From: Flagellimonas okinawensis
GTDB taxonomy: Bacteria > Bacteroidota > Bacteroidia > Flavobacteriales > Flavobacteriaceae
Direction: 5' to 3'
NCBI RefSeq assembly: GCF_029194005.1
Contig: NZ_JARFVA010000001.1
Span: 558,001 to 622,000, forward strand
Length of the DNA stretch: 64,000 nucleotides
Shown: one piece after another, positions 1 through 64,000 of the stretch
Numbering within the stretch: position 1 is the first letter of the stretch
Layout: each line of letters starts with the position of its first letter
Notes under the pieces: model-generated
Database searches by the model: none
Seen by the model: only the letters and a program-made list of their open reading frames with translations
What the model was told of the DNA's origin: nothing
Made by a program: the position numbers and the translations under genes

Positions 1-363
1 AATAAAGTAATTAAAAAACTACACAATAGCGCCGATAGGTTACTGTTGGATGCACCATGTTCCGGACTCGGAGTTATAAAAAGAAATCCCGATTCCAAAT
101 GGAAACTGGAGCATGAGTTTGTAGACCGAATTATGGGGGTGCAGCAAGATATCCTCCAGAACTACAGTAAAATGGTCAAAAAAGGCGGACAAATGGTCTA
201 TGCCACTTGCTCTATTCTACCTCAAGAAAATTCGGAACAAGTGAAAAAGTTCTTGGAATCCGAAAACGGTCAAGACTTTGAGTTTGTAAGGGAACGTAAT
301 GTTTTTGCTTCGGAAACTGGATTTGATGGATTTTACATGGCTTTGTTGAAGAAGAAAGCTTAG
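1..363 (+). CDS. RsmB/NOP-family RNA m5C methyltransferase (3' part)
   Basis: C-terminal 120 residues of a SAM-dependent RNA cytosine-C5 methyltransferase; the gene begins before the window. The open frame runs from base 1. Motif IV (DAPCSG, starting near base 49) and motif VI (ATCS near base 192) are both present; their two cysteines are the release and catalytic cysteines of the family. The end, with a phenylalanine-glycine-like GFDGFYMALLKK, matches the usual C-terminus of RsmB/NOP2 proteins, so the stop at 361-363 is natural. An apparent start at base 46 is a TTG inside the conserved core and is not a real start. In bacteria these enzymes modify 16S rRNA, but the exact target base cannot be told from this fragment. 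Confidence 0.9.
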   Translation, partial: NKVIKKLHNSADRLLLDAPCSGLGVIKRNPDSKWKLEHEFVDRIMGVQQDILQNYSKMVKKGGQMVYATCSILPQENSEQVKKFLESENGQDFEFVRERNVFASETGFDGFYMALLKKKA

Positions 364-420
364 TCGAGTATTAGCGTAAATTCGAGTCAATCGTGTCAAT
401 CCCACAATTATTAAGATGGT

Positions 421-715
421 TGGATTGCTATACTTTTGGATTGTTTGATCCTTGGAGATTCTTCGCTTCGCTCAGAATAACAAACAAAATGCAATTCCGC
501 ACTTGATGCGGAATCTACCTAATCAATTTTAAAATCCGGAAACACCATGTTATGGATTCCTGCGTTCGCAGGAATGACATCAAACTACTTGTTCTTTTGT
601 CATTCTTAAGAAGTGATTCGACTGAAGAATCTAATTGAAGAAATAAAGAGAACTGTCAGTTCGAGCGGAGTCGAGAACGCTTTGAACATCTCGACTGCGC
701 TCGATGTGACAGATG
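421..715. repeat. Cluster of dispersed intergenic palindromic repeats
   Basis: The 358-base gap between two convergent genes holds no gene. It contains several short palindromes: a TTCGCTTCGCTCAG-type element at about 452-481, ATTCCGCA/TGCGGAAT with a 5-base loop at 494-514, ATTCCTGCG-TT-CGCAGGAAT at 556-575, and a TTCGAGCGGAGTCGAGAA plus CTCGACTGCGCTCGA pair at about 660-705. Related words recur at 58008-58166 and, more decayed, at 14298-14362. They look like the small, non-coding, multi-copy elements that sit between genes in many flavobacterial genomes. The hairpins may also end transcription from both sides. Confidence 0.75.
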
Positions 716-721
716 ACTCAA

Positions 722-2314
722 TTATTGTTTCACAGTAGGATATTCCACTCCCAACTGCTCCAAATACGTATCGTACTTGGTTTCATCGTAGTAAAATTTC
801 TCTAAAGCAGGTCGAAACATATCTTGTTTATCCTTGTTTAAAAAGGTCGGTGGCATATCATCCGCAGAAATCATGGGCTCATATTTTGTTTCCTTGGTCT
901 GCTCATTATTGAAATAATCCCATGCTTGGGTCAACAATTCAGGTTTTAACAAGAAATCCATAATGGTCATCGCCTCGGCCTTAGCCCCTGCAGTTGCCCC
1001 TTTATGTGCAATGGGTGTAGCCATCGCAATTGCATTGGCCCAGTGGTGACCCGGCAAACCAGGAATGTTCGAAGGAAAACGCATGGTAACCGTAGGTACC
1101 TTCCAAGAAATATCACCAATATCATCAGAACCACCACTAACAGGCTCCAAAACAGGAAGTCCCAATTCGGACAACTCAGTAGGAAGCCCTTCTATTTTTC
1201 TGGATTCCACCTCAGTTTGTACGGCTTTGGCCAACTCTTGATCGGCAGCGGACCATGCTGGCAATCCTACTTGCTTGATGTTCTCATACATAGTCTCAGC
1301 AATTACCTTGTTGTAATGTCTTGGCCATGCAGTACCCAATACACGAGATGTCATTGTGGTACCCGTCATCAGGGCTGCACCTTTGGCAATATCATTTGCC
1401 TCGGCATACATTTCCATGATTCCCTCATAGGTCACATCCCTAAAATAAAACCAAATCCCAGCTTTGGAAGGCACCACGTTGGGTTGATCTCCAGAGTCGG
1501 TAAAAATCGAGTGTGAACGTTTTAAAGGATGTAAATGCTCCCTTTTGTAATTCCATCCTACATTCATTAGTTCTGCGGCATCAAGCGCACTTCGTCCTCT
1601 CCAAGGTGCTCCTGCGGAGTGAGCGGCCTCGCCTTCGAACAAATATTCCACGGAGATTAATCCGGTACCTCGGGTTGGTCCCCAAGACACACTCAAATTA
1701 CTGCTCACATGGGTAAAAATACACATGTCAATATCATCGAACAGACCATCACGAACATACCAAGCTTTGGCTGCCACCAATTCCTCTGCAATTCCGGGCC
1801 AAAGTATCAAAGTACCCCCAATGCCCTCTTTCTCCATCACTTGCTTAACGGCCAATGCGGATGTAATGTTCAAAGGAATTCCTGAATTGTGTCCTTCACC
1901 ATGTCCGGGGGCACCATCAACAATGGGTTTGTGGTACGCAACACCCGGATACTGCGATGCTTTTGGAATACAATCCACATCACTTCCCAAAGCAATAACA
2001 GGGCCATCGCCATTGCTCCACGTAGCAAACCATGCCGTTGGGATATTGGAAATGGAATGCTCAATGGTAAAGCCGTTTTCTTCCAAAATACCGGTAAGAT
2101 ATTTGGAGCTCTCTTCCTCTTGAAAACCGAGTTCAGCAAAACTGAAGATCTTGTCCACCATCACTTGTGTCTGCTTAGCATTGGCTTCCACAATGGCTTC
2201 TACCTCGGCCTTAAATTTTTTAACTTGACTTTTAGAGTACTTTTTCTGTGCTGTCGAAGTGGTAACACCAGCAAACAGCATCAACCCGAATAACAGGATT
2301 TTGGTGATTTTCAT
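722..2314 (-). CDS. Secreted M20-family amidohydrolase (AbgB-like)
   Basis: 530 residues beginning with a signal peptide (MKITKILLFGLMLFAGVTTSTAQ), so the product is exported. The rest is an M20D-type amidohydrolase like the p-aminobenzoyl-glutamate hydrolase subunit AbgB: metal-site motifs GSDVDCIP, GHGEGHNSG, GIAEE and a C-terminal GGSDDIGDISW followed by GHHWANA. The dimerisation (lid) domain lies in the middle, after the HSAGAPWRGRSALDAAELM segment. Such enzymes cleave amide bonds of acylated amino acids or folate catabolites; the substrate here is unknown. It stands alone, convergent with the methyltransferase gene and divergent from purL, with a 236-base intergenic region between its start and purL. 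Confidence 0.85.
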   Translation of the reverse strand: MKITKILLFGLMLFAGVTTSTAQKKYSKSQVKKFKAEVEAIVEANAKQTQVMVDKIFSFAELGFQEEESSKYLTGILEENGFTIEHSISNIPTAWFATWSNGDGPVIALGSDVDCIPKASQYPGVAYHKPIVDGAPGHGEGHNSGIPLNITSALAVKQVMEKEGIGGTLILWPGIAEELVAAKAWYVRDGLFDDIDMCIFTHVSSNLSVSWGPTRGTGLISVEYLFEGEAAHSAGAPWRGRSALDAAELMNVGWNYKREHLHPLKRSHSIFTDSGDQPNVVPSKAGIWFYFRDVTYEGIMEMYAEANDIAKGAALMTGTTMTSRVLGTAWPRHYNKVIAETMYENIKQVGLPAWSAADQELAKAVQTEVESRKIEGLPTELSELGLPVLEPVSGGSDDIGDISWKVPTVTMRFPSNIPGLPGHHWANAIAMATPIAHKGATAGAKAEAMTIMDFLLKPELLTQAWDYFNNEQTKETKYEPMISADDMPPTFLNKDKQDMFRPALEKFYYDETKYDTYLEQLGVEYPTVKQ

Positions 2315-2510
2315 AAGGTTGGTTTTGAGTTAGCTATATTTCTCCTAAGATAGGAAAACAACTTTAATCCATTTAATATTACTTGGCTCTATCCTTGACT
2401 TTTAGTGAATTGATAAAAATGACGCCATTAATTTTTTAAAGAACCATACTATCAACAATAGTTAGTTAACAAAACACCTACACTTTAGGATGAATTACGC
2501 GGCAAAATCG

Positions 2511-2518
2511 TATTTTTG
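2511..2518 (+). promoter_or_regulatory. Promoter -7 box of purL
   Basis: TATTTTTG is a full match to the Bacteroidota -7 consensus TAnnTTTG, 32 bases before the purL ATG. No strong -33 element was found; a TTTA at 2484-2487 is a possible one. No purine riboswitch-like structure is evident in the short leader. Confidence 0.55.
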
Positions 2519-2550
2519 CACTTTCTTAAACCGTTCAACGCAAAGATTGT

Positions 2551-5500
2551 ATGATCCATTTTTTTGGGGACAAGGCGACCAAGGTTTTTGCCGTCCAAAC
2601 CACTCAGGAAATTTCTCAGGAAGACACTAACAAACTGACATGGTTGTTTGGCAACCAGCCTAAGATTGAAGCGGCGTCACTCGACGCCTTTTTTGTTGGG
2701 CCACGTGCCGCAATGGTTACTCCTTGGAGTACCAACGCCACTGAAATTACCCAAAACATGGGAATTACTGGAATTATCCGTATTGAGGAATTCCATGCGG
2801 TTTCAGAAGATTTTACTGATTTTGACCCCATGCTTTCCCAAAAGTATACCTCTTTGGGTCAAGATGTTTTTACTATCGATATTGTTCCTGAGCCCATAAT
2901 GGAAATCGATGACATTGCTTCTTACAACGAAAAAGAAGGATTGGCGCTCAGCGATGAAGAAGTTCAATACTTGGAAGGTCTAGCTAAAAAGTTAGATCGA
3001 AAGTTAACGGATTCCGAGGTATTTGGATTTAGTCAAGTGAATTCCGAACACTGCAGACATAAAATTTTCAACGGAACGTTTGTGATTGATGGTGAAGAAA
3101 AACCCTCTTCTCTTTTCAAACTGATCAAGAAGACCTCCGAAGCCAACCCTAATGATATTGTTTCAGCATACAAGGACAACGTCGCTTTTATAAAAGGGCC
3201 AAAAGCAATCCAGTTTGCACCAAAAACTGCCGACCAACCTGATTTCTACGAAGAAAAGGAATTTGATTCCGTACTATCGTTAAAAGCGGAAACCCATAAC
3301 TTCCCTACCACTGTGGAGCCATTCAACGGTGCCGCTACCGGTTCTGGAGGTGAAATTCGTGACCGTTTGGCAGGTGGAAAAGGCTCGTTGCCTTTGGCAG
3401 GAACTGCTGTTTACATGACCTCCTACTCACGATTGGAAGAAAATCGTCCTTGGGAAAAAGGAATGCAAGAAAGAGATTGGTTGTACCAGACCCCCATGGA
3501 TATATTGATCAAAGCATCCAACGGGGCATCCGACTTTGGAAATAAATTCGGTCAACCGTTGATCGCTGGTTCCGTCCTGACTTTTGAACATCAGGAAGAG
3601 GCTCGAAAATTGGGCTTTGATAAAGTAATAATGATGGCTGGTGGTATTGGTTATGGAAAAACCGACCAAGCCTTAAAAGATACACCAAGTAAAGGAGACA
3701 GAATAGTCGTTCTAGGTGGTGACAACTATCGCATCGGTATGGGTGGAGCTGCCGTATCCAGCGCCGATACTGGAGAATTTAGCTCTGCTATTGAGTTGAA
3801 TGCCGTACAGCGATCCAACCCCGAAATGCAAAAAAGAGCATCGAACGCCGTTCGTGGATTGTTCGAAAGTCACGACAACCCAATTGTTTCCATCCACGAT
3901 CACGGGGCTGGTGGACACCTCAACTGTTTATCTGAATTGGTGGAAGAAACAGGAGGAACCATAGACACCGATAAATTGCCCGTTGGAGACCCTACCCTTT
4001 CCAAAAAGGAATTGATAGGCAATGAATCCCAAGAACGAATGGGATTGGTAATCGGCGAAAAAGATTTGGACTTATTGAACCGAGTTGCGGCCCGTGAGCG
4101 CTCCCCTATGTACAATGTAGGTGAAGTTACCGGCGACCATACTTTTAAATTCACTTCTGGTGAAACTGGAGAAACTCCCATGAACCTAGAGCTTTCCGAT
4201 ATGTTCGGAAGCTCCCCGAAAACCATCATGGAAGATAAATCCGCCCAGCAGAAATATCCAGCACTTGCGTATTCCTTGGAACACTTTCATGATTATTTGG
4301 AGCAAGTACTACAATTGGAAGCAGTGGCTTGTAAAGATTGGTTAACCAATAAAGTAGACCGCTGTGTGGGTGGTCGTGTTGCAAAACAACAATGTGCAGG
4401 ACCATTACAATTACCTTTGAACAACTGTGGCGTAATGGCCCTCGATTTTAAGGGAAAAGAAGGGATTGCAACCAGTATTGGACACTCCCCTATCTCAGCA
4501 TTGATAAACCCTGTAGCTGGAAGTAGAAACAGTGTTGCGGAGTCGTTGACCAATATTGTGTGGGCACCCTTAAAAGATGGATTGAAATCCGTTTCACTTT
4601 CTGCCAACTGGATGTGGCCCTGTAGAAATGAAGGTGAAGATGCTCGTTTATACTCAGCGGTGGAGTCTTTGTCGGAATTTGCCGTAGATCTGGGAATCAA
4701 TGTACCCACAGGAAAGGATTCACTTTCCATGAAACAAAAATATAAGGATGGTGAAGTATTGTCCCCAGGAACAGTAATCATTTCTGCTGCTGCTAATTGC
4801 AACAACATCAACCAAGTAGTTGAGCCCGTTTTGCAGAAAAATGGTGGTGATATTTACTACATGAATCTATCCAAGGACAGTCACAAATTAGGCGGGTCTT
4901 CCTTTGCACAGATTTTGAATGGCATTGGTGACGAAGCTCCATCTGTTTTGGATGCTGAATATTTCAAGACTGCTTTCAATACCTTGCAAAAACTCATCAA
5001 AAATGGGCAAATTTTAGCAGGTCACGATGTGGCATCAGGTGGTTTGATAACTACCTTGTTAGAGCTTTGCTTTGCAGACAACGATTTGGGCGCCAATGTG
5101 GATTTATCCGGTATGGGCGAACAGGACATTATCAAACTATTGTTCTCTGAAAATATTGGTGTTGTGTTCCAAGCCAAAGATGCTTCAGTAGAAAATGAAT
5201 TGACAGCAGCAAATGTCGAGTTCGACAAAATTGGTAGTCCAACATCAGAAGGCACGTTGAAAATCAAAAATAACGGCATCGAAATAGGATTGAACATTGC
5301 CTCTTTGCGAGATACTTGGTTCAAAACTTCCTATTTACTGGACAATAAACAGACCTCGAATGGTTTGGCCAAAGACCGCTACGACAATTATAAAGAACAG
5401 CCTTTACAATATAATTTCCCGACTGAATTCAGCGGTTCCCTACCAGATGTTCCTACATCGAATAGACCAAAAGCTGCCATTCTACGTGAAAAAGGAAGCA

Positions 5501-6216
5501 ACTCCGAGCGCGAAATGGCCAATGCGATGTATTTGGCCGGTTTTGATGTAAAAGATGTACACATGACCGACCTGATCACAGGAAGGGAAACCTTGGAAGA
5601 CATCCAATTTATTGGTGCGGTTGGTGGATTCTCCAACTCCGATGTTTTGGGAAGTGCCAAAGGTTGGGCAGGTGCCTTTAAGTATAACGAAAAGGCCAAT
5701 AAGGCCCTTAAAGATTTCTTTACCAGACCTGATACATTATCCGTTGGGATTTGCAACGGATGTCAACTGTTCATGGAGTTGGATTTGATCAACCCTGAAC
5801 ACGGCACCCATGGTAGAATGACATACAACAATTCCCATAAGCACGAGAGTAACTTTACTTCCGTAAAAATTCAGGAAAATAACTCAGTGATGCTATCTAA
5901 TATGGCTGGAACCACCTTGGGCGTTTGGATAAGTCATGGTGAGGGTAAATTCAGTCTCCCGAACACCGAAGACCAATACCATATTGTGGCCAAATATGGG
6001 TACGAAGGTTATCCTGCAAATCCAAACGGAAGTGATTATAACACTGCCATGCTTTGCGATAAAACAGGTAGACATCTGGTAACCATGCCGCACATAGAGC
6101 GTTCAACGTTCCCATGGAACTGGGCACACTATCCAAAGGATAGAAACGATGCCGTTTCCCCATGGTTACAAGCATTTATAAACGCTAGGGTGTGGTTGGA
6201 AAACTTGGAAGATTAA
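2551..6216 (+). CDS. purL: Phosphoribosylformylglycinamidine synthase
   Basis: Large single-chain FGAM synthase of 1221 residues, catalysing the ATP- and glutamine-dependent conversion of FGAR to FGAM, step four of purine synthesis, in the cytosol. The long form fuses the PurS-like N-terminal domain, two AIRS-type synthetase halves and a C-terminal class I glutamine amidotransferase. The catalytic cysteine of the amidotransferase lies in VGICNGCQLF (Cys1068), and its His/Glu partners are expected in the segment ending MPHIERSTFPWNWAHY. The synthetase substrate loop KAETHNFPTTVEPFNGAATGSGGEIRD is present in the N-terminal half and GKDSLSM in the second half. Length and domain order match the proteobacterial/eukaryotic type rather than the split PurSQL of Gram-positives. 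Confidence 0.97.
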   Translation: MIHFFGDKATKVFAVQTTQEISQEDTNKLTWLFGNQPKIEAASLDAFFVGPRAAMVTPWSTNATEITQNMGITGIIRIEEFHAVSEDFTDFDPMLSQKYTSLGQDVFTIDIVPEPIMEIDDIASYNEKEGLALSDEEVQYLEGLAKKLDRKLTDSEVFGFSQVNSEHCRHKIFNGTFVIDGEEKPSSLFKLIKKTSEANPNDIVSAYKDNVAFIKGPKAIQFAPKTADQPDFYEEKEFDSVLSLKAETHNFPTTVEPFNGAATGSGGEIRDRLAGGKGSLPLAGTAVYMTSYSRLEENRPWEKGMQERDWLYQTPMDILIKASNGASDFGNKFGQPLIAGSVLTFEHQEEARKLGFDKVIMMAGGIGYGKTDQALKDTPSKGDRIVVLGGDNYRIGMGGAAVSSADTGEFSSAIELNAVQRSNPEMQKRASNAVRGLFESHDNPIVSIHDHGAGGHLNCLSELVEETGGTIDTDKLPVGDPTLSKKELIGNESQERMGLVIGEKDLDLLNRVAARERSPMYNVGEVTGDHTFKFTSGETGETPMNLELSDMFGSSPKTIMEDKSAQQKYPALAYSLEHFHDYLEQVLQLEAVACKDWLTNKVDRCVGGRVAKQQCAGPLQLPLNNCGVMALDFKGKEGIATSIGHSPISALINPVAGSRNSVAESLTNIVWAPLKDGLKSVSLSANWMWPCRNEGEDARLYSAVESLSEFAVDLGINVPTGKDSLSMKQKYKDGEVLSPGTVIISAAANCNNINQVVEPVLQKNGGDIYYMNLSKDSHKLGGSSFAQILNGIGDEAPSVLDAEYFKTAFNTLQKLIKNGQILAGHDVASGGLITTLLELCFADNDLGANVDLSGMGEQDIIKLLFSENIGVVFQAKDASVENELTAANVEFDKIGSPTSEGTLKIKNNGIEIGLNIASLRDTWFKTSYLLDNKQTSNGLAKDRYDNYKEQPLQYNFPTEFSGSLPDVPTSNRPKAAILREKGSNSEREMANAMYLAGFDVKDVHMTDLITGRETLEDIQFIGAVGGFSNSDVLGSAKGWAGAFKYNEKANKALKDFFTRPDTLSVGICNGCQLFMELDLINPEHGTHGRMTYNNSHKHESNFTSVKIQENNSVMLSNMAGTTLGVWISHGEGKFSLPNTEDQYHIVAKYGYEGYPANPNGSDYNTAMLCDKTGRHLVTMPHIERSTFPWNWAHYPKDRNDAVSPWLQAFINARVWLENLED

Positions 6217-6292
6217 CAAATCGACCTAGTATTACCGTAGGTTTATTGGGAATTTTGCAATAAAATCATAAGTTAATTGTTAAATCAGTTTC

Positions 6293-6319
6293 TTTGTTAA
6301 GGTCTGTTTTGCTAATTTG
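6293..6319 (+). promoter_or_regulatory. Promoter of fadD
   Basis: TTTG at 6293-6296 and TAATTTG at 6313-6319, 16 bases apart, form a Bacteroidota-type promoter with a -7 box one base short of the consensus. Because the TTG at 6317 lies inside the -7 box, it cannot be the start codon, which supports the ATG at 6344. Confidence 0.5.
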
Positions 6320-6343
6320 CAACCGCTTAACATAAAACTGACT

Positions 6344-8113
6344 ATGCAAACTGTTTCCCGATTATTTGATTTCCCCTATTACCAGCTTGAAAAATACCCC
6401 TTAGAAAAATCATTGGTCACTAAAAGTGACGGTAAATGGATCGCTACATCCACACAAGAATATGTTGATAAAGCCAATGCGATAAGCAGAGCTTTATTGC
6501 GAATGGGCGTTAAGCCAAACGATAAGATCGCCATAATTTCCATGACAAACCGAACGGAGTGGAATGTAATGGATATCGGGGTTCTTCAGATCGGCGCACA
6601 GACCGTACCCATATACCCAACCATTTCCGAAGAAGATTATGAGTACATCCTTAACCACTCCGAAGCAAAGTATTGTTTTGTATCCTGCGAAGAAGTGCTG
6701 GAAAAAGTATTGGCCATAAGCTCAAAAATCAAAAAGCTTGATGATGTTTATTCCTTCGACCAACTGGATAACTGTAAAAATTGGAAGGAATTGCTGGAAT
6801 CGGGTGCCGATAATTCCAACCAAAATGAAGTGGAAGAACTAAAAGCCAACGTTAAGGCAGAGGATTTGGCAACTTTGATATATACTTCAGGTACTACCGG
6901 AAAACCAAAGGGAGTCATGCTTTCACATGATAACATCGTATCCAATGTTATATCCAGTCAGTCACGGGTACCTTTTGAATCTGGCGGTGTAGCGCTCAGC
7001 TTTTTGCCGGTATGCCACATTTTTGAAAGGATGATCTTGTACCTCTACCAATATTGCGGTGTGGAAATTCATTTTGCGGAAGGTCTCGACAAAATCAGTG
7101 ACAACATCAAGGTTGTAAAACCTAATGTAATGACCGTAGTTCCTCGATTATTGGAAAAAGTATATGACTCCATTATAGCCAAAGGCGCTGCTTTAACGGG
7201 AATCAAGAAAAAATTATTCTTCTGGGCGGTTGATGTAGGGCTAAAATTTAAACCTTATGGTGCCAACGGATGGTGGTATGAAAAAAAATTAGGCCTTGCA
7301 CGTAAATTGATTTTCAGCAAATGGAAAGAAGGACTTGGCGGTAATCTATCCGTAATGGTTTCCGGTAGCGCTGCACTCCAACCCAGATTGGCACGTATTT
7401 TTGGAGCCGCTGACATGCCCGTAATGGAAGGATATGGCCTTACCGAAACATCTCCGGTTATTGCCGTAAACGATCAACGCAACAAAGGTTGGAAAATAGG
7501 CACCGTTGGAAGAGTAATTGACAGGGTCGAGGTGAAAATCGCCGAGGATGGCGAAATTCTCTGTAAAGGGCCCAATGTTATGATGGGTTATTACAAAGAC
7601 CCCGAGAGAACTTCTCAAGTCATGACAGGAGAATATTTTCATACCGGTGATATAGGCGAAATCGATGCAGAAGGATTTTTACGAATAACCGATCGTAAAA
7701 AAGAAATGTTCAAAACCTCCGGAGGTAAATATGTAGCTCCCCAATTATTGGAAAACCGTTTTAAACAATCCCGTTTTATTGAACAGATCATGGTAGTGGG
7801 CGAAGGTGAAAAAATGCCTGCCGCACTTATTCAGCCGAATTTTGATTTTGTAAAGGAATGGGCCAAACGACACGATATCAACCTTGGCACAAATGAGGAG
7901 ATTGTAAAGAACGAAAAAGTTATCCAACGACTACAGGAAGAAGTGGATTTGGCCAATGAAGAATTTGCGAAATGGGAAAAAGTAAAACAGTTTAGGCTAA
8001 CATCTGATGTATGGAGTGTTGAGGGAGGACATGTAACACCCACCCTAAAACTCAAACGAAAAATCATAAAAGAGAAATACCTAAGTCTCTACAATGATAT
8101 TTATGGACATTGA
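6344..8113 (+). CDS. fadD: Long-chain acyl-CoA synthetase
   Basis: About 589 residues of an ANL-superfamily AMP-forming ligase that activates long-chain fatty acids with ATP and CoA. The P-loop motif LIYTSGTTGKPKGVMLSHDN, the GYGLTETSPVI motif and the hinge region YFHTGDIGEID...ITDRKKEMFKTSGGKYVAPQ are all present, and the C-terminal VTPTLKLKRK carries the catalytic lysine region. The ATG at 6344 is chosen because the only upstream in-frame start (TTG 6317) falls inside the promoter. The gene lies directly before the beta-oxidation operon but is separated from it by a strong terminator and a new promoter, so it is its own unit that feeds acyl-CoA to that operon. Confidence 0.93.
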   Translation: MQTVSRLFDFPYYQLEKYPLEKSLVTKSDGKWIATSTQEYVDKANAISRALLRMGVKPNDKIAIISMTNRTEWNVMDIGVLQIGAQTVPIYPTISEEDYEYILNHSEAKYCFVSCEEVLEKVLAISSKIKKLDDVYSFDQLDNCKNWKELLESGADNSNQNEVEELKANVKAEDLATLIYTSGTTGKPKGVMLSHDNIVSNVISSQSRVPFESGGVALSFLPVCHIFERMILYLYQYCGVEIHFAEGLDKISDNIKVVKPNVMTVVPRLLEKVYDSIIAKGAALTGIKKKLFFWAVDVGLKFKPYGANGWWYEKKLGLARKLIFSKWKEGLGGNLSVMVSGSAALQPRLARIFGAADMPVMEGYGLTETSPVIAVNDQRNKGWKIGTVGRVIDRVEVKIAEDGEILCKGPNVMMGYYKDPERTSQVMTGEYFHTGDIGEIDAEGFLRITDRKKEMFKTSGGKYVAPQLLENRFKQSRFIEQIMVVGEGEKMPAALIQPNFDFVKEWAKRHDINLGTNEEIVKNEKVIQRLQEEVDLANEEFAKWEKVKQFRLTSDVWSVEGGHVTPTLKLKRKIIKEKYLSLYNDIYGH

Positions 8114-8137
8114 TTTATACCATTCATAAAATAATTA

Positions 8138-8163
8138 AGCCTGCAAGTTGCAGGCTTTTTTTT
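8138..8163 (+). terminator. Rho-independent terminator after fadD
   Basis: Perfect stem AGCCTGC/GCAGGCT with an AAGTT loop followed by eight T residues, 24 bases past the fadD stop. Confidence 0.9.
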
Positions 8164-8178
8164 GCCGCTATTTATCCT

Positions 8179-8206
8179 AAATTTATTATGCATGCATAAT
8201 AAATTT
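8179..8206. promoter_or_regulatory. Perfect 28-bp palindrome, probable MarR operator
   Basis: The half-site AAATTTATTATGCA is followed directly by its exact reverse complement, giving a gap-free 14+14 palindrome centred at 8192/8193. It ends three bases before the -7 box and would cover the -33 region of the marR promoter. MarR dimers bind palindromes of this size, so autorepression of the marR-fadN-fadA-fadE operon is the natural reading. Confidence 0.75.
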
Positions 8207-8209
8207 TTA

Positions 8210-8217
8210 TATATTTG
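8210..8217 (+). promoter_or_regulatory. -7 box of the marR-fadNAE operon
   Basis: TATATTTG matches TAnnTTTG exactly, 19 bases before the marR ATG, giving a very short leader. Confidence 0.65.
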
Positions 8218-8236
8218 AGAACACCAAACTAGTTCT

Positions 8237-8686
8237 ATGAAAGATTTGACCATTGATCATGCCCTTAGGGCCACCTGGCAGGCTGTTAGCAAAATGTACA
8301 ATGAAGAAGCGAAAAACTATGGGCTTACAATGGCCATTGGATTTACCTTATTGAGTATTGACCCAAAAGGAGGAACACCTAGTACAACACTGGGACCCAA
8401 GATGGGAATGGAAGCAACAAGTTTGTCGAGAATATTAAAAAATATTGAGCAAAGAGGATACATTGAACGAAAACGCAATCCTAAAGACGGACGTGGAGTC
8501 TTAATTTATCTAACACCGCTTGGTTTGGAGAAGCGTGAAGAATCCAAGGAAGTAGTATTGCGTTTTAATCAAGTAGTAAAAGAAAACACTACCCAAGAAG
8601 ATTTGGTAGGGTTCTTTAGAATTGTTGATACGATCAACAAACTTATTACAGATAAAAAAATCTATTTAAAAACAACTAATAATTAA
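8237..8686 (+). CDS. MarR-family transcriptional regulator of fatty-acid degradation
   Basis: 149 residues with the MarR winged-helix fold: N-terminal dimerisation helix (DHALRATWQAVSKMYNEEA), the recognition-helix segment MGMEATSLSRILKNIEQRGYIERKRNPKDGRGVLIYLTPLG (wing with the DxR motif), and a C-terminal dimerisation helix. It is the first gene of an operon, 15 bases before the multifunctional beta-oxidation enzyme. By analogy with acyl-CoA-responsive regulators of other bacteria it probably represses the operon until an acyl-CoA or fatty acid binds; ligand identity is inference. The perfect palindrome at 8179-8206 is the likely operator. Confidence 0.9.
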   Translation: MKDLTIDHALRATWQAVSKMYNEEAKNYGLTMAIGFTLLSIDPKGGTPSTTLGPKMGMEATSLSRILKNIEQRGYIERKRNPKDGRGVLIYLTPLGLEKREESKEVVLRFNQVVKENTTQEDLVGFFRIVDTINKLITDKKIYLKTTNN

Positions 8687-8701
8687 TTTACAAACTCGCA
8701 C

Positions 8702-11107
8702 ATGAAAAGGCATATAAACAAAGTTGCCGTAATCGGTTCCGGAATAATGGGAAGTGGCATTGCTTGTCATTTTGCAAACATTGGGGTCGAAGTGTTATTG
8801 TTGGACATAGTTCCTAGAGAACTGAACGACAAAGAAAAAGCACAAGGACTGACCCTAGAGGACAAAGCGGTTCGAAATCGTTTGGTGAACGATTCTCTGA
8901 CCACGGCCCTCAAATCCAAGCCCTCCCCTATTTATCATCAGAAATTTGCTGACCGAATCACGACAGGTAATATGGAGGATGATATTTCCAAAGTAGCCGA
9001 CGTGGATTGGATCATAGAAGTGGTGGTAGAGCGTTTGGACATCAAAAAACAAGTGTTCGAAAAGTTGGACAAACATCGTACACCTGGCACCTTGATCACT
9101 TCCAATACTTCGGGAATCCCTATCAAATTTATGAGCGAAGGAAGAAGTGATGATTTCCAAAAACACTTCTGTGGAACACACTTCTTTAACCCCGCAAGAT
9201 ATTTAAAGCTTTTTGAAATTATCCCTGGTCCAAAAACCTCCAGCGATGTGCTGGAATTCCTGAACGGATACGGTGAGCAATTCTTAGGCAAGACTTCGGT
9301 TGTGGCCAAAGACACTCCTGCCTTTATAGGAAATAGAATAGGGATTTTCAGCATTCAAAGTTTATTTCATGCAGTGAAAGACCTTGGAATGACCGTTGAA
9401 GAAGTAGATAAATTAACAGGACCTGTGATTGGACGCCCAAAGTCCGCCACCTTCCGCACAGTAGATGTGGTAGGATTGGATACCTTGGTGCATGTAGCCA
9501 ACGGAATCAGTGAGAATTGCAAGGACGATGAACGTCACGAACTCTTCCAATTACCTGATTTTATCCAGACCATGATGGACAATAAATGGTTGGGAAGTAA
9601 GTCTGGACAAGGTTTCTATAAAAAAGTAAAAGGTGATGACGGCAAAAGTGAAATCCTCACTTTGGACCTGGACAGTATGGACTACCGCTCCAAAAAAAGT
9701 GCAAAATTCGCCACATTGGAGCTCACCAAGACCATTGATAAGGTTATCGATCGCTTCCCCGTTTTAGTTGGAGGAAAGGACAAGGCCGGGGAATTTTACC
9801 GAAAAAGTTTTGGTGCCCTTTTCGCTTACGTTACTCACCGTATTCCAGAAATCACGGATGAATTATACAAAATAGATGATGCCATGAAGGCCGGCTTTGG
9901 CTGGGAACACGGACCTTTCCAGATTTGGGATGCCATTGGGCTCGATAAAGGTTTGGAATTCATCAAGGCAGAAGGTCTGGAAGCTGCTTCTTGGGTATCC
10001 GAAATGAAAGAAGCAGGAATCGATTCCTTCTACACCGTAAAAGAAGGTAATACCTATTTCTACGATATCCCTAAAAAGGCCATGGAAAAAGTTCCAGGTC
10101 AGGATGCTTTTATTATTCTGGACAACATCAGAAAGACCAAGGAGGTCTTCAAAAACAGTGGTGTAGTCATAGAAGATTTGGGCGATGGAATCCTTAATTG
10201 TGAATTCCAATCCAAAATGAACACCATTGGTGGTGATGTACTAGCCGGCCTAAACAAAGCGGTAGATCTTGCTGAAAAGGATTTTGCCGGATTGGTCATT
10301 GGTAACCAAGCTGCAAATTTTTCAGTGGGAGCCAATATCGGTATGATCTTTATGATGGCTGTGGAACAAGAATATGATGAGCTAAATATGGCCATTAAAA
10401 TGTTCCAGGATACTATGATGCGTATGCGTTATTCATCCATTCCAACTGTGGCAGCACCACATGGTATGGCCTTGGGAGGTGGTTGTGAACTATCCCTCCA
10501 TGCCGATAAAGTAGTTGCTGCGGCCGAAACCTACATTGGGTTAGTGGAATTTGGAGTTGGAGTTATACCTGGTGGAGGTGGTTCTAAGGAAATGGCATTG
10601 CGCGCCTCCGATACCTTTAGAAAAAATGATGTAGAGCTCAATGTGCTTCAAGAATACTTCCTGACCATTGGAATGGCAAAGGTCTCAACATCAGCTTACG
10701 AGGCATTTGATCTGGGCATCCTTCAAAAAGGAAAAGATGTAGTGGTCGTTAACAAAGACCGACAAATTGCTACAGCAAAAGCATATGCCAAATTAATGGC
10801 GGACGCAGGCTACACAAAACCAGTGAAGCGCAAGGATGTAAAAGTACTTGGAAAACAAGCTTTAGGAATGTTCTTGGTAGGAACGGATTCCATGGAAGCT
10901 GGACATTATATTTCGGAGCACGACAAAAAGATTGCCGATAAATTGGCCTATGTAATGGCTGGTGGGGACCTGTCAGAAGCCACCATGGTAACCGAGCAAT
11001 ATCTTTTGGATTTGGAACGAGAGGCTTTCTTGTCTCTTTGTACGGAGAGAAAAACTCTGGAACGCATACAACACATGTTGAAAACAGGAAAACCACTTAG
11101 AAATTAG
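8702..11107 (+). CDS. fadN: 3-hydroxyacyl-CoA dehydrogenase / enoyl-CoA hydratase
   Basis: 801 residues, bifunctional enzyme of the FadN type (order dehydrogenase then crotonase, the reverse of E. coli FadB). The N-terminal Rossmann motif VIGSGIMGSGIACHFANIG binds NAD; the dehydrogenase C-terminal domains follow, with GTHFFNPARYLKLFEII containing the catalytic His. The crotonase part starts near residue 500 and shows the oxyanion-hole segment NFSVGANIG and the two glutamate-bearing segments GMALGGGCELSLHAD and GLVEFGVGVIPGGGGSKE. It hydrates enoyl-CoA and oxidises 3-hydroxyacyl-CoA. It is the second gene of the marR operon, followed 83 bases later by thiolase. Confidence 0.95.
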   Translation: MKRHINKVAVIGSGIMGSGIACHFANIGVEVLLLDIVPRELNDKEKAQGLTLEDKAVRNRLVNDSLTTALKSKPSPIYHQKFADRITTGNMEDDISKVADVDWIIEVVVERLDIKKQVFEKLDKHRTPGTLITSNTSGIPIKFMSEGRSDDFQKHFCGTHFFNPARYLKLFEIIPGPKTSSDVLEFLNGYGEQFLGKTSVVAKDTPAFIGNRIGIFSIQSLFHAVKDLGMTVEEVDKLTGPVIGRPKSATFRTVDVVGLDTLVHVANGISENCKDDERHELFQLPDFIQTMMDNKWLGSKSGQGFYKKVKGDDGKSEILTLDLDSMDYRSKKSAKFATLELTKTIDKVIDRFPVLVGGKDKAGEFYRKSFGALFAYVTHRIPEITDELYKIDDAMKAGFGWEHGPFQIWDAIGLDKGLEFIKAEGLEAASWVSEMKEAGIDSFYTVKEGNTYFYDIPKKAMEKVPGQDAFIILDNIRKTKEVFKNSGVVIEDLGDGILNCEFQSKMNTIGGDVLAGLNKAVDLAEKDFAGLVIGNQAANFSVGANIGMIFMMAVEQEYDELNMAIKMFQDTMMRMRYSSIPTVAAPHGMALGGGCELSLHADKVVAAAETYIGLVEFGVGVIPGGGGSKEMALRASDTFRKNDVELNVLQEYFLTIGMAKVSTSAYEAFDLGILQKGKDVVVVNKDRQIATAKAYAKLMADAGYTKPVKRKDVKVLGKQALGMFLVGTDSMEAGHYISEHDKKIADKLAYVMAGGDLSEATMVTEQYLLDLEREAFLSLCTERKTLERIQHMLKTGKPLRN

Positions 11108-11190
11108 ATTGATTGATCATTGGACCGTTCGATTGATCGAAGCGGAATCCAATCATACATGAATCCAAAAATCAAAGAATCCAAAGAAAA

Positions 11191-12381
11191 ATGAAAACAG
11201 CATATATAGTAAAAGGATATAGAACAGCGGTGGGAAAAGCTCCCAAAGGTCTGTTCAGGTTTAAGCGCCCGGACGAACTGGCAGCAGAAACCATTGAATA
11301 CATGATGAAAGAACTTCCCCAGTTAGATAAAAAACGTATTGATGATGTTATCGTGGGGAATGCCATGCCAGAAGCCGAACAAGGCCTCAACATGGGTAGG
11401 TTGATCTCTTTAATGGGGTTGAACATTGAGGATGTACCCGGTGTGACCGTTAACCGCTACTGTGCCTCAGGTCTTGAAACCATTGGAATAGCAACTGCAA
11501 AAATTCAATCTGGAATGGCCGATTGTATTATTGCAGGAGGAGCCGAAAGCATGAGCTACATCCCAATGGGAGGTTACAAACCAACCCCTGATTATGCCAC
11601 CGCCAAAGAAGGACACGAAGATTATTACTGGGGAATGGGACTTACAGCAGAAGCAGTTGCCCAGCAATTTAAAGTATCCCGTGAAGATCAGGATGAGTTC
11701 GCCTACAATTCTCACATGAAAGCATTGAAAGCCCAGGAGGAAGGTCGTTTCCAGGATCAAATCGTTCCCATCGAGGTCGAGCATACGTTTGTGAACCAAG
11801 CGGGCAAAAAGGAAACAAAGAATTATACGGTAAACAAGGATGAGGGTCCAAGAAAAGGAACCAACATCCCAACTTTAAATAAGTTAAGACCTGTTTTTGC
11901 TGCAGGTGGAAGCGTTACCGCAGGGAATTCCTCACAAATGAGCGATGGAGCAGCTTTTGTAATGGTAATGAGCGAAGAAATGGTAAAAGAACTAAATCTT
12001 GAGCCAGTTGCCCGTTTAGTCAACTATGCAGCTGCCGGTGTTGAACCCCGAATTATGGGAATAGGACCTGTAAAAGCAATTCCGAAAGCCTTAAAACAAG
12101 CAGGATTAAAGCAAGACCAAATAGACCTTATCGAATTAAACGAAGCCTTTGCCTCACAATCATTGGCTGTTATTCGAGAACTTGGCCTAAACCAAGATAT
12201 CGTTAATGTAAACGGTGGAGCCATTGCACTTGGCCATCCATTGGGTTGTACCGGAGCCAAATTGTCTGTCCAACTTTTCGATGAAATGAGAAAACGTGAC
12301 ATGAAAGGCAAATACGGTATGGTTACCATGTGTGTAGGTACCGGACAAGGTGCTGCCGGTATATTCGAATTCCTAAACTAA
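11191..12381 (+). CDS. fadA: Acetyl-CoA C-acyltransferase (3-ketoacyl-CoA thiolase)
   Basis: 396 residues, normal thiolase length. Nucleophilic Cys91 lies in [12 protein letters not shown]; the catalytic His349 in [16 protein letters not shown] and the acid/base Cys381 in [17 protein letters not shown] are all in place. It performs the thiolytic step of beta-oxidation, releasing acetyl-CoA. The 83-base gap before it carries a TTCGAT/ATCGAA palindrome and several AATCCAAA words but no promoter that I can support, so it is read as part of the operon. Confidence 0.95.
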
Positions 12382-12403
12382 AAATTACTAAACAAAAAAT
12401 ATC

Positions 12404-14212
12404 ATGAGCGATACAACAGAAAAAGACATACTGAGAGGAGGTCAATTTTTGGTCAAAGAGACCAAATGTGAGGATGTGTTCACCCTTGAAGACCTTAACG
12501 AAGAACAAAAAATGATGCGTGAAAGCACCAAAGAATTTGTTGATCGAGAACTTTGGGCACATTGGGAACGTTTCGAGAAAAAAGACTATGCCTATACAGA
12601 GGAATGTATGAGAAAGGCTGGTGAACTTGGTCTATTGAGCATTGCCGTACCCGAAGCTTATGGAGGTATGGGAATGGGATTTGTTTCCACCATGTTGGTA
12701 TGTGACTACATTTCAGGTGCCACAGGTTCATTTAGTACAGCTTTCGGGGCACATACCGGTATCGGTACTATGCCAATTACCCTATATGGAACGGAAGAAC
12801 AAAAACAGAAATACGTACCTAAGCTGGCGACTGGAGAATGGTTTGGAGCCTATTGCTTAACAGAACCAGGCGCCGGTTCCGATGCAAACTCAGGTAAAAC
12901 AAAGGCTGTACTTTCCGAAGATGGAAAATACTATAGCATCACCGGTCAGAAAATGTGGATTTCCAATGCAGGTTTCTGTAACATGTTTATCGTATTTGCA
13001 AGAATAGAAGATGACAAGAATATTACCGGATTCATTGTAGAGAACGATTCAGAAAATGGAATTTCTTTCGGAGAAGAAGAAAAGAAGTTGGGTATCCACT
13101 CCTCCTCTACGCGCCAAGTATTCTTCAACGATACCAAAGTTCCTGTAGAGAACATGCTTTCGGAGAGAGGAAATGGTTTTAAAATTGCGATGAACGCCCT
13201 TAATGTTGGTCGTATCAAATTGGCGGCAGCCTGTTTGGAAGCACAACGTCGTGTAGTAAATGAGGCCACGAAATATGCGAACGAACGTATCCAATTCAAG
13301 ACGCCAATCATGAATTTTGGTGCCATTAAAGCAAAAATTGCCGATATGGCCACCAACGCTTATGTTGATGAATCTGCCTGTTACCGCGCAGCAAAAAATA
13401 TCGAGGATAGAATTGCCATTCGCGAAGCAAGTGGAAACTCCCACCAAGAAGCTGAGCTTAAAGGTGTTGAAGAATATGCCATTGAGTGCTCTATTTTGAA
13501 AGTAGCCGTTTCCGAGCATGTTCAGCATACCACTGATGAAGGAATTCAGGTTTTCGGAGGAATGGGCTTTAGTGCCGACACCCCGATGGAATCTGCTTGG
13601 AGAGATGCCCGTATTTCAAGGATTTACGAAGGTACCAACGAAATCAACCGTATGCTCTCTGTAGGCATGTTGGTTAAAAAAGCCATGAAAGGACATGTAG
13701 ACCTTTTGGGCCCAGCAACTGCAGTAGGCGAGGAATTAATGGGTATACCATCTTTTGAGACACCGGATTTCTCCGAACTATTAGCTGAAGAAAAGGATTT
13801 GATCGCAAGATTGAAAAAAGTATTCCTGATGGTTGCCGGTAGTGCTGTGCAAAAATTTGGTCCAGATTTGGAAAAACATCAAATGCTATTGATGGCCGCT
13901 TCCGACATCTTGATTCAAATCTACATGGCAGAATCCACCATACTAAGAACTGAGAAAAATGCGAAGCGCTTTGGTGAAGAGGCTCAAGCAACCCAAATTG
14001 CCATGTCCAAATTATATTTGTACAGAGCCGTGGATATCATCCAACAAAAAGCCAAGGAAGGAATTGTTTCCTTTGCCGAGGGTGATGAACAACGCATGAT
14101 GCTAATGGGGCTTAAACGCTTCACCAAGTATACAAACCAACCCAATGTAGTGGAACTTAGGACGCAAATTGCGGACAAAGTGGCTGCAGATAATGGGTAT
14201 ACCTTTGACTAA
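12404..14212 (+). CDS. fadE: Acyl-CoA dehydrogenase
   Basis: 602 residues, the long FadE form known from Bacillus, with an extra C-terminal domain of about 180 residues. The FAD/substrate motifs are YCLTEPGAGSDANSGKTKA, WISNAGFCNMFIVFA and the C-terminal QVFGGMGFSADTPMESAWRDARISRIYEGTNEINR, whose Glu in YEGT is the catalytic base. It introduces the 2,3-double bond into acyl-CoA with electrons passed to an electron-transfer flavoprotein. Last gene of marR-fadN-fadA-fadE, 22 bases after thiolase and ended by a strong terminator. Confidence 0.94.
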   Translation: MSDTTEKDILRGGQFLVKETKCEDVFTLEDLNEEQKMMRESTKEFVDRELWAHWERFEKKDYAYTEECMRKAGELGLLSIAVPEAYGGMGMGFVSTMLVCDYISGATGSFSTAFGAHTGIGTMPITLYGTEEQKQKYVPKLATGEWFGAYCLTEPGAGSDANSGKTKAVLSEDGKYYSITGQKMWISNAGFCNMFIVFARIEDDKNITGFIVENDSENGISFGEEEKKLGIHSSSTRQVFFNDTKVPVENMLSERGNGFKIAMNALNVGRIKLAAACLEAQRRVVNEATKYANERIQFKTPIMNFGAIKAKIADMATNAYVDESACYRAAKNIEDRIAIREASGNSHQEAELKGVEEYAIECSILKVAVSEHVQHTTDEGIQVFGGMGFSADTPMESAWRDARISRIYEGTNEINRMLSVGMLVKKAMKGHVDLLGPATAVGEELMGIPSFETPDFSELLAEEKDLIARLKKVFLMVAGSAVQKFGPDLEKHQMLLMAASDILIQIYMAESTILRTEKNAKRFGEEAQATQIAMSKLYLYRAVDIIQQKAKEGIVSFAEGDEQRMMLMGLKRFTKYTNQPNVVELRTQIADKVAADNGYTFD

Positions 14213-14250
14213 TTCAAATATTTGCTGGGATAAAAACCACTTAAATTTGA

Positions 14251-14276
14251 AAACGCCCCAATTGGGGCGTTTTTTA
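14251..14276 (+). terminator. Rho-independent terminator of the fad operon
   Basis: Stem AAACGCCCC/GGGGCGTTT with AATT loop and a T6 tract, 38 bases past the fadE stop. Confidence 0.92.
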
Positions 14277-14297
14277 TTTGATGTAATTATTATCAGT

Positions 14298-14362
14298 GTC
14301 AGGTCGAGACCAAACAAAAATTTCATTTTCTTCAAGACATTTCAACTTCGCTCAAGGTGATA
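14298..14362. repeat. Decayed copy of the dispersed intergenic repeat
   Basis: The segment includes TTCAACTTCGCTCAAGGTGA, close to the CTTCGACTGCGCTCAGGATGACA words at 58127-58151, and lies between two convergent genes. Similarity is partial. Confidence 0.4.
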
Positions 14363-14382
14363 TTTATTTTTTTATGCAAAGT

Positions 14383-16182
14383 TTACTTGATGGATTCCAG
14401 AATTTGCTCATCCTTTTGTTTTGAAGAAAAGTTGATGGCACACTCAATCAATGCCAAGTGGGAATAAGCTTGAGGGAAATTACCCAACAAGCGCTTGGTT
14501 TTAAAATCAATGTCTTCACTGAACAGACCCAAATGGTTGCTATAGCTCAACAAGCGTTCAAATTGCTCCAAAGCCTTCTGTTCCTCCCCTATTTTGTACA
14601 ACGCATTGATAAACCAAAATGTACAAATAGTGAAGGATGACGAAGGAAGTCCAAAATCATCCTCGTTCTTGTAACGATACAGTAGTCCGTCGTTGCTCAA
14701 ACCATCCTCGATGGCCTTAACCGTACTTACATATTTTGGATCACGGGCATGGATAAACCCATAAGGTTCCATCAACAATACGGAAGCATCTAAATGACGT
14801 GAACCATAACTTTGCACAAATGCATTAATGTCGCTGTTCCATGCATTCTTGTGGATATCCTCCTTGATCTCTTGCTCAAGAGCTGTCCAGCGTTCCAGTT
14901 TACGTGTTTTACCGAACATTTTAGCCACTTTTATGGCCCTGTCCAATGCAACCCAACATAATACTTTTGAGAAAGTAAAGTGTCTGTCATCCCCTCTAAA
15001 CTCCCAAATACCTTTATCCGGTTCTTCCCAGTGCTTACCAACAATCCAAACAATACCTTTGGTAATATTCCAGAGTTCCTCAACATTTTCGATATCGTTA
15101 CTAAAGTTGCGCAATTGCTCATAGATTACATCCATGAGAATCCCATAGATATCGTTCTGTTTTTGCATGTAAGCGGCATTACCGACACGTACGGGCTTAG
15201 ACCCTTTATAACCATCTAAATGATCTAATGCCTTTTCGGTCAGCTTTTTCTCCTTATTAATGCCATACATAATTTGGAGTTTTTCATCCTTGTCCGGCAT
15301 CAAATCAATAATAAACTGAAGATAGCGCTTGGCCGAGTTTTTATGACCGAGTTCAGAAACCACTTTGATCACCATAGAAGCATCTCGAATCCAGCAAAAA
15401 CGATAATCCCAATTCCTAACCTCACCAATTGTCTCCGGCAAGGAAGTGGTTGCCGCCGCCAAAACAGCCCCGGTTTTGTCGTAAGTCAACATTTTTAGCG
15501 TGATGGCACTACGAATAATTTCATCCTTAAACTTTTGGTAATGAGGCGTTTTTGCAGCCCAATCCAACCAATACACCTTGGTGCGCTCAAGCTCCAGTCC
15601 CATGGAATCGGTAGTGGGTTTTAAAATCTTTTCATTGTAACATATGAGAAAATATCCATCTTCCTCCAAGCTGATCACATCCCCCGCTAAAATCCTCTCT
15701 TTATCAAAAGAAGTATATAAAAACAGCGTATCATATTTGATTTTTTGGGTAAGGCTGGCTATAAAATCCTCTTTAACATAATGCTTGGTCTTACCCATAG
15801 CATATTCCAGTTTTGGATCGTACTTTACAGCAAATTTTGGCTTTCCGGAAATGTATTTTACGTACCTAATAATCTCTGGTTGTGCTTTATATTTCCCGTT
15901 CATCTTGTGGTGTCGGGGCATAAAATCGTGCACTTCGAAAACATTGTCACCTTCAGAGAATCTGGTGATCAAGATTGCAGTGTACCTAAAATATTCTTGC
16001 TCAATGGTGTAGTTCCCTTGAGGAATAACTTCAAAACTACCCCCTTTCTGTTCGTCCAACAGTTTTGCAAACACAGATGTAGAGTCAAACTGTGGCAAAC
16101 AGCACCAGTCTATGGAGCCTTCTTTGGAAATTAATGCCGCACTCCTGCAATTTCCTATAATTCCGTAATTCAAATTGTCCAT
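14383..16182 (-). CDS. Glycoside hydrolase family 15 protein, probable trehalase
   Basis: 599 residues with the N-terminal GH15 beta-sandwich (NYGIIGNCRSAALISKEGSIDWCCLPQFDSTSVFAKLLD) and the (alpha/alpha)6 barrel. Likely catalytic acid is Glu394 in GIWEFRGDDRHFTFSK; the base is Glu556 in GLFSEDIDF, just before the typical LLGNFPQAYSHLALI. WDYRFCWIRDASM is the usual substrate-cleft motif. No signal peptide, so cytoplasmic. Family members include glucoamylases and trehalases; the divergent neighbour, a trehalose-6-phosphate synthase/phosphatase starting 103 bases away, makes trehalose the likelier substrate. That assignment is inference from context. Confidence 0.85.
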   Translation of the reverse strand: MDNLNYGIIGNCRSAALISKEGSIDWCCLPQFDSTSVFAKLLDEQKGGSFEVIPQGNYTIEQEYFRYTAILITRFSEGDNVFEVHDFMPRHHKMNGKYKAQPEIIRYVKYISGKPKFAVKYDPKLEYAMGKTKHYVKEDFIASLTQKIKYDTLFLYTSFDKERILAGDVISLEEDGYFLICYNEKILKPTTDSMGLELERTKVYWLDWAAKTPHYQKFKDEIIRSAITLKMLTYDKTGAVLAAATTSLPETIGEVRNWDYRFCWIRDASMVIKVVSELGHKNSAKRYLQFIIDLMPDKDEKLQIMYGINKEKKLTEKALDHLDGYKGSKPVRVGNAAYMQKQNDIYGILMDVIYEQLRNFSNDIENVEELWNITKGIVWIVGKHWEEPDKGIWEFRGDDRHFTFSKVLCWVALDRAIKVAKMFGKTRKLERWTALEQEIKEDIHKNAWNSDINAFVQSYGSRHLDASVLLMEPYGFIHARDPKYVSTVKAIEDGLSNDGLLYRYKNEDDFGLPSSSFTICTFWFINALYKIGEEQKALEQFERLLSYSNHLGLFSEDIDFKTKRLLGNFPQAYSHLALIECAINFSSKQKDEQILESIK

Positions 16183-16285
16183 AGCTCAAAAATTCTCAAA
16201 AGGGTTATAATGAATTGGTTTTGCGCTCGAATTTCCCGATTTTTAAAGAAACAAAAAATTAAAATACGTCAAAAATCATCCTTTT

Positions 16286-18496
16286 ATGGGCAAAACTATC
16301 ATAATCTCAAATCGACTACCTGTTCAATTACAAATTAGCAATGGAACTATCAATGCGATACCGAGTGTTGGAGGATTGGCCACAGGGATGAAATCTGTAC
16401 ACAGTGGCGGAGAAAGTTTATGGATAGGCTGGTCCGGACTTACAGAAGAAGATACTCCCGATGAATTGGAAGGAGATATTGACAAGGCTTTAAAAGAACA
16501 TGGCTGTGCAAAGGTAAAACTGAACGCGGAGGAAATTGATGGGTTTTATTTTGGATTCAGTAATAGGACCATTTGGCCCCTTTTCCATTATTTTTTGAAG
16601 TATTCCGAGTTTGAACTTAATTATTGGGAGACCTACAAATCCGTAAACCAAAAATTTGCGGACGCTATTATCGAAAATTCAGATGAAGATGATACCATCT
16701 GGGTACACGACTATCAATTAATGCTCGTTCCACAAATGGTTCGTGAAAAACGCCCGGACACTACCATTGGTTTCTTCCTTCATATCCCCTTTCCATCTTT
16801 CGAAATATTCAGAACCTTACCATGGCGTGAAGAAATATTGGAAGGTTTATTGGGCTCGGACCTAATTGGGTTCCACACCTATGACTACGAAAGGCATTTT
16901 TTAAGTTCGGTACGTAGATTGCTTGGCTTGGATGTAAGCTTCAACGAAATATATCTGGACAACAGGGTAATCAAAGTGGATTCCTTTCCCATGGGAATCG
17001 ATTACAAGAAATTTCGTGAGGCCGCAGTGCTCCACGATTCCAAAAGCAAAGACGAACGCAGCGACCTGCAAGTTCGTTTAGACAACCACAAGGCATCAAC
17101 ACCAGATGCAAAGCTCATTCTTTCCATAGACCGTTTGGATTATAGTAAGGGAATTGCAAAACGTATCAATGCCTTTGAATATTTTCTTCAAAAATACCCA
17201 GAATACAAGGAAAAGGTACGTTTGATCATTCTCGCCGTACCATCACGCTCCAATGTTCCTCAATATCAATTACTTAAAAGAGAGGTAGATGAATTGGTAG
17301 GTAGAATTAACGGAGAATTATCCACAGTAAACTGGACCCCTATTTGGTATTTCTACCGATCACTTCCCTTCGAAAGCCTGATCGACCTGTACACCTCCAG
17401 CGACATCGCATGGCTAACACCTCTTAGAGATGGGATGAACTTGGTCGCCAAAGAATATATTGCTACCAGAACGGACAAGTCCGGGGTGCTTATCTTGAGT
17501 GAAATGGCAGGATCCGCATACGAAATGAACGAGGCCCTTTTGATTAATCCCAATAATTTTGAACAGCAGGCCGACACCCTTAAAAGGGCATTTAACATGC
17601 CCTTGGAAGAGCAAGTTTCCCGAAACAATTTTTTACAAAAAAGATTGGAACGTTACAATGTGGAAGTCTGGGCCAACGATTTTATGAACGCCCTACAAGA
17701 AAAGAAAGACCTTGGTAAGGCTTTTATTTCGGAGAAAATGTCCCCCGAAATATTGCTTAACATTGAACAGGAGTACGGCAAATCCAAAAATAGATTATTG
17801 TTTCTGGATTATGATGGGACTTTGGCCGGTTTTCACAAAGATCCGCAAAAGGCATCTCCAGATGATGAATTATATGAACTTTTGGACGAGTTGCACCAAC
17901 AGGAAAACACAACCGTATTTTTGATCAGTGGTCGGGATAAGCAAACATTTACACGTTGGTTCTTGCACAAAAAATACAATATGATCGTAGAGCACGGGGT
18001 ATGGATCTCCAGGGATGGTCAAGAATTTAAACTATTGGAGCAGGTAAAAGGCGACTGGATGGATAAAATTAGACCCGTTCTAGAGTCTTTTGTAGACAGG
18101 ACACCAGGCTCTTTTATTGAAGAAAAAAATTATTCCTTAGCCTGGCATTATCGAAATACAGACCCCGATTTTGGTGAAAAAAGAGCCACTGAACTCAATA
18201 CCGTACTGCGAAGTTTAATAGGCAACGACGACATTAGCGTACTCAATGGAAACAAAGTAATGGAAATAAAAAGCAGTAACGTGAACAAAGGTAGGGCTGC
18301 CACTCGTATGTTAAGTGAAGATGATTACGACTTTGTTTTTGCCATTGGGGATGATTGGACAGATGAATTCATGTTTCAAGAACTGCCCGATTCAACAGTT
18401 ACGGTAAAAGTCGGGCTTCAGAAAACACAAGCCAAATACCATGTGGAAAATACCACAAGGGTAAGGCAACTTTTAAAACGATTTACAAAACCATGA
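16286..18496 (+). CDS. otsBA: Bifunctional trehalose-6-phosphate synthase / trehalose-phosphatase
   Basis: 736 residues joining a GT20 synthase (residues about 1-465) to a HAD phosphatase (about 495-736). The synthase shows IISNRLPVQLQ, GGLATGMKSVHSGGESLWIGW, VHDYQLMLVPQMVRE and the nucleotide-binding LSIDRLDYSKGIAKRINAFE and LRDGMNLVAKEY. The phosphatase shows DYDGTL (nucleophile Asp508, acid Asp510), a motif II serine in LISGRD and the motif III/IV GDDWTDEFMF. It makes trehalose from UDP-glucose and glucose-6-phosphate in one chain, for osmotic or desiccation protection. Its TGA overlaps the ATG of the next gene, so the two are translationally coupled. Confidence 0.95.
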   Translation: MGKTIIISNRLPVQLQISNGTINAIPSVGGLATGMKSVHSGGESLWIGWSGLTEEDTPDELEGDIDKALKEHGCAKVKLNAEEIDGFYFGFSNRTIWPLFHYFLKYSEFELNYWETYKSVNQKFADAIIENSDEDDTIWVHDYQLMLVPQMVREKRPDTTIGFFLHIPFPSFEIFRTLPWREEILEGLLGSDLIGFHTYDYERHFLSSVRRLLGLDVSFNEIYLDNRVIKVDSFPMGIDYKKFREAAVLHDSKSKDERSDLQVRLDNHKASTPDAKLILSIDRLDYSKGIAKRINAFEYFLQKYPEYKEKVRLIILAVPSRSNVPQYQLLKREVDELVGRINGELSTVNWTPIWYFYRSLPFESLIDLYTSSDIAWLTPLRDGMNLVAKEYIATRTDKSGVLILSEMAGSAYEMNEALLINPNNFEQQADTLKRAFNMPLEEQVSRNNFLQKRLERYNVEVWANDFMNALQEKKDLGKAFISEKMSPEILLNIEQEYGKSKNRLLFLDYDGTLAGFHKDPQKASPDDELYELLDELHQQENTTVFLISGRDKQTFTRWFLHKKYNMIVEHGVWISRDGQEFKLLEQVKGDWMDKIRPVLESFVDRTPGSFIEEKNYSLAWHYRNTDPDFGEKRATELNTVLRSLIGNDDISVLNGNKVMEIKSSNVNKGRAATRMLSEDDYDFVFAIGDDWTDEFMFQELPDSTVTVKVGLQKTQAKYHVENTTRVRQLLKRFTKP

Positions 18497-20019
18497 AACG
18501 AGCGTTTTACCTAATTTGCTTTTTAGCCCTATCCCTACAAACTTGGGGACAGGCAGAAACTGAAGTATATCTCTTTGATTTAAAAGTAAATAACGGTAAA
18601 GCTATATTGAGCAACCCCAAAAACATTTCAAACAATCCGGGGTACGACAATCAGCCATCTTTTTGGGATGATGACACTGTACTGTTCGCTGCCACCAGAA
18701 ATGGTCAAACCGATATTCTTCAATTTAATGTAAACAAGGGCAGTACCTCGTCTTGGTTAACATATACCACCGCAGGAAGCGAGTACTCCCCACTTCGGAT
18801 ACCGGGCAAAAATGCTTTTTCCGCTATCCGTTTGGATGTAGATGGACTCCAACGGCTTTACGAGTATAATTTTAAAACGGGTGAATCCATACCAATTTCA
18901 GATTTAAAAATTGGGTATCATGTGTGGTTGGATGAACATACCCTAGTTGCCACGGTTTTGATCGAGAACCGTATGGACCTTGTGGTCATTGACCTCAAAG
19001 AAAAAACCCATAATACCGTTTATCAAAATGTGGGTCGGTCACTACACCAGATACCAAATTCGCATTTAGTGAGTTTCATTGGTAAAAAAAATAGTGCGTG
19101 GGAGATTTTGTCCTTGAATCCGATTACAAACGAAGTCAAAAAAATTGTGGATACATATGGTCAAGAGGAGGACATCTGCTGGTTGAACGAGAACACTATC
19201 ATTACAGGAGCAGGTAAAAAACTAATGTCAAAAAAAATAGGTTCGGATAGTGAGTGGGAACCCATTATCGTTTTTGACCAAGAGGAAATCAACAATATAA
19301 GTCGGATTGCCATTAGCCCAAACCATAATAGATTGGCATTTGTTGCGGAAGAATCCCCTTCAAAAGTCATTCAAAATCAAGTGAACTCCTTCAACAAAAG
19401 AGATTTGGAGGGTTTTGTAGCTTGTTTTGCTGACAATGTACTGGTTAGCAAATTCCCGGAGGAAAAAATGTACCAGGGAACAACCGCCATGCGGGAAAAT
19501 TACGAACGGTTCTTCGCTAATGTAAAAACTTCAAGTGTAGAAGTTGCAAATCGCATAATTCTGGGCAATACCATAATTGATGAAGAAATTACCAAAGTAG
19601 ACGGACGGGAAGGTCAGCAAGTAGCAATCTATCAAGTGGGCTCTGGCAAAATCTCTTCAATGACCTTTATATTCCCCGATGGCCCCTTAACCGATGCGGA
19701 AACCATAGTTGAAGAACAATTGAAAGCTTACAACAATAGAGATGTTGATGCTTTCGCCGAAACATATGCGGAAGATGTTGAACTGTATCAATTCCCTCAT
19801 AAACTCAATTTAAAAGGCAATTCTCAACTTAAACAACAGTATAAAGGATTTTTTGACAACACTCCGGATCTTCATTGTGAAATTAAGAACAGAATAGTAT
19901 TGGGCAACAAGGTGATTGATGAAGAATCTGTATCAGTGAACGGTTCCATTTTTAGAGCTGTGGCCATATATGAAGTGGAAAATGGTCAGATTGCCAAAGT
20001 TACTTTTATCCAAAACTAA
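18493..20019 (+). CDS. Secreted TolB-like propeller protein with two C-terminal SnoaL-like domains
   Basis: 508 residues. After a signal peptide (MKRAFYLICFLALSLQTWGQ) comes a region of about 260 residues with TolB/WD40-like blades (e.g. NPGYDNQPSFWDDDTVLFAATRNGQTDILQFN). The last 220 residues are two tandem NTF2/SnoaL-like domains: QVNSFNKRDLEGFVACFADNV and QLKAYNNRDVDAFAETYAED are the equivalent first helices, and each copy ends with a strand-rich VAIYQVGSGKISSMTFI or VAIYEVENGQIAKVTFI. The two copies are clear internal duplicates. The ATG overlaps the otsBA stop by four bases (ATGA). The role is unknown; SnoaL domains usually bind small hydrophobic ligands, and the coupling suggests a link with trehalose metabolism or the same stress. 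Confidence 0.75.
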   Translation: MKRAFYLICFLALSLQTWGQAETEVYLFDLKVNNGKAILSNPKNISNNPGYDNQPSFWDDDTVLFAATRNGQTDILQFNVNKGSTSSWLTYTTAGSEYSPLRIPGKNAFSAIRLDVDGLQRLYEYNFKTGESIPISDLKIGYHVWLDEHTLVATVLIENRMDLVVIDLKEKTHNTVYQNVGRSLHQIPNSHLVSFIGKKNSAWEILSLNPITNEVKKIVDTYGQEEDICWLNENTIITGAGKKLMSKKIGSDSEWEPIIVFDQEEINNISRIAISPNHNRLAFVAEESPSKVIQNQVNSFNKRDLEGFVACFADNVLVSKFPEEKMYQGTTAMRENYERFFANVKTSSVEVANRIILGNTIIDEEITKVDGREGQQVAIYQVGSGKISSMTFIFPDGPLTDAETIVEEQLKAYNNRDVDAFAETYAEDVELYQFPHKLNLKGNSQLKQQYKGFFDNTPDLHCEIKNRIVLGNKVIDEESVSVNGSIFRAVAIYEVENGQIAKVTFIQN

Positions 20020-20127
20020 GTATCACTGTTTTTAACATAACTAGAAATTCCCCATAAGGTAGCTTTGGGTAGTTTTTCCTATTTTTATAGCTTAGATTTT
20101 CTAGGAAAAACTCAACTCAAACAAATT

Positions 20128-21462
20128 ATGAAGAATTACCTCCCCCTTCTTTCTGCACTTTTTATTCTTTCTACTACAGCAGCGCAGACCGATACGAGAA
20201 TTTACGATATCATCAATGCAGTTTCCGCTGAACGAATCGAGAGTGATGTTACCACGTTGGTGAATTTTGGAACACGGCATACATTAAGCGACACTGTTTC
20301 CCAAACCCGAGGAATCGGAGCTGCCAGAAGATGGATTAAATCAGAATTCGAAAAAATATCTTCGGACTGTGATAATTGCCTCGAAGTTTTCTATCAAAAA
20401 AACTTGATAGAAAAAGGCGATAATGCCCGAATTGTGAAGGATGTGGAAATTGTAAATGTGGTAGCCATCAAAAGAGGAACCAAATTCCCGAACCGTTTTA
20501 TAATAATGAGCGGTGATATTGATTCACGAGTCAGTGACCCAACCAATTACACTTCCGATTCACCAGGTGCCAACGATAACGCCAGTGGAATGGCCGGAAC
20601 CATAGAGGCAGCTCGGGTGCTATCCAAATACAATTTTGAAAGTAGTATTATATTTGTTGGCTTATCGGGTGAAGAGCAAGGCCTTTATGGAGGAAAAGGA
20701 TTGGCAGCCTATGCCAAGGAAAAAGAATGGGACATTGTGGGTATCCTTAACAATGATATGATCGGGAACATTACCGGAGTCGATGGGGTTGTCAGCAATA
20801 GGGATTTTAGGATTTTCTCCGAACCTGTACCTCCTACGGAAACAGAGCAAGAGCGAAGAGCAAGACGTTTTTATGGAGGTGAAGTGGATGGTATTTCTAG
20901 GCAATTGGCGAGATATGTTTACAAAACAACCAAAACCTATATGCCCGAAATGAATCCGATGATGATCTATCGTTTGGATAGATTCGGGAGAGGCGGGCAT
21001 CACAGACCTTTTAACGACGCTGGCTATGCAGGCATACGGATTATGGAGGCACACGAAAACTACACACAGCAACACCAAGACATACGCGTAGAAGATGGTA
21101 TTGCTTATGGTGATGTTTTGGAGCATGTAAACTTTGAATATGCAAAAAAACTTACGGCCGTAAATGCCATAAACCTAGCTTCCATTGCATGGGCACCACC
21201 TGCACCTGAAACCGTGGAAATAGGCGGAATCGTGGAACCAAATGCCAAATTAAGATGGAGTGAGGTTGATGGCGCCGTTGGATACAAGATTTATTGGAGG
21301 GATACCACCTCGCCTACTTGGGACAATTACAGATATGTTGGTGATGTAACGGAGCACACTTTAGAGGGAATTGTAATCGATAACTTTTTCTTTGGTGTTT
21401 CTTCCGTTGGCAAAGATGGCCACGAAAGTCCAGTGGTTTTCCCAAATAAGGTTTTTAGATAA
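20128..21462 (+). CDS. Secreted M28-family metallopeptidase with FN3-like tail
   Basis: 444 residues from the ATG at 20128, chosen because it starts a proper signal peptide (MKNYLPLLSALFILSTTAAQ); an upstream TTG would add 21 non-signal residues. The M28 zinc core shows PGANDNASG, LSGEEQGLYGG and NNDMIGN, and a C-terminal His in YTQQHQDIRVEDG. The first zinc-binding position, normally His in GGHLDS, reads Asp130 here (MSGDIDSR). Residues about 350-444 form a fibronectin type III-like domain (RWSEVDGAVGYKIYWRD...HTLEGIVIDNFFFGVSSVGKDGHES). Probably an exported aminopeptidase, forming an operon with the M1 peptidase 16 bases downstream. Confidence 0.85.
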   Translation: MKNYLPLLSALFILSTTAAQTDTRIYDIINAVSAERIESDVTTLVNFGTRHTLSDTVSQTRGIGAARRWIKSEFEKISSDCDNCLEVFYQKNLIEKGDNARIVKDVEIVNVVAIKRGTKFPNRFIIMSGDIDSRVSDPTNYTSDSPGANDNASGMAGTIEAARVLSKYNFESSIIFVGLSGEEQGLYGGKGLAAYAKEKEWDIVGILNNDMIGNITGVDGVVSNRDFRIFSEPVPPTETEQERRARRFYGGEVDGISRQLARYVYKTTKTYMPEMNPMMIYRLDRFGRGGHHRPFNDAGYAGIRIMEAHENYTQQHQDIRVEDGIAYGDVLEHVNFEYAKKLTAVNAINLASIAWAPPAPETVEIGGIVEPNAKLRWSEVDGAVGYKIYWRDTTSPTWDNYRYVGDVTEHTLEGIVIDNFFFGVSSVGKDGHESPVVFPNKVFR

Positions 21463-21478
21463 AAACAAAATCATATAA

Positions 21479-23092
21479 ATGAGATTAAGTTTTCCGACCA
21501 TTACCCTCTTATTTTTGGCATGGAGCATCAATGCGCAAGAATTCACTAGACAGGACACCTTAAGGGGGACCATAACCCCAGAAAGGGAATGGTGGGACTT
21601 GAACTATTATGACCTCAACGTAAAAGTAGAGCCTTTCAAGAAATATATTTCTGGCTACAATGTGGTGAGGTACAAAGTTTTGCAAGAGGCAAAAACCCTA
21701 CAGATCGACCTTCAGGAACCTATGGTCATTGAATCTATTACCCAGGAAGGCAAGAAGTTAAAGTTTACTTCGGAAGGAAACGCACATTTCATCAAACTAA
21801 AGAAAAAACAGGTTCCAGGAGATTTTAACGAGCTTAAAATTGTGTACTCTGGTTATCCTCGTGAAGCGGTCCGTGCCCCTTGGGACGGAGGTTTTTCGTG
21901 GAAAGAGGACGAAAATGGCAATCCATTTGTCGCCACATCTTGCCAAGGTCTAGGAGCAAGTGTTTGGTGGCCCAATAAAGACCACATGTATGATGAAGTG
22001 GATAGCATGCGAATCAGCATCACTGTTCCCGACCACCTCATGGATGTTTCCAACGGACAGTTGGAGAGTGTTGAAGAAAATGGTGAATCCAAAACTTTTA
22101 ATTGGGTGGTTAAAAACCCGATAAATAACTACGGAGTAAATGTAAATATTGGAAATTACACCCATTTTGGTGAAACATACGAAGGTGAAAATGGTTCGCT
22201 GCAACTGGATTATTATGTGTTGCCCGAAAACTTGGATAAAGCCAAAACTCAATTTGCCCAAACCCCAATGATGATTCGCGCCTTTGAACAATGGTTTGGC
22301 CCCTACCCTTTTTACGAAGACGGTTTTAAATTAGTGGAAGTGCCCTATTTGGGTATGGAACACCAAAGTTCGGTAACCTACGGTAATAAATTTGAAAATG
22401 GTTATTTGGGCCGTGATCTTTCAGGTACTGGTTGGGGTCTTAAATTTGATTTTATCATTATCCACGAAGCAGGCCATGAGTGGTTTGCCAACAACATCAC
22501 CTATAAAGATATTGCCGATATGTGGGTGCACGAGGGCTTTACAGCCTATTCGGAGAACCTGTACCTCGATTATCATTTTGGCAAAAAGGCCGCTGCGGAA
22601 TATGTGATCGGAACCCGTGCTAATATCCAAAACGACCGCCCAATAATTGGTCCGTATGGGGTAAACAAAAGTGGCTCTGGAGACATGTACTACAAGGGAG
22701 CAAACATGCTTCATACCCTTCGTCAATTGATTGAGGATGATAATAAATGGCGAGATATACTGAGGGGTCTCAACAAAGATTTTTATCATCAAACCGTTAC
22801 ATCGGAACAAATAGAAAATTATCTGAGTGATAAATCCGGGAAGGATTTATCCGCTTTTTTTGATCAATACCTTCGAACAACCATGATTCCCAAACTGGAA
22901 TATCAAATCAATGGCAAAACCATCAGATATAGATATGTGAACATTGTGGACCATTTTGATATGCCCATTAAAATAGTTGTGGATAATACCGAAAAATGGT
23001 TGTTCCCCAATGCGGAATGGAAGACAGAAAAATTGGAAAGTTCTCAAGTTGAATTTGATAAAAACTTCTACATAGAGACCCAAAAAATATAA
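21479..23092 (+). CDS. Secreted M1-family metallopeptidase
   Basis: 537 residues with a signal peptide (MRLSFPTITLLFLAWSINAQ). The zinc motif HEAGHEW (His329, Glu330, His333) is followed 18 residues later by Glu352 in WVHEGFTAYSE, the complete HExxH-x18-E of gluzincins. The substrate N-terminus motif is GMEHQSSVTYG, the family's GxMEN with His in place of Asn. The N-terminal beta domain (residues about 30-230) is present, but the long C-terminal helical domain of classic aminopeptidase N is missing, leaving a compact form as seen in other Bacteroidota. It probably trims peptides in the periplasm together with the M28 enzyme upstream. Confidence 0.88.
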   Translation: MRLSFPTITLLFLAWSINAQEFTRQDTLRGTITPEREWWDLNYYDLNVKVEPFKKYISGYNVVRYKVLQEAKTLQIDLQEPMVIESITQEGKKLKFTSEGNAHFIKLKKKQVPGDFNELKIVYSGYPREAVRAPWDGGFSWKEDENGNPFVATSCQGLGASVWWPNKDHMYDEVDSMRISITVPDHLMDVSNGQLESVEENGESKTFNWVVKNPINNYGVNVNIGNYTHFGETYEGENGSLQLDYYVLPENLDKAKTQFAQTPMMIRAFEQWFGPYPFYEDGFKLVEVPYLGMEHQSSVTYGNKFENGYLGRDLSGTGWGLKFDFIIIHEAGHEWFANNITYKDIADMWVHEGFTAYSENLYLDYHFGKKAAAEYVIGTRANIQNDRPIIGPYGVNKSGSGDMYYKGANMLHTLRQLIEDDNKWRDILRGLNKDFYHQTVTSEQIENYLSDKSGKDLSAFFDQYLRTTMIPKLEYQINGKTIRYRYVNIVDHFDMPIKIVVDNTEKWLFPNAEWKTEKLESSQVEFDKNFYIETQKI

Positions 23093-23093
23093 C

Positions 23094-23666
23094 TTGAAAA
23101 AGTATCCGGAACACTATTTTAAAAATGATACAGCGTGGCGCGAATGGCTTCATGAAAATCATGAAACCCAAACAGGTGTCCACCTTATTTTTTACAAAGT
23201 GGAGCACCATAAAGAAAGTATGCGATGGGAAGAAGCCGTTAAAGTCGCACTTTGCTATGGATGGATAGACAGCACAGTAAAAAGCTTGGGGGATGGCAAG
23301 CGCAAGCAATACTTCTGCCCCAGAAAACCAAAAAGCACATGGAGCAAAGTAAACAAGGACTATATCAAAGATTTAACCACTGATGGCCTGATGCACAAAA
23401 GTGGGCTCCTTGCCATTAAAGTCGCTAAAGAGAATGGTTCTTGGACCGAACTGGACGATGTGGAAAATGGTGTGATTCCTGTAGACTTGCAAAAAGCATT
23501 TGACAGCCATCAAACTGCCCAAGAAAACTTTAAATGTTTTACCAAGAGTCAGCAAAAAAGTTATCTCTATTGGCTTAAACAGGCCAAACGAGACGAGACA
23601 AGAAAAAAAAGAATCAAGGAAATCGTAGTGCTCGCAGAACAAAACATCAAATACAGAAACCAATAA
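23094..23666 (+). CDS. YdeI/OmpD-associated family protein
   Basis: 190 residues; the start is a TTG one base after the M1 stop, since no ATG occurs until residue 43 and the conserved N-terminus (YPEHYFKNDTAWREWLHENH) would be lost. The core WEEAVKVALCYGWIDSTVKSLGDGKRKQYFCPRKPKSTWSKVN is typical of the YdeI-like family (sometimes called bacteriocin-protection proteins), and the lysine/arginine-rich tail is also usual. Cytoplasmic, no signal peptide. Function is not established; the tight packing suggests co-transcription with the two peptidases. Confidence 0.8.
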   Translation: MKKYPEHYFKNDTAWREWLHENHETQTGVHLIFYKVEHHKESMRWEEAVKVALCYGWIDSTVKSLGDGKRKQYFCPRKPKSTWSKVNKDYIKDLTTDGLMHKSGLLAIKVAKENGSWTELDDVENGVIPVDLQKAFDSHQTAQENFKCFTKSQQKSYLYWLKQAKRDETRKKRIKEIVVLAEQNIKYRNQ

Positions 23667-23670
23667 AGGT

Positions 23671-24951
23671 TCACTTACCATATTTTCTATGGTAAATGAA
23701 TGCGGCGATTCCGCCGACCAGAGCAAATGCGCTCAACATCCAAAACACATGTTGATGACCTATTTCTTCACCCGGGTGAGCATCCAATAGCATTCCGTAA
23801 GCAGGACCTGCAAAAACATCGGGTGTATAGCCAATCAATGAAATAAGTCCCACCGCCGTACCGGTCAAAGTCAATGGAATTTTGCCTACTTGCATCACGC
23901 CAAAATAAAGTGCCCTTGTGGCATAAACACCTGCCGCGATAACCACAACCGACATAAAGAACAAAAGTGTGGTTGTTGGGGCAATTACTCCGCTAGCAAA
24001 GAGCAAACCTCCGATCAGAGTCAAAATAAAACTGACCACCAATAACCAGGTGATTTTTAATTTATCCGCAATTAAGCCAAAAAGTATACCTGTAGTCGGC
24101 CTAAGAAATTGAAGCAGTGTTCCCACTTTAGCGGCATCCACTTGATTATACTGCATCACTTCTTCCGCATATTGAGAAATAATATCGGTAATCTTATATC
24201 CCACATAACCACAGAGAATAATAACCATCAGCAACCATACAGATGGTAACCGTAATACTTGTTTCATCTCTGGCCAAGCGATTCGCTCCAACGTATCGCG
24301 CTCCGATGTATCTTTGGATTTCATAAAAAACCATACCAATACCCCGATACATATGATTATGACCGAAGAAAAATACAGCACATAGGTAAATGCTTCCTTG
24401 CGGTCATTTAAATCTGCCAACTCTGGTGTCTTCACCAAGAAAAAAGAAAAGACGACTACACCCAACAAACTGAACAAGCCACCAGTAAGGCCACGACCTC
24501 CATCCAAAAAACCAAAAGCTTTCCCTTGAGAATCGGCTCCACCCCATATTCGGGTTGCCTTGATCATTGGGGCCCAAAACAAAAAGATAGTGGTAAATCC
24601 CCACCAACCGTATAAAATTTGCAGAATCACTAAATCAGGATATTGCGCAAAAAGAAAACCTCCCAAAGCGGTCATCCATAACGCAAGGGCAATTAATTTT
24701 CTTGGTGGGTATTTATCGGCCAAAGGCCCTCCGACAACATAGGAAACCATGGCCACCAATCCATAAACTGAAAAGCAAAGTCCGAGCTGAACATTGTCCA
24801 ACTCCAAAACATCGAGTACCGTAGGTCTAAAAACACGGGGCAAAACAAATGGAAGAATAAAAATTGCCTCCCCTGACAGAATCAGTAATAGTAAATAGAC
24901 CCAACTTGGTTTTGTTTCCTTCAAAACTTGTATTTGGTTAAAAATCACCAA
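23671..24951 (-). CDS. MFS transporter
   Basis: 426 residues with about twelve hydrophobic segments and a cytoplasmic loop near residues 205-225 (KSKDTSERDTLERIAWPEMKQ). The motif A loop between helices 2 and 3 reads GGPLADKYPPRK. Both halves have the MFS pattern, with helices from residue 17 onward. Substrate is not predictable; sequence style (RIWGGADSQGKAFGFLDGGRGLTGGLFS) recalls organic-anion/glycerol-phosphate-type MFS members. It diverges from a pair of amidohydrolase genes and converges on the YdeI-like gene. Confidence 0.85.
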   Translation of the reverse strand: MVIFNQIQVLKETKPSWVYLLLLILSGEAIFILPFVLPRVFRPTVLDVLELDNVQLGLCFSVYGLVAMVSYVVGGPLADKYPPRKLIALALWMTALGGFLFAQYPDLVILQILYGWWGFTTIFLFWAPMIKATRIWGGADSQGKAFGFLDGGRGLTGGLFSLLGVVVFSFFLVKTPELADLNDRKEAFTYVLYFSSVIIICIGVLVWFFMKSKDTSERDTLERIAWPEMKQVLRLPSVWLLMVIILCGYVGYKITDIISQYAEEVMQYNQVDAAKVGTLLQFLRPTTGILFGLIADKLKITWLLVVSFILTLIGGLLFASGVIAPTTTLLFFMSVVVIAAGVYATRALYFGVMQVGKIPLTLTGTAVGLISLIGYTPDVFAGPAYGMLLDAHPGEEIGHQHVFWMLSAFALVGGIAAFIYHRKYGK

Positions 24952-24974
24952 AAAAAATGGAAAATCCCAAAGGG

Positions 24975-25002
24975 TTGAAGAATAAAAAATCGGGTATCTT
25001 TA
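24975..25002 (+). promoter_or_regulatory. Promoter of the amidohydrolase pair
   Basis: TTG at 24975-24977 and TATCTTTA at 24995-25002, 17 bases apart, resemble the Bacteroidota -33/-7 elements (7 of 8 in the -7 box). The position supports the ATG at 25026 rather than the one at 24957. Confidence 0.5.
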
Positions 25003-25025
25003 AGAATTCAAAAAATCAACCATTT

Positions 25026-26426
25026 ATGACCCGACTCCTGTTTTCCGCCCTACTATTTCTTCTTGCAATAGGATGTAAAAAGGACAAGACCAACCATTAT
25101 GACCTTGCCATAACCAATGCCCAGATAATAGATTTGGAGGATGGCATAGTGGAACAAAAGAACATTTATATTACCAATGGAAAGATTGAAGCGGTGGATG
25201 CCTGTATATTTAAGGCAGACTCCATTATCGATGCGACAGGAAAGTATGTACTGCCGGGTTTTTGGGACAATCACATTCACTTACGGGGTGGTGATTCACT
25301 CATATCGAACAACAAAAATTTCTTGAAACTTTTTATTGCCAATGGCATCACAACCGTTCGTGATGCAGGTGGTGACCTCACCCACGAAGTAATGAAATGG
25401 AAAAGCCAAATCGCCAAAGAAGAAATGGTTGGGCCTACCATTTTTACGGCTGGACCAAAAATTGATGGCCCCGACGGAAGCTGGGCGGGTTCGTTAGAAG
25501 TGGAATCCGAAACTGATGTGATAAATGCCTTGGATTCTTTGGAAGCCTTGAATGTGGATTTCGTAAAAATTTACGACAGCAGAATTTCCCCTGAAAACTA
25601 TATACATTCCATTGAAGAAGCCAAAAAAAGAGGTTTCACCGTTTCTGGCCATATGCCCTTCACCGTTACATTGGATGAAACCATAAATGCCGGCATGGAT
25701 GGGATTGAGCACCTTTATTATATAATGAAAGGCTGCGCCAGCAACGAAATTGAGGTAACCGATAAACTGAACAAGGGAGAAATGGGGTTCTGGGGAGCCA
25801 TGCCCGCTTTAATGGAAGGGTACGCGGATAGTACAGCTCAGAAAACTTTTACCAAGTTAAAGTCAAACAATGTCTTTGTAGTGCCCACGCTTCATATTGG
25901 CAAAACCTTAAGTTATCTGGATGAAGTAGACCACAGTAAGGACGAATACTTAAAATATATGGGCAGTGGATTGATCCAGACCTATCAAGGAAGAATACAA
26001 TCGGCCCTAAATTCATCGGAAGAGGCCCGAGCCAACCGCAAAAATTTGGATGCATTTTTTGGCGAATTGGCTTATGATCTAAACAATGCAGGAGTACAGT
26101 TATTGGCTGGTTCGGATAGCGGAGCATTTAACTCTTACACCTACCCTGGCATATCATTGCATAAAGAACTGCAGGCTATGGTAAAGAATGGTATCTCTCC
26201 GCTTCATGCACTGAGAACATCCACAGTGAACGGAGCAGAATTTCTAGGTAAAACCGAAGGATATGGAAACATTTCCAAAGGAAAGGTTTCAGATATAGTG
26301 ATTTTAGATGCCAATCCTCTGGAAGACATTAAAAACACCGAAAAAATCTTCACGGTCATCAAAGGAACACAAGTGTTTTCTAAAAGCCAATTAGAACAAC
26401 TATTGCAAAACGCCGTAATGGATTAA
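25026..26426 (+). CDS. Amidohydrolase-family lipoprotein
   Basis: 466 residues from ATG 25026, which begins a lipoprotein signal (MTRLLFSALLFLLAIGC) and follows a promoter-like sequence; starting at 24957 would add 23 charged residues. The amidohydrolase metal site is complete: HIH in PGFWDNHIHLRGG, the carboxylated lysine in VDFVKIYDS, His in TVSGHMPF and GIEHLYY, and Asp in LLAGSDSGAFN. Members hydrolyse cyclic amides or N-acyl dipeptides; the closest style is the imidazolonepropionase/prolidase-like group. It is anchored in the envelope and forms an operon with the similar gene downstream. Confidence 0.85.
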   Translation: MTRLLFSALLFLLAIGCKKDKTNHYDLAITNAQIIDLEDGIVEQKNIYITNGKIEAVDACIFKADSIIDATGKYVLPGFWDNHIHLRGGDSLISNNKNFLKLFIANGITTVRDAGGDLTHEVMKWKSQIAKEEMVGPTIFTAGPKIDGPDGSWAGSLEVESETDVINALDSLEALNVDFVKIYDSRISPENYIHSIEEAKKRGFTVSGHMPFTVTLDETINAGMDGIEHLYYIMKGCASNEIEVTDKLNKGEMGFWGAMPALMEGYADSTAQKTFTKLKSNNVFVVPTLHIGKTLSYLDEVDHSKDEYLKYMGSGLIQTYQGRIQSALNSSEEARANRKNLDAFFGELAYDLNNAGVQLLAGSDSGAFNSYTYPGISLHKELQAMVKNGISPLHALRTSTVNGAEFLGKTEGYGNISKGKVSDIVILDANPLEDIKNTEKIFTVIKGTQVFSKSQLEQLLQNAVMD

Positions 26427-26443
26427 TCCAAAAAGAACAAACC

Positions 26444-27703
26444 ATGCAACCAAAACATCTCATCCTTTTTATTCTTGTTTTAAGTTTCAATAGCATTCAG
26501 TCTCAAACCCTGCTTATACCCGAACGTGTTTTTGATGGAATCGCCATGCATGAGGACTGGGTGGTTGCCGTGGAGGAAAATCGTATCACTTATACTGGTC
26601 CCATTAATGGGTTGAAACAAGTCAATTCCTATGTAAAGCAAGAATTAAAGGGCATGACCTTAATGCCCGGTATTATCGAGGGTCATTCCCACTTATTGTT
26701 GCATCCTTACAACGAAACCGAATGGAACGACCAAGTTTTGAAGGAATCACCCACCGAAAGAGCGGTCCGCGGTGTGGTCCATGCCAAAAAGTCCTTGATG
26801 GCCGGGGTTACCGCCATGCGCGATTTGGGCTCCGAAGGTGCTGGCTATACAGATGTTTACCTTAAAAAGACCATTGATGACGGTATAATCCCCGGTCCCC
26901 GTACACTAATGGCAGGGCCAGCGATTGTTGCAACCGGTGCTTATGGTCCAAAAGGGTTCCATGATGGTGTTACCGTTCCGTTAGGTGCAATGCCCGTAAC
27001 TGGAACAGATGAGGCTATAAGGGAAGTCAGAACCCAAATGGGCAATGGAGCTAACCTTATCAAAATATATGCTGATTATCGGTGGGGAGCAGGCGAACCC
27101 TCGCAACCTACATTTTTACAGGAAGAAATAAATGCCATGGTTGCTGCCGCCAATACCGCTGGACGTTATGTTGTGGCCCATGCCAGTACACCAGAAGGGA
27201 TGCGCAGGGCAATTTTGGGCGGTGTGGAAACCATAGAGCATGGTCACGAAGGCTCATTGGAAATCTTTACATTGATGAAGGAAAGAAATGTAGGCTACTG
27301 TCCCACCCTTGCCGCTGTTGAATCCATTTCACAATACCAAGGATGGCAAAAGGGCAAAGAACCAGATCCTGACCGAGTGGCCCAAAAGAAGAAATCCTTT
27401 AAACTGGCATTAGAATCTGGAGTGGATATTGTTTTTGGAGGTGATGTCGGTGTTTTTACCCATGGCGAGAATTACCGCGAATTGGAGTTAATGGTGGAAT
27501 ATGGAATGGAAGCAATTAAAGCTTTGCAATCGGCTACTTCTTTAAATGCGCGAGTGCTTCATTTTGATGAATTGGGAATATTAAAGGAAGGATATTTGGC
27601 CGATATAATTGCCGTGGAAGGTAACCCGGCGGAAAACATTTCTACTATGAAAAACGTCAAATTTGTAATGAAGGACGGTATCGTTTACAAAAACGAACAA
27701 TAG
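26444..27703 (+). CDS. Secreted amidohydrolase-family protein
   Basis: 419 residues with a signal peptide (MQPKHLILFILVLSFNSIQSQ). Metal-site residues are in GIIEGHSHLLL, LIKIYADYRW, YVVAHAST, ETIEHGHEG and IVFGGDVGVFTHG, so the enzyme should be active. It starts 17 bases after the previous amidohydrolase and resembles it in layout, but they are diverged enough to have separate substrates. Many relatives are annotated as Xaa-Pro dipeptidase-like or imidazolonepropionase-like. Together with the divergent MFS gene this could be a periplasmic hydrolysis plus uptake set, which is inference. Confidence 0.85.
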   Translation: MQPKHLILFILVLSFNSIQSQTLLIPERVFDGIAMHEDWVVAVEENRITYTGPINGLKQVNSYVKQELKGMTLMPGIIEGHSHLLLHPYNETEWNDQVLKESPTERAVRGVVHAKKSLMAGVTAMRDLGSEGAGYTDVYLKKTIDDGIIPGPRTLMAGPAIVATGAYGPKGFHDGVTVPLGAMPVTGTDEAIREVRTQMGNGANLIKIYADYRWGAGEPSQPTFLQEEINAMVAAANTAGRYVVAHASTPEGMRRAILGGVETIEHGHEGSLEIFTLMKERNVGYCPTLAAVESISQYQGWQKGKEPDPDRVAQKKKSFKLALESGVDIVFGGDVGVFTHGENYRELELMVEYGMEAIKALQSATSLNARVLHFDELGILKEGYLADIIAVEGNPAENISTMKNVKFVMKDGIVYKNEQ

Positions 27704-27851
27704 CATATTCAAGAATCTTTCATTAACATCATTTTAAGAAATGAGGCAATGGTTTTTGGTATCTTTAGGCGACCGAAAAAATGACCATACCTCTTCAATG
27801 TATGCCCTTTTATCAGGTTAAAACTAAACTCAAATACAACAAACTCAACTA

Positions 27852-30800
27852 ATGAAAAAATCAATCCTCTACCTTGTATTGCTGGTTACCGCTAGCATCA
27901 CTGCACAAGATTTTGATGTAGAATTGTTACAGGACATCAAGCCCAGAAATATTGGTCCTGCGGGAATGAGCGGACGGGTAACTTCCATTGATGTGGTACA
28001 CTCCAACCCCGATGTCATGTTCGTAGGAACTGCATCTGGCGGTCTATGGAAATCTACCTCCGGTGGTATTAAATGGGAGCCTGTTTTTGATAACGAAGTA
28101 ACGGCATCCATTGGTGCAGTTGCCATTCAACAGTCCAATCCATCCGTAATCTGGGTAGGTACAGGAGAAGGTAACCCAAGAAACAGTCTTAATGGCGGAT
28201 ATGGTATTTATAAGTCCTTGGACGGAGGCAAAACCTGGAAGCCCATGGGATTGGAAAAAACCAGGCATATCCACAGGGTGATTATCGACCCAACAAACCC
28301 CGATGTTGTTTATGTCGGTGCCATTGGCTCACCTTGGGGAGAACACCCGGAACGAGGAGTTTTTAAAACTACCGATGGTGGTGAAACTTGGGAAAAGGTC
28401 TTGTTCGTAAACAACAAAACAGGTGTTGCCGATTTGGTAATGGACCCAAAAAATCCAAACAAATTGATTGCTGCCATGTGGGAACACAAAAGAGACCCTT
28501 GGTTCTTTAAATCTGGTGGTGAAGGAAGTGGCTTGCACATTACCCATGATGGCGGTAAAACCTGGAAAAAAATTACAGAGGAAGATGGACTGCCCAAAGG
28601 AGATTTGGGTAGGATCGGGGTTGCAATAGCTAGGAACAAACCCAATATCATCTATGCCTTGGTAGAAGCAAAAAAGAACGCACTTTACAAATCTACCGAT
28701 GGCGGTTTTAAATGGGAGAAAGTAAACGATAAAAGCGATATTGGAAATCGACCATTTTACTATTCAGAAATATACGTTGACCCACAAAATGAGAATCGTG
28801 TGTATTCCGTTTTCACGTACATAAATGTGTCCGAGGACGGTGGTAAAAACTTTACACAATTAATGCCATCCTATGGAGTGGACAATGGTGTTCACCCCGA
28901 TCACCATGCCTGGTGGATTCATCCTAAAAACGGACAATTTATGCTAGATGGGAACGATGGAGGGCTAAACATAACCAAAAACGGAGGTAAAACATGGCGC
29001 TTTATTGGCAATCTACCTGTGGCCCAGTTCTACCACATTAATACGGACAATGAATATCCTTACAATGTGTACGGTGGAATGCAGGACAATGGCTCTTGGA
29101 GAGGACCGGCCTATGTGTGGAAAGCCCAAGGTATAAGAAACAGTTATTGGCAAGAAATCGCCTTTGGTGATGGTTTCGATGTAGTTCCAGATAGGGACGA
29201 CAGTCAATATGGATATGCGATGAGCCAACAAGGTTTTGTTAGCCGATACGATTGGAAAACAGGCGATGGTTACATTGTTCGCCCTACCCCTCCCGATGCG
29301 GATACACAATTAAGATTTAACTGGAACGCTGCCATTGGTCAAGACCCTTTTAACAATAGCACCGTTTATTTTGGAAGTCAATTTGTACACAAATCCACGG
29401 ATAAAGGTTTGACCTGGGAGGTGATTTCCCCAGATTTGACCACCAATGATAAAGAAAAACAAAAGCAAAGCGAAAGTGGTGGCCTGACAATGGATGCCAC
29501 TGGAGCCGAAAATCACTGTACCATTATTGTAATAGAACCTTCGCCTGTGGAAGAGAACATGCTTTGGGTAGGTACGGATGATGGACGAGTTCACTTTACA
29601 CAAAATGGCGGTGAAACATGGGTCGATGTTACCAAAAACATCAAAGGTTTACCCACAGGAAGCTGGATTCCACAGATCAAAGCATCACAAAATAACAAAG
29701 GTGAAGCCTTATTGGTGGCCAACGATTATAGGAGATTCAATTATGCTCCATATGCCTACCGAACCACAGACTACGGAAAAACCTGGACCCGAATAGTTGA
29801 CGAAAATGATGTGGCCAGCTATGCGCTTTCCATAATTGAAGACCCAGAAAACCCAAACCTTATGTTCTTGGGAACCGATGACGGACTTTACATTTCTTTG
29901 GATGCTGGAAAAACTTGGAAAAAATGGAACAAGGATTTCCCTACCGTTTCCACCAAGGATTTGGCCATTCACCCAAGAGAACAAGATTTGGTTATTGGAA
30001 CTTTTGGAAGGGCAGCTTGGGTTTTGGATGATATTCGTCCGTTACGGAAATTGGCAGGAAATACATCCATATTACAGAAAGAGGTGAGTTTGTTCGATAG
30101 TCCGGATGCTTATTTAGCGGCTTATCAGCAACCTACCGGAGGTAGATTTGGTGGCGATGCTATTTATAGTGGAGAAAACCGCAATTCAGGTGCGATGATC
30201 ACGTACTACTTAAAAGAAGCGGTCAGCAAGGATAAAGAAGAAAAGAAAGAGGACAACGAAGCTGAGGAGGAAAAAGCCGAAGCAAAAACCAAAGATTCCA
30301 TTTTCTTTGAATTTTATGACGGTGACAGACTCATTAGAACTTTAAAACAAAAAGCGCCGAAAAAAGCTGGATTCCATAGAATCTATTGGAACTTGGATGA
30401 AAAAGGACCTGAAAGACCTTCAAGAACCATCAGGAAAAATTCTAGAGAACGTGGCGGAGTCACTGTTAAACCTGGCACTTACAAAGTAAAGGTGATATAC
30501 GGAGAGGCATCCGATTCAACTTCCGTTACGGTAAAAACGGACCCCAGACTTAAAGTTAACCTAGCTTCCATTGATGAAGTTTACGAAACAGGTAAAAAGC
30601 TGGAAGGTTATACTCAAACCGCAGCAGATGCAGTAAAACAACTGGTGGAAAGTAAAAATTTGGCCGAGAAGTTTAAAAAAGAGCTTAAGGAACTGGATAA
30701 AGACAAGTTCAAAGATCAAATCAAAGCATCGGAAGACATTGTAAAGGAAATCGATTCTGTGATAGCACTTTATTTGGGCAAAGAAGATAAAAGACAGGGA

Positions 30801-31049
30801 ATCACCGATGACCCAAACCCTAACGTAATGTCCAGATTGGGAACTGCTTCTTACTATGTAAACACAAGGAAATCTGGTATCACAGCGACGGAAACAAGAA
30901 TGATTCGATTTGCTGAAGAGGAACTAAAGGCAGCATTGGATAAAACCAATGCCTTCTTTAATGGAGATTGGAAATCGTATAGAACTTCCATTGAATCATT
31001 GGATCTATCTCCTTTTAAAGAGACCGAAAGTTTCAATTTAAAAAAGTAG
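27852..31049 (+). CDS. Secreted VPS10/sortilin-like Asp-box propeller protein
   Basis: 1065 residues with a signal peptide (MKKSILYLVLLVTASITAQ). About eleven Asp-box (BNR) motifs are spread over residues 40-700, for instance SLDGGKTWK, TTDGGETWE, THDGGKTWK, STDKGLTWE and TQNGGETWV, which build the large ten-bladed propeller of the sortilin/VPS10 type. A Glu/Lys-rich linker (residues about 795-820) leads to a beta-rich domain and a coiled-coil-like C-terminus (NLAEKFKKELKELDKDKFKDQIK). Such proteins are common in marine Bacteroidota and often called glycosyl hydrolases, but the catalytic residues of sialidases are not evident. Function unknown; binding of a protein or glycan in the envelope is plausible. 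Confidence 0.85.
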   Translation: MKKSILYLVLLVTASITAQDFDVELLQDIKPRNIGPAGMSGRVTSIDVVHSNPDVMFVGTASGGLWKSTSGGIKWEPVFDNEVTASIGAVAIQQSNPSVIWVGTGEGNPRNSLNGGYGIYKSLDGGKTWKPMGLEKTRHIHRVIIDPTNPDVVYVGAIGSPWGEHPERGVFKTTDGGETWEKVLFVNNKTGVADLVMDPKNPNKLIAAMWEHKRDPWFFKSGGEGSGLHITHDGGKTWKKITEEDGLPKGDLGRIGVAIARNKPNIIYALVEAKKNALYKSTDGGFKWEKVNDKSDIGNRPFYYSEIYVDPQNENRVYSVFTYINVSEDGGKNFTQLMPSYGVDNGVHPDHHAWWIHPKNGQFMLDGNDGGLNITKNGGKTWRFIGNLPVAQFYHINTDNEYPYNVYGGMQDNGSWRGPAYVWKAQGIRNSYWQEIAFGDGFDVVPDRDDSQYGYAMSQQGFVSRYDWKTGDGYIVRPTPPDADTQLRFNWNAAIGQDPFNNSTVYFGSQFVHKSTDKGLTWEVISPDLTTNDKEKQKQSESGGLTMDATGAENHCTIIVIEPSPVEENMLWVGTDDGRVHFTQNGGETWVDVTKNIKGLPTGSWIPQIKASQNNKGEALLVANDYRRFNYAPYAYRTTDYGKTWTRIVDENDVASYALSIIEDPENPNLMFLGTDDGLYISLDAGKTWKKWNKDFPTVSTKDLAIHPREQDLVIGTFGRAAWVLDDIRPLRKLAGNTSILQKEVSLFDSPDAYLAAYQQPTGGRFGGDAIYSGENRNSGAMITYYLKEAVSKDKEEKKEDNEAEEEKAEAKTKDSIFFEFYDGDRLIRTLKQKAPKKAGFHRIYWNLDEKGPERPSRTIRKNSRERGGVTVKPGTYKVKVIYGEASDSTSVTVKTDPRLKVNLASIDEVYETGKKLEGYTQTAADAVKQLVESKNLAEKFKKELKELDKDKFKDQIKASEDIVKEIDSVIALYLGKEDKRQGITDDPNPNVMSRLGTASYYVNTRKSGITATETRMIRFAEEELKAALDKTNAFFNGDWKSYRTSIESLDLSPFKETESFNLKK

Positions 31050-31051
31050 AA

Positions 31052-31074
31052 CTCCCCCATAATTGTTATGGGAG
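31052..31074 (+). other. Intercistronic hairpin
   Basis: CCATAA/TTATGG plus CTC/GAG with a two-C bulge and TTG loop, two bases after the propeller gene stop and before the DUF2490 gene. No T tract follows, so it is more likely an RNA-processing or stability hairpin than a terminator. Confidence 0.45.
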
Positions 31075-31092
31075 CATAAAAGAAGAAAATAA

Positions 31093-31788
31093 ATGATCAA
31101 AAGATTAGCTGGCATACTATTTATCATATTTGGATTATCGACCGTACATGCGCAACAACCTGGAGAAGATGAACTAGGAGCTTGGTACATGTATTTTGGA
31201 ACCAACAAGGTATCTGAGCGCTGGAGTGTGCATACGGAAGCCCAGTTCCGTTTTTATGAGACCACCTCCAATTTCAACCAAATGCTCTTAAGAACAGGGC
31301 TCAATTATCACATCAATGAGAATGCCATTGCAACCGGAGGGTATGCGTTTATTGATACGGACAACACTTTCTATGAGTTTGAAGGTGAACTGAACTCCAA
31401 AGAGCATAGGATTTTTGAGCAGTTTATTTTAAAGAACAAGGTGTGGGAACTTTTGTTCGAGCATCGGTACAGATTGGAACAGCGGTTCTTGGATTTTGGG
31501 GAGACCACCGATACTCAGCATCGTGCACGTTATCGAATTCAAATGACATTGCCACTCACCAACACTTTTTTTCTCAACTTTTATGATGAATTATTCATCA
31601 ACTTGCAAGACGATCTTTTTGGACAAAACAGATTGTATGGTGCTGTTGGTGTGAACATTACCGAAAACAGCAATATTCAAATCGGCTACCTGCGCAATCA
31701 GTTTTCCAATGCTGTTTATGACCGTTTACAGTTGGCCATTTTTTACAATCCAGACCTAAGAGGCCTTTTTAAAAAGAACAAGCCATAA
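31093..31788 (+). CDS. DUF2490 domain-containing outer-membrane-type protein
   Basis: 231 residues with a signal peptide (MIKRLAGILFIIFGLSTVHAQ) and a run of amphipathic beta-strands with aromatic ends (WSVHTEAQFRFYETTSNFNQMLLRTGLNYHIN, FLNFYDELFINL, NIQIGYLRNQF), consistent with a small outer-membrane barrel. This pattern and its length match DUF2490. The function of the family is unknown. It is 43 bases downstream of the propeller gene and is probably transcribed with it. Confidence 0.8.
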   Translation: MIKRLAGILFIIFGLSTVHAQQPGEDELGAWYMYFGTNKVSERWSVHTEAQFRFYETTSNFNQMLLRTGLNYHINENAIATGGYAFIDTDNTFYEFEGELNSKEHRIFEQFILKNKVWELLFEHRYRLEQRFLDFGETTDTQHRARYRIQMTLPLTNTFFLNFYDELFINLQDDLFGQNRLYGAVGVNITENSNIQIGYLRNQFSNAVYDRLQLAIFYNPDLRGLFKKNKP

Positions 31789-31807
31789 AAATTGAACGGG
31801 TAAATGG

Positions 31808-31838
31808 TTGACAGCAGTTCAAATATTCCCTAACTTAT
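31808..31838 (+). promoter_or_regulatory. Promoter of sodC-like gene
   Basis: TTGAC at 31808 and CCTAACTTA with TAACTTAT at 31831-31838, with 20 bases between TTG and the -7 box. The layout is the same, base for base in spacing, as that of the YceI gene promoter at 32508-32538. Confidence 0.55.
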
Positions 31839-31866
31839 AGGCTAACCTTAAAAAATTTCATTTTTA

Positions 31867-32454
31867 ATGAGAAAAGTACAAATAACGGCCCTAGCGCTAG
31901 TATTTATAACAGCTTTTAGCTGCAAACAAGCAAAAAAAGAAGCAGAAGAAACAACAGAAGAAGTTGAAGCCACTGTTGATGAAGTGGTCGAGACCATAGA
32001 CCCCGAAGTCATAACTTTTTCCATGGAACCAAAAAGTGATAGCAACGTAAACGGTGAAGTTGTTTTTACCGAAAATGAAGGCGAAGTGATCATGAGAGCC
32101 ACCTTTACCGGACTGGATGAAGGAGAGCACGCCATTCATTTGCACGAGAAAGCGGATTGCTCCTCTGCCGACGGTAAATCCACGGGAGGACATTGGAACC
32201 CTACATTTGAACAACATGGAAAATGGGGCTCCGAAGACGGATACCACAAAGGGGATATCGGCAACTTTACCGCAACAGCCGAAGGAACGGCCACCGTTGA
32301 GTTTGCAACAGACGAATGGTGCATTGGTTGTGGCGATGAGAAAAAGGATATTCTTGGAAAAGCGGTTATTGTACACCAAGGAACAGATGACTTTACTTCT
32401 CAACCTTCTGGTGCTGCTGGTGCAAGAATTGCTTGTACAGGCATCATTCAATAA
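31867..32454 (+). CDS. sodC: Cu/Zn superoxide dismutase lipoprotein
   Basis: 195 residues. A lipoprotein signal (MRKVQITALALVFITAFSC) and an acidic Glu-rich linker precede the SOD domain. Copper and zinc ligands are all visible: HLHEKADC, GGHWNPTFEQHGKW, YHKGDIGNF and VIVHQGTDDF, and the disulfide pair is the Cys of KADC with the Cys of ARIACTGI. It dismutates superoxide on the periplasmic or outer surface. The promoter and leader resemble those of the YceI lipoprotein downstream, from which it is separated by a terminator. Confidence 0.94.
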   Translation: MRKVQITALALVFITAFSCKQAKKEAEETTEEVEATVDEVVETIDPEVITFSMEPKSDSNVNGEVVFTENEGEVIMRATFTGLDEGEHAIHLHEKADCSSADGKSTGGHWNPTFEQHGKWGSEDGYHKGDIGNFTATAEGTATVEFATDEWCIGCGDEKKDILGKAVIVHQGTDDFTSQPSGAAGARIACTGIIQ

Positions 32455-32476
32455 CAGCACTTACAGAATACATTAT

Positions 32477-32506
32477 TAAAAGCTGTCCCATGTGGCAGCT
32501 TTTTTT
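32477..32506 (+). terminator. Terminator after sodC
   Basis: AAAAGCTG/CAGCTTTT stem followed by a T-rich run; the T tract directly abuts the TTG of the next promoter at 32508. Confidence 0.85.
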
Positions 32507-32507
32507 A

Positions 32508-32538
32508 TTGACCACCCTTTAATTATTGCCTAACTTAG
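32508..32538 (+). promoter_or_regulatory. Promoter of the YceI lipoprotein gene
   Basis: TTGAC at 32508 and TAACTTAG at 32531-32538, with ATTGCC just before the latter. The same words at the same spacing precede sodC at 31808-31838. Confidence 0.55.
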
Positions 32539-32561
32539 ACAAGAAATTTAAAATATCCAGA

Positions 32562-33185
32562 ATGAAAAAAATTCAAGTTGCTGTTTTGGGACTATTTTTA
32601 GTAGCCGCCTTCAGTTGCAAGCAAACAAAAAAAGAAGAAGAAAAAACGGAAGAAGCAGTTACAACTTATAGCATTGTAGAGGACTCCACCAATGTTAAGT
32701 TCACTGCTTACAAAACAACGGACAAAGTTCCTGTTGGTGGAACCTTCAAAGAAATTGAGTTGACCTATACCGCAGGTGAAACGCCAATCGAAACTTTAGA
32801 CGGTTTGGAATTTAGCATTCCGATCAGCAGTCTATTCACAAATGACCCGACAAACACAAGGGATCCAAAAATCATAGAATTCTTTTTTGACAAAATGGTA
32901 GAGACCCAATCCATAAGTGGGACTTTTACATTTAAAGAAGATAACAGCTGTGCCGTATTATTGAGCATGAACGGAGTGTCCACCGAACTTCCAATGGAGT
33001 ATGAGATTACCGACGATAATCGCGTAAACTTCTCCGGAGTAATGGATTTAAAAGAATGGGATGCTTTGGAAGCATTGGCCTCTTTGAACGAAGCCTGTAA
33101 AATATTACATACTGGCGCCGACGGTGTTAGCAAAACTTGGGAAGATGTTGCCATTGAAGGATCTGTACTTTTAGTACAAGAGTAA
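32562..33185 (+). CDS. YceI-family lipoprotein
   Basis: 207 residues from ATG 32562, which starts a lipoprotein signal (MKKIQVAVLGLFLVAAFSC); the TTG at 32526 lies before the promoter -7 box and is rejected. After a Lys/Glu-rich linker comes the YceI fold (TTYSIVEDSTNVKFTAYKTTDKVPVGGTF...), a lipocalin-like barrel that in relatives binds isoprenoid quinones or similar lipids. Envelope location, probably surface-tethered or periplasmic. Its leader is strikingly like that of sodC (SCKQxKKE), though the mature domains are unrelated. Confidence 0.88.
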   Translation: MKKIQVAVLGLFLVAAFSCKQTKKEEEKTEEAVTTYSIVEDSTNVKFTAYKTTDKVPVGGTFKEIELTYTAGETPIETLDGLEFSIPISSLFTNDPTNTRDPKIIEFFFDKMVETQSISGTFTFKEDNSCAVLLSMNGVSTELPMEYEITDDNRVNFSGVMDLKEWDALEALASLNEACKILHTGADGVSKTWEDVAIEGSVLLVQE

Positions 33186-33214
33186 AACTCCCCATACCGA
33201 ACATTTATATTAAG

Positions 33215-33241
33215 AGGGTCGCCTTTGGCGGTCCTTTTTTT
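33215..33241 (+). terminator. Terminator after the YceI gene
   Basis: GGGTCGCC/GGCGGTCC stem with TTT loop (two G-U pairs) and a T7 tract, just before the sigma-factor gene. Confidence 0.85.
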
Positions 33242-33260
33242 ATATATTTAGGGATATAGC

Positions 33261-33788
33261 ATGGATTTGGACAACCTCATAAAACAATTTCAACAAAAGG
33301 ATTCAGTCGCTTTTGAGGCTTTGTACAATATGTACGCAGAGAATATTTGTGGGGTAATCAATGTAATCGTTAAGGATCCCGAACGCTCCCAAGAAATTTG
33401 TCAGGATGTTTTTGTCAAGATTTGGGAGAAATCAGACCAATATGACGCCTCCAAAGGTCGATTTTTCACATGGATACTCAATATTGCTCGAAATGCAGCA
33501 ATTGACGAGGTGCGGTCCAAAGCACATAAAAATCAAAAAAAGAACCTAGCTGTTGATTCTCTCGTAGGTATTTTTGAAAGCGAGGAGGATTTAAACAGTA
33601 AAATGGATACCATTGGCCTAAAATCCCTTTTAAAGGGATTAAAACAAAAGTGTATTTTACTTATTGATATGCTTTACTTTAAAGGCTATACACAAAAAGA
33701 AGCTGCCAAAGAGTTGGATACTCCCATTGGCACGATTAAAACTAGAATAAGAAGCTGTATTTCCAACATTAGAAAAAATATGGCATAG
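33261..33788 (+). CDS. ECF sigma-70 family RNA polymerase sigma factor
   Basis: 175 residues with region 2 (ALYNMYAENICGVINVIVKDPERSQEICQDVFVKIWEKSDQYDASKGRFFTWILNIARNAAIDEVR) and region 4 (LIDMLYFKGYTQKEAAKELDTPIGTIKTRIRSCISNIRKN), but no region 1 or 3, the mark of ECF sigma factors; the style is SigK-like. The downstream gene, 5 bases away, encodes an RskA-type anti-sigma factor, so it is held inactive at the membrane. It follows two oxidative-stress lipoproteins and may control them. Confidence 0.92.
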   Translation: MDLDNLIKQFQQKDSVAFEALYNMYAENICGVINVIVKDPERSQEICQDVFVKIWEKSDQYDASKGRFFTWILNIARNAAIDEVRSKAHKNQKKNLAVDSLVGIFESEEDLNSKMDTIGLKSLLKGLKQKCILLIDMLYFKGYTQKEAAKELDTPIGTIKTRIRSCISNIRKNMA

Positions 33789-33793
33789 GAATC

Positions 33794-34591
33794 ATGGATG
33801 TGAAAGAATACATAGCATCTGGAATATTGGAGCTCTACGTTGCCGGAGCCCTTTCACCTGAAGAAAACCTTGAGGTGCAGCACTATGCCATTCAATATCC
33901 AGAAATTAGAAAGGAGATTGAAGCTATTGAGCACGCCATTTTAAAACTTACGGAATCTTCCTCTCCAAAAATGCCCGAAAACGGATTTGTGAAAATCAAG
34001 GAAGAAATAAAGAATGTAATCCAATTTACACCGGAAAGTTCCATGAGCAAGAAAACTGCTTGGGGCAGTTATCTGGGATGGGCAGCATCTATTTTATTGG
34101 CCATAGGCCTATTCTGGATGTATTCCGAAAATTCAAAATTGAAATCGGAGATAGAGCTCACCAATCAAGAAAAGCAAAGCTTGGAAGATATACTTACGGA
34201 TACACAGGAAGAAATAACGTATCAGGAGCGTCTTCTACAGGACATTAGGGATAAAAATGTAACCGTTATCGCCCTTGGAGGACAAACGGTATCTCCTACA
34301 TCCTATGCAAAAGCCTATTGGAACAAAGAAGAACAAAAAGTAATCATTGATGCTCAGGGTCTTCCGGAACCACCGGATGGTTTTACTTATCAAGTATGGT
34401 CGTTAAAATTAGACCCTCTTACGCCTACCAGTATTGGTTTGTTGGATGATTTTGCATCCCAGGACAAGAAATTGTTCACTTTGGAAAATGCCAACGAATC
34501 AGAAGCATTTGGTATTACGTTGGAACCTGAGGGAGGTAGCGAGTCGCCTACACTGGAACAGTTGTACACGCTAGGTGCAGTAGGTACATAA
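33794..34591 (+). CDS. RskA-like anti-sigma factor
   Basis: 265 residues. An N-terminal zinc-finger-less anti-sigma domain (residues 1-75, YIASGILELYVAGALSPEENLEVQHYAIQYPEIRKEIE), one membrane helix at about 95-108 (YLGWAASILLAIGLFWMY), a coiled-coil (residues about 115-155), and an extracytoplasmic RskA C-terminal domain (VIALGGQTVSPTSYAKAYWNKEEQKVIIDAQGLPEPPDGFTYQVWSLK). In the family, redox-sensitive or proteolytic release of the sigma factor is common. No cysteine pair is evident in the extracytoplasmic part, so direct thiol sensing looks unlikely. Operon with the sigma factor upstream. Confidence 0.88.
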   Translation: MDVKEYIASGILELYVAGALSPEENLEVQHYAIQYPEIRKEIEAIEHAILKLTESSSPKMPENGFVKIKEEIKNVIQFTPESSMSKKTAWGSYLGWAASILLAIGLFWMYSENSKLKSEIELTNQEKQSLEDILTDTQEEITYQERLLQDIRDKNVTVIALGGQTVSPTSYAKAYWNKEEQKVIIDAQGLPEPPDGFTYQVWSLKLDPLTPTSIGLLDDFASQDKKLFTLENANESEAFGITLEPEGGSESPTLEQLYTLGAVGT

Positions 34592-34595
34592 AAAA

Positions 34596-34627
34596 GAAGG
34601 TGGCCCGGATAAACCAAAACCACCTTC
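34596..34627 (-). terminator. Terminator of the ompW gene
   Basis: GAAGGTGG/CCACCTTC stem; on the minus strand it is followed by a T6 run, which fits termination of the leftward ompW transcript. It can also fold on the plus strand behind the anti-sigma gene. Confidence 0.75.
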
Positions 34628-34661
34628 AAAACTTAGATTACCTAAAAAAACAATTCGAATA

Positions 34662-35309
34662 TTAAAGTTTTAATCCTATTCCAAATCCAAATATCCATGG
34701 ATTGATGTCAACATCGGCATCTACCGTAGCTCCTAAAGCACTTGTGGCATCCACTGTTGCTGTAGTGTTCAAGAACAGTTTTTTAACATCAAAGTTCAGG
34801 AACCACTTATCGTTGAGCATATAATCGAAACCACCTTGTAGCGCAAAACCAACAGCTGTATCGTATTCCACATCATCAGCGATTGGACCTTCATCTACAC
34901 CATAAAACAGGGTAAGGTTGACACCAGCTCCCAAATAGGGCACAAAATCACCTCCTGTAAAGTGGTATTGTCCGGTAAGGGTTGGTGGCAATAACCACAC
35001 ACTTCCCAAATCAATATCACCTGCTGCCGTTCCAACAGCTTCCACATCGTGCTTGGTTGTACCCAAGATTAACTCCATGGACCAGTTATCATCAAAAAAG
35101 TAGGTAATGTCGAACTCGGGAACAACAGAAGTTGAGATATCAACGTCCCCTCCAATAGCTTCGATGTCGGCACTTTCGTCTGGAGAAACTACAATCCCCC
35201 TTAACCTAAATTGCCATTTTCCACCGTTGTCCGCTGGAGCATCTTGAGCCACTGCCAAGTTAGATAAACCTATAAAGGCCATTACTGCTACTAGTATTCT
35301 TTTTCTCAT
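34662..35309 (-). CDS. OmpW-family outer membrane protein
   Basis: 215 residues with a signal peptide (MRKRILVAVMAFIGLSNLAVAQ) and the eight-stranded OmpW barrel pattern: KWQFRLRGIVVSPDE at the start, EFDITYFFDDNWSMELILGTTKHDV, LPPTLTGQYHFTGGDFVPYLGAGVN, and the typical C-terminus NPWIFGFGIGLKL. In relatives it forms a small channel for hydrophobic compounds. Single gene, with an exact TAnnTTTG -7 box on its strand just upstream. Confidence 0.9.
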   Translation of the reverse strand: MRKRILVAVMAFIGLSNLAVAQDAPADNGGKWQFRLRGIVVSPDESADIEAIGGDVDISTSVVPEFDITYFFDDNWSMELILGTTKHDVEAVGTAAGDIDLGSVWLLPPTLTGQYHFTGGDFVPYLGAGVNLTLFYGVDEGPIADDVEYDTAVGFALQGGFDYMLNDKWFLNFDVKKLFLNTTATVDATSALGATVDADVDINPWIFGFGIGLKL

Positions 35310-35334
35310 CGTGTTTAGTTTTAGAATGATGAGA

Positions 35335-35360
35335 CAAAGCTACCGAGCTGCCTTTTCCAA
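35335..35360 (-). promoter_or_regulatory. Promoter of the ompW gene
   Basis: On the minus strand, TAGCTTTG (35335-35342) matches the -7 consensus exactly and TTG at 35358-35360 is a possible -33, 15 bases away. The -7 box is 25 bases from the ATG. Confidence 0.55.
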
Positions 35361-35444
35361 GAATATGATGTTTATCATTGGATAAAAGCGGAGAAAACCA
35401 CAGAAGAGCCCTAATTACTATGTAAAAATCTGATTATTTGATGG

Positions 35445-36425
35445 TTAGAACCATTTTTTACGTTTAAAAATGATAATGGAAATTATGGTGACTACCAGCA
35501 TTACACCCAATAAAACGAAATATCCGTAAGGCCACTTTAGTTCGGGCATATTTTCAAAGTTCATCCCATAAATACCCGCTAAAAATGTGAGGGGAATAAA
35601 TACTACCGAAAATATGGTCAAGGTCTTCATTACCTCGTTCAACCGATGCCCCTGTACACTAAAAAATAAGTTGATCTGGCTTTCGAGTTCCATAATATCG
35701 GAATCAATATCGGCGATCAATCCATTGATCTGCTCCCTTAATTCGCTAAAATATTTGGTTTGAAATCCCTTTACCTCTACCCTTTCCAGTTTTACAATAA
35801 TGTCCCTAAGTCCGTGTGATGCCTTTTTAAAATCCTGTATGGTGGCCTTTTTTTGTTCTACCTCGAACATAAACTCCGGTGTGGGCTCACGCTTAACGAT
35901 GGCATCCAGTGCATTCTCCATCAATACGCTTTCCTCGTACTTGTCTTTATAATTTGTTATCAAGGTTTCCAGAATAAAAAATAGCAGGTAGTCGGCCTTT
36001 TTTTTACGGATTATCCCTTTATTTTCGAAAATCCTTTCACGTATCCAATCAAAATGATCTCCCCTTTTTTCCTGTATGCACCAATTAAAATCCTTGGATA
36101 CCACAAAATACATCTGTTCCGACTCCATACTATGGTGCTCGGTCTTTAAAATACGGGCAGCAATAAACACTTGGTCTTCCAATACAATTACCTTGTTTCC
36201 CAATTTTTGATTTAACAGCAAACGCAGTAAAAAGTCATCGAGTCCATTACCGTTCACCATCTGTCTAAACTCATCCATATAATCCAATCCGTACGTGTTC
36301 ACCCAAGTGATGGATTTATCTCCCTTAGAAAGTATTTGGTCTTCCTCTATAGAAAACTTGCGGTTGTAGTAATTGTCCGGTGAGTAATTGATCACCCATG
36401 AATTTTCTTCAAAATCTGTTTTCAT
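35445..36425 (-). CDS. CorA-family Mg2+/Co2+ transporter
   Basis: 326 residues from the ATG at 36425, chosen because a longer frame would run into the divergent channel gene and adds residues without homology. The C-terminal signature is GMN in FLAGIYGMNFENMPEL between two membrane helices, with the positively charged C-terminus KRKKWF. The N-terminal cytoplasmic domain includes long helices (residues about 200-265). It imports or exports divalent cations. A divergent mini-MscS gene starts 70 bases away. Confidence 0.9.
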   Translation of the reverse strand: MKTDFEENSWVINYSPDNYYNRKFSIEEDQILSKGDKSITWVNTYGLDYMDEFRQMVNGNGLDDFLLRLLLNQKLGNKVIVLEDQVFIAARILKTEHHSMESEQMYFVVSKDFNWCIQEKRGDHFDWIRERIFENKGIIRKKKADYLLFFILETLITNYKDKYEESVLMENALDAIVKREPTPEFMFEVEQKKATIQDFKKASHGLRDIIVKLERVEVKGFQTKYFSELREQINGLIADIDSDIMELESQINLFFSVQGHRLNEVMKTLTIFSVVFIPLTFLAGIYGMNFENMPELKWPYGYFVLLGVMLVVTIISIIIFKRKKWF

Positions 36426-36495
36426 GGTTAAAAATATGAAAGGGTTTATTCGTAGTTTAGAACTATAAGTTAAACCAAATTTACTAAGAACGATC

Positions 36496-37017
36496 ATGAT
36501 TGACCCCATGTCCTTTAAATCGGAGATTTTATTCACTATTGTGCTGCTAGCCATTATTATAGCTTTGAATTCATTGAGCAAAAGAGCGATCAGGCGTTTT
36601 GGCAGAACCAGTTCCATTGATATGAACAGTAGAAAAATTATTTTCTACCTGAGCAACTTGCTGTTTTATCTGTTGGCATTTATCGGTATTTCCTTGATTT
36701 GGGGAGTTAATCTGGAAGACTTCTCTGTGTTTTTATCATCCATATTAGCGATTTTGGGTGTCGGTTTTGTGGCCCAATGGTCCATTTTATCCAATTTAAC
36801 GGCCAGTGTTATTCTGTTTTTTAACCATCCTTTGCGTTTGGGGGATAGAATTCGTGTTATGGACAAAGATTTTGACTGGACAGGAAAGGTAGAGGATATC
36901 AGTGGGTTTTATTTGTTTATGCGGACAGATGATGGTAAAAGAATAACCATTCCCACCAACTTGGTGATACAAAAAGGAATAGAGATCCTAAAAGAAGAAA
37001 CTACTGAAGCTGAATAA
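36496..37017 (+). CDS. Small mechanosensitive ion channel (MscS family)
   Basis: 173 residues, much shorter than MscS (about 286 in E. coli). Three membrane helices are seen (residues 9-26, 48-69, 78-109), the last being the pore helix AILGVGFVAQWSILSNLTASVILFFNHPLRLGDRI, followed by a beta domain (VEDISGFYLFMRTDDGKRITIPTNLVIQKGIEIL). The large alpha/beta C-terminal vestibule is missing, and the stop follows naturally, so this is a minimal channel rather than a truncated fragment. It may respond to osmotic downshock. Divergent from corA. Confidence 0.88.
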   Translation: MIDPMSFKSEILFTIVLLAIIIALNSLSKRAIRRFGRTSSIDMNSRKIIFYLSNLLFYLLAFIGISLIWGVNLEDFSVFLSSILAILGVGFVAQWSILSNLTASVILFFNHPLRLGDRIRVMDKDFDWTGKVEDISGFYLFMRTDDGKRITIPTNLVIQKGIEILKEETTEAE

Positions 37018-37037
37018 ATACTCATCAAAAAATAGAA

Positions 37038-37061
37038 ACGCCATGGCAAAAGCCATGGCGT
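37038..37061 (-). terminator. Terminator of the TPR lipoprotein transcript
   Basis: Ten-base stem ACGCCATGGC/GCCATGGCGT with AAAA loop. On the minus strand it is followed by a T-rich run (TTTCTATTTTTT), fitting the end of the leftward TPR transcript. Confidence 0.75.
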
Positions 37062-37126
37062 ACCTAAAAACAACAACCAAACTGAGGCCTAAACCGACCT
37101 CTATGTTTGCTTTTAGTGGGGGAAAT

Positions 37127-38416
37127 CTATAAACTCGCTATCTCGGCCTCCTTGATCGGCCCTAGTTCGAACGCAGCTTCCAACAATTCTTGCTTTAACG
37201 CACTTACTTTTTCTTTTTTTCCATTGGCCTTATAAACCTCTGCTGCTTGATGAAGAATCGCGGGCTCGAAGGTAGCTCCCATTACATGCTTTTCTATAAT
37301 TTCCATGGCCTTTTGCTCCTGTCCCACCTGCAATAAACTATAGGCAAGTAAACCGTAAGATTCAGGCGTAGGTCTGTTCTTGACCTCTTCCTGAGCTAGC
37401 TCAAATGCCTTCTGGTCCACTTCCAGTCCCAGTAAAAAATCGACATTGTAAGCATTGTACATATCTCCATAATCTTTATTATCCTCAATGATTTTGTAAT
37501 AATTATCCAAGGACTGTACCCGGAGCAAATCATTCTTCATAAAGTCCGCTATTTCCGCCTTGAGTAAATAATATTCCGGTGACTTGTTCTTTTGCATGAT
37601 ACTGTCCAAGATTCGCAATGCTTCCGCTCCATTACGCTCATGGGAATAAACAATCCAGGCTATGCCTTTTTTAGCGTAGGCGTTTTGCGAATCAATTTGA
37701 AGCGTTTTTAAGTATAGATAATATGAATCTTCAATGCGTCCGGCATGACCATAAAAATCAGCGAGGTTGGTGTACGACCATACCAACAAATCTCTATTTT
37801 GAGATGATTCTGCTTTTGCCATGGCCTTTTCCATAAAATGAATAGCGGTACCCAAGTCTCCTTTATGGTCGTTCCATTTGGCAACACGAATCAAATAACC
37901 AAAATCCGACATGTTTTTAATGCTATCCAGGTATGCATTAGCTATGCGATAGTTGCCCAATTCCATGTGCAGATCATATAGCAAGCTTTGAGAATCTTTA
38001 ACCCCACTCCCTAAAGACCTAGCTTCTTTGGCCAATATCAAGGCCTCTTTAAAGCGGTGCTGGGAGATATAGTTCCTGGCAAGTGCCCTTAAATAACCTG
38101 ATTTGCCCACAGCTGCAATTTCTACAGCTTTATTTAAGGCTTGTTCAGCATCCTTAAGATACTTTATTTTTCCTGTACCCTTAAAAAACCTAGCATACTC
38201 TCCTGCTACATTACCCAAACTGAGTAATTGCATACTATCGGATTTAATTTTGTTGTCCCATAGTTGAAAGTATTTGGAAGTGGTTTTTACTGGTTCCGAT
38301 GCCAAGTATTTGTCGTAATCCTTTCGGTTGGTTGTAAAATCGGTTTGCTTTTGTTGGCAAGCAGTTAATAATACTATGGTTATTGTAATAAAAAAGTTAT
38401 GTGCTGTTGTTTTCAT
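37127..38416 (-). CDS. TPR-repeat lipoprotein
   Basis: 429 residues with a lipobox (MKTTAHNFFITITIVLLTAC). The mature part is helical with several tetratricopeptide-like units, e.g. GYLRALARNYISQHRFKEALILAKEAR, LLYDLHMELGNYRIANAYLDSIKN, GLLAYSLLQVGQEQKAMEIIEKHV. It is expected to be tethered in the envelope and to bind another protein. It follows the DUF4331 pair, but an intrinsic terminator lies between, so its expression would depend on read-through or its own promoter. Function unknown. Confidence 0.82.
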   Translation of the reverse strand: MKTTAHNFFITITIVLLTACQQKQTDFTTNRKDYDKYLASEPVKTTSKYFQLWDNKIKSDSMQLLSLGNVAGEYARFFKGTGKIKYLKDAEQALNKAVEIAAVGKSGYLRALARNYISQHRFKEALILAKEARSLGSGVKDSQSLLYDLHMELGNYRIANAYLDSIKNMSDFGYLIRVAKWNDHKGDLGTAIHFMEKAMAKAESSQNRDLLVWSYTNLADFYGHAGRIEDSYYLYLKTLQIDSQNAYAKKGIAWIVYSHERNGAEALRILDSIMQKNKSPEYYLLKAEIADFMKNDLLRVQSLDNYYKIIEDNKDYGDMYNAYNVDFLLGLEVDQKAFELAQEEVKNRPTPESYGLLAYSLLQVGQEQKAMEIIEKHVMGATFEPAILHQAAEVYKANGKKEKVSALKQELLEAAFELGPIKEAEIASL

Positions 38417-38442
38417 TATGCTGTTGTTTTTAATTAAAAAAA

Positions 38443-38465
38443 GGGGAAGGAAAGTATCCTTCCCC
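38443..38465 (-). terminator. Intergenic terminator between DUF4331 gene and TPR gene
   Basis: Perfect stem GGGGAAGGA/TCCTTCCCC with AAGTA loop; leftward on the minus strand it is followed by seven T residues. Confidence 0.85.
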
Positions 38466-38482
38466 CATCCCTTTCATAGCAA

Positions 38483-39196
38483 TTACTCGGGTGCTCCCAA
38501 ATAGGGAAATGTGGTCGAAATATTGGCCGTAAGTCCAACACCATCCGATGTAAGTCTAGGTAAATCGGCCATTCCATCATCATCTAGGTCTTGACCACTA
38601 AACCTGTCTCCTTGCATTCCCCCGAAAAATAGAATTAGGGAAACATCTATAATATCATCATTGGGGTGTCTCCCAGTGAGTGCAACTTCATCTCCATCCG
38701 GCACCAATACATTTCCATCATTATCAAGATCGGTACCCGGGTTAAAATAGGTAGTTGGCAAGTCTGGAGCTACTTCCAAAACATCTGCGGCCAAAACTGT
38801 GGTAAGTGTAGCGGCATCCAACCCCAAAATGTTGTTCTCATAGTCCACATCCGCTGGGTCCAATCCAAGTTTTAAGGCGTAAACATCATGATATTGTTCT
38901 AACCTGGCCTGGAAACCCATTTGAAAGGTAGATGCCATTTCAGATGGAATAGTGGTGTTATGGGCATCCTTTACACTTGCTTCGCCTTCCATATCATAAC
39001 TTAATGTTGTGTTGATTCCGGGGCGCCCTATATGGTCTACTTGAGAAAATGTTCCGGAAAAATCAAGCTCCATCATATCGTTATCCATCATCATATCGTC
39101 ATCCATGTATGTTCCATTGTCATCATTACTGCAACTCACCATAATACCAAGGCTAGCTACAAGAGCTGTTATATATATCGATTGTTTAAGTTTCAT
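38483..39196 (-). CDS. DUF4331-type lipoprotein, second member of a pair
   Basis: 237 residues with a lipobox (MKLKQSIYITALVASLGIMVSC) and an Asp/Met-rich linker (TYMDDDMMMDNDMMELD). The mature domain resembles the C-terminal part of DUF4331 proteins, with HIGRPGINT near the start of the domain and Asp-rich loops (TDLDNDGNVLVPDGDEV, DLDDDGMADLPRL) that look like calcium-binding loops. It starts 19 bases after the other DUF4331 gene and both have complete export signals, so the split is real and not a frameshift. Function unknown. Confidence 0.72.
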   Translation of the reverse strand: MKLKQSIYITALVASLGIMVSCSNDDNGTYMDDDMMMDNDMMELDFSGTFSQVDHIGRPGINTTLSYDMEGEASVKDAHNTTIPSEMASTFQMGFQARLEQYHDVYALKLGLDPADVDYENNILGLDAATLTTVLAADVLEVAPDLPTTYFNPGTDLDNDGNVLVPDGDEVALTGRHPNDDIIDVSLILFFGGMQGDRFSGQDLDDDGMADLPRLTSDGVGLTANISTTFPYLGAPE

Positions 39197-39215
39197 ACTA
39201 TTGCTTTTAAGTTTC

Positions 39216-39908
39216 TTATTGTTTTCTGTTTGTGGTCACCCAAGTTTTATACACTGATAAACCCAAGGCATTGGTTGCCGTTGGAGTTCCCAACATACTA
39301 TTGGGAATCTCAACAACTATGGACATGGTATTGGCTCCATCGAATGTATCGGCAGCTTCATCCGGTGGTAAAAATCCACCAGGCGCTGAATCCAGTTCAG
39401 GTGAAATCACGGCGTTGAACTGGAAAAAATCAAAGAAGAAAGGGTCTTGCCTAGGACCGGCAAATAGAGATACCCCGTCCGAAGTGGTTTCCACCATTGC
39501 CGTGGCGCCTGATATTTCCACATCTCCCAAAGCTGCTTCCGTATATACTGAACTGTTCAAACCTGTTTGTGAAGGTGCAACAGGGCCAAAAAAGTACATT
39601 CTGCCATCCTTGGCAATGGCTTGTATTACTTGGTCTTCGACCAAATCGCCATCCAAGTCGATATTTATTTCCGTGAGCACATCTTCATCAAAGGTTCCAT
39701 AGGCCAAATCTGGCAATACATTCGATTGGAGGTCGACCACAAAAACGGTATTGTCCGAACCTTCACTTGGTTCAAATGCATAAAAATCAGCAATATCGGC
39801 CGAAGTTCCAGCTGATGATGGCGCATCAATATGGTCCGCCGACACCAATATGGCCGCTATTGTTGCCAAGGCTCCGAGGCCCATTAAATATCCTTTTCTT
39901 GTTTTCAT
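39216..39908 (-). CDS. DUF4331-family protein, first member of a pair
   Basis: 230 residues with a membrane/signal segment (MKTRKGYLMGLGALATIAAILVSA) and the family hallmark ADHIDAPSSAGTSADIADFYAFEP, matching the HREAP...DxTDVYAF start of DUF4331. The rest is beta-rich with DLDGDLVEDQ-type Asp loops and RQDPFFFDFFQF. It is followed on the same strand by a second DUF4331 gene. Such pairs are seen in other Bacteroidota. Role unknown, but export is clear. Confidence 0.82.
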   Translation of the reverse strand: MKTRKGYLMGLGALATIAAILVSADHIDAPSSAGTSADIADFYAFEPSEGSDNTVFVVDLQSNVLPDLAYGTFDEDVLTEINIDLDGDLVEDQVIQAIAKDGRMYFFGPVAPSQTGLNSSVYTEAALGDVEISGATAMVETTSDGVSLFAGPRQDPFFFDFFQFNAVISPELDSAPGGFLPPDEAADTFDGANTMSIVVEIPNSMLGTPTATNALGLSVYKTWVTTNRKQ

Positions 39909-39933
39909 ATTAATTGTTTTTAAAGGTTTCTTA

Positions 39934-39964
39934 CACCCCTACCTACGGAAGCTTTTTAGGGGTG
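39934..39964. promoter_or_regulatory. Inverted repeat upstream of the DUF4331 pair
   Basis: CACCCCTA (39934-39941) and TAGGGGTG (39957-39964) flank 15 bases, beginning 26 bases upstream of the DUF4331 start. Either an operator or a hairpin in the 5' leader. Confidence 0.4.
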
Positions 39965-40074
39965 GTTTGGTTTTGAAATGTTAAAATTATCTTAACAGGA
40001 TTTTTAGTTAAGTAGGGCTTTGGAGATGAAAAATGTCAGATAATTTGTTTTACTTTGGATGCTAATACATTTAA

Positions 40075-41265
40075 ATGAACCCTTCTGCCTCTGGATGGAT
40101 AAACAAGTTTGGTCATCTTGTAGATAAAGAGACTTCGCCCTTTGAAGACTTTAATGCCCTGTACCGAGAACTCAAACAAAACGGATTCATTTACGGGGTC
40201 CACCTAAATATTTCTTCTTTTATTGAAGTGGAGCATGCTTTAAGTGAAGATGAGATTGCCAAGATCAACTTGCTTACCGCCCTATATTTTACCTACTCCT
40301 TTGAGGTAGGGAAAACGGATTTTGATGCATTTGTAAATAAAGTATTTGACTATTACCAATCTTTGGATGTAAGCCGAATTTCGTTTTTGAACAAAATATT
40401 GACCGGTTCCAAAACCGAATCCCAACTCGAAAAATTAATCGACTCCAGAATTTATTTGAGTGATAATACCTTTAGCAGGGCACTTGGAAACAGCTTGACC
40501 AACTCACTGCTTTATGTAGATATTTTGATCTTTATGATCTACCTCAGGGGCAATAAAAATATGATGGAACATGCCCAAATTTTGGAGTACGTTACGATCA
40601 ATATTGTGTACCACGCACTCAACTCAAAAGAGACCCATGAATCGGATGCAAAACTGATTCAATTACTAGGATCTTCTTTAACATATGTTGATCTTGATGA
40701 AGCCCATTTTGATGGCAATTATTCCGATCTTTTGAAGCAAAATTTCACCTCCAATGAGAAGGATTATTTTTTGGATATGGCCTGCTTGACCATATGGGAA
40801 GATAAGACTTTGGACTACACAGAAACGGACTATATTTTTGGGTTGGGAAACGACCTCGGAAAGAGTAAAAAAGATATTGAATTTGAACTCGAATTTGTCA
40901 AAAATTTCTTTGAACAAAACAAGGAAAAAATTAGCTATTTGAACAACAAAAATTTGGCCGTTCAGTTCTACGATGGGATGTCCAAAAATGTGAGCAAATT
41001 AATTCTGAGAAATAGCAAAAGATTAAAAAAAGAGCTTACGGAAAGTCGTGAATTGGTCGCGCTTTTATCTAAGTCAACCGTTAAGGATTTAAGTTCAGAA
41101 GAGAAGAAAAAAGTACAAAATCAACTACTGGATATTTTTAAAAGTATACCTTCCTTGGCCATTTTTATGTTACCTGGAGGTGCCATTCTTCTTCCAATTT
41201 TTATTAAATTGATTCCAAAATTACTTCCTTCGGCCTTTGACGACAATCGAGTAGAAGAAAACTAG
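40075..41265 (+). CDS. LETM1-related biofilm-associated protein
   Basis: 396 residues, mostly helical, no signal peptide. The C-terminal segment ELTESRELVALLSKSTVKDLSSEEKKKVQNQLLDIFKSIPSLAIFMLPGGAILLPIFIKLIPKLLPSAF closely resembles the LETM1 core with its PGG and two-helix membrane region. The long N-terminal region (residues 1-320) matches the flavobacterial family that has been named LETM1-related biofilm-associated proteins. Probably membrane-bound with the body in the cytoplasm. It stands alone, divergent from the DUF4331 pair. Confidence 0.82.
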   Translation: MNPSASGWINKFGHLVDKETSPFEDFNALYRELKQNGFIYGVHLNISSFIEVEHALSEDEIAKINLLTALYFTYSFEVGKTDFDAFVNKVFDYYQSLDVSRISFLNKILTGSKTESQLEKLIDSRIYLSDNTFSRALGNSLTNSLLYVDILIFMIYLRGNKNMMEHAQILEYVTINIVYHALNSKETHESDAKLIQLLGSSLTYVDLDEAHFDGNYSDLLKQNFTSNEKDYFLDMACLTIWEDKTLDYTETDYIFGLGNDLGKSKKDIEFELEFVKNFFEQNKEKISYLNNKNLAVQFYDGMSKNVSKLILRNSKRLKKELTESRELVALLSKSTVKDLSSEEKKKVQNQLLDIFKSIPSLAIFMLPGGAILLPIFIKLIPKLLPSAFDDNRVEEN

Positions 41266-41354
41266 GTTTTAGGCTAAAAATAACTACTATAAGAAAAATT
41301 TATAATTATTTCTTTTACACATTATAATTTTGGAAATCAGTTTTTTAAACTGTA

Positions 41355-42110
41355 TTATTCCAACCAAAGCTTAAAGTCCTTCACTCGTTCCCTACTAACA
41401 ATGACTTCGTGCTCATCAAAACGCTTTAATTTGATTTGCAGCCTTGAATTAGTATATGAAATAATATCTCCTATGTGATTGATATTCACATAAAACTTTC
41501 GGCTCACCCGAAAAAATGTTTGTGGTTCCAGCTCCTCTTCCAATTGTTCCAAGGTTGTGTCCAATAAATAATTTCTTCCATCTGAAGTTGCGGCATAAGT
41601 ACCTTTGTTCTCACTGTAAAAACATTCTACCTCATCGGCATTTATAATTTTTAAATGCTGCCCTACCCTAGCTGTAAATCGCTTCTTGTACTCCCTCTCC
41701 AAAGGGTTCACCAAAAGCTTTTTTATGTCGTTGAAATCAATCGGTATTTTTTGATTTTCGGGTTTAAAATTCCGATACTTTTTTACTGCACTTTCCAGCT
41801 CTTCTTCATCGATAGGTTTTAACAAATAATCGATACTGTTCAACTTGAATGCTTGGAGTGCATATTCGTCATAAGCGGTGGTAAAAATGATTGCACTTTT
41901 AACCTCTATGGAATCAAAAATTTCGAAGGAAAGTCCATCCGATAATTGGATGTCCAAAAAGATAAGATCTGGGTGTGGATTTTCTTGAAACCAGGCAATG
42001 GATTCTTCAACGGAATGCAACATTTTAGAGACCTCTATTTCCTGTTCAGAAAGCAATCTGGACAACCTTCTTGCTGCCGGTTTTTCATCTTCAATAATCA
42101 AGACATTCAT
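41355..42110 (-). CDS. LytTR-family response regulator
   Basis: 251 residues: receiver domain (residues 1-115) with phosphorylation site Asp53 in DLIFLDIQLSDGL, acidic pair in IIEDEKPAARR, and Lys in LLKPI; then a LytTR DNA-binding domain (about 145-251, FTARVGQHLKIINADEVECFYSENKGTYAATSDGRNYLL ... VSRERVKDFKLWLE). LytTR regulators bind two direct repeats of a 9-base word about 12 bases apart; two such sites are seen upstream of the cluster. It is the last gene on the strand after the histidine kinase and 2TM genes, and is the natural partner of that kinase. Confidence 0.94.
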   Translation of the reverse strand: MNVLIIEDEKPAARRLSRLLSEQEIEVSKMLHSVEESIAWFQENPHPDLIFLDIQLSDGLSFEIFDSIEVKSAIIFTTAYDEYALQAFKLNSIDYLLKPIDEEELESAVKKYRNFKPENQKIPIDFNDIKKLLVNPLEREYKKRFTARVGQHLKIINADEVECFYSENKGTYAATSDGRNYLLDTTLEQLEEELEPQTFFRVSRKFYVNINHIGDIISYTNSRLQIKLKRFDEHEVIVSRERVKDFKLWLE

Positions 42111-42230
42111 CTATGTATGGTTTGTGTTTTTGGGTTGGTATTTTTACTTGCACCTTTTGTTTTTCAATTCAAAAATGGATCTCCATTCTTTCTGTTTTTA
42201 TCAAAAAAAATGAAACATAATATCAAAGCA

Positions 42231-42566
42231 CTATTTATACTTGTCCACTTTCTCCCGGTCCTCATCCATATATTTTTGGATCTGGCGTTCTTCCCATTTT
42301 TTAAAGAAAGAAATTTTGTTCCTAAAAACGAACAATGTATGAAAAAGCAGGATCAAGACCCAAAGCAAAACATTGGTGTTGATCCAATCGTAGTAGTAAG
42401 ACTCTTTCGGAAATGCTTCTGGCAACAATGCTGTGAGCACTCCGGTTTTTAAAAGGAGTAGGATGCCATTTACAACAACAAAAATTAAAATATGTCGATA
42501 GTACCCTTTTAGTTCTTCTACGCGTTTTTCGGCCCTCTCCCTAGTCGTTTTATTATCCAATCTCAT
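42231..42566 (-). CDS. 2TM-domain protein (fourth of the array)
   Basis: 111 residues, the most diverged stand-alone copy. The N-terminal RERAEKRVEELKGYYRHI helix, two membrane helices (about 25-43 and 60-82) and the C-terminal FFKKWEERQIQKYMDEDREKVDKYK match its neighbours. The loop between the helices is longer than in the other copies (GVLTALLPEAFPKESYYYDWINTN). It starts one base after the stop of the previous 2TM gene, so they are co-translated. The function of the 2TM family is unknown. Confidence 0.85.
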   Translation of the reverse strand: MRLDNKTTRERAEKRVEELKGYYRHILIFVVVNGILLLLKTGVLTALLPEAFPKESYYYDWINTNVLLWVLILLFHTLFVFRNKISFFKKWEERQIQKYMDEDREKVDKYK

Positions 42567-42567
42567 C

Positions 42568-42873
42568 TTACTTAAACTTGTTCATTTCTTCTTTGTCCTC
42601 CTCGATATACTTTTTAATTTGTCTTTCCTCCCAATCCTTGCCCAAAAATGGATTGACCCCAAAGACTCTGGAACCATGAAACATTAATCCAAAGCCCCAG
42701 GCCATAAGGGTAATAAAATGTTCCCAACGCCAAAAATTATCGGTGTGCATATAGATATTGAGCAAGATAAAGGTGTTTATTACAATGTAAACGGCCAAGT
42801 GAATGTAAAACCCCTTGAGTTCATCCACCCTTTTTTTTGCCCGTTTATATTTTTCTTGGCTAAAATTCTCCAT
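42568..42873 (-). CDS. 2TM-domain protein (third of the array)
   Basis: 101 residues from ATG 42873, chosen by analogy with the MEN starts of its paralogs (an ATG at 42885 would overlap the upstream stop). Motif pattern: YKRAKKRVDELKGFYIHL, two hydrophobic helices, WGFGLMFHGSRVFGVNPFLGKDWEERQIKKYIEEDKE. Clearly a paralog of the genes on both sides and of the kinase C-terminus. Confidence 0.88.
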   Translation of the reverse strand: MENFSQEKYKRAKKRVDELKGFYIHLAVYIVINTFILLNIYMHTDNFWRWEHFITLMAWGFGLMFHGSRVFGVNPFLGKDWEERQIKKYIEEDKEEMNKFK

Positions 42874-42875
42874 CA

Positions 42876-43178
42876 CTATTTCCATTTATTGTTTTTCTCT
42901 TCCTCGCTCATAAACTCCTTTATTTTCCTTTCTTCCCATTGTTTACCAAAAAACGGGTTCAAGTTAAATGTTTTTATTGCGTGGAATACAATCCCTATCC
43001 CCCAACCAAAGGCTGCCCATAAAAACCACATATAGGCAAAACCAGTGGTAAAATAATTGATGAGGGCCAGGCCCGAAATCACAATAACGTAAGAAGTAAG
43101 GTTGCCATAGAACTTTTTGAGTTCATCCACTCTCTCGCGAGCCCTTATATATTTACTTTCTTTTTTCGAGTTTTCCAT
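42876..43178 (-). CDS. 2TM-domain protein (second of the array)
   Basis: 100 residues from ATG 43178, again the MENS-type start shared with paralogs; the longer alternative start at 43220 lacks homology. Motifs: YIRARERVDELKKFYGNL, two membrane helices, FGWGIGIVFHAIKTFNLNPFFGKQWEERKIKEFMSEEEK. Short, basic, cytoplasm-facing ends suggest both termini are inside. Confidence 0.88.
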   Translation of the reverse strand: MENSKKESKYIRARERVDELKKFYGNLTSYVIVISGLALINYFTTGFAYMWFLWAAFGWGIGIVFHAIKTFNLNPFFGKQWEERKIKEFMSEEEKNNKWK

Positions 43179-43222
43179 TGTGATGTTATTTGATGTGATG
43201 TTGTAGTTAAAAGTACTCATTC

Positions 43223-43504
43223 TTAAAATTCTTTATCGTTCATAAATTCCTGAATCTTACGCTCTTCCCATCCTTTACCAAGTATAAAATTGTGGCCATA
43301 AGCATTCATCCAATGGCCTACAAGACCTAGCCCCCATCCAATAGCGGGAAATATGGACCATGGTATACCACTGGTCGTTTTATAATTGATATAGACTAAG
43401 GTGGGGATTACAAGACAGTAGGCTGCCAAGTTGTAGTAGAAAGATTTGATTTGCTCCACTCTTTCCTTTGCTCTTGAATAACGTTGTTCTGATGAATTTT
43501 CCAT
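43223..43504 (-). CDS. 2TM-domain protein (first of the array)
   Basis: 93 residues with the motif set RYSRAKERVEQIKSFYYNL, two membrane helices, GWGLGLVGHWMNAYGHNFILGKGWEERKIQEFMND. It is the closest of the four to the 2TM tail of the adjacent kinase. It is the first gene of its own transcription unit: a 219-base gap separates it from the kinase, and this gap holds a LytTR-type operator and a -7 box. The gap has no other gene. Confidence 0.9.
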   Translation of the reverse strand: MENSSEQRYSRAKERVEQIKSFYYNLAAYCLVIPTLVYINYKTTSGIPWSIFPAIGWGLGLVGHWMNAYGHNFILGKGWEERKIQEFMNDKEF

Positions 43505-43536
43505 GATCTGTTCGGTTTTATTTTTTGATTACACTT

Positions 43537-43607
43537 CAAATCTCGCTATACATTCGGGTAAAATGAAAAGTGAATTTCCGAACTGTAATTTTATGAGGAT
43601 GAATTGC
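43537..43607 (-). promoter_or_regulatory. Putative LytTR-controlled promoter of the 2TM array
   Basis: On the minus strand, ACAGTTCGG (43578-43586) fits the LytTR word [TA][AC][CA]GTTN[AG][TG] fully, and GCAATTCAT (43599-43607) fits 7 of 9, with a 12-base spacer. A weak -7 box GAGATTTG (43537-43544, 7 of 8 to TAnnTTTG) lies 33 bases closer to the gene. The same arrangement and spacing recur at 45737-45807. Confidence 0.65.
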
Positions 43608-43723
43608 TAGTTGAAGGGATCAAGGGATATTTCAATGGACGAAAACCATCTATTATAATGGCTTTCACTTAATTTAAAGACACGCTGAAAGTAATTTAAG
43701 AAGGAAGATTAAATCTATATTCC

Positions 43724-45052
43724 CTAGAAATCATCTTTGTCCATGAGTTCTTGAATCTTGCGTTCTTCCCAACGCTTGCCCCATAATGGATTATAACCAA
43801 ATGCAGCCAAACCATGTGCGGTAAGTCCAAATCCCCACCCGAGTGTAGGGAAAAATGCCCAAAGAAAGTCCGTGGTACGAAAATTAAGCCACCATAAAAA
43901 CGGAATTACGATACAGTAGGCCATAAGGTTCCCGTAGAACTCTTTGATGTTTTTCACACGTTCCCTGGCCTTGGCATAACGCTTTTCCTCAATAAAGCTT
44001 TCCTGTGTTTCCAACACCGTATACTTTTGGGTGAGCATAGGTATAAAAACACTAAAGTCCTTTTCAGTTTTTCGAATGACCATTTCTCGGTCGGTCAAAA
44101 TATTATACCGTTGCTTTATGTTCTGTAGGCCGACACCACTACTCTTTTTAACGACCTGCTTTTCCTGGAGGTTGTTGCTCACCACCAACATTCCGTTCTC
44201 TTCGTACACTTTAATGTGCAGGGGTCGCGAAGAGGTAACCACATTGTGTTTAACCGCATTTTCCAACAAAAGTTGAAGCGATAATGGAACTATTTTAGCT
44301 TCTGGCTGTGAACAATTATCGGGGATGTCAAAGATTATACTGTCTTCAAAACGCATTTTGAGCAACCTAACATAGGTTCTAGCGAACTTTAGTTCCTCAT
44401 CCACAGTAACCAAATCTTTGTTCTTTTGTTCCAGCACATACCGGTAAACCTTGGATAGTGATGTGGTGAAATTTTGGGCCTGGTGCGGATCTTCCTCAAT
44501 AAGGCTTGTTAGTACATTGAGACTATTGAACAAAAAATGAGGGTCTAACTGGTTTTTGAGCGCATCGAAACGTGCAGAAGCAGATCCAGCAATAATTTTC
44601 TGCTCCTTAACCTGCTTTTCTTTATAAAATTTATAATAATAGGCCGCATAGAACAAAAGGGCCACTATCATCGCAATTACAAAGGAGGTGTAGTAATCCC
44701 GTGGAGTTTCGTCCAAAATAAATGTACTGAAGCTTACATTATAAATGAACACCTTTAAAACGAAACGGGCCAAGAAGATACCGATAATGGAGGCTACAAT
44801 GTTTCCTAAAATTCCATAACCGATGTATTTACGGGTAAACAGTTCTTTATCGTATTTCCGCATGAGCAAAATAAACGATGCCGCATTACAGAGGTAAATA
44901 ATCATCGAAAACACAATGGTTTCCCAAAAATCTATGGACAATTCCTTGAAGGTAAACTCCCAACCATTGACAAAGTAGATAATAAGGGACACTATAAAAA
45001 TAGCGACCCCTATCAACAATGACTTTAATATTTCCCTTAGTAAGAGTTTCAT
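43724..45052 (-). CDS. LytS/YehU-type histidine kinase fused to a C-terminal 2TM domain
   Basis: 442 residues from ATG 45052 (an upstream alternative frame would overlap the previous gene). Four membrane helices (residues about 11-28, 44-64, 77-98, 121-140), then a His_kinase core with phosphorylated His172 in NQLDPHFLFNSLN, N-box LQLLLENAVKHN (259-270) and G-box GVGLQNIKQRY (306-316). Residues 353-442 are a complete 2TM domain (RYAKARERVKNIKEFYGNL ... GWGFGLTAHGLAAFGYNPLWGKRWEERKIQELM), homologous to the four free-standing 2TM proteins downstream. The kinase therefore has six helices. It should phosphorylate the LytTR regulator of the cluster. It is 7 bases after a periplasmic TPR gene. Confidence 0.93.
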   Translation of the reverse strand: MKLLLREILKSLLIGVAIFIVSLIIYFVNGWEFTFKELSIDFWETIVFSMIIYLCNAASFILLMRKYDKELFTRKYIGYGILGNIVASIIGIFLARFVLKVFIYNVSFSTFILDETPRDYYTSFVIAMIVALLFYAAYYYKFYKEKQVKEQKIIAGSASARFDALKNQLDPHFLFNSLNVLTSLIEEDPHQAQNFTTSLSKVYRYVLEQKNKDLVTVDEELKFARTYVRLLKMRFEDSIIFDIPDNCSQPEAKIVPLSLQLLLENAVKHNVVTSSRPLHIKVYEENGMLVVSNNLQEKQVVKKSSGVGLQNIKQRYNILTDREMVIRKTEKDFSVFIPMLTQKYTVLETQESFIEEKRYAKARERVKNIKEFYGNLMAYCIVIPFLWWLNFRTTDFLWAFFPTLGWGFGLTAHGLAAFGYNPLWGKRWEERKIQELMDKDDF

Positions 45053-45059
45053 TTTTTTA

Positions 45060-45683
45060 TTATTTACCGCAACTGGCCAATACTTCTTTTGCCCTATCTG
45101 CACCCCAAGTCGGGTAAAAGGGTGTTTCGGATTTAAAGGTAGCAAAAAGTTCCAAGGCCTTTTCCACATCTTTACAGTAAGGTGTAGTGTCTTTTCCAAA
45201 ATATCTGGCCGACCCCATATCCCATTCTGCTTTGGAAAGTATTACCCGTGGATTGTTCGGGGCAAGAGCTATCGCTTGCTGGTACAATTGGGCATTTTTC
45301 GGAGAAAGTGTCATGCCATAAGTTGCACCATCAAAAGCGATCCAAGCGGTATTTATAAGTGCTTCCTGTATCAAAAGTTCTGGGTTGTTGGGTGAAATGG
45401 CCTTGGCCACATCTAAAAACTCCTTGGCCTTTTCCAATTGTCCGGTCAATTTATCCTCATCTCGTTCCCCAAAGGAAATTACTGTATTAATCTGTGAAAC
45501 ATAATAATAAGGCAACCACTTATCCGGTTCTGCGGTAGCGATTCGTTCAAACATATGAGATGCTTCTGTGGTTTTTTGGTTTTTCCACAACTCAAAGGCC
45601 CTTTCCATTCCAGTGGAATAGCGGTCCTGCGCATTTGCAAGTGTGGTCCCTAGCAAAACAATGGTTAAAATAAGTTTTTTCAT
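45060..45683 (-). CDS. Periplasmic TPR-like protein upstream of the histidine kinase
   Basis: 207 residues with a signal peptide (MKKLILTIVLLGTTLANAQ). Helical repeats of tetratricopeptide type: RAFELWKNQKTTEASHMFERIATAEPDKWLPYYYVSQINTV and AKEFLDVAKAISPNNPELLIQEALINTAW, plus LYQQAIALAPNNPRVILSKAEWDM. The stop is 7 bases before the kinase start, so it is the first gene of the same unit. It could be a periplasmic accessory of the sensor; this is inference from position. Confidence 0.8.
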   Translation of the reverse strand: MKKLILTIVLLGTTLANAQDRYSTGMERAFELWKNQKTTEASHMFERIATAEPDKWLPYYYVSQINTVISFGERDEDKLTGQLEKAKEFLDVAKAISPNNPELLIQEALINTAWIAFDGATYGMTLSPKNAQLYQQAIALAPNNPRVILSKAEWDMGSARYFGKDTTPYCKDVEKALELFATFKSETPFYPTWGADRAKEVLASCGK

Positions 45684-45736
45684 GACTGCTGTTTTTTGTT
45701 TTTATGATATTGTTTCTGATTGAATTATTGTTGCAG

Positions 45737-45807
45737 CAAAGATGAATTGATAGGGTAGCTTTTTAAAAGAAGGATTACCGAACTGTAAACATTAATGGAT
45801 GAACTGT
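45737..45807 (-). promoter_or_regulatory. Putative LytTR-controlled promoter of the TPR-kinase unit
   Basis: On the minus strand ACAGTTCAT (45799-45807) and ACAGTTCGG (45778-45786) both fit the LytTR word completely, separated by 12 bases. A weak -7 box CATCTTTG (45737-45744, 7 of 8) lies 33 bases further along. The operator would be centred near -60, a typical activator position. Confidence 0.7.
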
Positions 45808-45864
45808 AAAACATGAAAGCTTTAATTTATACATTAGCGAACAGCGATAAAATCATCACATAAT

Positions 45865-46476
45865 ATGTATACCCCAAAACATTACAGTAACCACAATTTG
45901 GATGAAATAAAAGAGTTTGTGACACAAAATAGCTTTGGCATTTTAATCAATATTGTGGACAATAAACCATGGGGCACCCATATCCCTTTGGAATTGGAAA
46001 CCGATAACGAAGGGAACCATTTATTGGTCGGTCATATTGCAAAAGCAAATCCACAATGGAAACATTTTAAAGAAAACACGGAGGTACTCTGCATTTTTAA
46101 TGGCCCCCATGCCTATGTGTCATCGTCTTGGTATAAGGAAGAAGAGGTGCCTACCTGGAATTATATTGCGGTTCACATGTATGGTACATTGACCGTTCTT
46201 GACGAAGAGGAAACCATGGCATCTATGCACAGATTGGTCGATAAATATGAAAAAGCGTCCAAAAAACCACTTTCACTAAAGAACCTTTCTCCCAAAACCC
46301 TGAGACAAATAAAGGGCGTTGTTGGTTTTAAGATCAATGTTACAGACATACAAGCAACCTATAAGCTGTCACAGACCCGGAAAGATGACCATGACACTAT
46401 AATTTCCGAACTTGAAGAGCGGACGGATTCAGGCAGCAATAGCATTGCTGAGCACATGAAGCATAAAAAGCCATAA
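45865..46476 (+). CDS. PaiB-like FMN-binding protein
   Basis: 203 residues of the FMN-binding split barrel: YTPKHYSNHNLDEIKEFV at the N-terminus, GTHIPLELETDNEGNHLLVGHIAKANPQW, IFNGPHAYVSSSWYKEEEVPTWNYIAVHMYGTLTVLDEEE, KGVVGFKINVTDIQATYKLSQTR. This pattern is PaiB (known from Bacillus as negative regulator of sporulation genes). The molecular role in Bacteroidota is unknown. It diverges from the TPR-kinase unit and shares its intergenic region. Confidence 0.88.
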   Translation: MYTPKHYSNHNLDEIKEFVTQNSFGILINIVDNKPWGTHIPLELETDNEGNHLLVGHIAKANPQWKHFKENTEVLCIFNGPHAYVSSSWYKEEEVPTWNYIAVHMYGTLTVLDEEETMASMHRLVDKYEKASKKPLSLKNLSPKTLRQIKGVVGFKINVTDIQATYKLSQTRKDDHDTIISELEERTDSGSNSIAEHMKHKKP

Positions 46477-46483
46477 CCGCACT

Positions 46484-48271
46484 TTATTCTATATCCTGAA
46501 AAATTGCATCTGCCCAATTCGAATATCTTGGGTTCTCTACATGCATGATCCAAAGTTCATCTTGGTACTTGCCCTTCATTTGAGATTTATAGGCCGCATA
46601 AGCAGCTTCATTTTCATCATATTTAGCCAAGTACACATAGTTTAAACCGTTATCGGGATTCTTAAAATATTGTGCTTGCAAACCTTTGCTTTTAAGGTCT
46701 TCCATAAAATTTTTAAGATAGGTCTCGTTCTTAAAAACGTTGGCAACGATGTAATGCCCTTGACCTACCCCATCCAAATTGATGAACTTTTCTATGGGTT
46801 TAAAGGCTCCTCCATGAAAAGTACCTTCTTTATTTTTTTCAGTAGAAGTGGACTTGGTCTTGGTATTTTGAGCCAGCGCCTTGGCAGTGGACGCCTCAAT
46901 TGCGTTGTAAACAGAATCCAAATCTTTATTCTCCGCGAGGTAAAGTCTTTGAGCTTTGGCCTCTATTCCGGGGATATCGTCTCCATTATGCCTTTTCACC
47001 AAACGCATTACCATTTCAAAACGCTTTTCCATCTCATCCTCTCTGCTTTGTTGCATCGAGTCCATCTTGTACAATAAATCGTCAATTACGGCATAACTAT
47101 CTTCTTGTTGTTCCTGCAATTGGGCAATTCTCTCTTCCCAGTACGCCCTTTCCTCTTTGTTATAAGGTCTCAAAGTGGTCTGAACATCCAACTTGCTCTT
47201 TTGTTTGGTTTCCTCGGTGGCACCGTCCGCCTCGGCAACAGCTGAGTTCTCGATTTTCTTTTTCTCCTCATCATCGTTTACGATAAAGGTATTTTTAGAA
47301 AGGTTGGGAATAAAAGAATACGCAATAGAGATTTCGTGGGTAACCCCAAGATTGGCTATGCTATTGTTTAGGCTCTTTTCAAAATTATATCCGAAGGACA
47401 ATCTTTGGTTAAGATTAAAACCAGTTCCTGCCGAAGCACCATAAAATTGATCATAACCACCCTGAATCCATCCCAACTTAGGAAGGTCCAAAATTACACC
47501 ACCACCAAAAACTGGGTCCTCATTACCTTCAAAGCGAGCACGTGCCAACGGCATTACCCTACCATCTTCGAAAACACCCCTTCCATTCTCCAATTCATAC
47601 ACATATTGAATATGACCGGAAAAGGTCTTTTGGTTAAGATTGGTCAAGGATTTACCGGACTTTAAGTTATAATCCACCAAGTTTTGTGCAAATACACCAA
47701 TATCAAAACTGCCTAAACTAAGATTAAGACCTGGCTGAAAGGATATAATGGAGCTTTCACTAGCCTGACTCAACAATGGATCTTCCTCTAAAGCGATAGC
47801 CCTACTAGGATCATAGCTACTCACATAATAAGGAATATTCACACCAAAAGTTAAGCTGCTCTCTTCTCCCAATTGTATGCCATGAGAGTAATTGGCCATT
47901 ACTCCCAAATTGGAAATTACGCCCTCTCGCTGGTTATAAAGACTAAACCCCAAACCTATCCTATCGCTAAGTCTACCACTATAGCTCAAAAAATAGTTTT
48001 GGCGATTGTTATCGAAATCAGCACCTTGACTTCGATGAAAAAAGTTGATGTAAGACTTATCCTCACGAATAGAAGAGAATGTGGGATTGATCAAAAATCG
48101 GTTGAACTTCAATAAATTTTGAAAAGGCACATCATAACTTACATAAGGATTGTTCTCTTCTTGGGCCTGAATGGGATGACCTAATAAAAACACAACCAAA
48201 AGCGCATAAATAGAGTGCTTAAATTGGAACGGGAATGTAAGTTGAAAAAACGGGGGTAGTTTTATCTCCAT
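46484..48271 (-). CDS. PorP/SprF-family type IX secretion protein with SPOR-like tail
   Basis: 595 residues, longer than the usual 310-340 of this family. Signal peptide followed by the PorP/SprF barrel (residues about 40-330: YDVPFQNLLKFNRFLINPTFSSIRED, NNRQNYFLSYSGRLSDRIGLGFSLYNQREGVISNLGVMANYSHGI, GVTHEISIAYSFIPN). Then a charged linker with coiled-coil (ERAYWEERIAQLQEQQEDSYAVIDDLLYKMDSMQQSREDEMEKRFEMVMRLVKRH, about 375-435) and a C-terminal SPOR-like domain (about 505-580, GHYIVANVFKNETYLKNFMEDLKSKGLQAQYFKN). SPOR domains bind denuded peptidoglycan; this one could anchor the outer-membrane protein. Single gene. Confidence 0.85.
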   Translation of the reverse strand: MEIKLPPFFQLTFPFQFKHSIYALLVVFLLGHPIQAQEENNPYVSYDVPFQNLLKFNRFLINPTFSSIREDKSYINFFHRSQGADFDNNRQNYFLSYSGRLSDRIGLGFSLYNQREGVISNLGVMANYSHGIQLGEESSLTFGVNIPYYVSSYDPSRAIALEEDPLLSQASESSIISFQPGLNLSLGSFDIGVFAQNLVDYNLKSGKSLTNLNQKTFSGHIQYVYELENGRGVFEDGRVMPLARARFEGNEDPVFGGGVILDLPKLGWIQGGYDQFYGASAGTGFNLNQRLSFGYNFEKSLNNSIANLGVTHEISIAYSFIPNLSKNTFIVNDDEEKKKIENSAVAEADGATEETKQKSKLDVQTTLRPYNKEERAYWEERIAQLQEQQEDSYAVIDDLLYKMDSMQQSREDEMEKRFEMVMRLVKRHNGDDIPGIEAKAQRLYLAENKDLDSVYNAIEASTAKALAQNTKTKSTSTEKNKEGTFHGGAFKPIEKFINLDGVGQGHYIVANVFKNETYLKNFMEDLKSKGLQAQYFKNPDNGLNYVYLAKYDENEAAYAAYKSQMKGKYQDELWIMHVENPRYSNWADAIFQDIE

Positions 48272-48538
48272 AGCCGATTGGGATTTGTAGGTTAATATTC
48301 CTGATTGGGACAGGTTGATATGTTATTAGTAGTTTCATTCGCAAGATTTGGGACTTGTAAGAATTTTATGACTAATACTAATGTAAATCTACATATTTTA
48401 TCGTCCAAGTGATAATTTTTTCGTTGAACGGTTTATTGATTTGATACTTCGAGCGTTCCATTCGATGAAAAGCATACTTCAATTGATATTCATTGATAAA
48501 ATCAAATTAATTTTAACGAAACTGCAAACCCTGATCCA

Positions 48539-49018
48539 ATGGATATTCATTGCACCATTGTGCCCTACTCGGAAATTTACAAAGAGGATTTTAGAAAACT
48601 CAATGAAGAGTGGATCATCAAATACTTTGAGCTGGAAGATATGGACCGAAAGGTACTTCAACATCCCAAAGAATATATTTTGGACAAGGGAGGATACATT
48701 GCAGTGGCTTTATTGGACCAAGAACCAGTTGGGGTATGCGCACTGATTCCATGTAAATATGAGGGATATGATTTTGAACTCTCGAAAATGGGTGTATCCC
48801 CAAAAGTTCAGGGTAAGGGCATTGGCAAATTATTGGGGATGCATATAATAGAAAAGGCCAGGCAAATGGGGGCAAAAAAATTGTTCTTGGAAAGCAATCG
48901 AATACTGGGCCCTGCACTTTCTCTTTACAAAAGACTTGGTTTTAAGGAGATTACAAAAATACCATCTCCTTATACAAGAAGTGACATACAAATGGAACTT
49001 ACAATATCCGATGTATAG
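48539..49018 (+). CDS. GNAT-family N-acetyltransferase
   Basis: 159 residues with the acetyl-CoA binding motif A: FELSKMGVSPKVQGKGIGKLLGMHIIEKARQMGAKKLFLESN (Q/RxxGxG/A as QGKGIG), then the motif B LYKRLGFKEITKIPSPYTRSDIQMEL. Substrate unknown. The preceding 267 bases hold no gene; they are AT-rich. Confidence 0.88.
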   Translation: MDIHCTIVPYSEIYKEDFRKLNEEWIIKYFELEDMDRKVLQHPKEYILDKGGYIAVALLDQEPVGVCALIPCKYEGYDFELSKMGVSPKVQGKGIGKLLGMHIIEKARQMGAKKLFLESNRILGPALSLYKRLGFKEITKIPSPYTRSDIQMELTISDV

Positions 49019-49126
49019 CGTTCTCCCATATTAGAAACCATATAATTCCTACGGTTTTTATAGATTAATTTTTATATGTGACTCAAAACGAGTATCTTAT
49101 AGATTCAAACCTCTAAGTTCATCACC

Positions 49127-49549
49127 ATGGGTCTCATTAAAAAGCTTAATAAATGGGCAAATGCCCATACCTATCTTATTTTGGACCTGATTCGTGTAAT
49201 GCTCGGCATTGTTTTCTTTGTTAAGGGTATTGAATTTATGACCAACCACGACGAAATGGAAAAATTGGCACGCCCGTTCCAAGACGTGCCAGGTGGAATG
49301 ATTCTACTTCACTATTTAATTCCGGCGCATTTTGTGGGTGGCATCCTCATTACAGTTGGGTTACTTACCCGATGGGCGGCCATTGCACAGCTACCGATTA
49401 TTTTTGGTGCCATTCTCACCAATTTTTTGGGAGAAATGAATACAAACTATCTGCTATTGGCTATAATCGTTTTGGTAACATCCTTGTTTTTTATTGTTTA
49501 CGGTTCTGGGAAGCATTCCGTGGATTACTACCTTAAAATGCAACAATAA
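49127..49549 (+). CDS. DoxX-family membrane protein
   Basis: 140 residues with four membrane helices (about 16-34, 63-79, 84-103, 107-125). The features MLGIVFFVKGIEFMTN and VGGILITVGLLTRWAAIAQLPI are those of DoxX/DoxD-like proteins. The role is uncertain in the family. It converges on the TonB-dependent receptor gene with 1 base between the stops. Confidence 0.85.
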   Translation: MGLIKKLNKWANAHTYLILDLIRVMLGIVFFVKGIEFMTNHDEMEKLARPFQDVPGGMILLHYLIPAHFVGGILITVGLLTRWAAIAQLPIIFGAILTNFLGEMNTNYLLLAIIVLVTSLFFIVYGSGKHSVDYYLKMQQ

Positions 49550-49550
49550 C

Positions 49551-51713
49551 CTATAGGTTGTCCAATTGATTACTTTTTTTATCAGTACTGATCGTCCAGA
49601 AGAATCCAACAAAGAAAAAACTATCCGCAGGCGGCGTTACCGCCCTTCTGTTGAATACTCCATTCATGTCCGGTGTATTGGCATATTGGTAATTGCTAAT
49701 ATTATTGATGCTCAACAAATTGCTCACGGAAAAGTATAGGATTTTCTGCTGGTCTATTAAATAGGCCCAATTAAAACTTAAATTATTGTACGACTTGGTT
49801 TTCTCTTGCATAAATCCCTGCGAATTTGGGTTATGGTATGGTCTGCCCGATCCATAAGAATAAGAAAGCCCAACTTGGGAACGGAGCTTATCCACCCAAT
49901 ACTTGGTGACCAAAGATGCATTATGTTTAGGTGCAAAATTTGGGGTGGCCTTCTGAGGAAAGTTTTGGTAATCCCGTTGTGTATCCAAAAAAGAATAGGA
50001 AACCCAATAATCCAAATTAGCAATGCTTTTACTGTCCCGCCAAAAAACGTCTACGCCTTTCGCATATCCATTTCCCATATTATCGTATGTTGAATTGAAT
50101 TGTGGCAAGTCTGTATCAAACTTAACCAACCGATCATAATCCTTGTAGTAAAGTTCAGTTCTAAACGTTTTTCCGTTTTTGATGTATTGATAATTTAAAA
50201 TATAATGCGAGGCTTTCTCCATTTTGAGTTGATTCTCGAATTTTACAACATCGGTTAATGGTCTCTGGTAAAAATCGCCGTACGCCAACGAAAACTGTCC
50301 ATCCTCTCCTGGCTTGTATGCCAAGGAAACCCGTGGCGAAACCTCAAAGCCATCCAATAGGCTACTATGCTCTGCGCGAATGCCCAACTTCATCGCAAAT
50401 TTATTGGACAGGAAAATATCGGATTCTGCAAAGGCTGCGAACAGACCATCGGAATACCCATTATTGAACTCACCCATATCCAAATCGGAATATGTTTCGT
50501 CATATTCGGTCCTGAAATATTCCGTACCAAAACTCAAATCGTACCTGTTACTGAAGTTTTTTCGGGCCTTTACCTTGATATGGGTTGATGTTTCCTTGGC
50601 ATTGAGCTTATCCTGCTCTATACCAATATCATTTGTATCCCAGGCTATGGAGGCCCCAGAGGTCAAGCTCCAATCATTGGCAAAAAAATATTTATAGGAA
50701 GAATTAAAGTACAGGTTATTGTTCTTAAGCTGAAATCGGACAAAATCTTCAAAATTGATATCCTCCTGCTCAATATCCAAATTCGTATGATTGAATCCTG
50801 TATACATTTTGAACATACTATTTTCTCCCTGACTCCTAAAAACAGCTTCTCCCGAAATGGATTCGAATGGACTGTTCCATCGAACCCCTTGCGTGGATGG
50901 AATCAATGCTTCATATGGAGCAAGATTCATATAAGATGTGTTGATGCTCAAAGATTGGTCGCCCCAAATTTCGGTATGCCCCACACCTCCACCTACGCTC
51001 ATAATGGATATATCCGTCTTTTCCTGCAGTGGTACATCGGTAGTATTCAATAAAAGCACACTGGACAAAGCTTGACCATACTCCGCAGAATACCCCCCTG
51101 TACTAAAGGAAATTCCTTTAAAAAGAAATGGAGAAAACCGTCCACGGGTAGGTGAATTGTTCGGTGTGGCATTAAAGGGTTGAAAAACACGCAATCCATC
51201 AATAAAAACCTGGGTCTCGCCTGCGGTCCCACCCCTCACAAACAAACGCCCGTCCTCGTTAACCGCGGAAGTTCCCGGCAACGTCTGTAAAGCTGCTACA
51301 AAATCACCTGCAGCTCCGGCAGTGGTTACAATGTCCATGGGTTTTAATACAGATACCTTGGAATTATCCCCGGCCTCAAATGTACCGGCAGTCAAGGTTA
51401 CGCCCGATAAAGAGTTAACGGATTCTATCAATCTAATTTGGAGGTCTTTAAAGTAGGACACATCCCCTGCCTCATAATGGGGCTCGTAGGACAATATAGA
51501 AACGATAAGTGTTTGCAAACCCTCCTCGGAGGTCTCGAAACTAAAATTTCCATTGGCGTCGGAGGAAGCTCCATCGTATGTGCCTTCCAAATATATATTG
51601 GCCCCTTCAATTGGATTGTTCTTTGCGTCTGTTACCCTACCGGATATGGTCTGCTGTGACATTACAATTCCGGTACTTAATAATAATGTGATTAGGTTGA
51701 TGATGATTTTCAT
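49551..51713 (-). CDS. TonB-dependent receptor
   Basis: 720 residues from ATG 51713 (MKIIINLITLLLSTGIVMSQ signal peptide); an ATG at 51740 adds 9 residues that spoil the signal. N-terminal carboxypeptidase-like domain (ISGRVTDAKNNPIEGANIYLEGTYDGASSDANGNFSFE), then the plug (LPGTSAVNEDGRLFVRGGTAGETQVFIDGLRVFQPFN) and the 22-stranded barrel with the final strand ending FFFVGFFWTIS. It imports a large substrate such as a siderophore or glycan oligomer. No SusD partner is adjacent, so a siderophore/cobalamin-type substrate is more likely. Confidence 0.93.
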   Translation of the reverse strand: MKIIINLITLLLSTGIVMSQQTISGRVTDAKNNPIEGANIYLEGTYDGASSDANGNFSFETSEEGLQTLIVSILSYEPHYEAGDVSYFKDLQIRLIESVNSLSGVTLTAGTFEAGDNSKVSVLKPMDIVTTAGAAGDFVAALQTLPGTSAVNEDGRLFVRGGTAGETQVFIDGLRVFQPFNATPNNSPTRGRFSPFLFKGISFSTGGYSAEYGQALSSVLLLNTTDVPLQEKTDISIMSVGGGVGHTEIWGDQSLSINTSYMNLAPYEALIPSTQGVRWNSPFESISGEAVFRSQGENSMFKMYTGFNHTNLDIEQEDINFEDFVRFQLKNNNLYFNSSYKYFFANDWSLTSGASIAWDTNDIGIEQDKLNAKETSTHIKVKARKNFSNRYDLSFGTEYFRTEYDETYSDLDMGEFNNGYSDGLFAAFAESDIFLSNKFAMKLGIRAEHSSLLDGFEVSPRVSLAYKPGEDGQFSLAYGDFYQRPLTDVVKFENQLKMEKASHYILNYQYIKNGKTFRTELYYKDYDRLVKFDTDLPQFNSTYDNMGNGYAKGVDVFWRDSKSIANLDYWVSYSFLDTQRDYQNFPQKATPNFAPKHNASLVTKYWVDKLRSQVGLSYSYGSGRPYHNPNSQGFMQEKTKSYNNLSFNWAYLIDQQKILYFSVSNLLSINNISNYQYANTPDMNGVFNRRAVTPPADSFFFVGFFWTISTDKKSNQLDNL

Positions 51714-51924
51714 GACTGTTCGTTTTGTTTGACAGGACAAATTTGCCCCAGTACTTTAGGCCAAACCAAAACGAAATACCCAATTGTAGTTTTTAATAGC
51801 TGAATTGAACTAGAAATCTCAGTTTGCAGTTCACTCCAAAAAATCGACATTTCGGTAGTAATGAATTTTTAAAATGGATTGACTTCCAGAATTTTGGAGC
51901 ATACAAACATCAAAAACAAACATT

Positions 51925-52344
51925 ATGAAAACTGTTACACTAGCTTTAAGTTTCTTATTTGTAAGTATTGTTGCCATGGCACAAGAAAAAACCGGAGTAG
52001 ACATCATCGTTACCATTGATAACATTACCAGTAACGAAGGAAATATTCTAGCGGGGCTCCATACCGCTGAAACATTCATGAAAGGACCTGGTATTCAAAA
52101 TACGCAGAGTAAGATCGAGGATGGAAAAGTAATCCTTACGTTTACCAATGTAGTTCCAGGAGATTATGCCATCATGGCTTTGCACGATGTTAATGAGAAC
52201 AATCGTATGGATTATCAATCGAACGGTATGCCAAAAGAAAGTTATGGTATGTCCGGGAACGATATGACATTGGGCCCACCCGATTTTAAAAGTGCAATGT
52301 TCACCGTTGGCGATGAAAATTTGGAAATGAGCATTCGATTCTAA
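51925..52344 (+). CDS. DUF2141 domain-containing secreted protein
   Basis: 139 residues with a signal peptide (MKTVTLALSFLFVSIVAMAQ) and DUF2141 features: DIIVTIDNITSNEGNILAGLHTAETFMKG, VPGDYAIMALHDVNENNRMDYQSNGMPKESYGMSGN. The NENNRMDYQSNGMPKE segment is the most conserved part of the family. Unknown role; relatives are secreted beta-rich proteins. It diverges from the TonB-dependent receptor and ends at a strong terminator. Confidence 0.88.
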   Translation: MKTVTLALSFLFVSIVAMAQEKTGVDIIVTIDNITSNEGNILAGLHTAETFMKGPGIQNTQSKIEDGKVILTFTNVVPGDYAIMALHDVNENNRMDYQSNGMPKESYGMSGNDMTLGPPDFKSAMFTVGDENLEMSIRF

Positions 52345-52368
52345 TAAAACACAATCATCAATCAATGG

Positions 52369-52393
52369 AAAGCCTGCAGAAAGCAGGCTTTTT
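52369..52393 (+). terminator. Terminator after the DUF2141 gene
   Basis: AAAGCCTGC/GCAGGCTTT stem with AGAAA loop, followed by a short T run. Confidence 0.9.
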
Positions 52394-52485
52394 GTTTGGT
52401 CTTACTTTACCGTTTAACGATTCCTTTTTTTCTATAGATTAACCTAATGGATTTTTATACTTTTATGCCATAAATCTATAATTGA

Positions 52486-53427
52486 ATGACGATTACCCAG
52501 CTTCAATACGTATTGGCGGTTGCCGAACACAAGAATTTTACCTTGGCAGCAGAAAAGAGTTTTGTTACCCAACCTACCTTGAGCATGCAGGTGCAAAAAT
52601 TGGAAGACGAACTCGATGTGCTCATATTCGATAGGAGCAAAAAACCCATCACAATTACGGAAGTGGGCAAAAAAATCGTCGCACAGGCAAAAAATATTGT
52701 GGCCGAGGCGGAGCGTATCAAGGATATCGTGGATCAGGACAAAGGATTTGTTGGAGGGGATTATACCTTAGGAATCATTCCTACTGTTATGCCCACCTTG
52801 CTTCCCATGTTTTTAAACGCCTTTATTAAAAAATATCCTAAGGTGAATTTGATCATAAAAGAGCAATCTACACAAACCATGATCAAAAATATTTTGGACG
52901 GGCATTTAGATGCAGGTATAGCAGCGACACCTTTAGAAATTGAATTTATAAAAGAACGTCCGCTTTATTATGAGCCTTTTGTGGGATACGTCCCAAAAAG
53001 CCATCGATTGACATCGCAAAAAGAACTTACGATGGACGATTTGGACGTTAACGATATTCTATTGCTGCAGGATGGACATTGTTTTAGGGAAGGTGTGATC
53101 AATCTATGCAAAGCTTCAAAGAGCGGTGTTGGCGAACAATTTAAAATTGAAAGTGGAAGTTTTGAAACCTTGGTCAGTTTGGCTGATGAGGGTATGGGAA
53201 TGACACTTTTGCCCTATTTGAACACATTACATCTGGAAGAAGAAAAAAGAGCCAACCTCAAATCTTTTCAAAACCCGACCCCAGCGAGGGAAATAAGTTT
53301 GATCTATCACAAAAGCGAACTAAAGATTCAAATTACGGATGCACTACGAGAAGTTATCTCAAGTATAGTTCGTGGAGCCATTGCTTTTCAGGATGTGAAA
53401 ATCATCAGCCCTTTGGCCAAAAATTAA
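52486..53427 (+). CDS. oxyR: OxyR-type LysR transcriptional regulator
   Basis: 313 residues. N-terminal LysR winged helix (MTITQLQYVLAVAEHKNFTLAAEKSFVTQPTLSMQVQKLEDELDVLIFDR). In the effector domain the redox motif LLLQDGHCFREGVINLC carries Cys199 and Cys208, numbers identical to the two peroxide-sensing cysteines of E. coli OxyR, eight residues apart. It should activate peroxide-defence genes when the disulfide forms. No katG/ahpC/dps gene is adjacent in this window. Confidence 0.92.
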   Translation: MTITQLQYVLAVAEHKNFTLAAEKSFVTQPTLSMQVQKLEDELDVLIFDRSKKPITITEVGKKIVAQAKNIVAEAERIKDIVDQDKGFVGGDYTLGIIPTVMPTLLPMFLNAFIKKYPKVNLIIKEQSTQTMIKNILDGHLDAGIAATPLEIEFIKERPLYYEPFVGYVPKSHRLTSQKELTMDDLDVNDILLLQDGHCFREGVINLCKASKSGVGEQFKIESGSFETLVSLADEGMGMTLLPYLNTLHLEEEKRANLKSFQNPTPAREISLIYHKSELKIQITDALREVISSIVRGAIAFQDVKIISPLAKN

Positions 53428-53428
53428 A

Positions 53429-53450
53429 AGAGCCGCTTTTCAGCGGCTCT
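53429..53450. terminator. Shared hairpin between oxyR and the small minus-strand gene
   Basis: AGAGCCGCT/AGCGGCTCT stem with TTTC loop. On the minus strand it is followed by TTTTAATTTTT, fitting termination of the leftward small gene; on the plus strand the T run is poor. Confidence 0.7.
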
Positions 53451-53459
53451 CGTTAGTGT

Positions 53460-53657
53460 TTAAACTTTTAATAATAACAATGTTGGTTGTAATTCTGGTT
53501 TGTCAACAATAAAAAACTGCAACCAGATTTTCAATTCCTCTACTTCATTTGGTAACAATCTAGAAATTGCTTTCTGAAGTTCCCTAGTGAAGAGTTTAGC
53601 ATCAAAACTCACCTTTTGAAGGATTGTTTTGGTGTAATCTAACATAGCTCTAGGCAT
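53460..53657 (-). CDS. Small conserved flavobacterial hypothetical protein
   Basis: 65 residues (MPRAMLDYTKTILQKVSFDAKLFTRELQKAISRLLPNEVEELKIW...). Helical, no signal peptide or membrane segment. The sequence is of the type conserved as a stand-alone small protein across flavobacteria, and it ends at a hairpin with a T-rich tail, both supporting a real gene. Function unknown. A weaker alternative is that this is a spurious frame. Confidence 0.65.
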   Translation of the reverse strand: MPRAMLDYTKTILQKVSFDAKLFTRELQKAISRLLPNEVEELKIWLQFFIVDKPELQPTLLLLKV

Positions 53658-53776
53658 ATTAATTTGATTATATTGGGTAATTGGTTGTCTTCTAAATTAG
53701 AAAAAAAGATGTTTATAAAACCTAAGTTCCAGTTAAAAATTGAATAACTTGGTGTTAAAATCGATGAACGGCACAA

Positions 53777-55060
53777 ATGTATAATTCGCACCAACTATAT
53801 TTTAAAACATTGGTTATCAGTGCTTTTTTAGCACTTTTTTTATGTTCCGGCTGTAGTTCGGTTAAGAAGGGACTCCACGCAACTTTTAACAACAATCGAA
53901 CAGAAAATTCCTTTCACGGCTTACTGATCATCGACTCCAAAAACCAAAAGGAAATATATGCCCACAATGCCAATAAATATTTCACCCCGGCCAGTAACAC
54001 AAAGATTGTAACCTTTTATACAGCTCAAAAATTACTTCCCAAGAACATTCCTACTTTAAAATATGTTGTGGCAAACGACACGCTCTTTATTCAAGGTACT
54101 GGCGACCCTTCTTGGTTACATCCATATTTTATGGACAGTACCGCGATACAGTGGTTACAACACCAAGAAACCATAGCACTTTACACTAAAAATCATAATG
54201 AAAAACGATATGGTCCTGGTTGGGCATGGGAAGATTACGACACCTATTTCTCCCCAGAGAAATCTCCTCTGCCTCTTTACGGGAATGTAGCTACAATTTC
54301 AAAACAGGAAGAATTAAAGGTTACCCCTAAAATTTTTCAAAATCAAACTATACTAAAGGATACCACCATAAACCGAATAGAATTTAAAAACCAATTTTAC
54401 ATAGCACCAAAGGAACAGGATACTATGGAGATTCCTTATATAATCAGTGATGATTTAACCAAGAAGTTGTTGGAGGAAGTGTTGGGAAAAGAAATTTACT
54501 TGACCCAGCATTTCCCCGAAGGAGAAAAACAAACACTGTACGGTATGGAGACCGACTCCATTTACAAACGCATGCTATTTAAAAGCGATAACTTTTTGGC
54601 CGAACAATTGCTGTTGGCTGCTTCGGGCACCATTTCCGATACCCTGGGCACCAAAAATGTCATTGATTATATGTTGGACACCCAACTAAAAGACTTGGAA
54701 CACCGACCACGCTGGGTAGACGGTTCGGGACTTTCCCGATACAATTTGTTCACACCAAGGTCTTTTGTACAAATTCTTGAAAAACTCCATAATGAAATTC
54801 CAGAAGAGCGCTTATTCGCCATTTTTCCAATGTGGGGCCCCGATAACACTGTTGAGCAATGGGAAGACACGACAACGGAACCATTCCTCTTTGCCAAATC
54901 GGGATCTGTGGGCAATAATTACAATCTAAGCGGCTACCTAAAAACCAAATCGGGGAAGCTGCTTATCTTCAGTTTTATGAACAATCATTTTAGAGTCCCA
55001 TCCAAAGAAATTAGGGAAACCATCTACTCCAATCTAAAAAAGGTTTATGAAAACTACTGA
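53777..55060 (+). CDS. dacB: D-alanyl-D-alanine carboxypeptidase (PBP4/S13 family)
   Basis: 427 residues with a lipoprotein-like leader ([26 protein letters not shown]). The three penicillin-binding motifs are SNTK ([10 protein letters not shown]), SDN ([14 protein letters not shown]) and KSG ([20 protein letters not shown] variant). The motif [20 protein letters not shown] is also typical of PBP4. It trims peptidoglycan stem peptides. It is convergent with the Nudix gene, overlapping it by 7 bases. Confidence 0.9.
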
Positions 55061-55641
55061 TCAAATATTCCTTGAACTTGCGCGTATTGCAGTAACATAA
55101 TGGTCTTGGCATCTTTAATTTCACCAGATTCCATCATGGCTATGGCCTTAGCAAAATCGATTTCCAATACCTCTATATTTTCCGTTTCATCTTCTGCACC
55201 ACCGCCTTCTCCTATCTTCATGTCATCTTCATAGGCTCCGATAAAAAAGTGAAGTATTTCGGTGACCGAACCAGGTGACATATAGGATTCAAACACTTTT
55301 TGCACTTTATCTATTTTATAACCTGTTTCCTCCTCTACTTCCATCTTTATGGTTTCTTCGGCATTGCCTTTTTCCAAAAGGCCTGCACATACTTCTATCA
55401 TCATTCCATCTTCATTACCGTTCACATAAGTGGGCATCCGGAACTGCTTTGTCAATACTACTTTGCCCTTTTCAACATTGTACAAAAGAATGGCAGCTCC
55501 ATTGCCACGATCATACGCTTCACGAATTTGTTTTTCCCAAATACCGTCATCCCGTAAATATTCAAAAGTTATTTTTTCAAGGGAGTACCAATTGTCCGAT
55601 AATAACTCCCTGTGCATGTTTCTGATTCTATCGCTAGCCAA
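55054..55641 (-). CDS. Nudix hydrolase, GDP-mannose pyrophosphatase (NudK)-like
   Basis: 195 residues. The Nudix box [22 protein letters not shown] has the metal-binding glutamates (EVEEE) but Met in place of the usual Arg of REUxEE. The N-terminal half ([38 protein letters not shown]) and the [33 protein letters not shown]-terminus match the NudK type that cleaves GDP-mannose. Cytoplasmic. The substrate is an inference from that resemblance. Confidence 0.85.
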
Positions 55642-55719
55642 AGTGAATAAGTTTTTTCTAAATATAAAGGTTATGCCAATAATGACGATATTTATGCATT
55701 ATTGAAACCGACCAAACCA

Positions 55720-57282
55720 ATGTATATGCGTAACCCCATACTTATTCTATTCCTTTTTGCCCTATTGATGGGCTGTGAGAAAAAAACTGAAAAAAAACTG
55801 CCCAGAATCGCTATTGCAGGACTAGGGATTGAATCCAGTACATTTTCACCTGCCCTTACCCATGAAGAAGCATTCCACCCCAAAATTGGGGATTCCATAT
55901 TTAACCGTTACCCGTTTATGGAAGTAGATTCTTCTTTGAGGCAACGGGCCGAATGGGTTCCCACTTTAGTGGGAAAATCGTTGCCAGGTGGTACGGTCAC
56001 CAGAGAAGCTTATGAATCTTTGGTAGGCAAAACCTTGACCATGCTAGAAGAAAACATGCCCTATGACGGTCTTTTCTTTGACATTCACGGTGCGATGAGC
56101 GTTGTTGGATTGGACGACCCGGAAGGTGACCTCATTAAAAGAATACGCGAAGTGGTAGGGACCGATGTGTTGATATCCACTTCCATGGACTTGCACGGCA
56201 ATGTGTCCAAACGATTGGCGCAACACTCCGATTTGATAACTTGTTACCGAATGGCACCGCACGAGGATGCCACAGAATCGCGTAAAAGAGCCGTGGAAAA
56301 CTTGGTCACCAGATTGGAAAATGGAAAAGGAAAACCTGCATATAAAGCTTGGGTACCAGTACCTATTTTGTTGCCCGGCGAAAAAACAAGTACCCGAGTG
56401 GAACCTGGAAAAAGTCTCTATGCCAAAGTTCCCGAAGTAGAGCAACAAGAAGGTGTAATCGATGCCGCTATTTGGATTGGCTACGCGTGGGCGGATGAAC
56501 CACGAAACCATGCCGTGGTGATGGTAACTGGTGATGACCAAGAGCAGGTAACCGAAGGAGCGGAAAAACTGGCCAATAGTTTTTGGGATGTCCGCGAGGA
56601 GTTTGAGTTTGTCGCACCAACAAAACCCTATGAAGAAGCCTTGGAACTTGCCCTTGCTGGTGATAAAAAACCTTTTATGTTGAGTGATATGGGCGATAAC
56701 CCTACCGCAGGTGGTGCTGGGGATGTTACCTGGACCTTGACAGAACTTTTAAAACGTGAGGAATTCCATGCAGCAGATGGAAAATCTTTGATTTATGCAT
56801 CCATTCCGGGACCTAAACTGGTTGAGGAAGCCATAAAAGTTGGTATTGGCGGACAAGTAAGTGCACCCGTTGGTGCTGCAATTGATGACAGATATGCCCC
56901 ACCTCTGGAATTGACCGGAGAGGTGACCGCCATTAAACATGGAGATGTTCATGCGGAGACCGAAGTAGTGGTAAAAGTGGACAATGCCCATGTCATCGTT
57001 ACCAAAAAAAGGAAGCCGTATCACAGAAAATCTGATTTTACCAACTTGGGGCTGACCCCTAGTGAAACGGATATTATTGTGGTTAAAATCGGATATTTAG
57101 TGCCCGAACTTTACAATATGAGGGGCGACTGGATCATGATGTTGACGCCTGGCGGTGTGGATCAAGACTTAGAGCGTTTGGGACACAAAAGAATCATCAG
57201 GCCCATGTTCCCTTATGATAAGGATATGGAACGCCCAGACCTGTCGGCACGATTGATCAAGGCTTCGGACGAGCTGGACTAA
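55720..57282 (+). CDS. M81-family (MlrC-like) metallopeptidase lipoprotein
   Basis: 520 residues from ATG 55720 (an ATG at 55726 is equally good; the TTG at 55702 lies upstream of the lipoprotein signal). Lipobox in MRNPILILFLFALLMGC. MlrC-type N-terminal domain: PRIAIAGLGIESSTFSP, FDIHGAMSVVGLDDPEGDLIKRIR, STSMDLHGNVSKRL, CYRMAPHEDATESRKRA, then the C-terminal domain with GDMGDNPTAGGAGD-type segment and RGDWIMMLTPGGVDQDL. MlrC is named for microcystin degradation, but most relatives act on other cyclic or small peptides. Diverges from the Nudix gene. Confidence 0.87.
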   Translation: MYMRNPILILFLFALLMGCEKKTEKKLPRIAIAGLGIESSTFSPALTHEEAFHPKIGDSIFNRYPFMEVDSSLRQRAEWVPTLVGKSLPGGTVTREAYESLVGKTLTMLEENMPYDGLFFDIHGAMSVVGLDDPEGDLIKRIREVVGTDVLISTSMDLHGNVSKRLAQHSDLITCYRMAPHEDATESRKRAVENLVTRLENGKGKPAYKAWVPVPILLPGEKTSTRVEPGKSLYAKVPEVEQQEGVIDAAIWIGYAWADEPRNHAVVMVTGDDQEQVTEGAEKLANSFWDVREEFEFVAPTKPYEEALELALAGDKKPFMLSDMGDNPTAGGAGDVTWTLTELLKREEFHAADGKSLIYASIPGPKLVEEAIKVGIGGQVSAPVGAAIDDRYAPPLELTGEVTAIKHGDVHAETEVVVKVDNAHVIVTKKRKPYHRKSDFTNLGLTPSETDIIVVKIGYLVPELYNMRGDWIMMLTPGGVDQDLERLGHKRIIRPMFPYDKDMERPDLSARLIKASDELD

Positions 57283-57932
57283 ACGGTAACTGCTTGGTTC
57301 AAATATTGACGAAAGGGTAGCATTTCCTTGTAAACCTCAACGATTTTTTCCTTGAAATCATTGCTGAGGACGTCCTCCTTGGTCAAGCCATATTCTACCG
57401 CGAAGGTTTTGTTACGCAACAATTCAATGTGCGGATGGTCATTGGAAAATCCTTTGGGGGATGACACCAGTTTTTCATCTTCATATAAACCACCGAACAT
57501 TTTTTTGAAAGAAGGTTTATCAAGAATAGCCTGCAATTCCTCCCCGTTGTAATCGATAGCATCACGAATACTGCGAAGGGTTTTGGAATCGGGTCGCCAA
57601 CGACCGCCGGCCAACAAACAATTTTTCAAGCCTATTTCAATATAAAAATCGGCAGAATTGGGCGCTTTGTCCAAGCCAGCACCAAAATGGTCCTTATAAA
57701 TAGGTTTGTTCGGATGGAACATCAAATTATTGTTGATGCGATTGATGCCCTTTTTGCCCGGAGTTGGGTAATAATCATCATGGAGCTGGGCCATGGTCAT
57801 ATCCAAATCATCAAGCCAAGCAATGAAATCGTTACGGAGGGATTTGTACCATTTACGGTTCGCATCCATCCATTCCTTGTTATTGTTTAGCTGCAATTCT
57901 TCCAGAAAATGGAACAGGTCGTTGAAATTCAT
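57279..57932 (-). CDS. DUF2461 domain-containing protein
   Basis: 217 residues from ATG 57932. The first candidate ATG at 58013 lies within a dispersed repeat (GTCATTCCGCAC) and is rejected. Family hallmarks: FNDLFHFLEELQLNNNKEWMDANRKWY at the start, INRINNNLMFHPNKPIYKDHFGAGL and LAGGRWRPDSKTLRSIRDAIDYN. Cytoplasmic, unknown role (TIGR02453 type). Its stop overlaps that of the M81 gene by 4 bases. Confidence 0.88.
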   Translation of the reverse strand: MNFNDLFHFLEELQLNNNKEWMDANRKWYKSLRNDFIAWLDDLDMTMAQLHDDYYPTPGKKGINRINNNLMFHPNKPIYKDHFGAGLDKAPNSADFYIEIGLKNCLLAGGRWRPDSKTLRSIRDAIDYNGEELQAILDKPSFKKMFGGLYEDEKLVSSPKGFSNDHPHIELLRNKTFAVEYGLTKEDVLSNDFKEKIVEVYKEMLPFRQYLNQAVTV

Positions 57933-58007
57933 ATCCACAAAAGAAGTGATTTTTTTAGATATCAGATGTTGGATTTTCGGAAGGTTGGATTCTTGGAGTT
58001 GGGCGCT

Positions 58008-58166
58008 TGTCATTCCGCACCTGATTCGGAATCCATTTTTTGATGAGATGCTGAAACAAGTTCAGCATGACCTTGAACCTCGGCTCTCCTAACTCCTGAC
58101 TTCTTGATAACGGATTTCTCGACTGCTCCTTCGACTGCGCTCAGGATGACAGCTCGAAATGTCATC
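58008..58166. repeat. Second cluster of dispersed intergenic repeats
   Basis: Three elements in a row: TGTCATTCCGCACCTGATTCGGAATCC (58008 on), GAGATGCTGAAACAAGTTCAGCATGACC (58045-58071, with the stem ATGCTGAA/TTCAGCAT), and CTCGACTGC...TTCGACTGCGCTCAGGATGACAG (58118-58152). They resemble those at 421-715 and lie between two minus-strand genes. No gene is present. Confidence 0.75.
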
Positions 58167-58179
58167 AAGGTTCATTCTT

Positions 58180-58980
58180 CTAGAATCTATTATCCCCATC
58201 GAGCAAATCACCAAGACCGCCTAAGATGCTGCCTTCGCCTTTGTCCTTTCCGCCACCTCTCGGTGCAGCGGCCCATACACGGCTGGCCAATCTACTAAAT
58301 GGTAAGGATTGAATGTAAACGGTTCCAGGACCTCGTAATGTAGCAAAGAAAAGTCCCTCACCACCGAAAACGGAATTTCGGATGCCTCCAATAAATTCAA
58401 TGTCGTAATCTACGGTATGGGAGAAACCAACAATACATCCCGTATCCACTTTTAAGACTTCACCGGGAGCTAATGTTTTTTTGGCCATAGTTCCTCCAGC
58501 GTGCACAAAGGCCATGCCATCGCCTTCCAGTTTCTGCATAATGAAGCCTTCACCTCCAAAGAAACCACGTCCCAGACGTTTGGAGAATTCAATTCCCACG
58601 GAAACGCCTTTGGCCGCACACAGGAAAGCATCTTTTTGGCAGATAAACTTCCCTCCTTTTTCAGATAGGTCGATAGGAACAATTTTACCTGGGTAGGGCG
58701 AAGCAAAGCTTACTTGTTTTTTTCCTTGACCAACGTTTAAGAAAGCGGTCATAAAAAGGCTTTCACCTGTGAGCAATCGCTTACCTGCAGAGAATACCTT
58801 GCCCAAAACACTGGTATCTTGGTTGGAGCCGTCACCAAAGATGGTGTCCATTTTAATATCCTGGTCCATCATCATAAAAGTGCCTGCTTCGGCAACAACA
58901 GCTTCTTGAGGGTCCAGTTCTATTTCCACATATTGCATTTCCTCGCCGTAAATGTGGAAGTCTATTTCGTGTGCGTTCAT
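58180..58980 (-). CDS. AIM24-family protein
   Basis: 266 residues of the TIGR00266/AIM24 all-beta fold: IDFHIYGEEMQYVEIELDPQEAVVAEAGTFMMMDQDIKMDT at the N-terminus, then repeated glycine-rich strand turns (SFASPYPGKIVPIDLSEKGGKFICQKDAFLCAAKGVSV, RGFFGGEGFIMQKLEGDGMAFVHAGGTMAKKTLAPGEVLKVD, SVFGGEGLFFATLRGPGTVYIQSLPFSRLASRV). Glycine-rich C-terminus. No signal peptide. The bacterial role is unknown; the mitochondrial relative is needed for inner-membrane biogenesis. Confidence 0.9.
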   Translation of the reverse strand: MNAHEIDFHIYGEEMQYVEIELDPQEAVVAEAGTFMMMDQDIKMDTIFGDGSNQDTSVLGKVFSAGKRLLTGESLFMTAFLNVGQGKKQVSFASPYPGKIVPIDLSEKGGKFICQKDAFLCAAKGVSVGIEFSKRLGRGFFGGEGFIMQKLEGDGMAFVHAGGTMAKKTLAPGEVLKVDTGCIVGFSHTVDYDIEFIGGIRNSVFGGEGLFFATLRGPGTVYIQSLPFSRLASRVWAAAPRGGGKDKGEGSILGGLGDLLDGDNRF

Positions 58981-59091
58981 TTTGTATTGATGTTTTTTGA
59001 TTTCTATTTATATGTTGGGGAAATGGTTGTTTTGTTACAGTTTAAAGAAAACAGATGTACTCAATCTTATGCCATAAACCTTTAGCCATAA

Positions 59092-59547
59092 CTATCCCTT
59101 CACCTTCACTGTCCATTCAAAATGAAAGGTGGATACCTCTACCCCATCTTGGTTTACACCTACGGCTTTCATCCAACAGGTTTGCCCCTCTCCAGTTTCA
59201 ACGGTCTTTCTTATCGCATCGGCAATCAGTTCGCCATCCTCGCATGTAAAATTGATTCGTCCCGTAGCCTTTTTGGTAAAGGTGGCTTTATTGTTGGCCA
59301 CCAGCATGGAGACCTTTTTGCCACTTTTCTGTATTTCGTTCATCACCAATGCGCCGGTACTCAACTCGGCGGCCATTCCTTGAACGGCCCAAAACATGGA
59401 TTTAAAAGGATTTTGATTGATCCATTTATGTTTTACCGTGGTTATTGCCTTTTTCTCATCTATATATTTAAGTCGAATACCCGTCCACCATGCCGAAGGG
59501 AGTTTCATAAAAGTGAACATATTGATTTTACTGGGTGTAAGTGCCAT
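59092..59547 (-). CDS. DUF4442 hotdog-fold protein
   Basis: 151 residues, a PaaI-like hotdog protein: FTFMKLPSAWWTGIRLKYIDEKKAITTVKHKWINQNPFKSMFWAVQGMAAELSTGALVM. This pattern matches DUF4442 proteins that may be acyl-CoA thioesterase relatives; the catalytic residues cannot be assigned. Single minus-strand gene, 544 bases from the next genes on the plus strand counted from its start to DUF4870's body. Confidence 0.8.
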   Translation of the reverse strand: MALTPSKINMFTFMKLPSAWWTGIRLKYIDEKKAITTVKHKWINQNPFKSMFWAVQGMAAELSTGALVMNEIQKSGKKVSMLVANNKATFTKKATGRINFTCEDGELIADAIRKTVETGEGQTCWMKAVGVNQDGVEVSTFHFEWTVKVKG

Positions 59548-59714
59548 ACGATTTATTTAGTTCCGCTAAAAATAGGTAAAAAGATGGTATTGAATATTGT
59601 TAATTTTTTGTTAATTTATAGTACTTTGTTTTGCATAGTACCATCTTTTGGATATATATTTGCATGGTAAGCTAATAGGTAAACCCTTTTACAATCAAAA
59701 AACATCAATCAAAA

Positions 59715-60197
59715 ATGGCAACTACAATCACCAAACACGAACGAAATTTATCCGCGATCATCCACGCGTCCATGTTCTCGAAGTACTTTATTCCTTTTGG
59801 AAACTTTATACTTCCGTTGATCTTATGGACCGCCAACAAAAAAGAGCACGCGTTTGTCGATTACAATGGCAAACAGGCTCTTAATTTTCAAATTAGTATG
59901 TTGCTTTACTCCATCGTGGCAGGTTTGGTCACCATCCCATTTTTTATCGGATTTTGGCCAGACTTGTTCGATTGGAACTTTTACGGGTTCAATGGACTGA
60001 GTGACTTTAACAACCTTAATATTCACTTTGATAGTGACGATTTCAGGTTTGGAAGATTGTTTTGGCCTGTAGGCATATCAGGTTTTTTACAAGTGGCCCT
60101 AGCGGTTGTAAACATTGTATTTACCATTTTGGCCACTATTAAAACCAATGACGGAGAATATTTTAAATACCCGTTTACCATAAAATTCATCAAATAA
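59715..60197 (+). CDS. DUF4870 membrane protein
   Basis: 160 residues with three or four membrane helices: SMFSKYFIPFGNFILPLILWTANKKEHAFVDYNGKQALNFQISMLLYSIVAGLVTIPFFIGF and SGFLQVALAVVNIVFTILATIKTNDGE. The WTANKKEHAFVDYNGKQALNFQ segment is the family mark (a cytosolic loop). Role unknown. It begins right after a CATCAATCAAAAA word. Confidence 0.87.
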   Translation: MATTITKHERNLSAIIHASMFSKYFIPFGNFILPLILWTANKKEHAFVDYNGKQALNFQISMLLYSIVAGLVTIPFFIGFWPDLFDWNFYGFNGLSDFNNLNIHFDSDDFRFGRLFWPVGISGFLQVALAVVNIVFTILATIKTNDGEYFKYPFTIKFIK

Positions 60198-60229
60198 CAC
60201 AGGAGCTTAATCACCTCCAAAGCATTCAT

Positions 60230-60294
60230 CATCAATCAAAGAAAAAGGAGTTTAACCATCAATCAAAAAACGAAAGAAACAATCATCAATCAAA
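60230..60294 (+). repeat. Three copies of CATCAATCAAA at 27-base spacing
   Basis: The word CATCAATCAAA occurs at 60230, 60257 and 60284, exactly 27 bases apart, in the leader between DUF4870 and PadR. A fourth copy precedes the DUF4870 start near 59703. The bases between are not conserved. Confidence 0.7.
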
Positions 60295-60298
60295 GAAC

Positions 60299-60363
60299 CG
60301 TTTCCACTCCCCTGCCCAATTCAGGGGAATGGAGTGGAAACGTAACCAAACCAAAAGTTTGGT
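60299..60363 (+). other. Two adjacent hairpins in the PadR-operon leader
   Basis: Hairpin 1 (60299-60342): outer stem CGTTTCCACT/AGTGGAAACG with inner CCCCTG/CAGGGG and a 5-base bulge. Hairpin 2 (60345-60363): ACCAAAC/GTTTGGT with CAAAA loop. No T run follows. Possibly a structured 5' leader or a terminator-like barrier behind DUF4870. Confidence 0.7.
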
Positions 60364-60429
60364 AGAACAAAAACGAACTGTTAATCAGATGCCGAACCCA
60401 GTTCAGCATAAATTTAGAACCATGAAATT

Positions 60430-60759
60430 ATGAACATAGAAAACACAAAAGCACAAATGCGCAAGGGGGTTCTGGAGTATTGCATCTTGTCCATCCTAAA
60501 GGATGATGACAAGTATGCCTCAGAAATTCTGGAAGCCTTGAAAGACGCAAAGATGTTAGTAGTGGAAGGTACCATATACCCTTTGCTCACAAGGCTTAAG
60601 AACGCCGGATTGCTCAACTACCGTTGGGAAGAATCCACATCGGGACCACCCCGTAAATATTACGCGCTCACCGAAACAGGCCAGTTGTTCCTTAACGAAC
60701 TCAACGGCACCTGGGACGAACTAAGAAATGCAGTCAATCTGGTAACCAACACAAAATAG
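60430..60759 (+). CDS. PadR-family transcriptional regulator
   Basis: 109 residues: MRKGVLEYCILSILKDDDKYASEILEALKDAKMLVVEGTIYPLLTRLKNAGLLNYRWEESTSGPPRKYYALTETGQLFLNELNGTW is a complete PadR winged helix with the short C-terminal helix. It starts the cluster PadR-PspC-head GIN, 9 bases before the PspC gene, and most likely represses or senses for it. Confidence 0.93.
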   Translation: MNIENTKAQMRKGVLEYCILSILKDDDKYASEILEALKDAKMLVVEGTIYPLLTRLKNAGLLNYRWEESTSGPPRKYYALTETGQLFLNELNGTWDELRNAVNLVTNTK

Positions 60760-60768
60760 AATCAAAAA

Positions 60769-62511
60769 ATGAACAAGACAGTAAATATAAATCTAGCAAA
60801 TACGCTCTTCCACATAGACGACGATGCGTATAACAAGCTGAGACGGTACCTGGAGTCCATAAAGCGCTCCTTTTCCGGTACCAAGGGAAGCGACGAGATC
60901 ATTGCCGATATAGAGGCCAGGATTGCCGAGCTCTTTCTCGAAAAAATGGAGAACGAACGCCAAGTGATCACACATAAAGAGGTTGATCAAGTAATCGACG
61001 TAATGGGACAACCCGAAGATTACATGGTGGACGAAGACATTTTTGAGGACGAACCCCAAAAGAGACATTCGGAACCAACATCTGCCAAGGCAAAAAAACT
61101 GTATAGGGACATCGACCACAAATATATTGGTGGTGTCTGTGCCGGTTTAGAGCATTATTTAGGAATAGATGCACTATGGATTAGGCTTATTTTTATCCTA
61201 TTGGCCGTATTTACCAGTGGTTTTGGACTTATTGCCTATATCCTATTATGGATATTGGTTCCCGAGGCCGCCACAACCTCCCAAAAATTGGATATGCGGG
61301 GGGAGCCCGTCAACATCAGCAATATAGAACGCAAAGTTAAAGAGGGGTTTGATGATGTTGCGGACAAAGTAAAAAGCGTTGACTACGAAAAAGTGGGCAA
61401 CAAGGTCAAAAGCAGCTCCAAGACCTTTTTTGATACCATCGGGGATATTATACTGTTCCTGTTCAAGGTATTTGGCAAATTCATTGGAATACTATTGATC
61501 ATTATCGGGGCAGCGACCTTGGTAGGCCTATTCTTTGGTCTGTTCACCGTAGGTATGTTCGATGCTGTTCATGTGCCCGGCGTAGATTTCTATGAAATTG
61601 TAAACACCTCCGGAGCACCGGTTTGGGTAGTATCCATCTTGTTGTTCTTTGCCGTGGGTATTCCGTTCTTCTTCTTGCTTTACTTAGGCTTGAAGATATT
61701 GGTCACCAACTTAAAATCCATCGGAAACATTGCCAAGTTTTCCTTATTGGGTCTTTGGTTGATTTCCATAGGACTATTAATGTACTTTGGAATCCGACAG
61801 GCAGCCGAATTCACTTTTACGGGCAGTGTAAATGATAGCAAGGAATTGGTTATGGAAGTGCCTTCCGATACCTTGATCATTACAATGAAGGAAACCGACA
61901 TGGATTGGGACCGAGATGAAATTCATTTTGGTAGAATGACCTTTGGTTATGACGAAAACGACAACCGTATTTTAATGTCCGATGACATCGATATCAAAAT
62001 TCGAAAGTCGGACACAGATTCCATACGTGTCAATGTTAGAAAAGATGCCGATGGCAGTTCTACACCTGCAGCTCGCGACCGTGCAAGAAACATAGCATAT
62101 ACCTACACGGTTGATGGTAATGAAATGGTACTCGATAAATTTTTGACCACGGATATATCGAACAAAGCAAGAAACCAAGAGGTTACGGTAACCATTTATG
62201 TTCCCGAGTCCAAAACGGTTTATTTTGATGATTCCACAAGCAGATACATTGGAAGAGGCATAGACAACGACCAAGGTTTTTACAGAAGTGGCATGGCTGG
62301 CCAATACTGGTTGATGAATGACGACGGGGAGTTGCAATGTTTGGATTGTCCTGAAGATGACGACGATGACGACGATTCCAATGGTAAAGGCAAAATTATT
62401 ATCAACGAAGATGGTATAGACATCAACATTAAGGACGACCAAGATTCATTTGAAATGAAAATCAACGAAGATGGCGTAAAAGTTAAAGCCAAAGAAAAAA
62501 GTAACAATTGA
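60769..62511 (+). CDS. PspC-domain membrane protein
   Basis: 580 residues. An N-terminal helical domain (residues 1-105) rich in charged residues with VDQVIDVMGQPEDYMVDEDIF; then a PspC domain (about 110-170, KKLYRDIDHKYIGGVCAGLEHYLGIDALWIRLIFILLAVFTSGFGLIAYILLWILVPE), several further membrane helices (about 225-350), and a large extracytoplasmic domain, ending in an Asp-rich/Lys-Glu tail (DCPEDDDDDDDSNGKGKIIINEDGIDINIK). The domain order resembles Bacteroidota PspC proteins that pair with PadR and head GIN proteins. Envelope-stress role is inferred by family. Confidence 0.88.
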   Translation: MNKTVNINLANTLFHIDDDAYNKLRRYLESIKRSFSGTKGSDEIIADIEARIAELFLEKMENERQVITHKEVDQVIDVMGQPEDYMVDEDIFEDEPQKRHSEPTSAKAKKLYRDIDHKYIGGVCAGLEHYLGIDALWIRLIFILLAVFTSGFGLIAYILLWILVPEAATTSQKLDMRGEPVNISNIERKVKEGFDDVADKVKSVDYEKVGNKVKSSSKTFFDTIGDIILFLFKVFGKFIGILLIIIGAATLVGLFFGLFTVGMFDAVHVPGVDFYEIVNTSGAPVWVVSILLFFAVGIPFFFLLYLGLKILVTNLKSIGNIAKFSLLGLWLISIGLLMYFGIRQAAEFTFTGSVNDSKELVMEVPSDTLIITMKETDMDWDRDEIHFGRMTFGYDENDNRILMSDDIDIKIRKSDTDSIRVNVRKDADGSSTPAARDRARNIAYTYTVDGNEMVLDKFLTTDISNKARNQEVTVTIYVPESKTVYFDDSTSRYIGRGIDNDQGFYRSGMAGQYWLMNDDGELQCLDCPEDDDDDDDSNGKGKIIINEDGIDINIKDDQDSFEMKINEDGVKVKAKEKSNN

Positions 62512-62640
62512 GACCCTTAATTCGTCAATTCAGTAAAGCATTATTTAAAACACACATATAAAAACAGACATTTGAACTGATTTTAGTATCAGTAATCATC
62601 AAATTATTTTTCAAAATCAATCAATAGTAAAACAACAATC

Positions 62641-63363
62641 ATGACAACACTAGCAAGATTAGCAATCGCCGCACTCCTATCCCTCTTTGCATCCTCATGC
62701 ATGATGGATATGAACTTCGGCAACGGAAAAACAGGTAACGGCGAAATCGTAGAGGAAAGCCGCGACGTAAAAGAGAGTTTTGACATCGTTTCTGCATCCG
62801 AAGGTATCGATGTATTCGTAACCCAAGGTTCTGATTTTAAAATTTCTGTGGAGGCCGATGAAAACATCATAGACCTTATTGGAACAGATGTTAAAGACGG
62901 TAGACTAAAAATCCACGCCATTGAGAATATTGGGCGTGCCACTAAAAATGTATATGTTACCCTACCGGAGATCATTGCTTTGGAAAGTTCTAGTGGTGCC
63001 GACCTTATCGCTCAAAATGTCATCAAGGCAGAAAATATTGAGTTAGATGCCAGTAGTGGTGCCGACCTTCATGTAGAAGTAGTTGCCAGAGAAGTATCTG
63101 CCGATGCCAGCAGTGGTGCAGACATTAAGGTATCCGGGCAGGCCGATGCCCTTTTTGCCGATGCCAGCAGCGGTTCGGATATCAAAGCTCAGGATTTGAC
63201 CGTAAAAAGATGCAATGCAGACGCCAGTAGTGGTGCAGATATCTCCGTAAATGTATCGGAGTCGCTTGTAGCAGATGCCAGTAGCGGAGCAGATATAAGG
63301 TACAGTGGCGATGCCAGTGTAGAAACAAAAAAATCGGTTTCTGGCAGCGTTCGTAAATATTAA
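62641..63363 (+). CDS. Head GIN domain (DUF2807) lipoprotein
   Basis: 240 residues with a lipoprotein-type leader (MTTLARLAIAALLSLFASSC). The DUF2807 domain shows VKESFDIVSASEGIDVFVTQGSDFKISVEADENIIDLI and, from residue 110 on, at least six copies of (D)ASSGAD spaced by 18-21 residues, the rungs of a beta-helix. Surface or envelope protein, third gene of the PadR-PspC cluster. The function of head GIN proteins is not established. Confidence 0.9.
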   Translation: MTTLARLAIAALLSLFASSCMMDMNFGNGKTGNGEIVEESRDVKESFDIVSASEGIDVFVTQGSDFKISVEADENIIDLIGTDVKDGRLKIHAIENIGRATKNVYVTLPEIIALESSSGADLIAQNVIKAENIELDASSGADLHVEVVAREVSADASSGADIKVSGQADALFADASSGSDIKAQDLTVKRCNADASSGADISVNVSESLVADASSGADIRYSGDASVETKKSVSGSVRKY

Positions 63364-63388
63364 TCCAATTCCCTTTAAATATGCAATG

Positions 63389-63414
63389 GCCCGCTGAATT
63401 TTCAGTGGGCTTTT
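63389..63414 (+). terminator. Terminator of the PadR-PspC-head GIN operon
   Basis: GCCCGCTGA/TCAGTGGGC stem with an ATTT loop and a TTTT run, 26 bases after the head GIN stop. Confidence 0.88.
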
Positions 63415-63471
63415 GTCTTTATTATGTTTGCTTGAAGCCCTATCTTAGCAGGACTCAATACCTAACTAATT

Positions 63472-64000
63472 ATGCAGATAGCGCTCAAAAAATACACCCT
63501 TCAATTAGCACATACCTTTACTATTTCCAGAGAATCCAGAGACGAACAGGATACCTTGGTCGTTTGTTTATCACTCGATGGCAAAACTGGTTATGGAGAA
63601 GCTACCTCCAACCCTTACTATAAAATTACAATAGAAGGGATGATGGCCGAAATAGAAGCTGTCAGACACCAAATTGAAGCATACGAACTGGATACTCCAG
63701 AAAATTTTTATACGTTTTTAGAATCGCTCGACCTCCACAAATTCACACTATGTGCCTTGGATTTGGCCGCGAATGATCTATACGGAAAACTAAAAGGTAA
63801 ACCACTTTACGAAATATGGGGCACCACTACGGATAAGTATCCTAAAACAAATTACACCATTGGTATAGACACCATAGAAAAAATGGTGGCCAAACTGCAG
63901 GAAAAGCCTTGGCCGTTGTACAAAATTAAATTGGGAACCTCCGACGACGTAGCCATTGTAAGGGAACTACGCAAACATACCGATAGTATTTTTCGGATTG
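63472..64000 (+). CDS. Dipeptide (L-Ala-D/L-Glu) epimerase, 5' part
   Basis: Starts at ATG 63472 and stays open to the window end (176 codons). Enolase-superfamily N-terminal domain: MQIALKKYTLQLAHTFTISRESRDEQDTLVVCLSLDGKTGYGEATSNPYYKITIEG, then the barrel beginning TNYTIGIDTIEKMVAKLQ and the catalytic KxK motif in LYKIKLGTSDDVAIVRELRK. Relatives epimerise L-Ala-D-Glu from peptidoglycan recycling or other dipeptides. The metal ligands lie downstream of the window, so activity cannot be judged. Confidence 0.85.
   Translation, partial: MQIALKKYTLQLAHTFTISRESRDEQDTLVVCLSLDGKTGYGEATSNPYYKITIEGMMAEIEAVRHQIEAYELDTPENFYTFLESLDLHKFTLCALDLAANDLYGKLKGKPLYEIWGTTTDKYPKTNYTIGIDTIEKMVAKLQEKPWPLYKIKLGTSDDVAIVRELRKHTDSIFRI

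Follow-up and report, generated by a model that had tools for sequence, protein, structure and literature searches.

The locus raises the question of why a sensor histidine kinase that ends in a 2TM domain (PF13239) is encoded beside four free-standing 2TM proteins and a LytTR response regulator, and what these small proteins do. The architecture, its conservation, the operator, the regulon with its promoter geometry and the unfused form occurring in another order were computed, starting from the window, i.e. the whole stretch of 64,000 nucleotides analysed. The reading we prefer, with slightly better than even confidence, is that induced 2TM proteins reset the kinase of a self-regulating envelope two-component system.

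All genes of the locus lie on the minus strand, at the positions given in the initial annotation, as was confirmed. The first gene of the kinase operon encodes a TPR-like exported protein of 207 aa (45060..45683). Its TPR matches in Pfam barely reached their cut-offs (25.0 for a cut-off of 25 and 23.7 for one of 23.5), and a distant PDB relative was found in 6bqs (PG_2227, E 3e-8). The kinase gene (43724..45052) encodes 442 aa comprising N-terminal helices, a PF06580 core and the C-terminal 2TM domain (residues 361-438; 43739..43972). Its start was taken as the ATG, since a reading frame begun at the listed TTG (45199) would reach into the TPR gene. Downstream lie 2TM-1 (43223..43504), 2TM-2 (42876..43178), 2TM-3 (42568..42873), 2TM-4 (42231..42566) and the regulator gene (41355..42110). 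For 2TM-2 a longer start is possible at 43220. The tight spacing described earlier was found between the TPR and kinase genes (7 nt) and within the array (44, 2 and 1 nt), but not between kinase and array (219 nt) or array and LytTR gene (120 nt). Since a predicted promoter with an operator sits in the 219-nt gap, the locus is predicted to be two transcription units, TPR-kinase and 2TM array-LytTR, and a single unit was rejected on the same ground. In the other f1 genera and family f5 (40 loci), kinase and array are mostly close together, and a site between them was present in only 4 loci.

The kinase carries the His_kinase domain PF06580 at residues 160-238, above the curated Pfam cut-off, and its N-terminal helices probably form four transmembrane segments. 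Residues H172, N265, G306 and G308 were among the columns invariant across 53 aligned kinases; from their family roles, we take them to be the conserved histidine and the ATP-binding motifs. The core matched the solved histidine kinase 6swj (E 3.9e-15, residues 167-292), and no match in PDB searches with the kinase, the regulator and the TonB receptor described below covered the 2TM tail. In the structure model of the kinase (pLDDT 74, pTM 0.41) the tail was not placed against the other helices. Members of the LytS subfamily have an N-terminal 5TM LytS sensor domain. The original designation "LytS-type" holds for the catalytic domain, but no LytS sensor domain was reported by the Pfam scan at E ≤ 0.1. 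The kinase-core tree was poorly resolved at depth and the counts of its table were left unused; its row L095_par1, called a paralogue, looks like the fused kinase of L095.

The regulator contains Response_reg and LytTR domains, both above the curated Pfam cut-offs, and its receiver matched many solved receivers in the PDB search. The best NCBIfam models were BtsR and LytR; equivalence to either was rejected, the scores being far below the cut-offs (112.5 against 246 and 103.8 against 375, respectively). Together, kinase and regulator possess the elements of a PF06580 plus LytTR two-component system, namely the conserved histidine, the ATP-binding motifs, the receiver and the LytTR domain.

A new LytTR-type operator, ACARTTCATCC-N10-ACARTTCGG, with repeats 21 bp apart, was found before five promoters of the window. 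That of the TPR-kinase operon (45778..45807, minus strand) is predicted as ACAGTTCATCC-N10-ACAGTTCGG (PWM 45.9), with the -7 box CATCTTTG at 45737-45744. The predicted operator of the 2TM array-LytTR operon (43578..43607, minus strand; PWM 43.6) is accompanied by GAGATTTG at 43537-43544. This site at the array promoter strengthens the earlier view of the 2TM proteins as putative targets. Two further predicted operators precede a TonB-dependent receptor gene (CarboxypepD_reg, Plug, barrel; 49551..51713, minus strand) and a gene for a DUF2141 exported protein (51925..52344, plus strand), both predicted regulon members. The former site lies at 51779..51808 on the minus strand (PWM 22.6; -7 box CAAATTTG at 51738-51745) and the latter at 51826..51855 on the plus strand (PWM 20.2; -7 box GAATTTTG at 51889-51896). 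A weaker predicted site (62504..62533, plus strand; PWM 19.7; -7 box GACATTTG at 62567-62574) makes a DUF2807 (head GIN) gene (62641..63363, plus strand) a probable member. The window holds a PadR-PspC-DUF2807 block, of which one gene has the operator. The TonB receptor gave no PDB match at E ≤ 0.001.

In the whole-genome scan, the two best sites (0 and 1 mismatch) were the two operon promoters. A gene for 309 aa that follows the site at G000 C10:11055 may be a further regulon member. Exact matches in 36 genomes of the genus numbered 37, against 1 for the reversed-pattern control; 32 precede TPR, array, TonB or DUF2141 genes, 2 more stand before the kinase by position, and 3 lie at no known regulon gene. 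In 41 genomes of a second genus, 23 of 24 exact matches precede TPR, TonB, DUF2141 or kinase genes and one is at no known regulon gene (control 0). Among scored copies in the genus, the operator was kept before TPR (17/20), TonB (17/19), DUF2141 (16/18) and DUF2807 (6/8), while the neighbour-gene controls gave 0/20 for FMN, 0/14 for LysR and 0/11 for PspC. It also precedes the array in 75 of 77 kinase-array gaps of near relatives, a count that is partly circular, as are all operator counts at mapped loci, because the matrix was trained on sites from the same loci. The exact matches, the neighbour-gene controls and the -7 box counts are less circular. At 217 of 233 non-redundant sites, the motif.A..TTTG, which lies outside the matrix, occurs at a distance of exactly 63 nt, counted from where the first repeat begins, i.e. 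a Bacteroidota -7 box at one fixed distance. On the operator evidence, the array is very probably an autoregulated output. From position, conservation and family geometry we infer that the operator is that of the LytTR regulator. In family f5 the operator was found upstream of 6/20 kinase or TPR genes and in 0/20 kinase-array gaps, and 40 genomes of one f5 genus held only 4 exact matches.

The initial annotation took a lack of joint conservation of fusion and array as refuting its reading, and no such lack was observed. The fused kinase, one to nine small 2TM genes and the LytTR gene occurred in all 111 mapped loci with room downstream, in two families; 10 other mapped loci end within 2 kb of the kinase. 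By these gene maps, the arrangement is old and is not a product of chance. Within a sample of the order, 59 genomes gave any 2TM match, and by hand count the fused kinase is present in 54 of them. The nearest kinase relative in another order lacks the fusion, and its gene directly follows a separate 2TM gene; 2TM, unfused kinase and regulator genes were adjacent in 5 of 7 loci over the cut-off. In a one-way search, the unfused kinase of L274 found the fused kinase as the best match in the window genome (161.8 vs 68.4 bits). The operator was present at four of the five places and absent at the fifth (L275, best score 3.9). A TPR homologue is also found there (L274, L277 and L278; 26-29% identity over the full length). 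Because a 2TM gene precedes the unfused kinase in that order, fusion-type evidence suggests that 2TM and kinase act together.

A further arrangement was observed in L311, where TonB, TPR, DUF2141, kinase and LytTR genes form one same-strand run, so that a relative of the TonB receptor of the window shares a run with a kinase. Immediately ahead of the kinase genes of L311 there is a DUF2141 gene; in L314 one lies two genes ahead of them. L311, L312 and L313 yielded no operator with a score above 10. The L311 genome has no 2TM match and keeps the kinase, LytTR, TPR, TonB-type and DUF2141 genes, so that 2TM is accessory and dispensable for the core of the system.

The five 2TM domains scored well above the curated PF13239 cut-off of 24.8 bits, with 98.4, 106.9, 94.1 and 74.7 bits for 2TM-1 to 2TM-4 and 98.7 bits for the kinase tail. 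Their alignment showed 15 invariant columns, 14 of them inside the domain, in good agreement with the motifs first noted as common to tail and small proteins. 2TM-1 is of a tail-like class, forming a clade with kinase tails (99/97), and 2TM-4, which has a long loop, is of the most divergent class by alignment and tree. Many array members fall in old classes spanning genera, and a recent tandem duplication was rejected on this tree. Of the four array classes, three have diverged far from the tail and so need not act in the same way. Free tail-like copies probably arose more than once, although the statistics are weak. A single origin of kinase tails was weakly rejected (p-AU 0.034 on 106 columns, with many unresolved forks), which is suggestive. 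The structure model of 2TM-2 had a pLDDT of 83. Sequence-profile searches for solved relatives of 2TM gave nothing credible (best E 0.99), nor did Foldseek give a match at E ≤ 0.001. As first stated, no function was described for PF13239 in the open-licence literature searched. In the parts of these articles that were available, PMC9723704 mentions neither LytTR nor 2TM, PMC5395568, PMC10057207 and PMC6801697 treat LytTR in general terms without 2TM or DUF2141, and the "2TM" of PMC9425974 is another thing under that name.

The preferred mechanism would be a two-component system that resembles LytS/LytR and serves the cell envelope, presumably the thing sensed, and in which the regulator turns on the two operons of the system itself. 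With its N-terminal helices and its 2TM domain as membrane anchors, the kinase would phosphorylate the LytTR regulator. This would then bind paired 9-bp repeats, which are 12 bp apart and stand 10 bp ahead of the -33 region, and would activate, rather than repress, the five promoters. The induced 2TM proteins may join the kinase in the membrane via its homologous tail and change its output, most likely, judging by analogy, by damping, as an induced brake or set-point. We tentatively propose, at a little under even confidence, that the array supplies separately encoded, regulator-induced, interchangeable subunits of the kinase's own tail, that 2TM proteins constitute a previously undescribed class of membrane proteins that tune kinases, and that the mix and number of array classes set the gain and adaptation of the sensor.

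Alternatively, the 2TM proteins may be effectors that protect or remodel the inner membrane, the kinase tail being only a sensor module of the same type that responds to the same state of the membrane, and feedback running indirectly through the repaired membrane. Their encoding as operator-controlled output beside other envelope proteins fits this explanation, as does the entry of membrane-protein genes into the array operon of other genomes (an ICMT/PEMT-type methyltransferase gene in L153, L154, L159 and L160; a DUF2306-like membrane-protein gene in L129). The old, divergent classes suggest distinct jobs, and 2TM domains are found without a kinase as well, e.g. in fusion with dihydrofolate reductase. 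However, the fusion and the 2TM gene before the unfused kinase argue for direct action on the kinase, and the probable repeated origin of tail-like free copies also speaks against the effector explanation, which we consider unlikely.

It is improbable that the 2TM proteins act instead on the regulator and tether it to the membrane, in the manner of LytTR Regulatory Systems: those systems lack both the receiver and the kinase partner that this regulator has, and 2TM is fused to the kinase, not to the regulator. Such tethering would suit the position of the LytTR gene, which comes after the array at each of the 111 loci with room downstream, and operon plan and repeat geometry match those in the available part of PMC6193735. 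The variable copy number, from 1 to 9, could also point to neutral tandem duplication, with the tail a plain membrane anchor. Against this stand the old, genus-spanning paralogue classes, the retention of at least one free copy in those 111 loci and the operator in 75/77 near-relative gaps (partly circular), which make it very improbable.

Through this locus, PF13239 is linked with one particular kinase, one particular operator and a small regulon common to several Bacteroidota lineages, and a reporter placed behind a known promoter now offers a way to test 2TM function. The predicted regulon places a TonB receptor, together with uncharacterised DUF2141 and TPR proteins, under common control. 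If the brake model is true, the sensor receives its feedback from induced copies of one of its own domains; a kinase-tuning subunit, if true, would be the first function for PF13239.

Among known systems, LytS/LytR and BtsS/BtsR consist of a PF06580 kinase with a LytTR response regulator. The present locus is alike in both components, but no LytS sensor domain is recognised in its kinase, which ends in a 2TM tail and is accompanied by a set of free 2TM proteins. With LiaFSR/phage-shock-type systems, as presented in the available part of PMC11237479, it shares small membrane proteins, a kinase and a regulator in one envelope system; in contrast, no locus protein matches PspC or LiaI-LiaF-TM (Pfam), and PspA/LiaH was absent from the Pfam matches of the proteins scanned. 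The available part of PMC6193735 describes autoregulated LytTR operons in which 9-bp repeats with a spacing of 12 bp lie about 10 bp ahead of the -35. LytTR Regulatory Systems (HdrRM, BrsRM) resemble the locus in the LytTR regulator and membrane protein of one operon, in direct-repeat geometry and in autoregulation, predicted here from sequence (PMC6193735). As presented there, they are without the kinase and phospho-receiver found here, their membrane inhibitors are DUF3021/DUF2154 or others rather than 2TM, and the membrane domain is, unlike here, not also fused to a kinase. The Bacteroides "LRS-like" operons of that source, with NfeD/DUF2154 proteins and a membrane-bound LytTR, are likewise different. 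Because of its receiver domain and kinase, the locus is not classed as a LytTR Regulatory System, though it may work like one.

The minus strand of the window carries a TPR-like exported protein (45060-45683), a kinase with a C-terminal 2TM domain (43724-45052; PF06580 plus PF13239), four free 2TM proteins (2TM-1, 43223-43504; 2TM-2, 42876-43178; 2TM-3, 42568-42873; 2TM-4, 42231-42566) and a LytTR response regulator (41355-42110). The closest in-locus relative of the kinase tail was 2TM-1 (53% identity), the other three free proteins showing 46, 39 and 29%. The tight spacing described in the initial annotation held inside the array (gaps of 44, 2 and 1 nt) and between the TPR and kinase genes (7 nt), but not between kinase and array (219 nt) or between array and regulator (120 nt). 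The sole PDB relative of the TPR protein at E ≤ 0.01 was PG_2227 (6bqs, "hypothetical protein", E 3e-8). An extra 2TM gene of this 4.02 Mb genome lies on another contig (C9, L005) and overlaps a dihydrofolate reductase-like gene by a few bases. An actual 2TM-dihydrofolate reductase fusion was seen in L268 (3407-4324; Pfam run on this copy) and in L269 and L272; the membrane-tethered reductase that it implies would be odd, and testable.

Relatives of the kinase in the named genome collection reached 93% identity and probably place the window genome in the Flagellimonas/Allomuricauda (Muricauda) group. A 2TM match was found in 59 of 196 genomes evenly sampled from the order, 57 of them exceeding the curated cut-off. 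A fused kinase (2TM match within a reading frame 437-535 aa long) was present in 54 of the 59, a hand count of rows with G130 added from a separate search, and these kinases fall in two families, f1 and f5. The refuting outcome named in the initial annotation, fusion and array not conserved together, did not occur in the mapped loci. Of 426 relatives in the named collection the best 80 were mapped; with the window and 40 further stretches (20 from each family) this gave 121 loci, all picked for a fused kinase except L141, which was picked for a free copy and carried the fusion too. In all 111 with downstream room, one to nine free 2TM genes were followed by the regulator; in the remaining 10 the contig ended within 2 kb. 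Four free copies were commonest in near relatives (45/71). The regulator was split across two frames in L057 and L062, and other genes intervened between kinase, array and regulator in some loci of both families. Four f5 loci (L153, L154, L159, L160) hold a 189-190-aa membrane methyltransferase between the first and second free 2TM gene (ICMT/PEMT type, by Pfam on the L159 copy). L130 has a 496-aa multi-pass gene between array and regulator, resembling by eye an ArnT/PMT-type glycosyltransferase. DUF2306-like membrane proteins turn up repeatedly: next to the kinase (L314, 6160-6804), between array and regulator (L129) and next to a solitary 2TM gene (L259, 3992-4498).

In near relatives the kinase-array gap contains a direct repeat, ACAATTCATCC-N10-ACAGTTCGG, with a period of 21 bp, and the same element lies upstream of the TPR gene. 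LytTR sites are described as paired 9-bp repeats spaced 10-13 bp apart (PMC11347149), or as repeats that are typically spaced by 12 bp and placed 10 bp ahead of the -35 element (PMC6193735); the predicted operator fits this geometry. Within one mismatch only these two places matched in the window genome, while two mismatches gave 26 further matches against 13 for the reversed pattern. A matrix derived from 87 distinct sites scored 45.9 (TPR-kinase), 43.6 (array), 22.6, 20.2 and 19.7 in the window; one value in 3.84 Mb of base-shuffled window sequence exceeded 8 (10.4). Among 81 near-relative loci, sites above 15 occurred upstream of the TPR/kinase genes in 63/81 and in the kinase-array gap in 75/77, counts that are partly circular because these same loci supplied its training sites to the matrix. 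The corresponding figures were 12/20 and 4/20 for other f1 loci and 6/20 and 0/20 for f5, with a background of 1 in 265,418 positions of kinase coding sequence. The gap of L046 contains about 1 kb of repeat DNA coding for STLNPQP again and again, with the operator retained. Since an operator precedes it, the 2TM array is very probably an output of the system.

The window's three lower-scoring sites precede genes for a TonB receptor, a DUF2141 protein (divergently transcribed) and a DUF2807 protein; in relatives, several of their counterparts are strong. The DUF2807 gene belongs to an envelope-stress-like block (60430-63363) that also encodes a PadR regulator and a PspC/Toast-rack protein; it comes last there and alone has a LytTR-type operator. 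In the window and 20 of 35 genus-mates, counting the copies that were located within 20 kb and given a score, upstream scores exceeded 15 for TPR (17/20), TonB (17/19), DUF2141 (16/18) and DUF2807 (6/8), and for none of the neighbouring control genes (FMN-binding 0/20, LysR 0/14, PspC 0/11). Each of the three TPR genes without a site had a DUF2141-like gene with a site directly upstream; L294 held none of the four genes within 20 kb. Exact genome-wide matches numbered 37 in the 36 genomes of the genus (at least one in 25/36; reversed-pattern control 1). By protein comparison 32 precede TPR, array, TonB or DUF2141 genes, two precede the kinase by position (G027 C122, G006 C186) and three lie elsewhere. 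In a second genus 19 of 41 genomes had an exact match (control 0), and 23 of 24 matches precede TPR, TonB, DUF2141 or kinase genes. Only four were found among 40 genomes of an f5 genus, two of them (L246, L247) before similar genes; Pfam identifies that of L247 as an alpha/beta-hydrolase. The window genome also has a site at C10:11055 (L183), in front of a 309-aa gene whose only match was a weak one to lipase, below the cut-off. These hydrolase-type genes and the 309-aa gene are possible further regulon members.

In 217 of 233 non-redundant sites scoring above 17 (314 before thinning), the motif.A..TTTG follows at exactly 63 nt, counted from where the first repeat starts, in a stretch outside the matrix; the reverse-complement control reached at most 15 in any one position. 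TAnnTTTG is given as the flavobacterial -7 box in PMC9723704. The C10 site and every one of the five window sites have the box, five of these six without its first T, as would fit activator-dependent promoters.

L311, from another family of the order and from a genome that gave no 2TM match, has a TonB-type receptor (Pfam CarboxypepD_reg plus Plug), a TPR homologue, DUF2141, an unfused kinase and a LytTR regulator in one same-strand run. L314 groups DUF2141, the DUF2306-like protein (under the cut-off), kinase and regulator with two sites (32.9, 18.0), and in L312 and L313 a TonB-type barrel gene lies close upstream of kinase and regulator. Control may differ in L311, L312 and L313, since the matrix scan gave no site above 10 there. 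We read the core as the kinase-LytTR pair with the TonB, TPR and DUF2141 proteins, and 2TM as an accessory of some lineages; in f1 and f5 it would have been joined to the kinase and multiplied.

In another order, 2TM matches were found in 9 of 60 genomes, seven exceeding the cut-off. In five of these seven loci (L274, L275, L277, L278, L279) the 2TM gene is directly followed by a kinase without the fusion and by a response regulator. The LytTR part of the regulator lay within the DNA covered only in L261, a longer stretch around L279; L276 and L280 lacked this arrangement. A TPR homologue (26-29% identity over full length) lies upstream in L274, L277 and L278, each preceded by a putative operator (41.7, 40.4 and 17.0); in L261 one precedes 2TM (28.2), and the scan found none in L275 (best 3.9) or L276. 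In a one-way comparison, the best match of the L274 kinase in the window genome was the fused kinase (161.8 bits; next 68.4). 2TM is thus encoded separately beside the kinase in one order and joined to it in the other. By the standard fusion argument, it most likely acts on the kinase itself.

A tree of 168 2TM domains, drawn from 37 of the 121 loci and seven rows from outside, was built on 106 columns; many of its forks are weak. It placed many array members in old classes spanning genera. One clade (support 99/97) unites 17 kinase tails and 13 first free copies and covers 17 loci around Allomuricauda and Maribacter. The kinase-tail clade of f5 (100/98) has four free copies nested inside it. 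Given this placement and the weak rejection of a single clade of all tails (p-AU 0.034), the tail-like free copies probably had multiple origins or underwent conversion.

The 2TM-2 model has a long helix (2-45) and two further helices (52-70, 78-99; pLDDT 83, pTM 0.57), and a fold search with the 2TM model gave no match at E ≤ 0.001. In the kinase model (pLDDT 74, pTM 0.41) a single continuous helix (349-393) leads from where the catalytic domain ends into the first TM helix of the tail, so the membrane tail might, tentatively, be stiffly coupled to the ATP-binding domain.

No description of this system was found in the open-licence literature on the 2TM domain/PF13239, on DUF2141 or on flavobacterial LytTR with TonB and histidine kinase; domain databases may show the kinase-2TM fusion as such. 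The best reading is an envelope two-component system that would induce itself, the induced 2TM proteins using the kinase's 2TM tail to join it and reset it. The main rival explanation casts the 2TM proteins as effectors in the membrane, with the tail as a matching sensor. Contact of the free proteins with the kinase is favoured because of the fusion evidence. Under the self-inducing reading, the 2TM proteins would most likely act as a brake, by analogy with LytTR Regulatory Systems, in which the membrane protein inhibits (PMC6193735).
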